A stretch of 64,000 bases of DNA. Origin: Hydractinia symbiolongicarpus. Its lineage: Eukaryota; Cnidaria; Hydrozoa; Anthoathecata; Hydractiniidae. Made by a program: the position numbers and the translations under genes. Under the pieces are notes generated by a model, which searched no databases, was not told where the DNA came from, and was given only the letters and a program-made list of their open reading frames with translations. Positions 1 to 64,000 of the stretch are shown in pieces (position 1 is the first letter of the stretch; every line of letters begins with the position of its first letter). The DNA lies in NCBI RefSeq assembly GCF_029227915.1, contig NC_079878.1, positions 13,208,001-13,272,000 on the forward strand. The letters run 5' to 3'.

Positions 1-838
1 AAATCACGACATGACATAAATGCTATTTCGAAGAAGTAAACTGCCACTGGTAACAAACCACGTGATATGGTTACACCAATTGCAACACAAGACGAAACAA
101 AAAGTTTCAGCTGGACGAACATACGAATAGAAATTAGTGTCAACGTTTATGTCATGCTGAAACATTTCTTATCGATGTTTCTTGGAACTCGGGATTATCA
201 ATAAAATTTAAAAATAGAAAGCACTGCAGTTACATTCAACCATACTTTTATAACACCGTGCAACTTTCCTAAAGCTGAAACCTGAGGGTTAATTATTTAC
301 TCTCCACTTTAGAGAGGTTTAATCTCTAATTTCTTCAAAGTGACTGGTAAAAAAATTGACCAAGGGGATACGAATTAAAAATCTATCTTTTTATTTCTTG
401 AATAATAAATTGGATAAAAAAGTAAACATATAGATACAAGAAAAGAGTGAAAAACAACAACATTGTTTTCCAATGTCCGCCTTGTTGAGGTCATTTCACG
501 TAAAACCGAAAAAGTGTTGTGCTGTAAGAGCATGTTGGAAAATTCGTCAACGACAAATCAAACTGTTCGCCTTATAGAGGTACCTGCTTTATAGAGGCAG
601 CACTATATAAATTATGTCACGCTGTTCACCATTTTCTTTTTCTACTTCCAAACTATCATCAACAATTTTTCCCATTTATGAAGTATGCGTAGCCTCGCAT
701 AAAATACACGCTTATCAGCAAAACTAGGCTATTTTTTTCAAAAACAACAACAAAGCAATTTAATCTGTTAAAATTACGCTCAAAATGTTCTCCTGCGATA
801 CCTTTTTTCTTTCTTTTTTTAATTAAACAAAAATTTAC
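1..838. other. Intronic sequence of the VWA/TSP1 gene; nothing recognised
   Basis: AT-rich, no exon-like block with conserved cysteines on either strand. Presumably the intron after the last visible VWA3 exon. Confidence 0.5.
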
Positions 839-2328
839 CTTGAGGACACAACGATTTTGCGATGTCAACCATTCTAGCCTTGACCAACTCGTAATTAGCA
901 AAGGTGAATATGTTTTCAGGTTTTGTTGCATAGCTTTGTATTTTATCCTGATCCAGACTGGCACCAACAGCAACAACGATAATTTCAACACCTAAAATAT
1001 AATACGTATAATGATGTACAAGAAAACCTGTCCGCATTACATTTGGACATTTAAACTATAGATTTACACCAAGAAAAGGATGATTTCCAGGCGAAATATT
1101 CCAACCGGAGTGATTTTGATCGGCTGGCAGACGGTTGATCACAGAATTTGTTCCTACTTCTGACTGCGCAGAGTGTTCTGTTAGCCAATCAGAATCTTTG
1201 ATTATTTTCCTCCGCACAAAATGTTTAGCCTAGTGGAGAAAGAGCGCTAAGATATCAAAAATTTATCTGTTGTCATAGCAATAACATACCTAAAGCTTTG
1301 ATTGGTCGAAGGTAAGTCTCCGCTGGCTCGGGTGAAGCAATGTTTTCTTTACCATCCGAGATAATCATTAAATATTTCGGTTTGTCCTGTCTCATTCCCC
1401 ATGCTGCATTGAACATCTTTTCACTTGCAAGTTTCGTAGCTCTGAACGTGTTTGAAAATCTATTGCCTGTAAATAAAAATTAAATTAAATGTTACCTGAT
1501 GATGGAGTTTCAAAAAGCGGCATGTATTCGAATGTGGTGTATATAAGTGGTATATATGTGGTATATATATATACATGTGGTATATATATGTGGTATATAT
1601 ATATGGTATATATATGTGGTATATATATGTGGTATATATGGGAAAAAGCTTGGGAAGTTTTCTAGGAATCTTATTATTTTTAAAAAAATCGTTTTTAGTT
1701 TCCGAGATATAGGGATTGGAAGTTTTGCTAATCATGCAAAATTATGACATCATAAGTGCTAAGAAACAAGGTACAAATGCTAAGGAGAATAAGTAGTTCC
1801 ACATCTTGATAAACCATTATTAATTGACCTCGTTTATATCAAATAAGGTGCTGCATTATTTCACATGCATGAATAACAAAGTTCTAAGTCATAAATCTTA
1901 AGAACTAGATAACTTTTCAAGCTTTTTCATTTTCTTTTTTTTTCGTAGGAACTAAAATTCACGAAAATGAATTCTCTTAAATTACCTCCCTTTTTTTTAT
2001 TTATTCAGTATAGATACTTCTTTGTAAAACAAATTAATTTTCATACCATCATTCTCATCCGGTTTCACAACTTGATCCAAGTATGCAGCTTGCGCGGCTT
2101 TGTCACCTGCGGCGATATTCGCGACGATCGAGTTATTAAACCATTGGTCAGGATTATCGCTCGGACGTGTACTGAACGCGATGTATGCAAAATGCGTGTT
2201 ATCTTTTGAGATATCGAAAGTCTTGGCTGTGTCTTTGACAAGAGCTTCAATTTTCTGAATGTCATTGGTATCTTGTATACTTCCGGAAAAATCAACAATG
2301 TAGCCTAAGTCCACAGTTGCTTCACATT
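839..2328 (-). CDS. VWA domain 3 (three exons), intact MIDAS; gene continues off the window
   Basis: The exons are 2,047-2,328, 1,290-1,466 and 839-991. The MIDAS motif is DFSGS, with a [12 protein letters not shown] region and IISDGKE. The last visible exon ends AKSLCPQG at a gtaaa donor with no stop codon, so at least one more exon lies beyond position 1. Given the pattern upstream, a further TSP1 exon would be expected. Confidence 0.84.
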
Positions 2329-5300
2329 CTATGGAACAAAGAAATCATGATAATTTTTGTTGTTGTGACCATATTGTATACACTTATTTCTTCGGAGGTG
2401 TGGTTGCCAAAACTGATTAACCCAAGAAACAATAATAAATGCGGGAAAAAAGATTTAGGAATTAAACATTGCAAATTCACATTCTTAAATATTCGCATTT
2501 TTTTTAATTTTTTTTTTTTTTTTGCAGGACTTTCTTCCGCGTAACTTTTTACCCATAGGGTAACTAGTTCCTTGCTGAATTTCGCACCAACATAGGCTAC
2601 GAAAGATCAACATGTATCATTCTGTTAAACTAAAAAATCAAAGCAGAAATCTATATTTAGTACTTACTCGGTAAAGCACTATCACAGGGTGCTTCATTGC
2701 ACGACTTAGTTTCATTGTTGGCCGATGCTGGAGTGCACGATCCATCACCAGGGTTACCACCTTCGCATTGGCGAGTTCGATACATTTGTCCTCCTCCACA
2801 GGTGACAGTACACGTTGACCACTCGCTCCATGGTCCCCATTTGGCTTCCGCTAAGAAGAGCGCGAAAATCAGTTACATAAAAACATTTTCAAAGATAAAA
2901 ACAAAATTGATATCGGTTTCCAACCTCGTCCCAGTTAGGCTTTTTAAATTTGGACAAATATAAAAAGCCTAGCAAGTCTTGGAACGAGGTTGACTGGTTT
3001 CTCCAAATCTATACCATATATACAGAAAGATAAATTCAAGTTTGGACAAACTAAACTACAAAGGGACTGTCCAAACAGAAAGTTACAAAACAGGAACAAC
3101 CTTATTAGCAAGACTCACCTGGAGTTGGCGTAGCTGTTGGACATATCGATTTCGCAATATCGTTCATCTTTTCTTTGACAGCATCATAACTGGTGAAGTT
3201 GAAGATGTTGGATGATTTGCTAGCGTAACCAGTTAGCGTTGACCATTTTAAAGATGTGCCAACAGCCACGACAATCACATCAACTCCTAAGCAAGAAAAT
3301 TAATAAGTTAACTTTGGTATTATACGTCATGAAGGGTAAAAGCTTGCAGAGTGTTATAATAATTTTAAAGTGAATCCAAAATGGATTCGCATCTATTGAC
3401 ATTGGAAAAAACAATAACAAACATAAGGCCAAGTACACAGGACCATGGTATTTTTATGGTTGCACTCACCTTTGTTTTTAATGGCATCAAAGTAAGATTG
3501 GGATGGAGACATTCTATTTTCTTGTCCATCCGAAACCATGACAAGATATTTTTTAACATTTGATCGCATACCCCAAGCTTCGGTAAACATCGTGTCGTTT
3601 GCAAGTTTGGCTGCTCTCCCCGTGTTTGTAAGACCTGTTGAATTAAAGCGTGTTAAAATGTTTTTAATTAGAACATTTTAATAAAGTAACAACCAACATT
3701 GTTATAAAAAAAGTGCAGATGAAAATAAAGTGTTTTTCACCATATCGCTTAGCCCTAGTGAATACACCTCACAGTAGAGGCATTTTGATTAGACACTTAA
3801 CTAACAGCACTACACTGCTTGAGTTCGGCCTTGTTTATTTCTATCACAAGCGTACTCTAAGCCAGTTTGTGTTTTTGTATAGGCATATCCCAGCTTGATT
3901 TTAATTTTACACTTGCTTATAAAGAAAACATGTAATATCTCATTCCTGCACTTATAGAATACCATGGAAGTATGTGGTATTTCATTCCTGCACTTATAGA
4001 ATACCATGGAAGTATGTTACTACCTCTGATGTACATATCATCTGGAAGTGGCTCCGGGTCTGGTTTCACTATCTCGTTTAAATAATTCAACTGTGCAGTC
4101 TTATCTCCAGCTGCAATATTGGCGACCACGGAGTTATTAAACATGTTCTTCTTGTCGTTGTAAGGGTAGGTACTAAATGGAATGAACCCAACGTGTGTGT
4201 TGTCTTTCGAGATGTCAAATGTCATGGCGGAATCGATAATTAAACTTTTAATAGCAGCTTCCTCTTTTGCGTTTTCAACACTGCCAGAATAATCGACCAA
4301 AAAGCCGAGATCGATCGCTACTTCGCATGCTAAAATGGCATAACATAAAAATGGTAGAACAAGCTTGGTAAATGTATTGTATTTTCTAAAATAAATCAAA
4401 AAAAACTAAAAAGAGTCAAGCTATTTACCAGCTAAACACGGAGCTTCGTTACACGACTTCGTTTCATTGTTAGCTGTCGCAGGCGTGCACAATCCATCGC
4501 CGGGATTACCACCCACACATAGACGCATGCGATACGTGACGCCACCGCCACACGACGCTGAACATTCTGACCATGCACTCCACTCACCCCATCGAGCAGA
4601 CACTAAAGCAAAAATAAAATAGCGATTGTTTCTACAGATACTGGAAAAGATGCAATGTGTTGAGAAGCGCGTAAATGTCTAAAAACTAAGACCCCACATG
4701 TTCACCATAAATCACCATAGTAAACACGCGTAGCACACCATTTACGTATTACCTGCAACGCAACTAAGGTTCAAGATAGCTGGAATGGCAGAGTTGATGT
4801 TGCTGTAATCATCCACGCGTAGTACATACGTCGGATCATTATTCGATATGTCCTTCAAATTATTCTCATTTACGTTGGAACCAACCGCGATAGTAATGAT
4901 CTCAACACCTGAAGAAAAAATAGGATTTCTGTAATTCCTGGTTTAAATATTGCTACTTAAAGTCACTGGTGTTTAACTGGTATAGAACATCCTTAACCTC
5001 TTACGTTGCATAAATAAATGTTTCAACCGCTCCAAAAAGATTTGCTTTTAGTTCACTTCAAAAGAAACAGACCACAAATAACTGGAAACCAGACTCCAAA
5101 ATATCAATCTGAAGTATTTATGTTTTTTTTGTCTCATAATTAACAACACAAAGGAGGAGTACCTTTCGCCCTGACAGCGTCTGCAGCTTGTTTCACAGTT
5201 TCTTGCTGCGTTCCGGAGGTGCTTTGTGTTCCATCGGAGATGAGAATGAGTACATGTTTTACATTTTCTCTCATTCCATTTTCCGCTGTAAACATGTGGT

Positions 5301-8300
5301 CTGCAGCAGCTTGTAAAGCAAGATTCACAAATGTATGGCCTATAAACCAACAAAAAGGAATATACAAGTGAGACATAAACACGTTTTTCGTTTTTCGTTT
5401 TCTTATTCAAATATCATTTTCTTAATTCAACATTTTATTAATTTCACTTTAAACTCCATTCAATGTACTTAGCGATTGTATTTTTTAAACCTGACAATTT
5501 TTAGGATGTTAGAAAATTGTTTGCAATTGCAAGAAAAAAATTAAAAATGTTTTAAACTTCTAGAGCGCTGTTTTTTTCTTTAGCTAAACAAACTGTAAGA
5601 TTTTTGTGCAGATATCAGCATATTAGCATCTAAGCATGGGTATTGTAAAAAATTAATGATCGGCAAAAAGTTGTTGATGCATGCGTATGAAACACACTGA
5701 AAAAAAAACACGATTTCTGAAGTAAATTTTGATGACGCTGTTACAAATTCATGTTGAGGTTACGCATGTTTACTTACCCATGGTCACACCATCTACTGGA
5801 ATTTCTTCACCGACAATGAAACTCAAATAATCCTTTTGCGACGCCTTGTCGCCGGCAGGTAGAGAGTCGATGATGCTGTTTTTAAACAAATTATCTTGAA
5901 GATTGGTTCCTGGAACAGTGCTGTATGGTAGGTAAGCAAAGTGAGTTTTATCGGCGGAGATGTCGAAGAAACTGGCTGCTTTCAAGATGAAAGGTTTCGT
6001 GAAGTCTCTGAAGTAACCACGAGCATTGTTCGAAAAATCAACCACAAAGCCGAGATCAATTGCTTCGTTACATTCTAAAGAACAAGTAATTGCATGACAT
6101 TGATAAAAAACTTTGAGTTGGATTAAAAATCATATTTTCATTTACGAATTCAACTCCTTTTAAGGGTTATTCAGGTCAATGACTAAAAAACATTTGTACC
6201 GTGTAAACATGGTATGTGAGTATCACACGTAGCTGTTTCGATCAAGTCACCAACACAGGGAGGTATTGGACAGTTCCGACTTCTTGACCTATACCCAATT
6301 CCACACGTCACATTGCATTCTGTCCAATTGCTCCAAGGTCCATTAGGATCTAAAATTGAACGGAAATTGAAAGTAAAAACCTTTTGTGGTTTACAGAGTT
6401 TATTTGCAGTCTTAATTTTAGGAATTAATACCGCCAGACTAAGAATATACAACACAGGACAAGATAATACGGTACAAAACAAGATAGTACATACTAATGC
6501 AAGGATCTGTGTTGCAATGCTCAGATTCTGCTTTTGGTCCTATACAGGGCGCGCCTGTTCCAACTGGTGCAGGATTATCACATACTCTTGTATGTTCTCT
6601 CGTACCGGTATTACAAGTCTTTGAACAGCTTCCCCATAAACTCCACTCTGACCAACCACCATCAACTAATAAAAAAATGAAAATTTTTCAGTACCGCTAA
6701 ACCTTGTTATAAGCGTCCACATTTTAAGCATGGACATTTTACCAAAATGATAGCACTGACAACAAAAACAAGAATTCGAAATGAAGAAACTAAATGGCCG
6801 TAACTATTTTTCTGTGGAAATCAAACACAGCTAATGTTAACAACAGTTTCATTAAGTGGGTTGGCACAATCATCGAACTAAACTTAAAATAATTCATTTC
6901 CGCTAAGTCCCTGAGGAATTTTAAACACGATGATAAGCCTACAAACGATAACCAAGAAATACTAAACGACACATAGATTTGTAGAGAAGATTTAAGAATT
7001 TTTCTTTACCTGGGCATGGACCCATATCACAGGTTGAGTTTTGTACTGCATCGCCAACACAATATGCGCCATCGTTTCTCGGTGGAGGATTATTGCATTC
7101 TCGTTGTCGTGTTCTTGTTCCGTTAGGTCCACACGTGATAGAACACTGGCCAAAAGAACTCCACTCGCCCCAATTACCAGGTACTTAAAAGATAACAGCA
7201 AATAAAAAAGCAAATGTTAAAAACTAATTGCGAAATTCTGAAATTGTTCAACGGATATTTTAGGGCTAACACAAAGTGGATTGGACAACGAATTGTATCT
7301 GAGCATGCGCAAATCAAACCGCAATCATCTTTGGAAGACTCGTGACTGATGAGAATTCAAAATAACTGTTTTGTTTTAACACTCAAACATTTTTGGCAAG
7401 TTATTTCACAGCTAATTCGCCGCCAAATTCGCCATTCATAATTTGCTTCGTGGAAATCTTCTGCAGTGTTACGAGATTATTTATATGAATATATTGACCA
7501 GAGCGTTTACAACAGTGCATAAAAAAATTCCTTTCAGAGTAAAAACATTTCTCACAATCAACAAGTTTTAAAATCAATCAAAACAGAATATTAAAAAGTG
7601 CAGGTATATTTTACCTGGGCAGGGTTTGATTTGACAAGTTTTCGTCTTTTGCAGGTCTTCAGTACAGGGTTTACCACTAAAAGCTGCAGGAGGGTTGTTA
7701 TCAAATCGAGTACTGGTGGAGACACCATCTCCACATGTTTTGGAACATGCATCCCAGGCACTCCACTGGCTGTAACCACAATCAACAGCTGTTACTGTTA
7801 TAATGAAAAGTGAAAGATTGAATGATTATACTTTCATAGTATGAGATGGTTGGAATGGCAAAAGTCCTGGAATCGAGTTTGGGGTTGCTCAATTTCTAGT
7901 CTGAATCGTTGCAAATCCTTAAGCCAAAAGAACTTTTGAAGCAATGAAGGTAATATTAAAAATTAAAAAGAAGAAATTAATATTAAATTTGATGAAAAGA
8001 CTACCGTTAATTCTAAAATAGTAAATGCGAAAATCTCATTGGTTACCATTTAGTCCATACACAAAGATGGATGTTTCTTCAGCACCAGCACAGTATAAAT
8101 CATCAGATTGACATTGGAGGTAAGAATTGTTTGTTGTGGAAGGTGGTTCTGAAATTCGTGATACACAATTGGTCGAAGTTCCATCCTGAAAATTAAGTTG
8201 GTTTCAAAGATATTTTAAGTACATGAAAAACTGAGATGTTTTGTTTTTCTCAGCTAAAAATTTGTCACAGATAGCGTTTGAAATCCAATAGGGCAGTTTC

Positions 8301-11300
8301 TACAGTCCAAAATTGTTCTACTGTTTTGATGTATTTTACACACGAGAAAAATCTGAAGCCACATGAACAATTCTGGAAAACCATAAGAAAACAAAAGACC
8401 TACCTTTTTGTATGTTTCTGCAACACTTGGTCCAGACATACATACACCAAGATCTTGCAACGCGAAATGTGAATACTTCGCCTCTTTGGTTTTTGTAGCG
8501 CACTCGCAAACCAATTCTGATAAATAACTGTTCCAGTCACCGTATCGATTGTGTGCAGTATCAGAAAAGTTAAATAACACAATAGGTAAGGGATGTGGAA
8601 CACCTTTGTCCTGGAAACAGTCTAACCTTTGGAAAGGAACACTACCTAAAATATGAAAGAAAACATTTCGATAAATGTTTTGCTTTGAGAAATAACGTCT
8701 TGAACCTTATGACTGACTACCAAAGTTAAAACAGCAAAAGAAACAAATAAATCCGAGCCATAAAGCTAAAAATTACAAATTGAGACAGACAGGGGTAAAA
8801 GGACCAATTCCAGAAAAGTCTCCTATACAACAGCTACATACAGGTATTAACTAAGCAATTTTTCGTCTGGTTAGCGTCACCAGTGGTACAATTTCCTTCC
8901 AGAACTTCTCTGAAACGCATCTGAGTCCCATAACCTGAACTAACACTGCAGTTATCCCATTCAGACCACGCCCCCCAAAGACAAGGCACTAAAAGAAAAA
9001 TAAATAAATATACGCATTAAATACAGAAACATGTAGGGATTAAAATATATCATTTTTATCCCGGTGAAAGCAATGACTGGTTGAGAGATTTTACTAAAAT
9101 TTAAGTCCAGAAAAGAGTAACCTGTCTTCTTGTAGTCACTGCAATGTGAAGTCGTAATTAACAGTGGTTACGTCCTTAGAGAAGGAAATGATTTGGAAAT
9201 AATATTTTCCGGAAAAAATATTCTACATACCTTCACAATCTGGTTGCGTACACTGTTCAGTTTCAGTTGCGTTTCCAAGTTGTTGATCGATACACGTCAA
9301 ACCTCCATTGGCTGGTGAAGGATTAGTACACGTTCTTGACCTTACACGTCTTCCAACTCCGCAAGTCACGTCACAAGCTCCCCACTCTGACCACTCTGTA
9401 TAATTTCCATTGACTAAAAAAATAAAATAGAGGAGTTTAGGCAACATCAAAGCAACGTAGAATAACATGAATTATCAACTATATCCAAACATAAATTTAT
9501 TTAACAACATCCTACCTGGACAAGGCACATCTTTGTTACATTCTCTATCCATCGCAGACACGCCTGCACAATCTTTACCCCCGTTTCTTGGAGCGGGAGA
9601 ATCACACACCCTTGTCCGGTTTTGCGTTCCTCTCTGACATGTTTTTGAACATTGTGTGTAGCTGCTCCATTGACCCCATGCTCCGTCAACTAAGACAAAA
9701 ATAGAAATTGTAAATATGTAATTATTACCCTAAAAAAACTTACAAAGACAAGTAACCCATTTTAGGCACATCAGTAATATGTAGGGACTATGCTTCTGTA
9801 CTTACTTGGACACTCTCCTAGATGACATCCCTGCGTTTCAAATCTTGGGCAAGCATCACGTTCTCTCATCTTTTGTCCATTACCACAGGTTACGGAGCAT
9901 ACACTCCATTCACTCCATTGAGCAATAGCAGCTGCAGTTGATGGAGACACTAAGAAGGAAAACATTGTAAATAAACGAAAACATTTTCGGTACACCTGCT
10001 TTGAGCACCTTCATGCGCATTATTTCAAACTACAATTCAGGTATTGTTTTAAGGAAACTCACCAGGACAGGCTGGCATGTTGCATGCAGATGTTTCTTTC
10101 ATAGTCAATGCTTCCGATCCGTTCACTCCTGTACTGCATAGCCGTCCATTTTCCGAGGGAGCGGGATTGGAACAGTTACGGATTCGTTCAATGACACCGG
10201 TTCCACAGGTGACAGAACACGATGACCACTGCGTCCATCCGGCCCAATTACCATGAACTGAAATATGGTAAAAAATATATGCAAATACATGATTACTACT
10301 TAAAAGAATTACAAACAGGAAACAAGCATAAACATCTTTATTTGCGCATTTGCACAAATAAGTTCTTTGATGCGCGAAATAAAGTGCAAAAATTACGCGC
10401 AAAAGGTTTCGCGCGAACATTAATACGCGCGAGAAATTTTTTTCAAAGAAAGCTGATTGCGAAAGATGTTGTCAAAATTTTTATCTTTCTTGTGTATCTC
10501 ATGATTTGCAAAAACAACTGCTATAAACAGGATAATTTTGAAGCAGACATAAAATAAAGCATCTACCTTTTTCTACAACCCTGAATTTTTCTATTCTATT
10601 TATTTGCAGGGGGAATTTAACTTAAGAGAAAAATTAATACACGTGAAAACAAGTTCTTATTGCTTTTGTGCATGAATTTACGCGCGAAATAGATTCTACG
10701 CATTAAAAAACAACAACTGTTTAAAACAAGCCGGAGCTTTTAAATTGCACTCCACCGTCGATGCATAAAGAGATACCACACACTAACCTGCGCATGGAAC
10801 TTCATTGCAAGACTGTATCTTTGTCGCTTCACCTAACGAGGAGCAATCATTTCCTCCATATTTAGGGAAAGGATTGTTGCATGATCTTGAAGCAGTTTGA
10901 AGTCCTCCACCACAGGTGCGTGAACACGATTCCCATTCACTCCATTCACCGTAGCCACCATCCCCCTCAGTTTCTGTTCAAAGGAAAATTAATAAGTCGA
11001 TATATCCCATGCTAAAGTCACAAAATAATGTTCCTTTTCGATATAAAAAACTTTTTAAGAAAACCAAGTCTAGGTTTAAGTTCAAATTTTAGTAATAGTT
11101 ATCTACAGTGAAAAAAAAATTCAGTAATCTATAAAACTAACAGACCAACTTACTCGGATTCACTCCATATACATAAAAAGATCCAGTTGGTCCAGCACAC
11201 TGCAAACTTCCATTAAGACAAGGTTCATACATATCCGCATTGGGTGCTGGGTAGAGCGATGTAACATCGTCACGTACTTCATTTCCTCCTAAAAGTGGTA

Positions 11301-14300
11301 TCATACTTACGCACTGGTTAGATTCTCCATGTTCGCTATAGTGATCCTGCACTTTAGGACCAGACCAACACTGAGTATATTTAGTGATTCCAAAGTGAGT
11401 GTATCCTTTTAATTTTGTGGCATTTGCACAACTACAGATGACTTCAGGTAAAATTTGATCCCATCTCTTTGCACCTATCTTGTCTTCGCGGGTAAAAAGC
11501 ATTTCAGAGAATGCTCGTGTACCAGTTTGCATATCTTGATAACAGCCTAATGATTCGTGTTCTAAATCACCTAAAAAAAGAGCAGAGGCTACAATTCTAC
11601 AAAATGATTTCAAAGGAGTATTGACTACACAAATTGACTAAGTCTGTGACTGCTTGTTTTAAGGAATGTCATGTTTACTGACAAATTGAGAAAAATATCA
11701 TCAATTCAAATTAATCATCGTATATGAAAGCATACACTTTATTCTGTAAATGCAACCTATCTGTAGTTTGTAGTTTCAACTTACAGCACTCGTTCATTTT
11801 ACAAAGCCTCTCTTCGATCCACACCCCATCGCAATTTGCACCGCCATCTAAGGGCGCTGGGTTGCTGCATTTTCTGTCACGCTTTGATCTTCCTTCACCA
11901 CAGGGCAATGAACAATCTGACCATTGGCTCCACGAAGACCAGCCGCCATCAACTACGGATAGACAATAAAAACAGATACAAACATCATAATTGGGTATAT
12001 TGGGAAGTAAAAATAACAGCTAACCGCACGTGAAGCTGAACTTGTTATATTACCTGGACAGTTTTGTAACTTGCAAAACATAGTTTCTTCTGATTCTCCC
12101 AAATTTTGTTGGATGCAACTCATTCCACCAAATGCAGGCGCAGGATGAGAACACGATCTCGATCTAGACCTTGTACCATTCCCACACGTACGATCGCATG
12201 CTGTCCAAGACGTCCACAATGAGTATTTACCATCAACTATTGAACATAAACCAGGAGTGTTAGTATTACATTGAATATGACATGTTCACCAGCTGTTACT
12301 CTGTTTGTCACCCACTCACCCCTGTCATCAAAAGCACAACCACATTTGGAGATATTAAAAGTTAGACAATAGCAGCAGAACTTTTCTTAAAATCTTGTTT
12401 GGTATTAGTTTATTTGAGTTTTGATAGAAAAATGTTCGAACTTTTCGAATTGACACTTCCGCTTATGATTGGCGCTAATTTGTAAATTTAAACAATTCCG
12501 TTGAAAAGTGCAAGCAATTCAACTTACCAACGCATCCAGAAACGTTACATTCTTTGCATTCTTCACTAGGTCCTTGACAAGGATTTCCACCGTTGACAGG
12601 AGGACATTCACAAACGCGAGCACGAGTTGTATCACCCAAACCACAGGTTTTGGAGCATGAGTTCCAAGTTGACCATTCACACCATCCACCATCAACTAAA
12701 ATTAAATTTTATGATTTTAAGTTTTATTTTAAGTGACCAACCTGTAACAAATTTCTGTACAATTGCATCATAGGAATATGTTCTTTTTCTATGGCTTATT
12801 ATATTCATAGAAATACATAAAAAGATATTTACCAAGACATTCCCCAAGAAATTGGGCTTGAACATCTTCATATGCTCCAACACAGGGTGGTCCGCCGCAC
12901 ATTGGTGCAGGATTCGAGCATGATCGTCGTCTAACTCTTGTAGCATTGTTACAGGTTTTCGACCAGGAACCCCATTGCTCCCATTCACTGTAATTGCCAG
13001 CAACTGAAGTAGAAGAAAAGAAAAAAAATTAAATTAAATCTTACATTTTTATTTGTAAATAATTACCCTTTTGATATCAGGGCATATTTCTGATTTGCAA
13101 ATTAGTAACTTGATTTTCAGGTTTATTTATGCAATTTTTGCATATGATTGAAATATTATGCGTAAGTGATAAAGTATTCTTGTGAACGCCAACTTACAAA
13201 TCACATTGTAAATCTGATTCCCCTATAATCCATTCTTTCATGATTACACAACAAATACAAAATAACAACATTACAACACCTACTAACCTGGAAAACATGG
13301 ACCAAATACAAATAGCAACAACATTACAGCAGCTACTAACCTGGACAACATGGGCCATTACATTGTTGAGTTTGTTTCGATTCTCCCGTACAATTTTTAC
13401 CACCATGTCCTGCTGCAGGATTTGTTGGTGAACGACTTCTTTCAGAAATACCTTCTCCGCATGTAGTGGAACATTGAGACCAATCAGTCCAGTTTGTCCA
13501 ACCGCAATCAACTACAATATACAAATTCGAATCGTCACTCCCATGACAACCGTTATGAAACTAGGAATAATACAAAACAATTATTATGCTATAGATCTAA
13601 ATCTTTAAATATGTTACTGGAGAAATTAGTTTGTAAATGAAACATTTGCGGTGTTTTTTATTACCAGATGCTACCACACAAAATTGAGAGTAAGGTTTTC
13701 CCCTTGGGCGGCGATTCAATATGGGCGAGTGAACGTTACCATAGCCCCCGGTTAGCCATGTGAGGGAAATTAGGGAGATGGCACACTGTGTGCGCTGTTG
13801 GATGTTGCAGGGAGATGCCTGGTAGAGCGCGGAACCTTGTTGAGTCTGCGTAGCTCAAAATGAGCGTTAAATACTTTAGAAATCCTTATCTAAGTCATGG
13901 CCCCTCCTTGAAATAATAGACAGGGTATATTCCTTGATATTTGTGAAGCTAGCTATGTAAAAAATTCAAATCCACCTATCTATCTATCAAATTTTTTTAA
14001 AAAACACATACTTGGACAGGGATCTTTATTACAAATAGAAGTCTCTTCGGCTTCACCAAGGTTTTGTTCCAAACATGTCCTTCCACCAAATGCAGGCGTT
14101 GGATTTGTGCATGTTCTATATCGTGTTTGAGATCCTTGTCCACATGCAACAGAGCAGTTGCCCCATTTCGACCATTCTGAATAGTTGCCATGACGTGGTG
14201 GAACTAAAAAAAAAAAGAATTAGTGGAACCTTAATATTACATCTGCGTTCATTAACAAAATAAAAATACGCTAAGATAAAAATGTTACCAAATTTGACAA

Positions 14301-17300
14301 AGTTTTATCATGGATTGTGAAATCATAAAAACAGGAATCTAACCTTCCAATCCGTAAACATAATTAGTATTATCCAATCCAGCACATGGTTTTGAGATTC
14401 CTGTACAGTTTTGAAAGTCTTTTTTACTTGGCTCACCACCGGTTGTGACACAATTCGTTGAGGCGCCATATCTATCATATGTGGACGCCACATCTGGTCC
14501 TGAGTAACATTGTCCAAGAGCCTGTATCGCAAAATGCGTATACTGCAACTCTAAAGCCTTTTTAGCACATTTGCAAACCAGTTCATCTAACACATCATCC
14601 CAGTTTTCAAAATCAATAGTGTCCTGGTCATCAAAGAGAAGTTGTGGCAGTGGTTTTGATGATGGTGTCGAGGAAAGGTCATTGTAACATCCTAAATTTG
14701 CATATGGTGTTGTGCCTAGAAATATAAAGATCAAAAAATAAAATAGAAGATAAAAGGCCTTATCTAGAAATATTACATTAGTAAAGGATCTTTTTAGCTT
14801 TTAGAATATGTGCAAGAATAAAATGAAAAACTCACAGCATGACAGTTCAGCATCACAATTTCGCACTTCTTCAGGATTACCAAAACAGTTATCACCATTA
14901 AACTGTGGTGGAGGATTGTCACATTGTCGTTCTCGGACTTGAAATCCACCAAAACCACATGACTTTGAACAACCTGTCCAATTTCCCCAATTACCCCAGT
15001 TTCCAGGAACTGAAAAAATAACATAACAGTTACTAGATGTTGCATTGTTTCTATGATGTTATAAAGAAAGATGTGCAGGCTTAGGTTTGTTTATTTCAGC
15101 ACGTGCAAAACTATTCATTTATTCATAATGTGAAAACAAAAAAAACAAGAAAGTCACACACTGCTGCATGCAAGAGAACTCTGTATAAATCTTAATATTT
15201 TGGTGTTAATGTCATTTGGGATACTTACTTGGGCATTCAACTGCTGCTTTACATGTTTCAGTTTCCATAAGATTTTCGGCACACGTAAATCCATTGCATC
15301 GAGGAGCAGGATTATCACATCGTCGAGTTTTAGATCTAGATCCTGTACCACATTCGACATCACAGGGTCCCCAAAGTGACCATTCTGATACAGTACCATT
15401 AACTAAATATGCAAAAAGAATATTAAATAATTCAGTTTAAGATAACGTTCAGTGTTCAAAAAATTAGCCTATTTTCTTTAACTTTTAGAAAGATATTTAC
15501 AACTTAATCCAATTACTGCTTAAATATCATTTCATCACATTATATGTAACCTGAATTAAAATAAGGTATTTGTCCTGCTAGCTACCTTGGCAACATTGCG
15601 TGTTACATTCTTTAGTTTCCTCAGGGCTTCCCAGTTGTTGTGAAACACAATCTAATCCTCCGTATTGTGGCTCAGGGTTAGTGCAATTTCGTGTTCGTCT
15701 CTTCGTTCCTCCATCACAAGATTTCGTACAAGTGCTCCAACTGGACCAAGGGGTGTAACCACCATCGATTTCTGAAAAAGGTAAAATCGAGATTATTTTA
15801 AAAATAGTTTTAATTTATGCCGTCAAACAATAAAATAATTCTATTACAGATCTGTTCAATGAACTTATAAAATGCAAGATCTAATTTCAGAGGCAAACAT
15901 CTCCTAAAAATTTCAGATCATTCTAATAAATGCAAGGAATTTGTTGCAAATACTGTTAAAGTGGACGATAAAAGTAACAAAAAAAAATGTCAAAAAACGT
16001 ACTACATAACAAGGGACTTGTACAATTCTGGACTTCCATGTCATCTCCAACACATTGCTTTCCACCAAATGCAGCAGCTGGATTGTTAGCATTTCGCTGA
16101 CGAGTTCGAGTTCCTTCACCGCATGTCACCATGCAATTTGTCCATATCGACCAAACTGACCATCCACAGTCAACTAAAAAAGAAGGGGTTGAATAATTAT
16201 GACCTATAGATTTATTGAATCAGGGAAATTAAAATCATAGAAAATAAATCTAATTGTCAGCCTGCTTATATATTAGTGAAATAGGATTAATTCATGGGAA
16301 TATCAGGGATGTATAAACCTTTTCCACTTAGCATTCAGAATAAGAATAGGACTCATGTCAGAAAAACAAAAAGTGACAGATTGTTTTCTGTTGCTCCCGT
16401 AACTTAAATGCCGGTTTGTAGGATTTATTTTTAAAAAGTTATGTTGAGTTTCACAAACCTGGACATTCTTTAATCTCGCATTCTCGTGTAGATGTACTTT
16501 CTCCAACACATTCCTCTCCCCCACCTGAAGCTGGAACAGCTACATTTCGTTGTCTTGTTTGAGTACCTGGTCCACATGGTTGAGAACAGTTGCCATAATC
16601 TGACCAACTGCTCCACTGGCAGTCACCTAAACCAGAAGAGGAAAAGGAATAAAAAAATTATCCGCATATAATTTACCCATTAATCCTTATACAAGACACA
16701 TGAAGGCTATTAAAATGAAAAACACATACCAGGAGGAGGGGTGTAGCAATTCTTCACGTCGGTATTTGGCCCAATTACTGAACAATTAGCTCCACCAAAA
16801 GCTGGCCTTGGGTTAGTGCATGTTCTTGTACGATGTTGTGTACCATTTCCATGAGACTGTGAACAGTCACTCCAATCGGACCATGTTGTGTAATTTCCAT
16901 TGATGGGTGTCACTAAATTAAGTATAAAAGACTTTTTTTCTCCCTATTTCCAGCAGGTGTTTTCGTGTCTATTCACAATTACTTTACTTTCACTAAGAAG
17001 ATTGATTGGTAAAACAGAATAACAGATATTTGTTTTAGATTCAGGGTTAGAATCGGTTATCTGTTTTAATCTGCTTTTAAAACTGTATAAATAAGTGTAT
17101 AAATACAAATTTGTATTTAAAACTGAAACATCCCACTTTTATGACAAAAACTCTACCCATATAAAACAGAAAACAAGATATAATGTATTCAATTCATTGT
17201 AAGAATTTAATACCATCTTCCAGTCCATAAACAAAGTTTGTATCTTCCATTCCCACACAAGTCAAGGAATCATCTTCACATTCATCATGATCAACATCCA

Positions 17301-19197
17301 TACAGCCAGTCCACGGTCTAGGTTTAGGGCGGTAACTAAAACTTGGTTCAACACCATTTTTATTATAGGTTGTCTTCACTTGAGGACCAGATAAACATTG
17401 ACCAAAATCTTGAATACTGAAGTGTGTGTATTTCTTCTCTAATGCAGATTTAGCACATCTAAAGCAAAATTCAGATGTAAAAAGTTGATTCTTTAGCATG
17501 AAAAAACAAATTGGCCAGGAAGCGAGGGATAACATTTTCCCATTAAAAAATGTATGTTTACATACCGACATATAAGATCAGTGACATAACCCTGGAAATC
17601 AAGACCATGCACTGGTTTACCAGAGTACAACTTGCTGTCAGGGTTTCTGTCTGTGAACAACATTTCTGGCATTGGTCGAGGGTCTTGGCCAAGATCTTTG
17701 AAACAACCAAGACGTTTATATGGAATATTACCTACGGTTAAAATAATTTATCTTATTAAGACAACATTCCTTGGGTAAGCATAACTAAATATTTAAAGAA
17801 ACCTTCTACTATTTTGCACAACTTAAATATTTGTGCAAACGTTTATTACGTATTTAATATTTTATGGTTTGGATTTTATTATCATTTTTTATTATTATTT
17901 TTATTTAATTATCACAAAAATTAAAGTATATGAGAGCTTACAGCAATCAGCAATTTTACACTCTATTGCCTCTGTTGCATTTCCAGTGCAATCTGGTGCA
18001 CCATTCATCGGAGGTGGTTCAGTGCATGACCGATTACGAAGCTGTATTCCATTTCCACAGGAGCGAGAACATTCTGACCACATTGACCAAGGACTCCAAT
18101 TTGCTGGCTCTGAAAATTGACATCACAAATGAAATATTTAAAAAACATTTTATTATTTGATTTTGATTACAACAATATACAACAAAAATAAAAATAATTG
18201 GTAACATTTGGCATTAAATACTAACCCCAACATTTAACTTCGTTTACACAAGACTGTGTTTCTTCTTCGTCCCCAAGATTTCGGCAATCATTGCCACCAT
18301 ACTTAGGGAGAGGGTTTGTGCATTCTCGAACACGCATTTGTGAGCCGGTTCCACATGTCTTTGAACATGGGGACCATGGTGACCAATTTGTAAAATTACC
18401 ATGAACTGAAGAATAATTGAAACAAATGAACTAATTAAAAAGTAACAACGCAAAACATTTTAAAAACAAATAAGTCACGAAAGCTCACAGCAAGCAAACA
18501 AGATATTGTATATGTTATAACTCATTAAAATCTTACTTGGACAACTTTGTAAAGAACATGTTGTGATATCAAGGGTTACATTGCCACAACCTAAGCCACC
18601 ATATCGCGGTTTAGGACACAGACATTCTCTTGTTCGAGTCATATTACCAAGACCACATGGTTTGTCACAGGGTGTCCAGTCACTCCAGTTGCAAAAACCT
18701 CCATTGACTAGAGTGAAATTATCACATAGGATTTACATGTCAAAGTAATGAAATGATTGAGATAAAAATTTAAATGTTTATTAACACGTGTGGGAAATCT
18801 TTTTTCATAGTGTCCCACGAGTTGTCTACATTTTTTTAAAAAATAAAAAATATAATGGTAAAGATAGAAAAGCATTTTAAATTTGAAGAGTTTCAGTATA
18901 AACTTTAATAAAATACATAAATGAATAGAAATTTAACTTAATTATGCATTTGGCGCATAACTGAAAGCATGACCGAAGAAAAATTTTGCTAAATTTTGTT
19001 TTTTGTCTTACTGGGACATTCTCCAGCATTACATGATTCTTCTGCCGTATCATTTCCAAAATTTTCCTGTTCGAAGCAATCTAAGCCACCATTTTGTGGC
19101 TCCGGATTATTGCACTCCCTTGTTTTAACTCTTGTACCATTTCCACAAGTTTCTGAACATAATCCCCAAGCACTCCACTCACTCCAACCACCGTCAA
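839..19197 (-). CDS. Giant extracellular TSP1/WSC-like/VWA mosaic gene, partial (43 exons visible)
   Basis: I assembled 43 consecutive exons by GT-AG borders and reading phase. Together they give 8,331 nt (2,777 codons) with no internal stop. In protein order the modules are: 4 TSP1, WSC-like 1, 6 TSP1, WSC-like 2, 6 TSP1, WSC-like 3, 6 TSP1, WSC-like 4, 4 TSP1, VWA1, TSP1, VWA2, TSP1, VWA3. All exons begin and end in phase 1 except at two introns inside WSC-like copies, which is typical of shuffled extracellular modules. Many TSP1 repeats keep WxxW and CxxTCG-type motifs, the family's C-mannosylation and O-fucosylation sites. The 3' end runs off the window below 839. No start codon or signal peptide is visible above 19,197. 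The protein is presumably a secreted or surface adhesive matrix protein, comparable in module content to cnidarian coadhesin-like proteins; its function is inferred from the domains only. Confidence 0.85.
1540..1640. repeat. TATATGTGG/TA microsatellite in an intron
   Basis: About 100 bp of imperfect (ta)n and tatatgtgg units in the intron between the first two VWA3 exons. Small open frames over it are repeat artefacts. Confidence 0.85.
2668..2850 (-). CDS. TSP1 repeat between VWA2 and VWA3
   Basis: One 183-nt phase 1-1 exon: [18 protein letters not shown], then [13 protein letters not shown] and [13 protein letters not shown]. Closest sister of the exon at 4,429-4,602. Confidence 0.87.
2921..2992. 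mobile_element. Short foldback element with ACGAGGTTG ends
   Basis: The left arm CCAACCTCGTCCCAG and an inner aggctttttaaatttgg are mirrored by aaaaagcct and ttggaACGAGGTTG on the right. It is a roughly 70-bp imperfect palindrome in the intron between the TSP1 and VWA2 exons. The same terminal motif appears at 42,087-42,184, so these look like short non-autonomous elements of one family. Confidence 0.6.
3119..4329 (-). CDS. VWA domain 2 (three exons), intact MIDAS
   Basis: The exons are 4,024-4,329, 3,470-3,634 and 3,119-3,286. The first strand is [12 protein letters not shown] with a complete DxSxS motif. The later MIDAS Thr lies in the [12 protein letters not shown] region and the acidic turn is MVSDGQE. 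The C-terminal exon runs [12 protein letters not shown] to [11 protein letters not shown], a short Thr/Pro linker before the next TSP1. The intact metal site suggests divalent-cation-dependent ligand binding (inference from the family). Confidence 0.85.
3940..4018. repeat. 42-bp tandem duplication next to a VWA2 splice donor
   Basis: The segment cattcctgcacttatagaat and the following accatggaagtatgt occur twice with a 42-bp period, starting at 3,941 and 3,983. The second copy abuts the donor of the exon 4,024-4,329. The copies stay open in frame with the exon for about 34 codons if the intron were retained. Confidence 0.85.
4429..4602 (-). CDS. TSP1 repeat between VWA1 and VWA2
   Basis: One 174-nt phase 1-1 exon: [18 protein letters not shown], then a [13 protein letters not shown] core and [12 protein letters not shown]. 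It is nearly the same as the TSP1 exon at 2,668-2,850 ([25 protein letters not shown]). The VWA-TSP1 pair was therefore duplicated recently relative to the rest of the array. Confidence 0.87.
4753..6074 (-). CDS. VWA domain 1 (three exons) with degenerate metal site
   Basis: The exons are 5,778-6,074, 5,163-5,339 and 4,753-4,908. Strand 1 reads [12 protein letters not shown], the third strand [12 protein letters not shown], and the end [12 protein letters not shown] followed by [10 protein letters not shown]-type residues. The classical MIDAS loop DxSxS is present as DFSNN, so the second Ser is missing. The two sister domains keep it. The overall three-exon layout is the same in all three VWA copies, so they arose by duplication of a three-exon unit together with a TSP1 exon. 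Confidence 0.83.
6200..7788 (-). CDS. Four TSP1 repeat exons preceding the VWA region
   Basis: The exons are 7,615-7,788, 7,010-7,183, 6,495-6,665 and 6,200-6,349, all phase 1-1. The first is of the DCGY subtype ([14 protein letters not shown]) with the NNPPAAFSG core. The last is short ([18 protein letters not shown]) and leads directly into VWA1. Confidence 0.83.
8047..8645 (-). CDS. WSC-like domain copy 4 (two exons, phase-0 intron)
   Basis: The exons are 8,404-8,645 and 8,047-8,185. The domain starts [11 protein letters not shown] and contains [35 protein letters not shown], then after the intron DGTSTNCV and finally FVYGLNG. The intron is in phase 0 between the TYKK and DGTS segments, a position different from that of copy 1. 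Joining the exons restores the conserved TYxxxGxSxxCV motif, which supports the splice model. Confidence 0.78.
8842..10973 (-). CDS. Block of six TSP1 repeat exons (between WSC-like 3 and 4)
   Basis: The exons are 10,788-10,973, 10,063-10,257, 9,806-9,949, 9,516-9,689, 9,231-9,413 and 8,842-8,988. The third is short and lacks the usual NPxPxxGG segment. The last reads [13 protein letters not shown] and has lost the Cys of the CxxTCG motif. Its donor was chosen as gtatgt to keep phase 1, just before an in-frame TAG that would otherwise end the protein. An alternative upstream GT gives phase 0 and does not fit the next exon. Confidence 0.82.
11154..11570 (-). CDS. WSC-like domain copy 3 (single, longest exon)
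   Basis: One 417-nt exon. The motifs are [38 protein letters not shown], a [13 protein letters not shown] segment and [10 protein letters not shown]. It carries extra residues between the last cysteines compared with copy 2, and its ITKYTQC segment departs from the IQDxGQC form of the other copies, so it is the most divergent repeat. Confidence 0.78.
11785..14203 (-). CDS. Block of six TSP1 repeat exons (between WSC-like 2 and 3)
   Basis: The exons are 14,012-14,203, 13,341-13,511, 12,833-13,003, 12,528-12,695, 12,054-12,236 and 11,785-11,952, all phase 1-1. The second is of the DCGW subtype ([20 protein letters not shown]) with no Cys in the [11 protein letters not shown] segment, like the third exon of the preceding block. 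A dispersed repeat interrupts the intron at 13,690-13,990. Confidence 0.85.
13690..13990. repeat. Dispersed repeat in a TSP1-array intron
   Basis: A GC-richer block with a final segment (gacagggtat...gatatttgtga) that also occurs at 62,938-62,985. It ends in (tatc)n. It is probably a degenerate short interspersed element; no coding content was seen. Confidence 0.5.
14344..14715 (-). CDS. WSC-like domain copy 2 (single exon)
   Basis: One 372-nt exon, phase 1-1. The domain begins [10 protein letters not shown], has [20 protein letters not shown] in the centre, then [17 protein letters not shown] and ends [10 protein letters not shown]. It is the cleanest copy of the domain and shows that the unit is normally one symmetric exon. 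It sits exactly between two blocks of six TSP1 exons. Confidence 0.8.
14836..16912 (-). CDS. Block of six TSP1 repeat exons (between WSC-like 1 and 2)
   Basis: The exons are 16,730-16,912, 16,459-16,626, 16,003-16,173, 15,586-15,771, 15,229-15,402 and 14,836-15,009, all phase 1-1. The first has His where TSP1 normally has Cys (CSQSHGNGT). The second and third carry an extra Cys before the first Trp (DCQW, DCGW) and lack the Cys after the RxR strand. This swap is characteristic of the two known TSP1 disulfide classes, so it is probably a structural subtype and not decay. Confidence 0.85.
17214..17731 (-). CDS. WSC-like domain copy 1 (two exons, phase-2 intron)
   Basis: The exons are 17,566-17,731 and 17,214-17,458. 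The domain starts [10 protein letters not shown] and continues with a CxCA pair, [16 protein letters not shown], a TYNKNG motif and a final NFVYGLED. This pattern (GCYxD ... CxCAxxA ... YTHFxIQ ... CxSGP ... NxxYG) matches a WSC-related cysteine domain common in cnidarian matrix proteins, a family thought to bind carbohydrate. The intron lies directly after the LICR motif in phase 2. Copies 2 and 3 have no intron, and copy 4 has one at another site. Confidence 0.75.
17942..19197 (-). CDS. Four TSP1 repeat exons, first visible block
   Basis: The exons are 19,012-19,197, 18,537-18,707, 18,226-18,405 and 17,942-18,109, each one TSP1 repeat with phase 1-1 borders. The first reads [19 protein letters not shown] and is followed by a [13 protein letters not shown]-type core. 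The third uses a GT-TAG-type donor (gttagt). No exon with a signal peptide was found between the first repeat and 20,416, so the true 5' end of this transcript is unknown. The block has four repeats, whereas the next three inter-WSC blocks have six each. Confidence 0.85.
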
Positions 19198-20415
19198 CTA
19201 AAAATTAATGTACTTTTCAAAATAAATGCAGTATACACAATTGGGCTGTTTTTTGTTGATTCATTTCTAGTTTGTGTTTCTGTTTGTGCTGCCTTCAGCG
19301 AGTACTTCTAAAAAATAATTTTTTTAATTACCTCAGCTCGCTTAAACATTAAATTATCTTAAAATAGGATACTTCCTAGTACATAAAAAGCTGTGCATAA
19401 CATAGATTGGGTTGTTAACTCTTTTTTACTAAACATCCGTAATATTCAAATGTCTTTCTAATTATTTTGGAAAGTTTATATTTATTGGCTTTCAAGACAT
19501 GGAATAACTCAAATTTCCATAACTTTGAATATAAAACGACACACTCTTGCTAGGCAAAAGCTTCTTCAAGATCTTAGGAGAAGTTATGGTTTTTACACTT
19601 ATCATTACTGTAATATACAATCACATAGTTTACATTAAAAGTAAACCGAGAGGGTATGTATGAAGAGGGCAACCCATGTCTTAACAAAAAAAGTGTTAAT
19701 ATAATTATAAAAAGCATTGTATAATGATAATAATAATAATAAGAATAACGATTATGAAAGTCATGTACTAAGACCTGAAATGCCCTCTTCATAAACAACA
19801 AAAACACAAAGAAATTTTTGAACTATGTCTATATTTCAATCATATGTTGCATTTCAAGCCTTAGTACAATAACTACATATCTGAGGTAGATTAATTTTTC
19901 GTGAATTTAAATTTTAGAGAGAGGTTGAGAATATTAGACTAGCGAATGACTGGCTTGAATATTTTTAATTATTAATCCTTGTTGACGGTTCACACTGAGA
20001 CTTCTGAAAATATTAATTGTAAATTACTATTATTGTAACAGGTTTACTGTCCAGAATTTACCTTAATTTTAATTGATATTATAAACTATTAAAACGGAAA
20101 AGTAACAAGAAGAAAACAAAACAATGTAAAAAGAGGCCTTGTTTTATCAATTTCCTAAATAGTTTTTGTTTTCGAGTGTTTTCGTAAAACATATTTTTTT
20201 TAAATTTTTTGTGAATGCTTAATTTTGTGAATGGAAACAAATTTTACGAAACGTTAAAAAATTAATTCACACAAAAATCAATCTACCAATAAAATATAAT
20301 AAAAATAGAAAGTGCATATGTGTTATAAGAATAAAATGTAATGATAAATGTTATGAGTTAATAAAATAAGTAAGCAAAGCTAAATGTGAGTAACAATAAA
20401 AGTCTTAAAATTGCT
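19198..20415. other. Gap between the two TSP1 gene parts; no exon recognised
   Basis: AT-rich sequence. Both strands were checked for a short signal-peptide exon ending in phase 1 on the minus strand. A possible donor at about 19,331 follows an open MFKRAE segment in phase 0, which does not fit. This gap decides whether the locus is one gene or two. Confidence 0.5.
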
Positions 20416-20804
20416 CTATTTCTTTCTATCTTTCTTTTGTATTATCAATAAAGATGAAGAAATAACTCTCTCTTGATTTATAAATGATTTTGGTTTTCCA
20501 ATTAACATTTTACGAGCATTAACCTTGACTGGATTCAACGTATCTTTCACTGTTGAAACAAGAAATGATCCAGAATTCAACTTTTGGTTTTTAGGGTGAT
20601 AGCTTTTTGGAAGGTTAGTAAGGGCTGATAAAGGGCGGGGTATGTTAGTTTGAGAAGTATTTCGTAAGTAAACATCTATTAAGTTTAGGGGACCCATATA
20701 GAAACTGTTCGTACTTGAACCTGGTGGGGGCGTTGGTGTTGTGACAACATTGCAATTATCACATGGTGGACAAACTCCAAGTAATGGTGAAGGACATCCA
20801 TCTC
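20416..20804 (-). CDS. Terminal Pro-rich exon with stop codon
   Basis: A good ttttcag acceptor and phase-1 junction join this exon to the LamG end. It encodes [18 protein letters not shown], a TTPTPPPGS linker and then a basic tail ending KKDRKK and a TAG. No transmembrane segment is obvious, so the protein appears secreted. Because the next downstream TSP1 exon (19,197) also opens in phase 1, this exon could be an alternative last exon. A minus-strand attaaa lies downstream at about 20,070, but no strong polyadenylation signal was found close by. Confidence 0.75.
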
Positions 20805-23800
20805 CTGAAAAATACAAATGTGATTCAATTTAGGTATTCATGTTCTTTTACACATATATTGTGGTAATCATAAAATAATTATCCTAATTTTGCTATCTGT
20901 TTTAAAGAAAATTATACTTTCATGTAAATGCAAATATTTTGGCTGACAAAGGAGTTTCTATGTACGAACACTGGTTACTACCAGGAAGTAAGGCACTATA
21001 CAAAGAAGAAAACCGCAATACAACTTAAGAAGATTAAGTTGCAAACTATAAAAGAAATTAAGAATAACTCACCAGTATTTTTTCTACATGTGTTTGCAAC
21101 TTCTCTTATTTGTTCAGCTGTTAATGAGCAGTTGTATATATATAATTCATCCAAAAGACCATGAAATCGCTCTGTGTATATTGGTCCAGCTAATCCTGCA
21201 AACATGTCCCACAAATCAACTAATGGTCCACCTGAAGAAAAAAATCAATTTATTATAAGCTGAATAAACATAAGAGAATGGAATTTGAAAAACGTAAAGG
21301 CTAAGAAACAGTAAAGAACAAACCTTGGCCTTGTGTTGTGCTTATTTCCTTTGCATTTACGAAAACTTTTGCAATTCCTGTTGTTGAATTGTAAGTCACG
21401 GCTATATGCGCCCAGTCCTTGTCAGTAATAACGGCATCACTTACAACTGCAAATAATGTTTCTCCTTGAAGATTTGTATGAATCCAACGCACTTTCCCAG
21501 CTTCCAGGTCCAAGTAATAATTATCTAGAATGATCACGTAGTACAATAACAAATTCCAAACATAAAAAAGACACAATTTCTATATATACAACATATTTTC
21601 CAGCCGAAAAATAAACCTTTTTTATCAATGAGTCACATATTCTTACACTTTATTCTACATGTGTTGGCAAAGTTAGAGTTAAGTGCAAAACTCTAAAACA
21701 ATTGTGAAAAAATACATAAAACAAACTTACCCCCAGTGCTTCCAGTCGCAATTGTGGAGAAAAGAGACTGGCGATGTAACAAAGAATCTGCATAAACCCA
21801 AACAGCAATTGTAATACCATCCTTTGGAATGTTCTTGAAAGTTGTTCCATTAAAATAGATTTCCCCATCATTTATGCTTGTTGCGTTACCACAAGAAAAA
21901 TTTGTAGTTAAAAATGATGTGTCTCCATCATAGTTGGCATGATTTTGAAATGGTCCTTCATCAAAGATGATTTTATTTTCTTCATCAAACTGATCGAAGC
22001 TTAGGTACGCAACAATACATTCTGGCACTAAAAGTAATAGCAGTTATTTAAAAATCAGCAACCAAACAACTAATGTTTAAAATTAATTTGCATTGGCTTA
22101 AACTATACCTGGTATTTTTGTCTCTGGGCAGGGTTGTGTATTACATATTTGCGTTTCAACATCTTGTTCAAGATTAGGACATGTTCTGTATCTCTGCCTT
22201 GCACCACCTCCACAGGACTGTGAGCATTCAGACCAATCAGACCACCCAGTGCAATCTATGTAAAAAATAAAACTGTGATATTCCTGTTGCAACGTTTCAT
22301 TATTTAGTTCACAGACATAACAAAACAAAACATAAAATACTTTTTTCTTCTGGACATGGGAATGTGTTACATGGTCTTGCTTGCAACTCATCTGATTCAT
22401 GTGTGGCATTTTTACAATGACGACTTTTTGTCTGCATTCCATTACATGTTGCACTACATTCACTCCATTCTTCCCATTCTGAACAAACTTTAAAAATAAA
22501 GTTAATATATGGGTAACATAGTATAGTAAATAATGATTGAAAATTTATGAAATACAAAAAAAAGTTGTTAATACCAGTATTAGGAGTTTCTTCACATGCT
22601 CTTCCAGCGTTACAGATTCTTGATTCAGTTTCTGGAGCAATGTAAGATTCGGTGTTGTTATAAAATACTGTAACATTTCTTGTACGGTATTGGATTCCCT
22701 GACCACATGTTGCTGAACATTCTGACCATGATGACCATTCTGTATGATCTAAAAAATAGTGTAAAAATTAGATTTTAACATTGTTTGTCACTTATTCCCA
22801 TACTTCTTTCAGTGCATGTTAGGCATGACTTACTTGGAAGAACAGAACATGGGAATTCATTGCAAGTCACATTTTCCTCGGCATACTCTCCACCACATGT
22901 CCTCCACCGAAGTTTGATACCACCATCACAGCTAGCACTACATTCCGTAAATGCAGACCACTCACCACAAACTATAATTTAAAAACATAACTATAAATAA
23001 GACTCAGCGTTCCTATACAAAAATAAAACAAGTGTTTCATACTTACAGGGTGGTTCACAGGATATGTTATTACAGACTTGAGAGTCTTTTTCGATTTTAA
23101 CTGCATCCAGTTCTTCACATGTACGCTGTCTCTCTTGAAGGCCACCTCCACATGTTTTAGAACATTCACCCCAGGCGGACCATTCCGAACATTGTGCTAT
23201 GTAAATGTAAGTATGAGTTGAAATTCAAAAAATATTTGTGTTAAATGTGAAACGCACGCACACACTCTTTATGCATAGTAAAGATGTAAGATATTTATAG
23301 TTCTCAAACTTTTGTGTTGTCCTTTTTAAAAGCAATAATTAAGCATTTCACTAAATATATGTGTATGTGTGGTGTAAATCTTGGAGATAAAAAGCTAATA
23401 AGAATACTGAAACTTACTTAAATTGCAAGATTTAACATTACAAACTCTTGATTCAGCTTGTGGTACAGAAATAATACGACCAAGATCTTCCCAGCTTCCT
23501 TTTCTCCATCTGCTCTGATATCCTCTACCACACGAAACAGAACACTCGCTCCATTCACTCCATTCAGACCATTCTAAAGTTTAATTCAAATAAACATAAT
23601 TACATTATAATTACTATAGTAAATACAATACTTGATTGCATATTTACGATAATATTCAACATACCAGTAGGGCACGGATTCAAATTACAAGCTCGTGATG
23701 CTGTAACTTCAATAATATCTGTGTGGATATTATCTGTGATGGAGCAATTTCTTTTGTGTGTCTGAACGCCTCCTCCACATGTTTTGCTACATTCAGTATA

Positions 23801-26800
23801 ATTTGACCACGGATTGCAAACTAAAGTATGACAAGAAGATGAGTATGACAAGGGTGAGTCTATTACATAAGAAGTAGTGCAAATGCACGCATTTCAAATT
23901 ATACACATACCTGGTTCACAGTCTTTTAGATAACATTGTTTTGTCTCATTAAGAGTTTCCTTTTGGTCATTTTTGAAACAATCCATATATCTAATCCTTA
24001 TACCAAATCCACAATCTGCTGAACAATTACTCCATGCAGTCCATGGATTACAGTGTATATCTAGAATAAAAACATGATAACTTATTAAGTAGCATATAAA
24101 ATTTTAAATAAAAAATCCTAATTTCTGCTAGTTGATGCAGTCAAAACAGTATATAGACGAACTGTATATATGTGTATATAATTAGGGCACAAAGTGAAAC
24201 GTGTATAGCCTCTTTACATCTCTGATGTTTATAAATCTCAAATAAAAAAGCATTCTTCTCATAATGGGGTCAAAAAGTGGCTGATACAATACACCACAAT
24301 ATAGTGTATATTTAGTCTGGTCATTAATAAAAGCCTTAGAAAGAGCTAGAAACAAAACAATAACAAATAAGTTACGCCATACCTGGCTTTCTTGTTATTG
24401 GTGGTGTGGTTGTCCCTGGTGTGGTTCTTGGTGTGGTTGACCCTGGTGTGGTATTTGGTGTGGTCGACCTTGGTGTAGTACTTTGTGTGGTCGACCCTGG
24501 TGTGGTACTTAGGGTGGTCGACCCTGGTGTGGTTCTTGGTGTAGATGACCCTGGTGTGGTACTTGGTGTGGGAGATACTGGTGTGGTTCCTGGCGTAGTT
24601 GAGCCTGGTGTAATGCTTGGTGTGGTTGATCCAACTGTTGATGACACTGATATTGTACTTGTTGTAAATGGTGGAACAGTTGTAAGTGGTGGACAGGGTG
24701 GCTGTATACATGCTATAACAACAGAATTAATATTCATCAAGGAAAAACAAGGACATAATTAAACAATTTATTTTTATCTATAAGATAGTACATCTATTTT
24801 TAACTTTATTTTTTATTTGTTTTATGAGAACATTAGTTATATATATATATAGTTTCTTGTGAGATCCCTGTAAATTTGACTTCTTATATTTATCTGCAAT
24901 GTTAATTAATTTTTTTTATTTTGCCTAAAAAAATATTATGCAGCTTGATCACAAAAACAAAGGTATTTGCACACCAATAACTGCCCAAAAGTGTGGTCAA
25001 TGTTTTGTTCTATAGCATATAATGCATAGATTTGTTAACAATATTTACTCTTCTGAATCTGTCATTTAGCTTTGCAAGAAGACAAATACTAAATCAACTT
25101 GCAAACTTACTGCTTATGATTGTACAATGTGCAAATAAATTATTTTTGTATAGTTTTTATTAGCTTCCTCTATTCAAATTTCCCTGCAAACATAACTATT
25201 TAGTTCTGACTTTAAACAAGGTTTTCTTACCTCCACAATTTCCCCATTGCCTATCTTGATCATAGTTAAGTGTGGTTCCACACCAGTAGCCTTGGTTTGG
25301 TTGAAGAACACATGAATATTGAGGCTGTCCATTGTAAACAAAAGGAATTGAACAACATGCACCATTTGAATTTCCCCCAAATGATGGAAGTTGACATGTA
25401 CCAGAGACTTCTAAGAAGGTAATCATAAACATCAAGATATATACAAGGAGAAATAAAGAAAATAATACATTGCTGAGATGTGCCTTATTTTTCACAAGTT
25501 CTAAGTATTCTAATTATCAATATATGAATTTTTATGTAATTTGGATTCTTTACAACATTTTCTGAGGTCCACTAAATTCATGCCCTTATTAAGGAAATAA
25601 ATTAGTACAGCCATAAACGACATGGCATTAAAATTCAATTTTGTTTACAGAATTCGATACATCCATTACAATTCAAGGAACTTCTTGCTATTTGGTAAAA
25701 ACCCCATCCCCAGACAGTACGGCACTTTTCCCTGATCGAGTGAGTGGCGCTTTGGAGCATGTAATCAGTCAATCAAGTGACTCTCCCCCAATCAATGTTA
25801 AGACATATTTCACCAAAGTTTTGGCTTATCTTTCTACATTACAAATGGGTTCGACTGCTCAGAGTGGTTTTTATATAATGTGAAGCCATTACACCAATAA
25901 CATGTTTCCATATCTTAAGCTAGCTTGTGCTATAGGGTATTAATCATTATTTCTTTCACGAATATATATTTACATTAGTGTTTTTGCTTTGGCTACCCTA
26001 GTTTGTCACCTACGCTAGCTAAGAGTAGCTACATATTTATGTTGTCTAGATAACCGTTTTGGTGTATCCTGTAAGTATGCAGTAGCTCTGTTATCTGTAC
26101 ACGTAATAAAAGACTCAATTATTCACAAGCTAGCTACCCTTACTTGCTTCAAGACATAAAATAATAAAATCATTCCAGCATAATAGCCAGAAACAAATAG
26201 TCTTTTACCATGTTGTTGATCCAACGTAAATAAACATTAATAGCGCCAGAACAGCATGGTGATTTTTTTAATTGGTGAATCGGCGAGAGCTACGCATGTG
26301 AGTTCATATAAAAAAAAATGGGCCCGCACTTTTGTCCAGTGGCTTGAGGGCAAGCCACTGGACAAAAGTGCGGGCCCATTTTTTTTTGTCAAAACAAAAT
26401 AACAAAATAGCCAGTAACAAAACTCCTTAAATATTGCTTTAAGAAGATTTTTATTCAATGTTTTAATTAACAATTTTAAAAACTTAAAATTAGGAGCTTT
26501 TTTATTCTCATTTTATTACCTATTACTGGATTAATTAAGGACTTCAAGAAGAGAACTTTATGCATTAGGCAGATGTCACAAATATTTGGTGTTAGAGTCA
26601 CCTGACCGTCCTTATTTTCAGATCACAGTTGGAAGAATTACAGCAACAAAAAAATCTTCTATGCTCGTTGTCTTCGTTTGGGGTGGCATCTTTCTTGAAA
26701 ACAAACCTTTGTAGATGATGTTTGATTGAGGAAATGATCAAGAGTATTAATAATTTATTATTCAATTAAAAATAATGCACATAAAATATTACTTACTGTT

Positions 26801-29800
26801 ACAGTCTGGTTTCGCATAACAATTGACCCCATTATTTTCGCATAAGCAAGCAGTACATGGGTCTGTTTCAAAACTTTGTCCAATTTGGTACGTTCCTCCA
26901 TTAAATGTACAGTCTAAAAAATATGCTTTGCTAGCTAAAAGTCTTTAATTCTTAATAAAGGTTACACGTAAAAAAAGACAACAAAAGTCCCGTAGCAAAT
27001 GACAGTAAAAAAGTACTACAGCGAGAAGAGCAGAACAACACATGAAATTGATTGTTTTGATTTTATGTAAAAGTCACACAAAATGACAAAATATTTATAT
27101 ATTTCCAGGACCTCGGAACCAAGGTTGCGAATCAAACCGATTAGGTGTTTCATTTAAGACGCATAAAAGTTAAAAACATAACAGCGTCAAAGAAAAGCTG
27201 CAGATGCAATGCGGATTTTCGTGATTCAAAAGAATTTCGTGTATACTCAATTTAACTCCGAAAATGCTACTTCCATTGTAAGTCGTGATTTTTAATGTCA
27301 ACACAACTGTTAGATGCATGCGTTGTGTGTTGTATAATCAACGCGACCCAGGTGCGTTCTCAGGTAAAAAATATTGGTGCAGAGTGAAGCTAGACACTTT
27401 CAGCATTAAGAATACCTATTTGTTCCTTAACAATTTCGATCGCACTGAGAACAAAAGTTAAATTTATCATTATAACTTGAGGTAACAATATCTTACTTGC
27501 ACGAGTCGGTTTTTCAACATATAGAAAACCTTCAACAAGGGTGTTTCCCGGAGCAAGTGTCTTATTGCCGGTAGTTTGTTTAGCTTCTGTTTGGTTTGCA
27601 ATATTGTAATCACCCTGAAGCTGTGCAGGTCCAACAGGAATTTTGACACTATTTTTATTTGCAGCAACAGGGGCTTGTGGTGGCCAAGCAACGGCTGGTG
27701 CTTGACTTTGTGCCGGAATTTTAGCAGTGATTGGTTGCGGGGCTGCGAGCGTCTTGTTTGGAGCGCTAGCTTGTGTCATGGCTTGAGTGTTTTGCTGACC
27801 AGGCATTGCAACTGGAACTTTACTGGGAATATTAGATTGAGCGTTGTCTTTCTTTGACGAGCACATTATAGGACAATGTTTTTTCATCCAGGGTTGGTAA
27901 CAAATATCAAGAGTATAGCTCTTGCATCTTGGATCATCAACCATAAAAACTAACAAAAAAGAGGAACAGTTTGATAATAAATTTTTTACAAATTAAACAA
28001 AAAACAAAAAGCTGGCCTAAAAAGTTTATTTTTACCTGCAGGCTGTTGCGGGGCAACTCTTGACGTTTGTTCCACTTTTTTGTTACTTTCTTTGTCAAGA
28101 TTTCCTTGTACGTCGCCACCAAGATTAACCAACGTAACTGGATATTGGTAAGCAGACAATGGCTTGGTTGGATGTCGTTCTTGTGTGTTTGATGTGCTGT
28201 CAGCACCACCTCCAACCTTCGCAATGACTGGTTGCTGTGGATACACTAATTTTGCTACATTATTTTCAGGTCCTGATAATTTTTGTCCTGTGGATGGGTC
28301 AACAGCATATCGCATTTCTTCATTTTTTTGAATTGCTAATTGATTTTCTTTAGACGTTCTGTTTCCATCTGTTATTGGTAAGATAGGATATTGTCCCACA
28401 TTTGATCCTGGTGAAGTCAATTGAGTAATGTCCGGTATTATTTTTGTAAGTGTAGGAGTTAAAGGATTTGATGGTGCAGATGAAGCTTGTGGCTTTGTTT
28501 GATTTTTTAATACGCCAACGTTCTGTTGTCCTGTGGTAGCTACAGGCTGTTGAACAGCAGGTTGCGGGTATATAGCTGGGAATGACTGCTGAGAATTTGT
28601 TGCTTGATTTGCCTGTTGAACAGGATAGCGATAAGGACTGAAAGCTAAAAAAATGATGTTAAGAAATAAACATACAAGAAATAAATTAACTATTTAGATT
28701 ATATCATTTAAAGTATACTATAAACATTCAGAGTATATAGTATTGTTTTTGCTTACATCCGCTCTCTGCAGGGTTAGTGTTATTCCGTGGTTTATTTTGT
28801 GGTACCGCCACGTTCTGTGGTCTTGTTGTAGCTGCCGGTTGTTGAACCTGTGGGTACGCGACTTGTAGTTGCTGAGAGGAACCTGCTTGGTTCGGCTGCT
28901 GGACAGGATACGGATATGGAATGGAAGCTATTTAAAATTGATATTTTAATAAGATAAATAAATGAACAGGTATTATATATATTTAAAGAGAATTATTTAC
29001 ATTTGCCCTAACTTACCTCCATTATTGTTTTTGGGTGGTCCATATACAGTTTTTCCATCCTTGGTGATGTAAGGTGGATATCTGCTGACGCCATAATAGT
29101 TAGAGTCGTTATCATGATGGTGAATGATGGCAGTATCAGTTAAGTGAGTATGATCACCAGCTATAGCGAAAAAATGGAGACATTAACTATTTTTTTGCGA
29201 TTACTGTTTTTGTAAGAATCGTGAAATTCTCTAACGTAAATTAAGAAGTGCCTTACATAGTACAGTATGTATGGAAAGTGGTTACGTTGAAGTTGAAATT
29301 GCTTTTAATAATTCTGGCAAAAAAAATATAGATAAACATCGACTTACGTTTATGAGTTGCGTTAGCTGGTATGTCTATATCAGAAGGTACAGCCGATTTC
29401 TTTGATCCGTCTTCATCAGGGAATCCAGCTTCTGCGTAATTGAAATTTGGACTATACTGAGTTGTTCCAGATTGTTCACCCAGATTGATACTTCTCTCAA
29501 AATCATTAGGATTAAGTGGTTCCACTGGTTCGTTAAAGTGTGATGTTGGTGAAGCACCTTCTTCGTATGATTGAGGACTAATGTAGTTATCTTCGGGAGT
29601 CGAATACATGCTTGATCGTGCTGACGATTGCTTAGTAGCGTCAGGTTTTATTGGGGCAGCGTTCTCGAACTCATTTGGAGGCGGCTCGTTACCGAAGTGA
29701 TTATTGTTAACGTAATTATATGCATCGTCCATATCTTTTTGACTCAAATGAGAAAGATCAGCTGAGGTCTTTGATATCAACCGATGCTGTTCCTCCGGAT

Positions 29801-30133
29801 TCATAGGTCCTTGAGGTTGACTCATATCCAAGAAGGCTTGCGATGTATCATCACTAGAATGGGGACCATCATTACCTACTTCGCCGTAATAATCAGACTT
29901 CTTTCCAACTGTTTCGCTGATCCCTCTTTTATATTTATGGTGATGATGCGCATGACGCTTGTGATGATGATGGTGTGGTTTAGCTGAAGAGCAAACAAAA
30001 GATATATATTAATAACATTTTTTAATGACTTAAACGAGTCTTGTTACAACGTAGAAAAAAAGTAATACTTACCACTTGATTGCTGCAGGCATATCAAAGC
30101 TAGCATGACCACAAAAAACAGCAATTTGGCCAT
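20416..30133 (-). CDS. Secreted ShK-like/VWC/FN2/mucin/TSP1/LamG mosaic protein (21 exons)
   Basis: The coding exons from 30,133 down to the TAG at 20,416 sum to 4,965 nt (1,654 residues), and every junction is phase 1. The coding exons are 30,073-30,133, 29,348-29,983, 29,017-29,160, 28,757-28,927, 28,036-28,644, 27,497-27,949, 26,797-26,913, 25,231-25,410, 24,383-24,712, eight TSP1 exons from 24,060 to 22,109, three LamG exons and the last exon 20,416-20,804. The start ATG is the first in an exon that encodes [17 protein letters not shown], a clear signal peptide. A non-coding 5' exon probably ends at 30,280 (gtaagt) and joins 30,185. The protein is predicted to be secreted, adhesive and O-glycosylated. 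I know of no named orthologue with this module order. Confidence 0.82.
21073..22027 (-). CDS. LamG/pentraxin-like domain (three exons)
   Basis: The exons are 21,731-22,027, 21,324-21,524 and 21,073-21,231. The motifs are [10 protein letters not shown], an [12 protein letters not shown] segment, [31 protein letters not shown] and a closing [20 protein letters not shown]. This is the concanavalin A-like jelly-roll fold of LamG-type domains (WxHIAVTY and [16 protein letters not shown] signatures), usually a glycan- or protein-binding module. Confidence 0.82.
22109..24060 (-). CDS. Eight TSP1 repeat exons of the mucin-TSP1-LamG gene
   Basis: The exons are 23,911-24,060, 23,665-23,820, 23,418-23,573, 23,047-23,196, 22,834-22,971, 22,575-22,748, 22,341-22,487 and 22,109-22,255, all phase 1-1. 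Most begin with a cysteine directly before the first Trp ([32 protein letters not shown]) and lack the CxNPxP core, in contrast to the array at 0.8-19.2 kb. They therefore belong to a different TSP1 disulfide subtype. The two TSP1 arrays were not made by simple recent copying of one another. Confidence 0.83.
24383..24712 (-). CDS. Thr/Pro mucin-like repeat exon
   Basis: This 330-nt exon starts [15 protein letters not shown] and continues with about eight imperfect 10-residue units of the type [10 protein letters not shown]. It is coded by a 30-bp minisatellite visible on the plus strand as repeated ggtgtggt...cctggtgtggt. The segment is predicted to be a heavily O-glycosylated stalk separating the N-terminal cysteine modules from the TSP1 block. 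The copy number is likely to vary between alleles. Confidence 0.8.
25231..25410 (-). CDS. Fibronectin type II-like domain exon
   Basis: This 180-nt phase 1-1 exon contains [16 protein letters not shown], then YWCGTT and [11 protein letters not shown]. The CxxPFxYxGxxYxxC ... WCxTTxNYDxDxxWGxC pattern is the FN2/kringle-like signature with its four cysteines, a collagen- or matrix-binding module in other animals. The extra CC before the PF motif is unusual. Confidence 0.75.
26310..26387. repeat. Near-perfect 37-bp-arm hairpin in an intron
   Basis: The arms 26,310-26,346 and 26,351-26,387 are reverse complements as read, separated by the 4-nt loop aggg. The arm includes GGGCCCGCACTTTTGTCCAG. 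The hairpin sits in the intron between the VWC-like and FN2-like exons. Arms without visible mismatches imply recent origin, as in a foldback transposon or a replication-slippage inversion. Confidence 0.9.
26797..26913 (-). CDS. VWC-like single-exon domain
   Basis: This 117-nt phase 1-1 exon reads [14 protein letters not shown], then [15 protein letters not shown] and ends with DC. The C-x-YxxGxxF-x-DxCxxCxC spacing is that of the N-terminal subdomain of von Willebrand type C modules. It is flanked by long introns, the downstream one carrying a 78-bp hairpin. Confidence 0.6.
27497..27949 (-). CDS. ShK-like cysteine exon with Ala/Pro-rich tail
   Basis: This 453-nt exon begins with a compact cysteine motif: [16 protein letters not shown], then MKKHCPIMC. 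The MKKxCPxxC ending is the hallmark of the C-terminal half of ShKT domains, which are abundant in cnidarian and nematode secreted proteins. Only four cysteines are visible instead of six, so it is a reduced or divergent member. The rest of the exon is Ala/Pro/Gln-rich linker. ShKT domains occur in many non-toxic matrix proteins and enzymes, and nothing here suggests a toxin. Confidence 0.6.
28036..30133 (-). CDS. Signal peptide, His-rich and Pro/Gln-rich N-terminal region
   Basis: Five exons encode the first part of the secreted mosaic protein. After the signal peptide comes a histidine cluster ([19 protein letters not shown]), then an acidic, Ser/Asn-rich stretch (29,348-29,983), a shorter [11 protein letters not shown] segment (29,017-29,160), and two Pro/Gln-rich exons with repeated [10 protein letters not shown] / [10 protein letters not shown] motifs (28,757-28,927 and 28,036-28,644). 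The last two exons share an opening motif and look like a duplicated exon. The whole region appears low-complexity and probably disordered. The His cluster could bind metal or become charged at low pH; this is inference. Confidence 0.8.
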
Positions 30134-30388
30134 TTTGATTTGCTAGTTTACCTTATTTGCTAGGTGCTTTTGTCCCCTGTCTAGCCTAAAGAATAAACAA
30201 ATTAAGAAAAGTACAGGAAATATATTGAATATCTTGAATCAATAAAATCACAACATTGTCAATGAAATTTAACACTTACGATCTGGTATATTATTCAGAG
30301 AAATTACAAGGCTTTTAAACCTCAAAGAAGGACATTAATATACGTAAACCAATGTATTTAGATATACAGAGGAATGTGATGGGATTAC

Positions 30389-30398
30389 ATATATATAG
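30389..30398 (-). promoter_or_regulatory. Candidate TATA box and 5' UTR exon of the mosaic gene
   Basis: The minus strand has a TATATATAT run here. It lies about 110 nt upstream of a clean gtaagt donor (exon end 30,280), which pairs with a tttag acceptor before 30,185. This would give a short non-coding first exon and place the start ATG at 30,133 in exon 2. Confidence 0.35.
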
Positions 30399-30403
30399 GA
30401 TCT

Positions 30404-31830
30404 CTTATGCGCTGTGTTCATAACTTGCTATTATTTTTAAAATTGGTTACCCAGGATAGTCTTTTCATTTCCTATTTGTACTGCTAATCAACGAGGGTCT
30501 TGCGAAGGGGGTTCTAATACAAGCTTAGATCATAAAGTCTTTTCTAATTATTTTGTTAGGATTTGAAGAAAGTAAACACCGTTAGTATACACACACTGCG
30601 TTGTTTATGTATGTATCAGGCGATTCTTTTTATAATTGTGAGTAAATTATGATGCAGGATAATCTTTCATGATATATAAGAAAGCATTTCTTGAATGGAA
30701 AAAAAAACGCGCGATTTTTCAATATGATATATAGAGGAAAAACGGTCTGGATTTTGTTAAACGAAAAGTCTGAAATTGTCTTTACGTTATTGGTTTTGTC
30801 GACATAATATTTGTAGCGTTCGCAGGATGCCGAAAATGAACCATATCTTACCTTCAACTAGACGATTAAATTTGATATTTCTTTGTCTCTAATTATTATA
30901 ATAATTTACTGTCTATTCATTTTTTATTTCTTCGTCTTAAAATAAAATAAATATTAAGATAATTTTCACAGTAAAATAAATTGTGCCTAATCGAATAATT
31001 AAAAATGGCAAACTGCTAATTTTTTCCACCTGCGTAAAAGTGAGTTCATTGATCTTCACGAGCGAGCAAAAGATCAACCGCATCTAAGAATAATCTGCAG
31101 TACAATAACAACTCATACTCTGTTTTCTTTTCATACAGAACCCTTTTTGTATTGGCAAAAAACGGTCTAGCACTTTCGATGTTTAAGAAACATTTAAAGT
31201 GATAAAAAATTAACCATTTAGAGGATTTGAATGCAGTTTTGCTTATACTAATATCTTTCTTCCTCCAAAATAAAACTCGTCATATGCTATTGAGACAAAA
31301 GCTCACATTTACCAAGTTAGACAACCTCTCCTATCATCTGTCACTTTAATTAGACTTAAATTAGTTGCCTAATTATGGTCGTAACCACATTTATTTTGAT
31401 CCCAATTCTTAAAATGCTGCTCAACAAGTAATTTCATCTTTTTTTTTTTTTTTTTCATAAGCATTTTGTAGTATGCTGCCGCGTTATTGGAGGAAACTTC
31501 ATACATACGATTCGGGTGATCGTCAAATTGTACTAGAGAATATTAGAAAGTATGATTCTCCAGGTAACTTATTCCCTTGGACAATGAAGAAAAAGTTTTA
31601 TTAAATTTGGGAAAAACAAGCAAGTTTCTAGTTAGCATGTAAAAAGTCTGGCTGTCTAATGTTTACTGTCAAAATGTCAACAGAAGTGAATTTGAGCAGA
31701 CGAAAAACATATACACAGGCTAGGTCATAAATATTTTTTTATCACTTCGGCATTCTTCATCTTGCCTAACTGATCAGCTGCAAACATTATGTTCAGCCCA
31801 GTGTGACCAGAGGAATAAGTCCTTAGTAGC
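30404..31830. other. Intergenic region upstream of the mosaic gene
   Basis: AT-rich with poly-T tracts; no conserved coding exon on either strand. It presumably contains regulatory sequence for the minus-strand mosaic gene. Confidence 0.4.
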
Positions 31831-32247
31831 TGTTCATATGGGAAATATTTCCTCGCGAACCCGGTAAATGTCTCAGCAAGATATCAAGTCGAGATCTCGG
31901 GTTGTTAACAAACTCTTAACAAAATTAAGTTGCGTTCATATAAGAAAAAACATTTACCCGCCTACCGAGATCTCGGGTGCGCATGATCGACATCTGGGTA
32001 AGAGGGTAATGCATTTCCCATATGAACGGAAGTTTCGTCAGTAGGCAAGATAAATGTTATGTCGATTCGGCATAATTTTTTAAAAAAAGCAAAAGATTCT
32101 TATCACAATAAATAATAGAAACGTATCGCATGGTATTTTCTCACTCGAGGAAAAGCTTTCTCGGCCATGCCATATGGACAGAAAGTAAAACTTATATCAT
32201 GCTGAAATATTTCCCCGCTAACCGAGGAAATATTTCCCATATGAACA
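31831..32247. mobile_element. MITE-like element with 25-bp terminal inverted repeats
   Basis: The left end TGTTCATATGGGAAATATTT plus CCTCG (31,831-31,855) is an exact inverse of 32,223-32,247. Internal sub-repeats of the same kind (cccatatgaacgg at about 32,019; gagatctcgggt at about 31,892 and 31,968) give a nested palindrome. No open reading frame is present. It lies between the mosaic gene promoter and the LRRC34-like gene. Confidence 0.75.
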
Positions 32248-32899
32248 CTCCTTTAGTTGAGTTTTTATTCTTGGATTAGCATGTGCTGACTTTCAAAATT
32301 CGTTTTGTTTTAAATGGATACTATTAGGACAGTTGTGTCTTTTTATAAGAAACGTCCAGAAGCTTAAAATATCCTTTGCCAAGAATAGAAGATAAAAAAG
32401 TTAATAGACAATGATACCAAATCATGCGCGAAAGTTTAAATCAAGCGCAATGAACTGAGGATAACACTAAAAACATTTGGACCTGAAACTCAACGCCGGG
32501 TTTCCATTCTCTTGTATTTTTTTTATTATTTATTATTTAATTTTTTATTTTTATTTATTTTTTAAAAATAAAATTGTAAAAAAACTGAATATTTTTTAAA
32601 AATATGCAGTTTTTTTGTGTTTTTCTTTTCTAAAATTGCCATATTGTAGGGAAAATGAAAAGATTTTTTATAGATTTAGCTACATATCTTTAAAACATAT
32701 ATTATTAAATTTATACAAAACACACAAGTAATATATACAGTAAAACAACATATCAAATAAATTAAGGTACATATATAAAAATATAAATATTTATAACTCT
32801 ATAATTTATGTTAAAAACCAAATTGACAGGTGAAACCAAATTGACAGGTGGACTGAAACGAAACATGTTTTTACAAACCTGGGTATAGTTTTTTAAATC

Positions 32900-33085
32900 A
32901 TTTCTCCACTAGGCGAATTTTTTTAGCGTTATAATTTATTCTGGCATCTTGACTGGTTGTAAGTTTTCAACGCATCAAAAATAAAAAGGATTTTACATTA
33001 TAGCACCGCCCTGTACTCTTCAAGCCAATCAGAAGCTTTTCTTTTCTTTTGCGCCAAATACTTCGTCTAGTGGAGAACGCCGTTA
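32900..33085. repeat. Possible foldback repeat with ctccactagg ends
   Basis: tttctccactaggcgaat near 32,903 is mirrored by gtctagtggagaa near 33,066. A related half (agccaatcagaa ... gcctagtggagaaa) occurs at about 1,175-1,245. The evidence is limited to these short matches. Confidence 0.35.
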
Positions 33086-33215
33086 GGGATTAAAACTTTG
33101 AATTTAAAATCAACAAATATTGTTGAAGAAAATTTTAGGACTAGCTATGCGTTTAATAAGATGGTATTAAAACATTGCATCGGATTAAAGTGAAGTGATG
33201 TGAAAACAACTGAGG

Positions 33216-36200
33216 TTAGTAAGGACTCGCTACCCTAGCTAAATAAGGAACATCATCGACAACATACGCCCTCACATCTGTATCTCCAACATCAAGGCGT
33301 GGTACAACACCCTGTGTCAGCTCCAAGAAAGCCTAAATAACAGAAATAGGTTACAAACAATTTTACGTATGACATGTGATCAAAAAGAAGTAAAAAGAAA
33401 AACTCACTTGACTAGCCGCGGCTTCGATACTGTTACCCCATATATACAACTGCCTCAGCGTAGCATTCAAATAAAGAGATTTAGCTAAAGCACATAAGCC
33501 CTTGTCTGTCAAAGTGTTACTGCAAAGTACCAATCTATGGAAGGAATTGAATTTTAACAAAAAAGCAGTCTCTATTAAACCCAATACCTGCAAACATTGA
33601 CTGCAATATACGCAAGAAGACTAAAGTTGATTTTTAGGTTTGTATTTTAAGAACTTACGTTAACAAGGAAAAGTTTCCAGAAGCTAGCGCATCACTCAGG
33701 TATAAAGCACCATCGTCCTCAGCTCTGTTGTATGCTATATTTAATATTTGCAATGGTGGATTCCCTTTGAGATATTTGGCTATACATTTAATGCCGTCCC
33801 TTGAGATTCGATTGCTGGAATAAAAGAAAAAGAAATGTAATTAAAATAAAAATAGTATACAAATAAAAACGTATTCCAGCAACCAACACCACCCACTAAA
33901 TTAGAGATAGTTTAGTGGTAGCGCATACAGCGTGTGATCACAAGGCTGTACGTACGCGTCCCTACTCTGACGCACATTAAGTCTAGTGTTGTTAGCCCGT
34001 TAGAGACATCTGCTAGCCGCAAATGGGTTGTAAGACAGGCAAAAAAAACTAAACCGAAGGGTAGGAAGGACCAGCAGTTAGAATGGACTTTCTGTTACTC
34101 ATACAAATTAACTTAGAGGTTGTGACATCGAATGTGAATCCGCGAATTGAATTCTTGTAATAAGAATTGTTATTCTCCATATGAATAATATGAATTGTTC
34201 AGAACCTTTACTTTAAGAAAACCTACTTTAATTCGCACGGCGAAGTATTACATATTCTTATAATTTGAACAACATGTTTCGACAATCCTAATTGTTATCA
34301 ACAGGTTATACAAGGTTTTAAAGTTTAAATAAAACGTGAAAATTTTTTTACAATTTTGTAGAAAATCTATATCAAGTCTTGCTTTATTTACCTATGTGTA
34401 AGTTTTTTCTAACTTTCTAAAATCCAAAAAATCTGTTATATTTCTAAAAGTAGTTTAACAATTCATGCTGCTTGGATCATTTAATTATCACAATGTTCAT
34501 AGGTCATAAAAACTCAATGTTTGTAATTCTCTTTTTTGCTTCATTTTATGACAATAAGCACTTCTTAAAAGAAAGGACAAAGACAACAACAACAGTAATT
34601 ACCAACTCAAATCAAGATGCAACAAAGCAATGTTATTAGCAATGTGTTCCATTAGTCTTTCAGCTCCAAAATTTACCATGCCATGTTTGCTTAAGTGGAT
34701 TTCATTGATTCTAATGTTAACCTGATAACAAAAATGTTAAACTTAATACAAAATGCGTTTACTTGTGGGGTGAATATTTCGAATCCATGCAACAATCAAA
34801 ATAAATTTCGATCCCTTGACTCTAATTGGACCAAAGATATTACAGAAAACAATTTACCTTTTAAAAAGTATAAAACAAGCATACCTCAAGCATTTTGGCA
34901 ACGTGAACGGTGGTTTCTTCCTGTGTAAAAGAGAAGAAAGTTGTTTTGATGTCTCACACTTTTTCCACAAAAAGGTGGCTCGTGTACTATATCTGAAATT
35001 TACGTTTATGAAAATATAACTTAAAGTCACTGAAGGGTTTATTTTAAATACAGATATTTTCCACTTTTAAGAAATTTTCTGTAAAAAGGGCTAGTAGGAA
35101 CAAAACAAAAAACAAAACTTTCTGCGGATATTTTTACTTCTTATTTAATAAAATGTGATGAAAGTCTCATCAAATAAGATAAACTGATTGACTAATTAAC
35201 TTTTTGCCCACTGATTCCGCACAGAACAAAAGTTGAGCTCCATTCAACTTTTATCGAAGCAGAAACGGAAAAGAACATTTTCCAATCACAAAATCAAGTA
35301 GAATAAATCCTTCAAGGTTACACAAAATTTTCGATATTGCCTCAATGAATCCAAACACTGATTCTAAGTCTTCAACAAAAAAACTAAATGGAAATGCTAT
35401 TCACAATACCTGTTGGGAATGTAACAGAGGTCTTCCCAAATCCAAACACTTAAGCGAACCATTCGCTTTCAGTACTGTCGTAAAAGCAACAATTGACTGT
35501 GTTCCCTAAAATACGTAAACAAGTAGAGGGTGTGGAATCTAGGTCACAAAACACAGTCGATTTTTGCTTATTTGTAACTTATATTAAAAATTTTAATGCA
35601 CATAAACATAGTTGGTGTAAAGACGATTACATATTTCGAAGACTAACATACCACAGATTCTAAATACATAGTACGAGCCCCTCAACACTGACTGAGTAGT
35701 TTGATAATATCAAATTGACCCTTTCTGGGATGAATAGAAATTTCTGAAATTAAGAGGTCGCTTCAACCATGGTTCACACGAATCAAAAAAGGTGTTCCAT
35801 CCGTCAAATGCTGAGTTTTTTCATTCCCGTGTGAACAGGTAGCTGGTAACGGACAAACTTAGGAAAAACAGTGTTAGGACAGGGTTAGAAGAATATTTTG
35901 TTTCTACAAAACATACCTGTTCCGTGTTATTTAGATTTAACTCTTCTAATGTCATGTTGACTTGCAAAGCACCAGCGATAGCCATTCCGCCATATACTCC
36001 ACACTTGTTACCATCCAGTTTTAACACTTTTAGCGTCTCATTCATCTGACAAAAAAATAAAATTCACATAAAATAAATAAAAAAAATTAAAAGTCATCTT
36101 TATTAGAACTTGGCCAATATGGCTTTGGCTTTACTCTGAGATTTAAGAACTTAGCAACTATGGTTTTAATAATTACTTATGCACAAAATCACAACATTTT

Positions 36201-38251
36201 AAAAAAAGGAAAAAATAACTCAAGAGATTTGGCAAAAATTGTCAAAAAAAGGCATTTGATGTCTTTGCTATTGTTTTTAAACTCTCAAGAAAATTCTTGA
36301 AGGTAAAATTCTATAAATATTACACATTTGTTAGTTGAAATCAAGTATCAACACACCTGCAATCCTTTTGCAATCTCTGTTGTTCCCTTCACACCAAAGT
36401 CATTGTAACTTAATATCAACAACTGCAAAGCATAGGTTTCCTAGAAGAGAAGAAGTGCATTAATAAAAAAATCGACCAAAATCTCCAAAGCAAAAATTCT
36501 CCACGAAACAGCACATTTATGAATATGTCGACAGAACATAATGAATCTAATTCGTTGTTTATCTGCATTCAAGTACACCTATTTTTCTAAAGTGAAAAAA
36601 TAGCTAAATATTTCTGCTCAACCAAGAAAATAGCACAAGCATTGGTACCATTACTAATGCTTAAAAAATTTTAATCAATATGTATTTCAAGAGCCATAAT
36701 TTACAATGGTGCATAAATAATCAATGCATGTCCAAACATAAAGAAAAATGAATGAACGAACAAACAAATGAACGAACAAAAGCACCTTAAATAAAATTAA
36801 GGAAGTACACAATAAATCTCACAAACCTGCAACAGATTTCCTAACGTTGCAGCACCATCATCTGTTATCACATTATAACCAAGATCAAGTCCCGTAATAA
36901 AAGTGTTTGTTTTTAACGTCAAATATAGAACTTGAACTTCCTACAAAAAGGAAATGTTCAAACAAAACTAGCTCTGATACGTTGAACATAACTATTTATA
37001 GTACAACTTTATATTCAATTTAAAAAGTACTGTTCAAAAAGTACCCATTACGTTTACTAAATTGAACATATTTTACTTCTAAATAAATTGCTTGGTCCCT
37101 TGCTTCAACAATGTGTTATGATTTTGTATCTTAATTTCAAAGTTTGTCAATACAAACATTTTAGTCCACCAGCAATGGAATGAACAGATCCACATCTACT
37201 GTATGCAGCAAAACATGAGAATAAATATCATTGCAAGACCTAGTCAATAATGTATTATTTTATGTTCGAGGATATTCCTGTTGCTTGAAAAAACTGTTTC
37301 AATTTTTTTTTCACAGTTACCTCATCGTTCACTTTTTCTCTATACATTTCATTTCTTTCATTTCTTTTGTTGCCATGAAGTCGAAGGTTAAAACCACTTT
37401 CAATGCAAATAGAATGACTGTAAATAAATAAAGATTACATAAAGAAGAGAAAAGTATGGTTAACCTCTTTACTGTACAAAACATCTTCAAGGTTAATTTT
37501 TCACTGCAATGGAGATCGTACCTTCAATTCCACCACACTCCACATACTTTAACACAATATACACCTCAAACAGGGTCATAAAGTAAACTTTAACATTTAC
37601 ATAATATTGTGTCAGTTTCTAAGCTGCGTAAAATTGCATGTACTCTTAAATGGATCCTAACACAAATAAATAATATAAATATTTACAATCCGGGTACTTG
37701 AAATGCATATAGCTCTGAAAGAATGTTGACTTTATATTTTTAGCTGTACTTAAAGATAAGGTCAGTATTAAACTTCAAAACTTCACTTATGTTAAGATAA
37801 TATCAATATTGAAGGGGTTTAAATTATCTTGCTAATTGCAAATGTAGATTAGGTAATTATCAGTATTCTGAATTACCAAGCCTTGGGCTGTTAGTTTCTC
37901 CCAGCAAAAAAAAGTCAAGATTCAATACATTCCTATGCTTCGTTTCACAAGTGTTCATGCACACAGTAAAGAAAAAAGGGTATATAATGCACACTAGGAG
38001 AAAAGACAAGTTAACCTTTGAAATTTAGTAAAAATATGTTAACCGATAAATTCAGATTACTATAGAACAAGCAGGATATTGTGTTAACGTAACTGATTAC
38101 ATAAGATAATTATTTAATAAAGTGGATCTACTTACATGCTATCTTCTGCATCAGCACGATTGATCAAGAATAGTATTTCTTTGTTTATTTCTTTACCTTG
38201 CTCTGATGCGGCTTTCATATAGCTATGCTTCGTAGTCTCAGCATCAGACAT
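33216..38251 (-). CDS. LRRC34: LRRC34-like leucine-rich repeat protein (11 exons, 396 aa)
   Basis: The coding exons are 38,136-38,251, 37,321-37,417, 36,827-36,940, 36,357-36,440, 35,917-36,045, 35,410-35,505, 34,885-34,920, 34,603-34,721, 33,659-33,814, 33,408-33,534 and 33,216-33,332. They sum to 1,191 nt in one frame. The N-terminus is MSDAETTKHSYMK, the second exon contains GFNLRLHGNKRNE, and later exons carry ribonuclease-inhibitor-type LRRs of 28-29 residues (TGLDLGYNVITDDGAATLG, LQLLILSYNDFGVKG, LKVLKLDGNKCGVYGG, LRQLYIWGNSIE). The C-terminus, VRAYVVDDVPYLARV, recalls the LRRC34 tail. The length is close to vertebrate LRRC34. No NACHT or other effector domain is attached, so it is not an NLR receptor. 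It is intracellular; its role in this animal is unknown. Confidence 0.8.
33903..34125 (+). mobile_element. tRNA-derived SINE in an LRRC34 intron
   Basis: The head gatagtttagtggtagcgca resembles a pol III A box, followed at tRNA-like distance by a weak B box. The body (ctagtgttgttagcccg, gggttgtaagacaggcaa) matches the element at 62,633-62,790 (cagtgttgtcagccc, gggttgtgtggcagacaagcaa), so the two are members of one SINE family. Confidence 0.65.
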
Positions 38252-38830
38252 TTTGATGTCAGTACTGTTTTGTGTAAACAAATGATTTTCACATCACTGA
38301 TTGATAGTTTTTTGATATGTTTTTCCCTGAAAATGGTAAAAGCATTTTTTTTTTAATTAGCAAGTTTTTTTTTGAAATTTTAGCCTTTCATAGGAAAAGT
38401 CTAATCAACAGTGTCATAAATAGTACCAAATGTTTTAACCACAAGCTATACTTAGCCAGTGTTGTCATTATACAGAATGAGATTCATGTATTAAACATTT
38501 AGTTACACCTTATCAACAAAACCTTGCACATAGCACAAAACACAAAACGACGATAAGGATGAAGTTTGACTGTTAACTATTACCTTGCATACAAAGTCTA
38601 GATTTTTTTACATTGTAAATGTTGCATCATCCAGAATTTGAATAAATAATAAATAACCACAGTTTTAAACATATGTTAAAGAATAGACTTCATATAAAAT
38701 TAATATTATAATCAATGGCAGTTATAATATACAGGTAAAAAATATAACATATAATAAATACAACAATGTGGAACTGAAGTGTTTTTTTATTTCTTGGCTA
38801 TATATATATATATGAATGCAATTATCTTCC

Positions 38831-39643
38831 TTAATCTCTTGTGTCTAACACTAAAACAGTTCTGTCTTTTATTCCTAATATTGAAAGCCTGGACTTTCTA
38901 CTTTTAACTTCTCTTTTTGGCACTTCATTTGTATAAAGTACATATTTTTTCAAGTTTAGTGGTGTCTTTATTTGTTTTTCAAGGAACTCTAACACTACAT
39001 TAAGACTGTCTTGAGAAGAGAAACAGTGCTCAACACGAGTACCTGTAGGTAATCGGATTACTAAATTGATTTGTTCAGAATTAGTTGTGTATTTGTTGAC
39101 TAATTTGTTAGTTGTTGTTGAAGTTGTTGTTGAGCACACATTGACAGTATTATCCATAACAGTTGAACTTGTATTTTGGATAGAAACTTGGGCTTTATAA
39201 TATTTTTCTGAAGAACTGGAACCTAATCGCATTTTCTTTATTGTGTCAGTAAGAATATCATCTTCAATGTTTTCTTGTTCTCCATTTTTGGAAATACTAG
39301 CATTAATCTCATATTGTTGGAGTGTCCTTTTACTTGGCGCTCTAGAATTTGTTGACATTTTTTTATTCTGTTTTTGGTCATTGATACTGGGTAAAGGAGT
39401 GTACCTTGAGAAAGAATCCCTTTTTCTTACATCAGAAGGAAGTTTCGATGAATTTGATATATTTTTGTCCTGATAATTTAACTTGCTACTTTGTCTCGAA
39501 TTAGAACCACTTGAATTAGTCGCCATATTTCTGTCTGTTTGATTCTGTTTTAAGGATTCTCCTTTTCCAGGAAACCTTTGATACTGTTTTGTAATATGTC
39601 TGCTTTTTTGTGGCTTAACTCCATTTGGTGGGTGCGGATACAT
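38831..39643 (-). CDS. UBXN10: UBX-domain protein, UBXN10-like (single exon, 270 aa)
   Basis: An uninterrupted frame from ATG at 39,643 to the stop at 38,831; an in-frame TAA lies just upstream, which fixes the start. Residues 1-190 are Ser/Lys/Gln-rich and probably disordered. Residues 192-270 form a UBX (ubiquitin-like) fold: INLVIRLPTGTRVEHCF, then SQDSLNVVLEFLE and YTNEVPKREV. The S3/S4 loop reads VPK(R) instead of the classical FPR, which is also the case in UBXN10. UBX proteins bind the p97/VCP N-domain, and UBXN10 links p97 to intraflagellar transport at cilia. It lies 580 bp upstream of the LRRC34-like gene on the same strand. Orthology is likely but rests on motif reading. Confidence 0.75.
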   Translation of the reverse strand: MYPHPPNGVKPQKSRHITKQYQRFPGKGESLKQNQTDRNMATNSSGSNSRQSSKLNYQDKNISNSSKLPSDVRKRDSFSRYTPLPSINDQKQNKKMSTNSRAPSKRTLQQYEINASISKNGEQENIEDDILTDTIKKMRLGSSSSEKYYKAQVSIQNTSSTVMDNTVNVCSTTTSTTTNKLVNKYTTNSEQINLVIRLPTGTRVEHCFSSQDSLNVVLEFLEKQIKTPLNLKKYVLYTNEVPKREVKSRKSRLSILGIKDRTVLVLDTRD

Positions 39644-42086
39644 CAAAGGACTTTTTCTCCTTTACAATAATCCATCACATTTGTAATTATAGCTTCAATA
39701 ATTGATTGCAAACTAAAGAATAATTTATGGATTATCATGTTTTCTTTTGCATATGCAGACCATACATCCTGCACATAAAGTTGAAAATTAATAAGAGACA
39801 TTTTAAGAAACCTTTATATGGTCAATTGTCCCAATACTTATGCAGTCCTATTGCTTATGCACAAAAGTTTTGAGTAATAAAAAAATTTATTGATTTCATT
39901 GCGAAGTACATAAGCATTGGGACATTTGATTATACTTAACGTATTATAAATGGAGTTGTGCAAAAAGGCATAAAGCAAACCCATTTTGATGATTTTTAAA
40001 GAAATTACAACAATGTCTTAGCTTCGTGCAGTCCAGTTTTGACAGTTCTTTTAACAAAGCCCCTGATTTGTTAAAAAAACATGTGAAGGAAGGAAGTCAT
40101 ATGTGAGTTTCCCGTCGCAAGCCTGAGTGGTTCTGGAGCACAACTTGAAAACTTTCATTATTTTAAAAAATTATTTTACAGAAAAATTGGAAACCTTGGT
40201 AAAATAATGTGGACGAAGAGTTCTGTCGCGCATTAAATCGAAAAAACACCGCATTGACCATGCCACCACTCAATCATGACCATCTGACATCTACCATTTT
40301 AAATAATTTTATCCTGTGCGATATTAATAACTAAAGCATAACTTTGTTCCCAGGTTCCCAGTTTCAAAACTTTAAACATTACCAACAGTAAAATCAGGCT
40401 TTTTCAGGAGAGGCGTGCGATTGCAAGTGCATGCCTTGGCACACGCCTAAATCATTTCAGGCTTGTGATTAATCGCATGCCTGAAAAATAAATATTGAGT
40501 TTTCAAAATCAACCTAAAAATCCATTTTGTAGCGTGCGATGGCAGCCCTCGAAATAATTTTTGGAGACTCGTCAGACAAAACGTCTAATAGATTTTCGTC
40601 TTGGTCGGACACTTTCAGATCTCAGAATTATTGAATAGTCCTGGTCCTTCTAATCCACAAGCAAGCCTATTCATAGCCAACCTGACCATCCTAGCTAATT
40701 TACCAACTCTTGACTTAGTTAAAAGAACTACGTAGACATAAATCTCTTTTGCCTGATCCCTTCGTCTTTGGTAACCAGGTCTTACACAAGAAATTTAGTC
40801 ATGCGGTTCTTAACTAATGCGGAGGTGAACGCCGACTGAGAACGAATGAAGCAGGTCTGCAAAACGGCACTTACAGGCTAAATAGACATTTTATCATGAA
40901 TTTAATTGTAGATAATTCCTTCATTTGACAAAACAATTGGAAACCAACCAACCAACCAGGTCCAAATTTTTATGGAATTCTTCTTTATGGCTTTAAAAAC
41001 AAAACCCACGTGTGAATCATCGCACACCTACTCAAATATTCCTGAAAAAGCCTGTTAAATACTAATTGCATTTTTTTCTCTTTTTCTTTTCACTGTTATG
41101 CAAAAATACGACCTTTGTTCAGAAAAGTGGAACAAGGTTGAACACTGAACCGGAGCCGCAGAAATCGATTCCGGTTCAGTGCCATGCGTCTGCAAGCTTC
41201 TACGACAGTTGATGGAGACCTATTGGAAAATAATAAAAAATGAAAAATTTTTGCATGGATTTCAAAAACTTGCATGCCTTTGCTATATACATACGGAGGT
41301 AAATTAATTAATTCAATAATTCTTTTCGCACCAGAGGCTTAAATAATCTTTCATCTTAGTCCTAATTTGGACAATCATTTAATTAGCAGAGTACATGCTT
41401 AAGTAAGTTAACTAGCAGTTTTCCCTGGCTTAACTTTAGTAGTAAGCCAAATCGTACATTTCCAGCCAGGATTACTAAATAATATAAAGTATAGAATAAA
41501 ATTACTAAGTATTGGCACACATTACTATTATAAACTGATCAATCGAAACCAAATCAAAGAAGTGTTGGCGTGACAATTGATTGCTACCTACAACATACTT
41601 AAGCAATTTCAGATTTACCATATATTTACAGCAGCCATGTTTGTTGTCATAATTTTGTGTCTGGTAAGCCGTGACCGACTCGGTTAGCGACGTAACAACA
41701 CGGCTAAAAAAATAATATCTAAAACCAGACTTTCACATAATCTACATCAATATATATGTATGTATATTTGCATCTATATACTTTTATATATATTTCTATA
41801 TGCTTCTATTTGCTTCTATATGCCGCGATTAAACTCTACTATAGGGAGTACGTTTTACCTATTTAGTAAATTAGATCCCTTCTGTAGACGCTAAATGATT
41901 CTAGTTAAGTTAACATTTTACAGACTTTAAAAAAAGTACAAGAGTAGTTTGCGTGCCTAGAGTCTATAACGAACCCAGCGCAGTTTGTCTACCTAGACTA
42001 GACAAGATAGTGTAGTCTGAGTGCCTGGGTTCTAATGTGTTGGTAACGAACTAAGCAGAGTTAACGTCCCTAGACTATATAAGATC
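39644..42086. other. Intergenic region; no gene recognised
   Basis: AT-rich sequence upstream of the UBX gene. One piece near 40,410-40,560 repeats the words gcgtgcgat and cgcatgcctg in an irregular way. No conserved exon was seen on either strand. Confidence 0.35.
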
Positions 42087-42184
42087 CAACCTCGTTCCTA
42101 GGGCATTTTGACTTGTTGATAAGTTGATAGTTGGCCACTCCGTAATAACGGCTCAGGGGCCACAAGACCCTGGGGACGAGGTTG
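42087..42184. mobile_element. 98-bp element with CAACCTCGT...ACGAGGTTG termini
   Basis: The left end caacctcgttcctagggc and right end accctggggacgaggttg are inverted repeats of about 18 bp with few mismatches. The interior contains no frame. Isolated right ends of the same motif occur near 42,580 (ccctggaacgagat) and 44,767 (tcctgggaacgaga). The DNA around it, 41,950-42,300, is rich in cctagag words. Confidence 0.65.
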
Positions 42185-45100
42185 TATATGATCCCCATGG
42201 TTATCAGGATCTCTAGAGCCTAATAGGATTCCTAGAGCCTGCAAAGTTCCCAGGGTCCTATAGGGTCTCCTAGGTTCCCTAGAGCGTAAGGTCCCTGGAG
42301 TAACTTAAATCAACAACCTTGACCAGATGATGTTAAGTCACTGGAATCTATAGTATTACTGACGTTTATTTGCTTCCTTGGGAATGATTGGTAACGAAAA
42401 AACGTTTGAAAATTTACAATCATTATTTCATACCCTGGAGTATCTTGTATCTTTTTTGTCACCGTAAAGGTGCAGTTCTTTCCTTTCCGCGAAGAACACA
42501 TGGCTATTCACTCAAATCCAACAGTCATTTTTAGCATCTCGTCGCGTGAATACCACCTATAAGAAAGCGAAAAAGGAGCCCTGGAACGAGATTTTCATTA
42601 ATTTGCCTGATGTTTTGTTGAATTTGAACGGAAATTTAAATTCCAATGCCTTGGATTTTAGTGCTTCGGTCAAGTATTTGTATATATATTTCGGTGGTTT
42701 TCTATCCTCCTAAATTAAAATGATTTCACTTAACTTATAGTGTGTACATACACCGATTAAAGTTTAAATTTAAACTCACTTAGAATCATACCGGATAAAA
42801 AATTTGAACCCCTAGAGTGAACCAAGATCTAATATAATTCATTTTTTGTATAGCTTGAGCTAGCTCGTTTTAACACTGCTTCAATTTTAAACAAACCCTG
42901 AACACAAGGTTCTTACATACCAAAAATTAGATGCCAAGACCATGTTCACACGCGTTAATAGAGGCCTAATTTCGTACGGAATAGGGTGTATGTGCACACA
43001 ACACTAAGCCTATTTGATATGTGAAACGGAATGATTTCGCTCAAATACTAAATCGGCATCGTTTGAACAAAATGACGACACAAGTACCCAAAATGTTTAA
43101 TTGATATATCAGGTAACTGACTTCTTAAGTCAGTTCTTCCAGTTTGGCTGTACGAATTATATTCTAGGGTGATTACTATACTATCTAAAATGATATCTAT
43201 CCGCAAAGTGTGAACATGATCCGAAACAAAATATATCTTCCCGGAAGTGAAACTTAAATAGTAGACTTAATACACCAAAGATTCGGTACATTATCGGGGA
43301 AAAAACTGTTCAGATTGTAAAGATTAAGAGAAAAATTTGACGAGGGAAAATTTTAATATCGGATCTACCATGTGATCAACATCAACGGCGTTAAAAGATC
43401 TTTAAAGGACCTTGATATAAAAACTTTTTAAAGTTCACTCGCCCAAATTTAGTTTCCAGACTTGTGAAAGTAAATTGTCAAAAAAATCTTCTGACTTAAT
43501 TCCGGTAGATCGTTCAAATTATGTTTTAGACAAAACCTCAAATTGTCATCCGATCACGTGTCACGATGTTCCTTCTTTGATCCGCATGAACCTATCTCCA
43601 CTTGATATATTTATTCCAAAGTCACATTTTTTGCCCAAACTGTTTCCATAGGCGTGTCTAGTATTTTTACTAGCTCGTAGGACTAGTATTAGTAAAAAGA
43701 CGTTAAAAAGACTGACTATCTTTGTCCTTTCTGGGGATTTCTGACGTCACTATTTCTAATGTATATATGTTCCGCAATGACACAAAAATATAGACCGAAT
43801 CATATTAAATATTATTTCTACGTATGGAGCATTCTACCCTAATCTTCCTCAAGTATCATTTAGTGACATAATAAACAACAATAGTGTAGTAGTATAATAG
43901 CATATTTTTCGTTTTTGATTGCTATTGCGCATGCGTGCATGCGTGCTGCTTACCGCGCATGTGTAGCGAAAACGGTAATTGTAGGAAATCCCGCAACATT
44001 TTGGTTGATTGATATCTATAAGTCTATATTTTCCCGTAAACAAAGAATTTAGATGTGTAGGGAATTTCTCACAAACAAACAATAATTTAGATGCGTCACG
44101 TGCAGTAAAAAACTGAAATAAGTTTCAACCTGCCTATGCGTAAACATGTGACGAACTTAAACATCCATTTAAGTTCGTCACTAGGTCTCTTGACGTTTTT
44201 GATACATGAACAAACAAATTGTCAACAAATTCCATCCCAGGGGTTTGTACTCTACCTAAAAGTATTTTGCATACGCACATGTATGGTGCCCGATGCTGAT
44301 CGTGCACGTAATTTTTCTTAATATTTCTTTTTCAAAAAATAACATTTTTTGTATGTAGTTTGACAATCAGTCTCTCTTCGGGCTGGGGGCATGTACTGGT
44401 AGGGTTTTAAACATTTTTCCATATGCTTGTTTCGAAAATAAATAGAACCTTGGCTAGATCGTATGCTATTACAGTAAAGCAAAATTCATTTAGACTGTTG
44501 TTTTGCGAGCTAGGTTACGTATATTATGCGTTTTGTTTATCTTGTGAAAGTACCTAGTGAGCTTTTAATTTCGGTAATAAACATTATGACATAAACATTA
44601 TTTCGTTGTCGCTATCTATTTATAGTAAACAGTAAGGGGTTTACCAGTCATAAGGGAAAATTCTATTCCCTTCTATGTTTTATTAGAAGCGATAAGGCGG
44701 ATGTTTTTATCCCTGTCGTCCTCATAGCTCTTTTTAAGCATCCTTTAAATTTCAAGTATAAGGAGTCCTGGGAACGAGAATGCGTTTTCTTTCGACAAAC
44801 ATCTAGTAAAAGGTATTGTTACACGTGAAAAAAATTGTAAGTAGTAGAAAATAATACAATTCTTGTGCTGTCAGCAAGGGTAGGGATAAACCCTTTCAGC
44901 TGCTTCTTAAAAAAACAAGGGACAGAAACTTAATTGTAATTATAGTATCGTGATTAAGTTTAATCACATGAAAAATAAACAAATTAACCTTACTGTGTTA
45001 TAATTGACATGGTGTAGCTACATTATAATTTTATGATGTCAACAAATCGGCTATATATAACATGATTTTTTCTTAGCATAATGGCCACAGGAAGTCATCA

Positions 45101-46170
45101 GGCACAAACAAATGCTAATGATGGCAGAAGTCTGGTAATAAGTGTTTGAAGCCTTTTTAATTTCCTAGCTGTTCCTTAAATCGATGAAGTTTTTTCAGAA
45201 TCGTAGAATTGTAGATATGCTCCACCACTTAACCTTTCGTCGTATTTTGTTGAAACGACACGGTTTTCGTATCAGCAACACAAAAAATTTGGGTGTAGTT
45301 CAGGGTTACTTTTCTGTATTCTGCAGGCTCGACTGTGCTCGTTTACAATTTATTCAAAAAACCGAATTTTCGCTTTTCTTCCAAAAAAGAAGTCATAGTT
45401 TGTAGTATGCAGTCTGTATGCGCCAATTGAAAACTTAATCACATTTTTTGTTACATACATGACATCTTCGCACAAAAAGAAACTAAATTCTTGTTTCCTC
45501 TTTTTAACACTTGCTATCGCCTACAAGTTGCTTCTTTTTTCAAAGGATTCCACCTTCAAGTTGCTTATGATATGTTGCTGATATAAAAAAAAAAAACATG
45601 TACAGGTTGAAAGATATAAGTGCAACAAAATTACGAAATTTAAAACGTGAGCTTTTATTGAAGTCTGCTTTCTTGACAGTACGTTTATTCGACTTGGGCG
45701 TTAACTCTGTTACTTATACAAACAAATTTTGAATCATCAGTTAATGTATAAAATTTCCGCATACGTGGATCATATTTTGTGGTTGAACTTTAATAAAGTT
45801 GGTAAATGGTTGGGTGTCGTTAAGCTTTAAATGAACATATAACCGGATTCGGATTCATATTTTACTCCATTAAACAAGTAATCTCAGATATGGGAGACAA
45901 GCATTAAGAAATACCACTACTTTTGGGCAAACGTAACCTTTCTTTCCCTGGAGATAAGATTTTTCTTTGATAATCTGATTATCACTTCTTCTGTTTTCAA
46001 CACACGTATACAAAATTCAACAAGATGCAGGCGCGCTGCATAAACTATCTCGCTATTAAAACTGCACAACTATGAAATATCCACAATGCGACCCAATTCT
46101 ACAATTTCTGCTAACAAAAATACAGCCTATCATCCATGGTTAAAAGTCGCGCGATTGAAACGTTTATGGT
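42185..46170. other. Gene-poor region
   Basis: Only short open frames without recognisable motifs. Near 43,920-43,960 there is an alternating gcgcatgc/gtgcatgc purine-pyrimidine stretch. A candidate orphan exon at 45,077-45,134 is listed separately. Confidence 0.35.
45077..45134 (+). other. Candidate orphan first coding exon
   Basis: A ttttttcttag acceptor is followed by CATA and ATGGCCACAGGAAG, giving MATGSHQAQTNANDGRSL, then a gtaata donor in phase 0. The composition is exon-like and the borders are good. No following exon was found before 48.5 kb, so this may be a chance match or the start of a gene with a long intron. Confidence 0.2.
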
Positions 46171-46174
46171 CTTA

Positions 46175-46500
46175 AACGGCATTTAGGTGACAAAGAATCA
46201 AAATTTTGATGTCACCATCATGTTAGCATACTTTTTTTGTTATCTGTGCCAAATTTTGTCGAAAATAAAGTAGTTTTAATTTCGGACCAATTTTGGCCTA
46301 AAATGACATTTAGGTGACAAAAATCAAAATTTTAATGTCACCATCATGTTCAGCATACGTTTTTTGTTAACTTTGCCAAATTTTGTCTAAAATAAAGTAG
46401 TTTTAATTTTTGGACCAATTTTGGCCTAAAATGACATTTAGGTGACAAAAATCAAAATTATGATGTCACTATTATGTTCAGCATACCCTTTTTGCAATTG
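46175..46500. repeat. 127-128-bp tandem repeat, about 2.6 copies
   Basis: The words atttaggtgacaaa, gatgtcaccatcatgtt, gccaaattttgtc and aaaataaagtagttttaat recur with starts at 46,181, 46,308 and 46,436. A strongly diverged copy lies at about 46,795-46,925. Between them the 19-bp palindromic word cctcgcaggcgagatagta occurs twice (about 46,542 and 46,682). Confidence 0.85.
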
Positions 46501-47208
46501 ACCATTTGGGACATTTAGTTAGTTACGAGTTGGAAACCTATCCTCGCAGGCGAGATAGTAAAAAGAAAAAAAAAAGTAAAAATAGTTACCAAGATGAGAT
46601 TCGAACACACGACTACTCCCGTGTCGGTGCTCAGAGAGCCAAAAATTTCCATTTTGGGACGGACAGCTGTATTTGAATACTCCTCGCAGGCGAGATAGTA
46701 ACAAGTTCTGCTTTTTGTTATGCCCAAAAGATGTTTTGGAATTCGTACCAAAGTAAAAAAAAAATGATTAGCAAGATTTTTTGTTTTTTACTGCGTCAAA
46801 CATTGTTGAAAACCAAGTATTTTTAATTCCCGGGCTCATTGTGGCCAGAACGGTATTTAGGTAACAAAAAAACAAAATTACATTACTATCATCACGTTCA
46901 GCATGTTTCTTTTAACTGTTCCGAAAGGAACTTCAGTCAGCAGATCCAGCAACCAGCCATGTACAAAAAAAACGCTTCCTGAAAGCATTTAATTGAAAAC
47001 AAGGCAAAAACTGATTTTCTATTAAAAGTCACAAGGAAGTTTGTCATGCAGCTACAAAGATGTTGCTATACATTCAGTATATAGCTGACAGTATGCTAGC
47101 AGCACCAATTCATCATAAGCAACCGGTACACCCACGGTATCTAATATGCTTATCTAGGGAGATAAATAACAATGGAATTATGGCCGTCGTACATAAAGTT
47201 AATTAAAA

Positions 47209-47387
47209 GAAGATTAATTCGTCTGTGAATAAGCGGGGGTGTTTCTGTTTGTCACTAGGAGAAGTTGTTATAGATAATTATTGTCACCTTACGTTGCCAG
47301 GTGTAAAATAGGAATAGGTATGTGTAGGTAGGCATCCGGATAGCATCAATCAATTTGTTGACAAATGATTTTTAAGATTGTATGCAA
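47209..47387 (+). repeat. Left member of a 16-kb-spaced inverted repeat
   Basis: agaagattaattcgt, ggagaagttgttatagat, tgtaggt, tccggatagcatcaatca and ttgttgacaaatgattttt occur here in order. The same series occurs in the opposite orientation at 63,010-63,185. The two copies bracket the helical-protein gene cluster. Confidence 0.7.
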
Positions 47388-48520
47388 CTTTAGCAGCGAT
47401 AAGAAGTAATTTGTACAAATAGAAGAATTAGTTAATAAAAAGGTTTATTTGATTTGTAAGGTCAAATGTTCTCCCGTACCAATATTATTCTTTACACCAT
47501 ACAACGTGGACACGCAACTTCTAGATTTCCTATTTTATTTAAATGTTACTTTGTAAGAAAATGTTTATCATTCACTTCATTCAGCTGTCGAATCGCAAAC
47601 AACCTTTAAACTACGTCTAAGGTGAAGACGTTTCCATAAAAAACAAATTCCAAGATGATTTAAATGTAATCCAACATGAATGTTATTCGCAATTCAAGCG
47701 GATTTGATCTGTGGTAGGTAACCACATATACTTACTACAAGATCGGGAAAACTGCATTTAATAAAAAGATATAGAATAAGCGAAACACAACTTCAGTTTC
47801 ATGCTTAGACAATCTATGTACCTTGTTGCTATGGCCAATTGAAATGTTTTGAAGAAACAAAACATAAAAACAATGCAATTAAAACGTGCCTAAAGGTCAG
47901 CATAATTTTGTAAAACCATAGCTATTCTATTTTTGAAAAGGGAATTTTTTTGTTGAATATCAGCAGTGAGACTTAAATAATTCAGAAACAAAATTGTGAT
48001 TATTGAAGATATTATTTCGGTTTGTCTGTTCAGTATTCATATTACCGTGGAAAGTTTATCATTTCTTGAACATGATAGTTTAGTAGGCGACGTTTCGGGA
48101 GATCCTTCTCCCATCATCGTTGTGATTCTTTTTTTTCATAGCGTTCTGGAAAGATTATGACACAGATACGTAGGATGCTGAGTCCTTAAAATACAATTGG
48201 TTCAATGCATGCAGATGATGAAATCATTGGGTATTTCCTATGTCTGCTGAAACAGGCACAGCTATTTGCATGTCACTCTAGGTTACTTAAAAACACGAAA
48301 CAATGACAGTTAAAAATAATGCCGTCTTACGTTGCTCGCAATTGGATAGGATTTTGAATGAATATTAAATCAAAACGCTTCCTATTCGTTTCGCGAAATT
48401 GTAAAACAAAAGCTATGGTGATGTTGCGTTAATAAATACTGGATTAAAATGTCTGGGTAATCCCTCGCTACTAAAAATACCAGCTCTCCTTATCAGCTCT
48501 GCGCTGACACTGGTGGGCAC

Positions 48521-48532
48521 ATATATAAAAAT
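48521..48532 (+). promoter_or_regulatory. TATA box of the plus-strand helical-protein gene
   Basis: atatataaaaat lies about 75-85 nt upstream of the chosen ATG at 48,605. With a usual 30-nt spacing, transcription would begin near 48,555, leaving the in-frame ATG at 48,566 almost at the cap and favouring the second ATG. Confidence 0.5.
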
Positions 48533-48604
48533 AAGAACAGTAGAAGGAAGTAGATACATACACTAATGTCTTGTATTAAAGAGAGTCAGAGTAGTCAGAA
48601 AACA

Positions 48605-50707
48605 ATGTCGATAACACTCATTTTGTTCACAGCAGGTATGATTTTACATGATACTCGATTTTACTTTTCTGTTTTTGTACTTGTTTTATACTTTTATCAT
48701 AAGTTCAGACAGCTTGATATGTTAGTTTAGATTTACGTGTCAGTCAAACTGATTTGCTTATAAAAGTGTGGTATATTAATACTGCACATAACGAGCATTT
48801 TTACATAAAACAGTATTTACAATATTTACTGTCATGTGTAAATCTCTATATTCTATATTCTAAAGCTCCTTTCATTGATGTCAATATGATTTTCACAATA
48901 GATGTACAGCTCATGTTGACTGTCGTATTGCAATTTTATATTTTTTAACCATTCCTTAATAAAGCTAGGTAGATATCTTTACATAAAGAACTGTAGCCCC
49001 ATAATCCCTAATATTGATTGTACTATGTGTTAGTGGCTACGTCATTTAGCCTGTGCGCGACTTTATTGTCGTGCTACAGACTAACCAAAAAAACCGTGGA
49101 TTTATCCACTTGTTATGAATAACTGCTTGAACAGACATAAAACTATAGATATAAAAAAGTACCTCACGTTAAATGAGAGTACTTTTGAAAATTTTAACCT
49201 TGTGTCAATTGTGGGAGATAGAATGACAGGTATAAGGTATGGTACGATAGTAGAACTATTAATAAATAAATTGTTATATCAGATAGTGGCTTGACAACAT
49301 TTTAAATTACCCTGTTAAAGGAAGAGGAAGTAAAATTCACCCTTGTACAACATTAAAAGCATTATGGGTTGATTTAAAAATAGATGACCATTCCACCATA
49401 TAAACAGAAATTCACCATACAAAGAATAAAAACTACGTCACTTACGTAATTTTGATTTTTTATCAGATGTCATGGTCTTGTATCGTTTAACACCATATAT
49501 ATTGACACCTTATAAAAAATAAAAACAAGATAGATATGCCGCACCCGGAGTAATTACAAAGATTTTTCTGCCTATAACTATAAAAAAAAATAATTTATGT
49601 TAATTCTTTGTTTTTTTTAGCAATATTAGTGGTTTCTTCCAAATCATATCGCCTTAATTGGACAAAGAGAGGTGACGCTTCCTCTGGAATATGTCCAGTC
49701 AAAACGATAATGGATTATCTTTTCATTGAAACAGAACAAAGTTTGCTTGCCATAAGAGATCTGAAAAGGAAATTGGTAGGCCTTATTAAGATATAAAATT
49801 GCTTTTCATTGACGAAGTGTTTATATTTAGCCAGAAGATAACTTGTGTGTGATTATGCAAATTAATTTTATAGCTTGGTATTTTTCACAGCAACAAAAAC
49901 AAAGAAAAAAATGGTTGCCAATTAGCAGAAACGTATGTTGATTCGCTGAAAACAATTCAATCATATGCTGTAAGATTTTTCGTTGCAGTTAATACAGCTT
50001 ATCCATTGAATATCAAGACTTTCCCAATAATAATTGGTTTTTATTTTTTTAAGTTTTGTTCAAAGGTAAAAGTAAAGTAAATGAAAGCACTGTGAATATG
50101 TCGCTAAGTAATAGCACGGTATCTCAATTGAAGTTTATCAATGAAACATTCTACTCTAGATTACAAAAAGGATGATATTTGACTCCAAGGTTTTAGGAGA
50201 ATATCTACAAATTTTGACACTTATCAGCGAAAGAGAGACAAACATGATCCGACCAAAATCTTTCGTGGAAGAACTTGCTAAAGTTAACATGCGATTGACA
50301 GTACACAAGTATCAATTACTGAAGAAAGCAAAGGTACGGAATGTATCTATTTTGTGTCTTAACCCTGCTATTGCCCGTCCCACCCTTCATTACACAGCTT
50401 CTATATTTACATTAGTGTTTTTTTAGTTCGTCTTACTAGATTTCTACTTTATCTTATCTACGACAGAATAATGTTCATTAATAGTAAAGTAAATACCTTT
50501 ATTTTCCAGGAGCTACAGACCCCTCCATGTCTTGGCTACAACGCAAATGTTACTTTATGGAAAAGATTTGCTCCTCAATATCCAACCACCAATCCCAGAT
50601 CGTGCAACAAAAGCAAAGACGATGAAATATTAACGATCGTGCAAGATATTGAAACAATTTTCATGATAAGCAAATCGTGGTTTTTTAGAAGAGCAGAAGC
50701 AAACTAA
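48605..50707 (+). CDS. Secreted helical cytokine-like protein A (5 exons, 217 aa)
   Basis: The exons are 48,605-48,635, 49,621-49,775, 49,874-49,969, 50,160-50,333 and 50,510-50,707, total 654 nt, with intron phases 1-0-0-0. The start MSITLILFTAAILVVSS is a signal peptide; an earlier in-frame ATG (48,566) would add 13 polar residues and is less likely. The mature chain has four cysteines (35, 77, 159, 184). Predicted amphipathic helices are in exon 2 (IMDYLFIETEQSLLAIRDLK), exon 3 (AETYVDSLKTIQSYA), exon 4 (long, residues 95-152) and the end of exon 5 (DDEILTIVQDIETIFMI). Between helices 3 and 4 runs PPCLG ... LWKRFAPQYPTTNPRSC. It shares exon plan and cysteine spacing with the gene at 52.5-53.8 kb. 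The layout resembles class I helical cytokines/hormones; the function is unknown. Confidence 0.78.
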
Positions 50708-50958
50708 TTTAAATTGCTAATATATACATAGCTTATTTTATTTTTACCAGTTAGTTAGGTTATTTATTTTAATATTAGTTCAATAGGGCAACTTCGTGTA
50801 AAAAAAACTGACTAATAATACAGAAACATTTACATGCTGCAAGTTTTGCACGTCTAACCCCGTAATGCCTCATTTTGCGAAAAAAAGGCTTGTAGTGTAG
50901 TTGATTTGATTTCTTTCTAATTTTCTTTTCTTCAAATCATAAACTTAACCTCTGTTAC

Positions 50959-51332
50959 ATTGCAATTTATACTTCCTATTAAATGATGCAAGTTTTCACT
51001 CGACTCAGAAATGTTTTCCTCCCCACATTCTATAAGGAGAATGTCAGTTTTTTGTAATGACATACGACTCGAGTTTAGTAACTATAATTGTAATAAAAAT
51101 GCAAAAATGCATATTTTTGTTTTAAGCTAAATTAACCATGAAGTACCTTTGAATCCTTTTAAGAGCAGGAAAAGAAAAAATAATAATCTACTAATGGTCA
51201 ACTCGAGATACCAATCGCAAACACCATACTGTAATCGACATCGGAAGTTTTAATTAACTTACCTAGGAAACAAGTGCGTAGGGATTATAAATTACCTCAG
51301 GCGAGATATTATCTTTAACTTTCCAAACAAAT
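50959..51332 (+). repeat. Direct repeat R1 (3' flank of helical-protein gene A)
   Basis: About 370 bp beginning attgcaatttatacttccta and ending near taactttcc. It is repeated in the same orientation at 53,967-54,341 and, more diverged, at about 55,715-56,010. Shared words include acattctataaggagaatgt, acgactcgagtttagtaacta and gggattataaatt. Confidence 0.8.
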
Positions 51333-51787
51333 CATGAACTTAATCTCTGTTATACATCAGCAAATATTACTTTTTTTTCATGTCCATATTATGTCAGACC
51401 ACCCATACGTTTAGTTTCAGTCAAGAGGAAACTTCAAGAAAAATGAGAGAATTGTTACGATTATGACTATAACTGCTACTAAAAGTTTGAAAATTGGATA
51501 CGTTGCTTAAAGAATATTTACACTTCATATAACATATAACAGAACTAAACAAATCGTAGACAACACTCTGCAAGATATATTATTTGGACAGCATCGTTCG
51601 TTCGCTTTCTTAATATAATGGGGACAAGCGTAAAAATAGTGTATACTTATTTAGACCCACAGCTCAGTCGAAATTAAGAATCCGTACGACAGTAAAAAGT
51701 TAATCTCGGAACAAGCAAAATAGTGTTATTTTATGGACACAATGTGAGTGATCAATGAGAACAGCATATGTGAGATTATTGTTATGT

Positions 51788-52055
51788 GCTGGTAACCTAG
51801 TGGCAGAGCATTCGCTTCAAGTGCGGGAGGTCTTAGGTTCAATCCCCGACTGAGTCATGCCAAAGGCTATAAAAGTGTGAATCGATGCTTTCTGCTTAAC
51901 ATTCATAATGAGAATGGAATTGATATCTTTGGCGGTTCTAGTTGAGCGATTGCTGTGCTTGAACGACTTTCGTAGCTGAAATAGGAGTTTTGAATGCACT
52001 AGGCCCCTCTTCGCAGCACCCTCGTTAATAGCAGTACCAAAAAGAAAAAAAGAAG
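51788..52055 (+). mobile_element. tRNA-derived SINE, second family
   Basis: The head ggtaacctagtggcagagca (A-box-like) is followed 45 nt later by ggttcaatccc (B box), then an unrelated body and an A-rich tail (aaaaagaaaaaaagaa). A real tRNA was considered, but the acceptor arms do not pair. It lies between the two helical-protein genes. Confidence 0.7.
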
Positions 52056-52477
52056 CTATCCTGGTTGAACAATCTCAATAATAATTAAAATTAATTAAAA
52101 GAAAATATGTACTAGAAACACACATTTTTTGTTTTAGCACTTTAAGTGCATACCCTTGTACAGGTTTAAATCTATGCAACTTTTATGTTATTAGTATGCA
52201 ATTATAATTTATGTCGAGTAACCAAATGCCAAAATGGTGAAACACGAACATCCCGAGAATGAAGGTGTTTTTTAAAAAACGTCGTTAAGAAAATATGTTG
52301 ACAAAACCACACGTATTTTTAGTTCCGATCACCAAAGAAAAGAAATATGTGAAATAATAATTAAAATATTAATTGTTGCCGCATTTCTAATTATTATTTC
52401 AATTTCATTTTATAACCAATATGAATTTGAACAAGCATTTTAAAAGGTTAATAAAAACAACAAACTGAATTTTTAAA

Positions 52478-52483
52478 TTTATT
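52478..52483 (-). terminator. Polyadenylation signal of helical-protein gene B
   Basis: The minus strand reads AATAAA about 35 nt after the TAA stop at 52,517. Confidence 0.45.
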
Positions 52484-52516
52484 CCCGCAATATATTATCA
52501 TTTATAACAAGACTAT

Positions 52517-53849
52517 TTATTTGTTCTCTTGAAAGTAGAAACTTTTAATATCAATATAAATTGCTTCAATATCTTGAACTATGGTCAGAATTTGATCGTT
52601 CTTATTTCTGTTGCAAGGAGCTGGATTCTCAGTTGGATAATCAGGAGTATACTTTCTCCATAATGTGACCATTTCCTTTTTTCCAAGACAAGGGTTGTTG
52701 GATAATTCCTGAAATAAAAAGAGCTTAAATATAAACATGGATATGAAAATCAAACTTCTATTATTTCCATTTTCATAAAGAAAGACAGGTAACGATTTTC
52801 TTACTGTAGTTCACAGTATATAAGATTCAACCGTAAATTAGATTAATGAAACAGAACTCAATATATTACTGAAACAATTAAGAAACATTACATTTTGTTT
52901 CCTGTTTGTTTTTCTTACATCAATCACCATTCTTCTTATCACTTTATTCAGCTGTTTCAGAAAGGAACCTTTTCGTGGTAGCTTTATCTCTATTCTATTA
53001 ATATTTTCCAGTTGCGATAAATACTGCAATATAACTTTTTTGTTGTAATCCATTCTTTTCAATGTCTAAATAAAAAAAAAATATATGGCATTATTTTGAC
53101 CTTACCCTTATTTAGGCCGTCTTGTTTTCCATGAAACAAGTAATATTACCGTATAAAACTACTTTTGTAACTTACACTAAACTTCTGAAAAACTTCCATC
53201 GAATCTACATAAGCCATTGCAGGTTGACAACCATTTCTCTTCTTTTTCTCACCAGGATAAAATGTTCTCAACTAAATTAATAATTGCAATATCCCAAGTA
53301 ATGAACACAATCGAAAAATAAATCCGATCTAGAAAAATGTTACATACCAATTGATGTTTCAACTCTTGGATAGCCATCAAAGTTTTAAATGTATGAATAA
53401 ACAGGTGGTCAAATGCCACTTTAACTTCACAACTGCTATTGTAAACTGAGTCTTCTTGTCCAATGTTTCTACTGTTCGGAAATGTTTTAACTGAATATAT
53501 CAAATATACCAAACCTGAAATTGATACAAATATACTTCTATTACTGAATAGTTTTAAACAATCTATTACCCTATCTAATTCAATTGCATTTTTCACTCAC
53601 AGCTTTTTATTTTTATTTTCTAAGAGAAGCAACGTGAAAAACAAGTTACAAAAGATGGTTTTATTTAATTTTACATTGCTACAAGTTGTCATTACAGGAT
53701 GGTGAATTCTACGTTGCTGTATCAGGGTCGGTTACATAAGCAATTTGTTTTAGGAGGGCATGAAAAAATGTGTAAATATTAGTAAAATTTAAAGTTACAG
53801 TTTTAATCCGTCATTACTTACCAATACAGGTTAGTTTCAAAGCAGCCAT
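52517..53849 (-). CDS. Secreted helical cytokine-like protein B (5 exons, 218 aa)
   Basis: The exons are 53,822-53,849, 53,348-53,514, 53,176-53,271, 52,892-53,065 and 52,517-52,708 (657 nt), phases 1-0-0-0. Exons 3 and 4 have exactly the same lengths (96, 174 nt) as in gene A. For exon 4 I chose the gtaatg donor because it reproduces this length; a stronger gtaaga donor at 52,919 would remove nine residues. The signal peptide is MAALKLTCIGLVYLIYSV. Cysteines 38, 80, 162 and 187 have the same 42-82-25 spacing as in A. Shared motifs are DHLFIHTFKTLMAIQELK (exon 2), NGCQ ... YVDS (exon 3), KRM (exon 4), NPCLG, LWRKYTPDYPTENPAPCN and ILTIVQDIEAIY (exon 5). It is inverted relative to A. A secreted signalling role is inferred from architecture only. 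Confidence 0.78.
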
Positions 53850-53909
53850 TTTTTGAGGTATTTATTTCACCTTACCCGAGACGTTTGGTAGACACATTAT
53901 CACGGCCGG

Positions 53910-53918
53910 CTTTTATAG
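53910..53918 (-). promoter_or_regulatory. TATA box of helical-protein gene B
   Basis: The minus strand reads CTATAAAAG about 65 nt before the ATG at 53,849, giving a predicted 5' UTR of some 35 nt. Gene A has a TATA-type promoter at a similar distance. Confidence 0.5.
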
Positions 53919-53966
53919 AGCAGGTGATGTTATATAACAGCATAAGAAGGGATAAACCCATCTGGA

Positions 53967-54341
53967 TATTGCAATTTATACTTCCTATTAAATGATGCAA
54001 GTTTTCACTGGACTCGAAAATGTTTTTCCCCCACATTCTATAAGGAGAATGTCTGTTTTTTGTAATTGCATACGACTCGAGTTTAGTAACTATAATTCTA
54101 ATAAAAATGAAAAAATGGATTTGAAACCTTGAATAATTTGCTAAATTAACCATGAGATACTTTTCAATCCTTTGAGAGCAGGAGAAGAAAAAAGATCTAC
54201 TTATGACAAACTCGAGATACCAGTCGCAAACACCATACTGTAATTTATAATTATCGGATGTTAAAATTAACTTGGAAACAAGTGCGTAGGTATTATAAAT
54301 TAGATCAGGCGAGACATTATTTTTAACTTTCCGAATAAATC
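53967..54341 (+). repeat. Direct repeat R2 (5' flank of helical-protein gene B)
   Basis: Copy of R1 in the same orientation. It covers the sequence immediately upstream of the gene B promoter. A 174-codon open frame on the minus strand across it is composed mostly of repeat and is not treated as a gene. Confidence 0.8.
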
Positions 54342-55714
54342 TTCTTTTATGTGCCGCTTTTGAACGTCTTAAAGAAAATAGATATAACCTTCGCATTTTT
54401 TACCTAAAACTTGATAAAAAACCTAAAACCTTAAAAATGTGCAAATAAACAATATGTTACAACGGTTTACTTAGTTTTATCATACTTAGCCTTTACTTCA
54501 AACCGAGGCGTACCATAAGAAGTCAAAAACTAAGAAGAATTTGATAGTGATCTTAGTGACTTTAGCACCACTAAATAAAACAGCCTATTTCGTCCATGGA
54601 AATAAATAATACAAATGATTTATGTAAGAAATTCAACGCAATGCAACGTTCTGGCGAGAATTACATGGTAATGAGCCTTTGAAGTGATGAAATTATTTGA
54701 TGAGGCTAAATGAGTTATGTATATCGCAATTATTATATAATTAGTTAGTTATCACACAAGGTCATACGAATTAAGTTAATGAGGTCCGCTCACGATAGTA
54801 TTAACCACTATAAAAAATCCTAAGACATTTCCCCGTAATTAAAAACAGATAAAGTCACTATCATGGAAAGATTTTCTATGCTGACAGCAGTTGGTGTATC
54901 ATCCGACCCAAATAATCAATTAGATTGAAATAAGACAAACCATTAAATAGCGCTACGATTGATCATTTTTTTTCATTTCTACCTTATACGTTGGCAAGTA
55001 AAATCCAAAAAATCATGGTGCACTCAATAAAATTTAGCTTCAAATAATATTTATTTTATTGCCACAATAACATCCTCAGTTTAACTGATCTATACATGCA
55101 ATCACATTAATCAACTTAAGAAGGTGCATTCGACAGAAAATGTTGGTACTAATAGTTGGACTTTAGAAAGTACGAACTTGACATGTATTTGTCTTAAACA
55201 AGTTGATTTAATGGTCATTACCGTATAACGGAAAAACGATAAACTGGGAAGTTAGCCTTGACAAGTAAAAAGTTGCTATAGTAAATCATGTGATAAATGA
55301 TTGGAACAATGAGGTACTATCTAAACTAAGTGGATGAACGCGTTACACCTATGTACATTTGCAGATAACTTCTTTTCAAAAAAGAGCATGTTTTAGCTAA
55401 TTTCCTATTTCAACTTAAAAAATTACCATAATAGTATGGATGATGTTTAAAATAAAATAAAACATTACGGCGGTTTGATTAACCTTCTAAGCCATTCCTT
55501 TTCTCAGAAGACAAGAAGTTTGACACAGTGAGAGAGGCTTGTTTTGTACCCAAATAATTATCTATAATTATTTGTTATTTTGTTGCGACGTTACAGAGCC
55601 ATGATGATGCTGGACGATTCAAGAATTTGCTGTCAAACAGTCCTTTGAAGTAAGCCCTTGTCCAACTAAGCAGAATACTTTTATAGAACTAAATAATTTT
55701 AAAGAATTTATCAC

Positions 55715-56010
55715 ATAAGGCTCGATTTTAGTAACTATAAATGCATTAAAAATGTAAAAATGCATATTTTGTGTTCTAGCAAATCTAAATCCATCAGAAA
55801 ATCCCTTTATTAACTTAAACCAAATTAACAAAATACAATCTTATCCTTTAAAAGCAAAGAAAAAAATTTGGAAAAATACTAATACTGATGACAAACTCGC
55901 TTTTCCAATTGCAAATACAATACTGTAATTAAGAACTACCGGAAATTTTAATTACCTTTGCTGGGAAACAAGTTTGTTGGGATTATAAATTGGATTAGCC
56001 GAGACATCTC
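55715..56010 (+). repeat. Direct repeat R3 (diverged copy)
   Basis: Shares ctcgattttagtaactata, gcatattttgtgtt, gacaaactcg, caatactgtaatt, gggaaacaagt and gggattataaattggatta with R1 and R2. No helical-protein exon was found within 3 kb of it. Confidence 0.6.
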
Positions 56011-56029
56011 ATAGTCACAATTACTAAGT

Positions 56030-56760
56030 ACCACTTGCGTCACTCATATTTGCGTAGTGCAAATGTATCCGTTAATTAGATGTCTTGAAAGGCTCCGACG
56101 GAAAAAACAAGAAGTAAAACAAGTCAAAGAGATTTAATTTGCACGTAAATGAAATACATCAGCTTTCAATTTTAGCGCATTTGCAAACTGTTAAAATCAC
56201 ATATTTTAGCGAATTACTTTAAAAAAATTTTTACATGAATATTTATGACAGGAAAAGGACATTTAAAGGATTAAAAATGCAGAATGTAAACACTCTTTTG
56301 AGCATCAAAATCGAAATGTTATTGTGAAATCCTTCCAGTGAGGAGTTTTTTAAGGATAAACATTATTGCATCCTGATTAGTGAAAAGTTTAGAGCGAATA
56401 TTTATTTACTTTTCGACAAATTTTTCAAAATAAAATTAAAACAAACAAAACAGCGCATGCTCGGATCTATTTGGCCGGCGAATTCACCTCGTAGAAATTC
56501 CCTTTTATGTTAGTTGTCTTATTTTCAGTTCTTATGGAGATGAATAAAACACCTTACGAAGAACAAAATTAAAAAATACAACTGCTCGTGTTATTTTGTC
56601 TAATTGCACATTTGGTGCCAAACAAATGATTATATAGTTAATTACTGTAACATGTTTTTTTATTTCTTATTTCTGTGAAAGGAAAAAAAAACATCTTTCA
56701 AACCTACGCGATTTATTTTTAAGTTTCGATCGATAAGGAAGTAGTCAACCATTCTTCAAA
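56030..56760 (+). repeat. Segment duplicated at 62.08-62.62 kb
   Basis: Colinear matches in direct orientation include attagatgtcttgaaa / attagatatcttgaaa, gcacgtaaa, ttgtctaatt...ttggtgccaaac and gtaacatgttt...atttcttattt. The duplicate is at 62,080-62,620, about 6.0 kb away, so part of this interval arose by segmental duplication. Confidence 0.65.
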
Positions 56761-59700
56761 TCATCTGCGAGTAATTTAAATATATCAACCTTGCATTTTT
56801 AGCCTTTTATGATTGCCCTTTTCCAATATTTATTAGACTTTGAATGGAGATTTCTAACTGATTTATCAAAATCTCACGATGTATATTTCTCAGCTCCTTC
56901 CCATCCGCAGATAACGTGCAAGCATTTACCTTTCTCGCATCTGTGAATTGAACTAATATATATGTATAAATGAATCAACAGTATGCTAATGGAAATATAG
57001 TATGTTGTTTTAGTTTTAAGGCAGTCCTAGTAAAGAGGAAGATTCTCCCATCATAATTCCTTCCATAAATGCGGAAAGCTGCATCAGCTCAAATATCAAT
57101 GTTATATGCATCATTAATGTCTTATTTCTGTTTAAATGATAACCATCAGCTTGCATCTGGATATATAATACCTGTTTAGTGACAATATCTATGAGTCTGT
57201 GTGTTGTTATGGCATTCGACTTTGTAATTGTTACATTTTTCATGGAGTGCCTTTTTTGTATCGATATCTATTTTATCTACTTTGAACAAACAGAAATTAC
57301 CCAATGAGACTAGTAAATTGAATTGTACATATCGCATGTTATTGTGGGTGAAACTCCTTAAATTAATACTTATAACAACTATCAGAAACTTGCTATGGCG
57401 AGTGAGGAAACTTATTTGATTCTGTGTTTGTTTACTTTACATGTTAAACTACACGCTATTCTTTACGACATATCGTGTCCGTTGTCAAGGAGGCTAGCTC
57501 ATAAAAATATTTGAATAATTTAGATGTAGAAAAATTTACTCTTTATATTACCATGGCAACACGTGTAACAGGTTTCCTTAAGTCCATTCGATCGTATTAA
57601 AAGAAACTACAGATACCTCTTTCCAAGCCTGATTTTATATATAGCTTCTTTTCAGTAAGACCATTAAAAAGTCTAGGATGTAAGATTACTTCAACATTGA
57701 AATAAAATGTAGCCATATTATTTTCAACAAATTTTTTGTTAGTTAAGTAACCGCTATATTTGTAATTTTTGCCAGGTAAGGGCAATGTCAGTGGCAATGT
57801 GTGGTGCGTAATTCCATTGTTACAACTTTTTTTCAGGATGTATAGTATCATATTATAGAATCTGTACATTTAATTTTCAACTTGAAGTAGCTGCTGTGCA
57901 AAAAATGTAAATCTTTTAATCTTTTTTTTTAACGATGATTTTAAAATCTAAAATATATTCTTTAAATAAAAAAGGAATTGAACAAGGACAATGGTATTCA
58001 CATTTAAAAACTTTAAAAAAAGTTTTTGTTTCATGGCATGCATTAACGGCCATTAATATTTGGTCAACGTTGATTGATAGGAATAAGTATGAGATATTTT
58101 ACTGCATTAAGTCTTGTTGTTGATTTTTTTCAAAAAAACTGTTTTTTTTGTTTTAATACCGGCAGGTTATAATGTGAATGGCTCAGTTTAGAATTTAATT
58201 TCATGTTAATCCATCTATTGGCACTTTTAAGGAAATTGAGATAGAAAAAAAAGATGGAGATTGTACAGATACGCAATTGGTATTGCTTAGAAAATTCCAA
58301 AATACTAATGTTTTTATGACTTAAATTATATTGAAATTTGATATCTATAAATTCTATTTTTAATATAGTATATAGAATACGATTGCACATTTCTCTCTAC
58401 TATATCCATTTAGTTCTTGTAGTAACAATTACTTTTCCTGATTTCCTGCTTCCTTAGCAAGATCAGAATTTAGAATCGTAAGGGATTTGATAATCATTAC
58501 ATTCGTAATGGAAAAAATGAAATTGGGATGTGTCTATTTGGCTTTAACAGGCTAGGATAAATAAACAATCATATTATGAACAATAAGTTATCATTTTTTT
58601 CCCTGTTTTTAGAAAAACAAATATATCGTGTGAAACTGAAAATTGCCCAGTCATTGTGTAGTTTATTCTCGCCAATGTTTATATTTCTTCCTTCGTTACA
58701 AAACATTATCCTGTCGTAATTATTTCTACAAAAAATCAGCAATATATTTGAGTTGTACTTTGTACTGTCACGCTAAGTAAAGTTTTAAAAGAAAATGGGA
58801 TAAATACAACTCGATGTTTGTTATGTGGAATAATCAAAATCTTCAAAACTTTAAAACAATTATTTATTATTTTAGTTCATTCGCAGCTTAATGCAGCAAT
58901 GTTCTGTGATGAAATAACAGCTGAAGTTGTATAATAAACATCAAACAGTCGTTTAAATTTTCCTCCCACCAACTTATTTAAATATATTTATGCACAGGTC
59001 GCATTTACTGTGAAACAACATTTTAAATGAGACTGAAGAAGAAAACACTTGCTTCTTTGAATTAACTGCTAAATACTAAGGCATGAGGAAGTCACGTTAA
59101 GACAGTGTATTAATCAGTATTCCTGCAACCGCTAAAAGTTTTCTTGCTCACAATTTGACTGTTATCAACAATATTTGAAGGTTAATGGCTATTTTTGGTT
59201 TCTTAACTTAAAAAATGCATTTGAAATTGAATTGAAGTTATACACTGCGACACCTTTCTGCCAGTGACTGAAATACTGAAAAAATTCGTCTTCTCGTCAA
59301 ACCCAACTTTTGAGTTTATCGAATTCTTGTTATATAATAATGTCCATAAAATCTAATTGAATCAAAATGATCTACTGGTGTACATATTGTATGATATTCC
59401 TACTGCTGTCAGTATTAAATATCTTTTCCTTGACAATACCTTTATATATTCCTCATTATGAGGAAAATACCCTAGGACATATATGTAGAATGACCTCGCT
59501 GCTTATTATATTAAAATTTGGATATACATAACTCATGTTAACTGATCAAATAATTTATCAATTTAAATCTTTAGTACAAACTACTGACTCTACTCTCGCT
59601 AGAACACTGAAGTGTGTTAAATTTGTTTCATAAATTATGGCTTTTGTTCTATTTAATTACTTTCATCCACTATACGCATATGTGTGAGGTCATTGCACAC

Positions 59701-60228
59701 TATCTGTGATGAGTAACTCTGGCGACAGAGCTAACCAGTCTAATTCTAAAAAATGGTGACTTATTCTTAAGTCTTTAAAATCCCTTTTTTGGAATAAAGA
59801 AATTAGACACTTTAAATCAATAATTTTTTGTTTTCTTTGGATTAATCACAGCTAAATTAGCATGCGTATAAATTTTCAACTTAATTAACATCAGGAAGTA
59901 TTACTCAGCAGTCAAACTCGTTTTAAAATTTAAAATTTAATTTTTATACTACGCCTCGATTTGATGCAGAGGTCTAGCATGAAGAATTCCATAGACTGAT
60001 TTATCTGACTAAGTTTTGTTAAATACTTCGAATGGTATACTTATCTTCTATAATGCATTGGGAATCTACTGCGCAAGGAAACTTATTCAGGAAGTTGCTG
60101 TGAAAATGATGTCATATCCTGACGAATTTATAAAACATTCGCATCGTTTGCAAGATAAATTAATTAAATTCCGATATTTCTCATAACAGTATCGTGTTTG
60201 CACTTTTATTATCTCGCTACTGCCATTA
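56760..60228. other. AT-rich interval without recognised genes
   Basis: Several open frames of 60-90 codons occur, but none has a conserved motif or supported splice sites. It may contain further decayed copies of the helical-protein genes too diverged to see by eye. Confidence 0.35.
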
Positions 60229-60642
60229 GTGGCATTTGACCACCTGTTTATTCATACATTCAAAACTTTGATGGCTATCCAAGAGTTGAAACATGAATTG
60301 GTATGTAACATTTTTTAGATCGGATTTATTTTTCGATTGTGTTCAAAACTTAGGATATTACAATTATTAATTTAGTTGAGAACATTTTATCCTGGTGAAA
60401 AAAAGAAAAGAAACGGTTGTCAACCTGCAATGGCTTATGTAGATTCGATGGAAGTTTTTCAGAAGTTTAGTGTAAGTTACAAAAGTAGTTTTATACGGTA
60501 TGGCATGGTAGATGAAATATCACTTGTTTCATGGAAAACAAGACGACCTAAATAAGGGTAAGGTCAAAATAATTGCATATAATTTTTTTTTATTTAGACA
60601 TTGAAAAAAATGGATTTCAACAAAAAAGTTATATTGCAGTAA
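60229..60642 (+). pseudogene. Decayed inverted copy of helical-protein gene B (copy C)
   Basis: Three exon remnants in the right order: second half of exon 2 (60,229-60,300, ends at gtatgt), a complete exon 3 (60,376-60,471, 96 nt) and the start of exon 4 (60,598 onward). The introns also match gene B closely. Exon 4 stops at TAA 60,640-60,642, where ttatattgcagta is followed by a local duplication and homology to B ends. Exon 1, the first half of exon 2 and exon 5 are absent. It is on the opposite strand from B. Confidence 0.85.
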
Positions 60643-61384
60643 AAAAGTTATATTGCATTAAAAAAGATTTTTTCATTTAATTACTCAGTATAAATTATAA
60701 TTGCGTTTTAAATCCGTTCAGCTGTATGCGGTCGAACTACACTTTTTCTGTTTCAGAACCTCCTACGTAAGCTGTTAGGGCATTCTAGGTATTCTATCTT
60801 AATATTAACCCGAGTTAAAATTGCTTATTTATTAAATTTCGTATCAGAAAAGGAAACCTTATATAAAAGGAGGACATCTTTTATGACAAACTGCGTAGCA
60901 TGTTCAGTCTTAATTAACTGCATATGGTCGACCTCTACCTACCTCAGTTATTTTATAGACAAGATGGAATTGTTTTTCATGACATTAAATAAGGAACGCC
61001 AAACTAAACGATGTGCAACACATTCTTTTTCACGTGGTCAAATGCTTTGCCATGTGTATGTTAGTTCCAAGTACCGATAACTTGATTCCCTGTGGTCTTC
61101 TAGGATTACTACACATTATGCAGGGCTTACATGGGTTGAATTGCTTTTACAAAATGCTTCTCGCAAGAATTATGGGGAAAACCTTTTTTATGCAATACAA
61201 AGCAGTCCGGGTGAAGTGGAGGTAAACAGACTTGTTGCATATGAATATTTTGTACTATTAAGACTGAACTCTATTCAGGTCAACCTAGCAAGTTTTGAAA
61301 AAGCTCAATAATTTAAATATAAGAGTTGTTTTTATAAAAAATTAAACTGGAGATAGACGGGATGAGACGTAAAACGGATAGTTT

Positions 61385-61545
61385 CCGCACCGCACCTTTA
61401 CTTTCTTCATTAATTGATATTTGTGCACTTTTTTTTCAAGATTTTGCTCAATTGTTAATGTTTTATTGTCTTCGGTGTCTTGCACAAATCTAAATTGATG
61501 GTAGGATATTGAGGGAAAATGCGTTAGACAAGGTAAAGTTTGCGT
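61385..61545 (-). pseudogene. Scrambled relic of the helical-protein family (copy D)
   Basis: On the minus strand, an exon-5-like segment (ccttgtcta, then cctcaatatcctacc and tgcaa, then acattaacaattgagcaaaatcttga) carries frameshifts. It is followed directly by an exon-4 end (KVHKYQLMKKVK, compare VHKYQLLKKAK in gene A) with a gtgcgg donor. The order exon 5 before exon 4 is reversed, so it is a rearranged fragment and not a gene. It is closer to A than to B. Confidence 0.7.
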
Positions 61546-62079
61546 TGTTTTTAACACATGAAGGCGTTTTTATTATATCCATTATCCATTGTTTCAGAAA
61601 TTATCTCCAAGTGCTTTCCTATTCTACCGTGGCTTACAATATGCATTTATTTGACTTTGTATTACTAAAACTTTATTCGTCGAATTAAGATTATAGTAAC
61701 ACAAGTATTTCCCATTGCCTGTAAATACAAAGATTTAAAAAAAAAAAAAATGATGAAGGCGTAACCTTTCACCTGTTCATTTATACGTCCGCAAAAGAAG
61801 TAAGTTCATCATCAAGTTTATGTAACAGCGTATTCACTGAAGACAACTTGGAGTTATTTTTGTCGCGCTAGTAATCTTTAGTAGGTTTTAGCATGAAGAG
61901 TTTGGTTAACTAAGACTTTAATATTGGTTAAAACATTCAGTCATTCATGTCTATCTGTCACGCAAAATGGTACCGCATGGTAACAGATGTTTATCTATAG
62001 AATCCTTTTACACTCATAATTCCTTCACAACTACTGAGCACTTCTTACATCAAACATACATGCGTAGATTTTATGTATC

Positions 62080-62620
62080 CGTTAGTTAAGTTCCATCAAG
62101 AAACTTCGGCGCAAAAACAAAGACGAATCACTGACGCCACACATATAGCATGTGCATCGCTAATTAGATATCTTGAAATGATTTTGCGGAAAAACAAAAA
62201 GTGAAAGCAGTGAAAAAGATATAGTTCGCACGTAAAAGATATTTTGTGGTTGTCAATTTTAATCGGATTTGCAACTTTCTTAAATCACCACCTTTTTAGC
62301 GATGAGAATTTACTTGAATACATTTAAAAAAGGCCTTCGTTTCCTTGTCAGATGATGAATTTAAATTCGACAACTGCTTTTATGTTAGTTTTCTTCTTTT
62401 CTCTACTTTAATGTGCGTAAATAAACTGCCACAACAAAGAAGAGAACTAAAATAGTATCAAGGGTCATACTTTTTGTCTAATTATTTGGTTGGTGCCAAA
62501 CACATGATCACGTAACATGTTAAATATTTCTTATTTCCGTGAGACAAAAAAAGTTTTCCTAAACCCACGTGTTTTCTTTTTGAGTTTCGATTCCGACAAG
62601 AAAGTAGTCAATAATAGACA
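62080..62620 (+). repeat. Second copy of the 56.03-56.76 kb segment
   Basis: Matches are listed under the first copy. This copy has deletions relative to the first and is not coding. Confidence 0.6.
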
Positions 62621-62632
62621 GTGAAGATGAAA

Positions 62633-62800
62633 GCGGAGATGGTGTAGTGGTAGCGCACTCGACGTGTAATCATAAAGTGTCAGGTTCGAGTCCCCACTCC
62701 GACGAACTTTAAATGCAGTGTTGTCAGCCCAATTGGTGCTATCTACTGTCCGATAACGGGGTTGTGTGGCAGACAAGCAAGTTAGAGCAATATACGTATC
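62633..62800 (+). mobile_element. tRNA-derived SINE with (ttac)n tail
   Basis: The head ggtgtagtggtagcgcactc (A box) is followed by ggttcgagtcc (perfect B box) and by a body shared with the element in the LRRC34 intron. Its 3' part reaches a cttacttacttat tail near 62,890. The 5-bp CGGAG/CTCCG pairing of a tRNA acceptor arm is retained, but the anticodon arm is poor, so a SINE is preferred over a tRNA gene. Confidence 0.7.
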
Positions 62801-63009
62801 TCTGGCGGTAATGTAACATAGTTACTGTCGGAGGGGAGAAATAGACAACCGTTAGGTTTGAATCCCCAAAGACGTTAAAACTTCCCGTTACTTACTTACT
62901 TATAAACTAGCAAACTTACTTAATTACTTACTATAGACAGGGTATGTCCCTAGATATTTGTGAGGCTAGCCATGCAAAATATGCACCTCTCTAATCGCTT
63001 ACATGTTCG

Positions 63010-63185
63010 CATGCAATCTCAAAAATCATTTGTCAACAACTGATTGATACTGTCCGGATACCAACCTACACATAAACTAATTTAATTACTGCCCTTTTTA
63101 AAATTTCTGAAAATACAGCTGATAACTGGAGTTGACAATAAGTATCTATAACAACTTCTCCTCACATACGAATTAATCTTCTTAT
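63010..63185 (-). repeat. Right member of the 16-kb-spaced inverted repeat
   Basis: Reverse-complement partner of 47,209-47,387. It contains an extra AT-rich insert relative to the left copy. Confidence 0.7.
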
Positions 63186-63262
63186 ACTCAAATTTATATA
63201 CGACTGTCGCAGAAACCAAGTCTCACGGCATGAACTCCTGCGACAATTCTCCACACGCGCCT

Positions 63263-63727
63263 TAAGCTTGGTTCCCACTGTGGGTTAACTTGGGTTTAAA
63301 TATAAAACCTAAAAGGTTTTAAATGTGTTTTAAAAATTAAAACAAACCCTGAGCATTCCCACTGTGTTTTAAAAGCAAAAACATGTTGCGTTTCTCTCTT
63401 GGTAGCCTTTATGTGATTTATCAAAAATCACTGGATATTGGCGAATAAAATAAGTTCGCTAAGATTCTCTTCCTGTACCAAACTTAGTTTTTTTTCTGCC
63501 ATTTTTTATTCTCTTTTCTGTCTTAACGTGAAAGTGCGCACAATGTGCCCTAAAATCGTTGAAAACTCCTTCGGCATTTGTCGGCGCCTTTGAACTTTAA
63601 ACCACAATATCAAAAATTTTAGATCTGAGGTTTTATTTTATCTGTGGTTCCCATTATGCTTTAGCTTTAAAATCTTATTTCAAACATACTTAAAACACAC
63701 TTAACCACAGTGGGAATCGAGCTTTAG
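63263..63727. mobile_element. MITE-like element with 25-bp inverted ends
   Basis: aagcttggttcccactgtgg at the left is mirrored by ccacagtgggaatcgagctt at the right, with a shared inner gttaa/ttaac. Sub-terminal gttttaaa/tttaaaac words are also mirrored, and a partial gttcccattatgctttagct lies near the right end. No open frame. Confidence 0.7.
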
Positions 63728-64000
63728 TTTATATATGCCTTTTGACGTTCACACACACACACATATGTGAAGTCCTTTGGGGACCCTTTTTCTCTATATA
63801 AGTGAATGTGTAAATATAATTAGTTAGTTCAAAACAAGGTTTTTGCCTCGTTTTTAATCATATGCCTCGTTTTCACAGGCTCATTTTAAGCTTGCTTGCT
63901 AAGTGTATGATGTGACATCAAAATGTTGTTATTTAGTCAAGCAAAGAGGCCTTTCTAATTTATTTTCCATTTTATTACTTAATCCGAAATAGTAGTAACG

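Follow-up and report, generated by a model that had tools for sequence, protein, structure and literature searches.

A multi-copy gene family encoding candidate secreted four-helix ligands that resemble long-chain class I cytokines

Two genes in a 64,000-nucleotide stretch of DNA (the window, C4:13208001-13272000, within which gene positions are counted below) encode proteins that are, on balance, probably secreted signalling ligands with a long-chain class I helical cytokine fold. That fold is predicted at low confidence from structure models, and we infer the disulfide pairing, receptor and signalling that would accompany it. Gene anatomy, cysteine layout, long-term constraint and the structural matches of one of the two models point in this direction, and further members of the family are found at other loci in the genome.

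Both genes could be rebuilt as intact five-exon models with GT-AG introns in phases 1, 0, 0 and 0, bearing out an earlier note on this DNA that had described two such genes of 217 and 218 residues. Gene 1, on the plus strand, encodes 217 amino acids in exons of 31/155/96/174/198 nt. Exon 1 (48605..48635) carries the start of the signal peptide and is followed by the phase 1 intron; exon 2 (49621..49775) carries the remaining signal peptide, Cys1 and helix A; exon 3 (49874..49969) the AB loop and Cys2; exon 4 (50160..50333) helices B and C; and exon 5 (50510..50707) Cys3, the CD loop, Cys4, helix D and the stop codon. An acceptor for exon 3 at 49891 was rejected because it shifts the frame, and the acceptor at 49874 gives a 96-nt exon. 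Gene 2, on the minus strand, encodes 218 amino acids in exons of 28/167/96/174/192 nt: the signal peptide start, again followed by a phase 1 intron (53822..53849), Cys1 and helix A (53348..53514), the AB loop and Cys2 (53176..53271), helices B and C (52892..53065), and Cys3, the CD loop, Cys4, helix D and the stop (52517..52708). Exons 3 and 4 thus have the same lengths in both genes. Gene 2 exon 4 has two possible donors, GTAATG, which ends it at 52892, and GTAAGA, nearer to consensus, which ends it at 52919 and shortens the product to 209 amino acids; we favour the 174-nt exon because gene 1, three intact paralogues of the Y type described below and locus L009 (58 codons) have that length. 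Candidate TATA-like sites were read by eye at 48522..48529 (+), 83 nt upstream of the gene 1 ATG in AT-rich DNA, and at 53911..53917 (-), about 68 nt upstream of the gene 2 ATG.

Several other features lie in the window. An interspersed repeat flanks gene 2 (50959-51333, 53968-54341 and 55710-56007), its first two copies being 83% identical over 385 columns and the third weaker. Minus-strand exons at about 2000-27000 have VWA, TSP1, weak WSC-like, Laminin_G_3-like and ShK-like matches and possibly belong to a single large mosaic protein, secreted or in the membrane, or to a few of them. A 27-base tandem repeat of 8.4 copies at 24402-24629 is Thr/Pro-rich in one frame, and a 276-codon open frame at 38831-39661 (-) holds a UBX domain above the Pfam cut-off.

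The two window proteins are diverged in sequence (39% identity) and fixed in their cysteines, as had been claimed: these fall at residues 35/77/159/184 in gene 1 and 38/80/162/187 in gene 2, with an identical spacing of 42/82/25, and the shared sequence signature is present in both. Each begins with a hydrophobic, signal-like N-terminus, judged from sequence. On the structure models, the later exon junctions, at residues 62/94/152 in gene 1 and 65/97/155 in gene 2, sit close to where helix A ends, ahead of helix B and close to where helix C ends.

Searching the genome (480.9 Mb, 76 contigs) revealed that the window genes are not alone. With gene 1 exon 5 as query, at least 13 matches reached E <= 0.001; besides the two window genes, these mark at least 11 loci beyond the window. 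A query with exon 5 of L019, which is the most diverged member, recovered the same loci, with at least 13 matches at E <= 1. All 11 further loci have exon 4 ahead of exon 5; exon 3 was found by tblastn at 10 of them and at L019 by reading the DNA, and exon 2 was located at 10, though not at L010. The pattern is more than chance because these further loci exist with their upstream exons kept. Eight loci represent two types, X and Y, within two similar palindrome-like blocks (C4:1733000-1773000 and C4:10325000-10367000), each holding X and Y copies as inverted pairs; the blocks may reflect a segmental duplication or an assembly effect. All four X copies are broken, whereas three of the four Y copies remain intact; these have 211 codons in exons of 28/146/96/174/192 nt and a first intron in phase 1, as in genes 1 and 2. 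The remaining members are the pair L009 and L010 on C14 and the single gene L019 at C4:6.18 Mb. For X, Y and L019 we propose an exon 1 of 28 nt followed by a phase 1 intron, drawn from a filtered scan that lists other candidates too; the same scan offered no convincing exon 1 for L009. At L009 (C14:8300600-8306600), exon 4 is present twice in tandem, which could allow alternative exon use. The 42/82/25 spacing is exact in four of five family representatives, and L019 lacks Cys2.

Decay is also visible within the window, in two copies beyond what had been reported. A partial copy of gene 2 at 60228..60640 (+), comprising part of exon 2, exon 3 and the start of exon 4, is 92% identical in DNA over 415 columns, and a frame-broken exon-5-like remnant followed by a stretch like the end of exon 4 lies at 61396..61573 (-). 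On genomic evidence, the family is a multi-copy one evolving by birth and death.

The earlier note had read the divergence as that of fast-evolving ligands, and here our analysis disagrees. Between the five representatives, compared from Cys1 onward, pS is 0.73-0.82 and dN 0.40-0.65; because synonymous change is saturated at such dN, the genes are old and constrained. The three intact Y copies differ from one another by a dN of 0.010-0.016 and a dS of 0.02-0.06, and in exon 3 of the decayed gene 2 copy three nucleotide differences leave the protein unchanged. Together with the saturated pS, these figures indicate that divergence reflects age under constraint. Positive selection as its cause is unsupported by these rates. 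Conservation across the family is highest in the CD loop and helix D.

Helical cytokine families are often undetectable by sequence, and sequence searches for relatives returned nothing usable. Pfam gave no usable match for the two window proteins (only LSU, E 0.22) and no family for five members (best DUF5638, E 0.043, in one member). Neither the window proteins nor the five members matched PDB sequences, one search giving FtsZ at E 2.2. In the protein collection, 1075 candidates were scored with none at E <= 10, and 1714 with none at E <= 1; in IMG/VR, none of 98 stretches fitting the pattern was confirmed, and phage records searched with gene 1 exon 5 gave no usable match. Across Pfam, PDB sequences and the protein collection, the family is therefore undescribed, as first supposed. 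The parts of the literature searched contained no report of a helical cytokine ligand from a cnidarian.

Structure prediction and structural search, the check proposed with the original claim, gave a divided answer. AlphaFold2 places four long helices in both proteins, as the helix-prone segments noted earlier had suggested, with short helices in long AB and CD loops and a short BC loop, at low confidence (pLDDT <50 for both). Class I cytokines make up 46 of the 50 PDB matches listed for the gene 2 model by VIA-align; neither a class II cytokine nor EPO was recognised among these 50, absences that exclude nothing. For the gene 1 model, by contrast, no natural cytokine appears among the 50 VIA-align matches listed, which again excludes nothing; its matches include OspC, designed bundles and bacterial sensor domains, and Foldseek placed IL-6 at ranks 13 and 15 only. 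The cytokine-like reading is supported in part by secreted-type, helical products, class I-like exon anatomy and the gene 2 model, and left short by the gene 1 model and the low confidence of both.

Gene anatomy offers a further comparison. Human EPO has coding exons of 13/146/87/180/156 nt, GH of 10/161/120/165/198 nt and IL-6 of 19/191/114/147/168 nt, all with phases 1-0-0-0, the five-exon pattern that both window genes and the Y genes show. We take the exon 2/3 and 2/4 junctions of EPO to be phase 0 after helix A. According to PMC12832296, EPO mRNA has five exons and a variant without exon 3, with probes spanning those two junctions. Intron phases alone are modest evidence because introns near the sites of signal-peptide cleavage are commonly in phase 1, according to PMC1626468. 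The long-chain class I cytokines (IL-11, CNTF, CLCF1, OSM, LIF, IL-6, G-CSF, prolactin, growth hormone and EPO) resemble the modelled family in having four long helices and long AB and CD loops, but no sequence similarity to them was detectable in the PDB and Pfam searches. Oncostatin M, as described in PMC8355150, is an up-up-down-down bundle with disulfides Cys6-Cys127 and Cys49-Cys167; its spacing of 43/78/40 is near the family's layout, which suggests Cys1-Cys3 and Cys2-Cys4 pairing, although L019 fits untidily.

The same observations can be read in other ways. A lineage-specific secreted helical protein with another four-helix topology or fold, its intron phases and cysteine layout coincidental, would explain the weakness of both models and the assorted matches of gene 1; we consider this unlikely given the gene 2 model's class I matches, the OSM-like cysteine layout and, in both models, the long AB and CD and short BC loops that an up-up-down-down bundle requires. 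Slightly less probable still is a cationic helical protein that is secreted as an antimicrobial, host-defence or venom-like effector and acts on membranes or microbes without a receptor, with gene turnover the mark of an arms race. The net charge from Cys1 (K+R-D-E) of +9 to +18 in five representatives and the gain and loss of copies would suit such a role, but the strong constraint seen in one loop and in helix D, the class I-like exon anatomy and the gene 2 matches would not, and no Pfam effector family was matched.

A class II helical cytokine, of interferon or IL-10 type, seems very improbable. Class II cytokines are likewise secreted and helical, about 200 residues long and encoded in five coding exons, and the class II search criteria of PMC8863823 (five coding exons, signal peptide, mostly phase-0 introns) speak for this reading. 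The same paper, however, gives class II introns as all phase 0, whereas both window genes and the Y genes open with a phase 1 intron; the exception is IFNL2/3, with an added phase 1 first exon (PMC2654155). The gene 2 matches listed, lacking any recognised class II cytokine, also weigh against it.

Under the favoured class I-like reading, removal of the signal peptide would leave a chain folding into a four-helix bundle of up-up-down-down topology, in which the AB and CD crossover loops are long. Two disulfides would pin it, one joining Cys1, ahead of helix A, to Cys3 at the start of the CD loop, the other joining Cys2 in the AB loop to Cys4 directly before helix D. Docking would be through helix D and the conserved CD loop, on a single-pass cytokine receptor that may or may not be CRLF3-like and would signal via JAK-STAT. 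The signal-like N-terminus, the constraint and one STAT match bear on this view that the proteins are most likely secreted ligands activating such a receptor and pathway. That match, to the STAT DNA-binding family PF02864, covers positions 1-27 of 133 at 29.1 bits (cut-off 27). EpoR_lig-bind had no genome match at E <= 1, a result of little weight given split exons and a distant animal, and controls matched in two microbes below the cut-off.

A stronger proposal, which we regard as possible but rather doubtful, is that the family, in a non-bilaterian animal, is truly homologous to the long-chain class I cytokines of vertebrates. Inheritance would then account for the 1-0-0-0 introns at helix boundaries and for both cysteine pairs, helical cytokines would predate the cnidarian-bilaterian split, and the proteins would be the natural ligand of a CRLF3-type receptor. 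As to the animal itself, genome searches for the C1-set and GFP families found no match, with no control genome matching in either search; a jawed vertebrate looks improbable and a cnidarian plausible. Unpaired, a helical cytokine of insects, resembles the family in coming from an invertebrate, as this animal probably is; PMC4172062 states that fruitflies produce helical cytokines. CRLF3 is a class I receptor whose reported range runs from cnidarians to mammals, and its natural ligand is given as unidentified in PMC8063046, PMC6797617 and PMC12409108.

A secreted class I-like helical family outside vertebrates would supply concrete candidates for the CRLF3 ligand and bear on the date at which helical cytokines arose. 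Exon phases, the position of junctions relative to helices, and cysteine layout together offer a route to ligands that sequence search misses. Should the fold be confirmed and the animal prove to be a cnidarian, the family would bear directly on the origin of helical cytokines.
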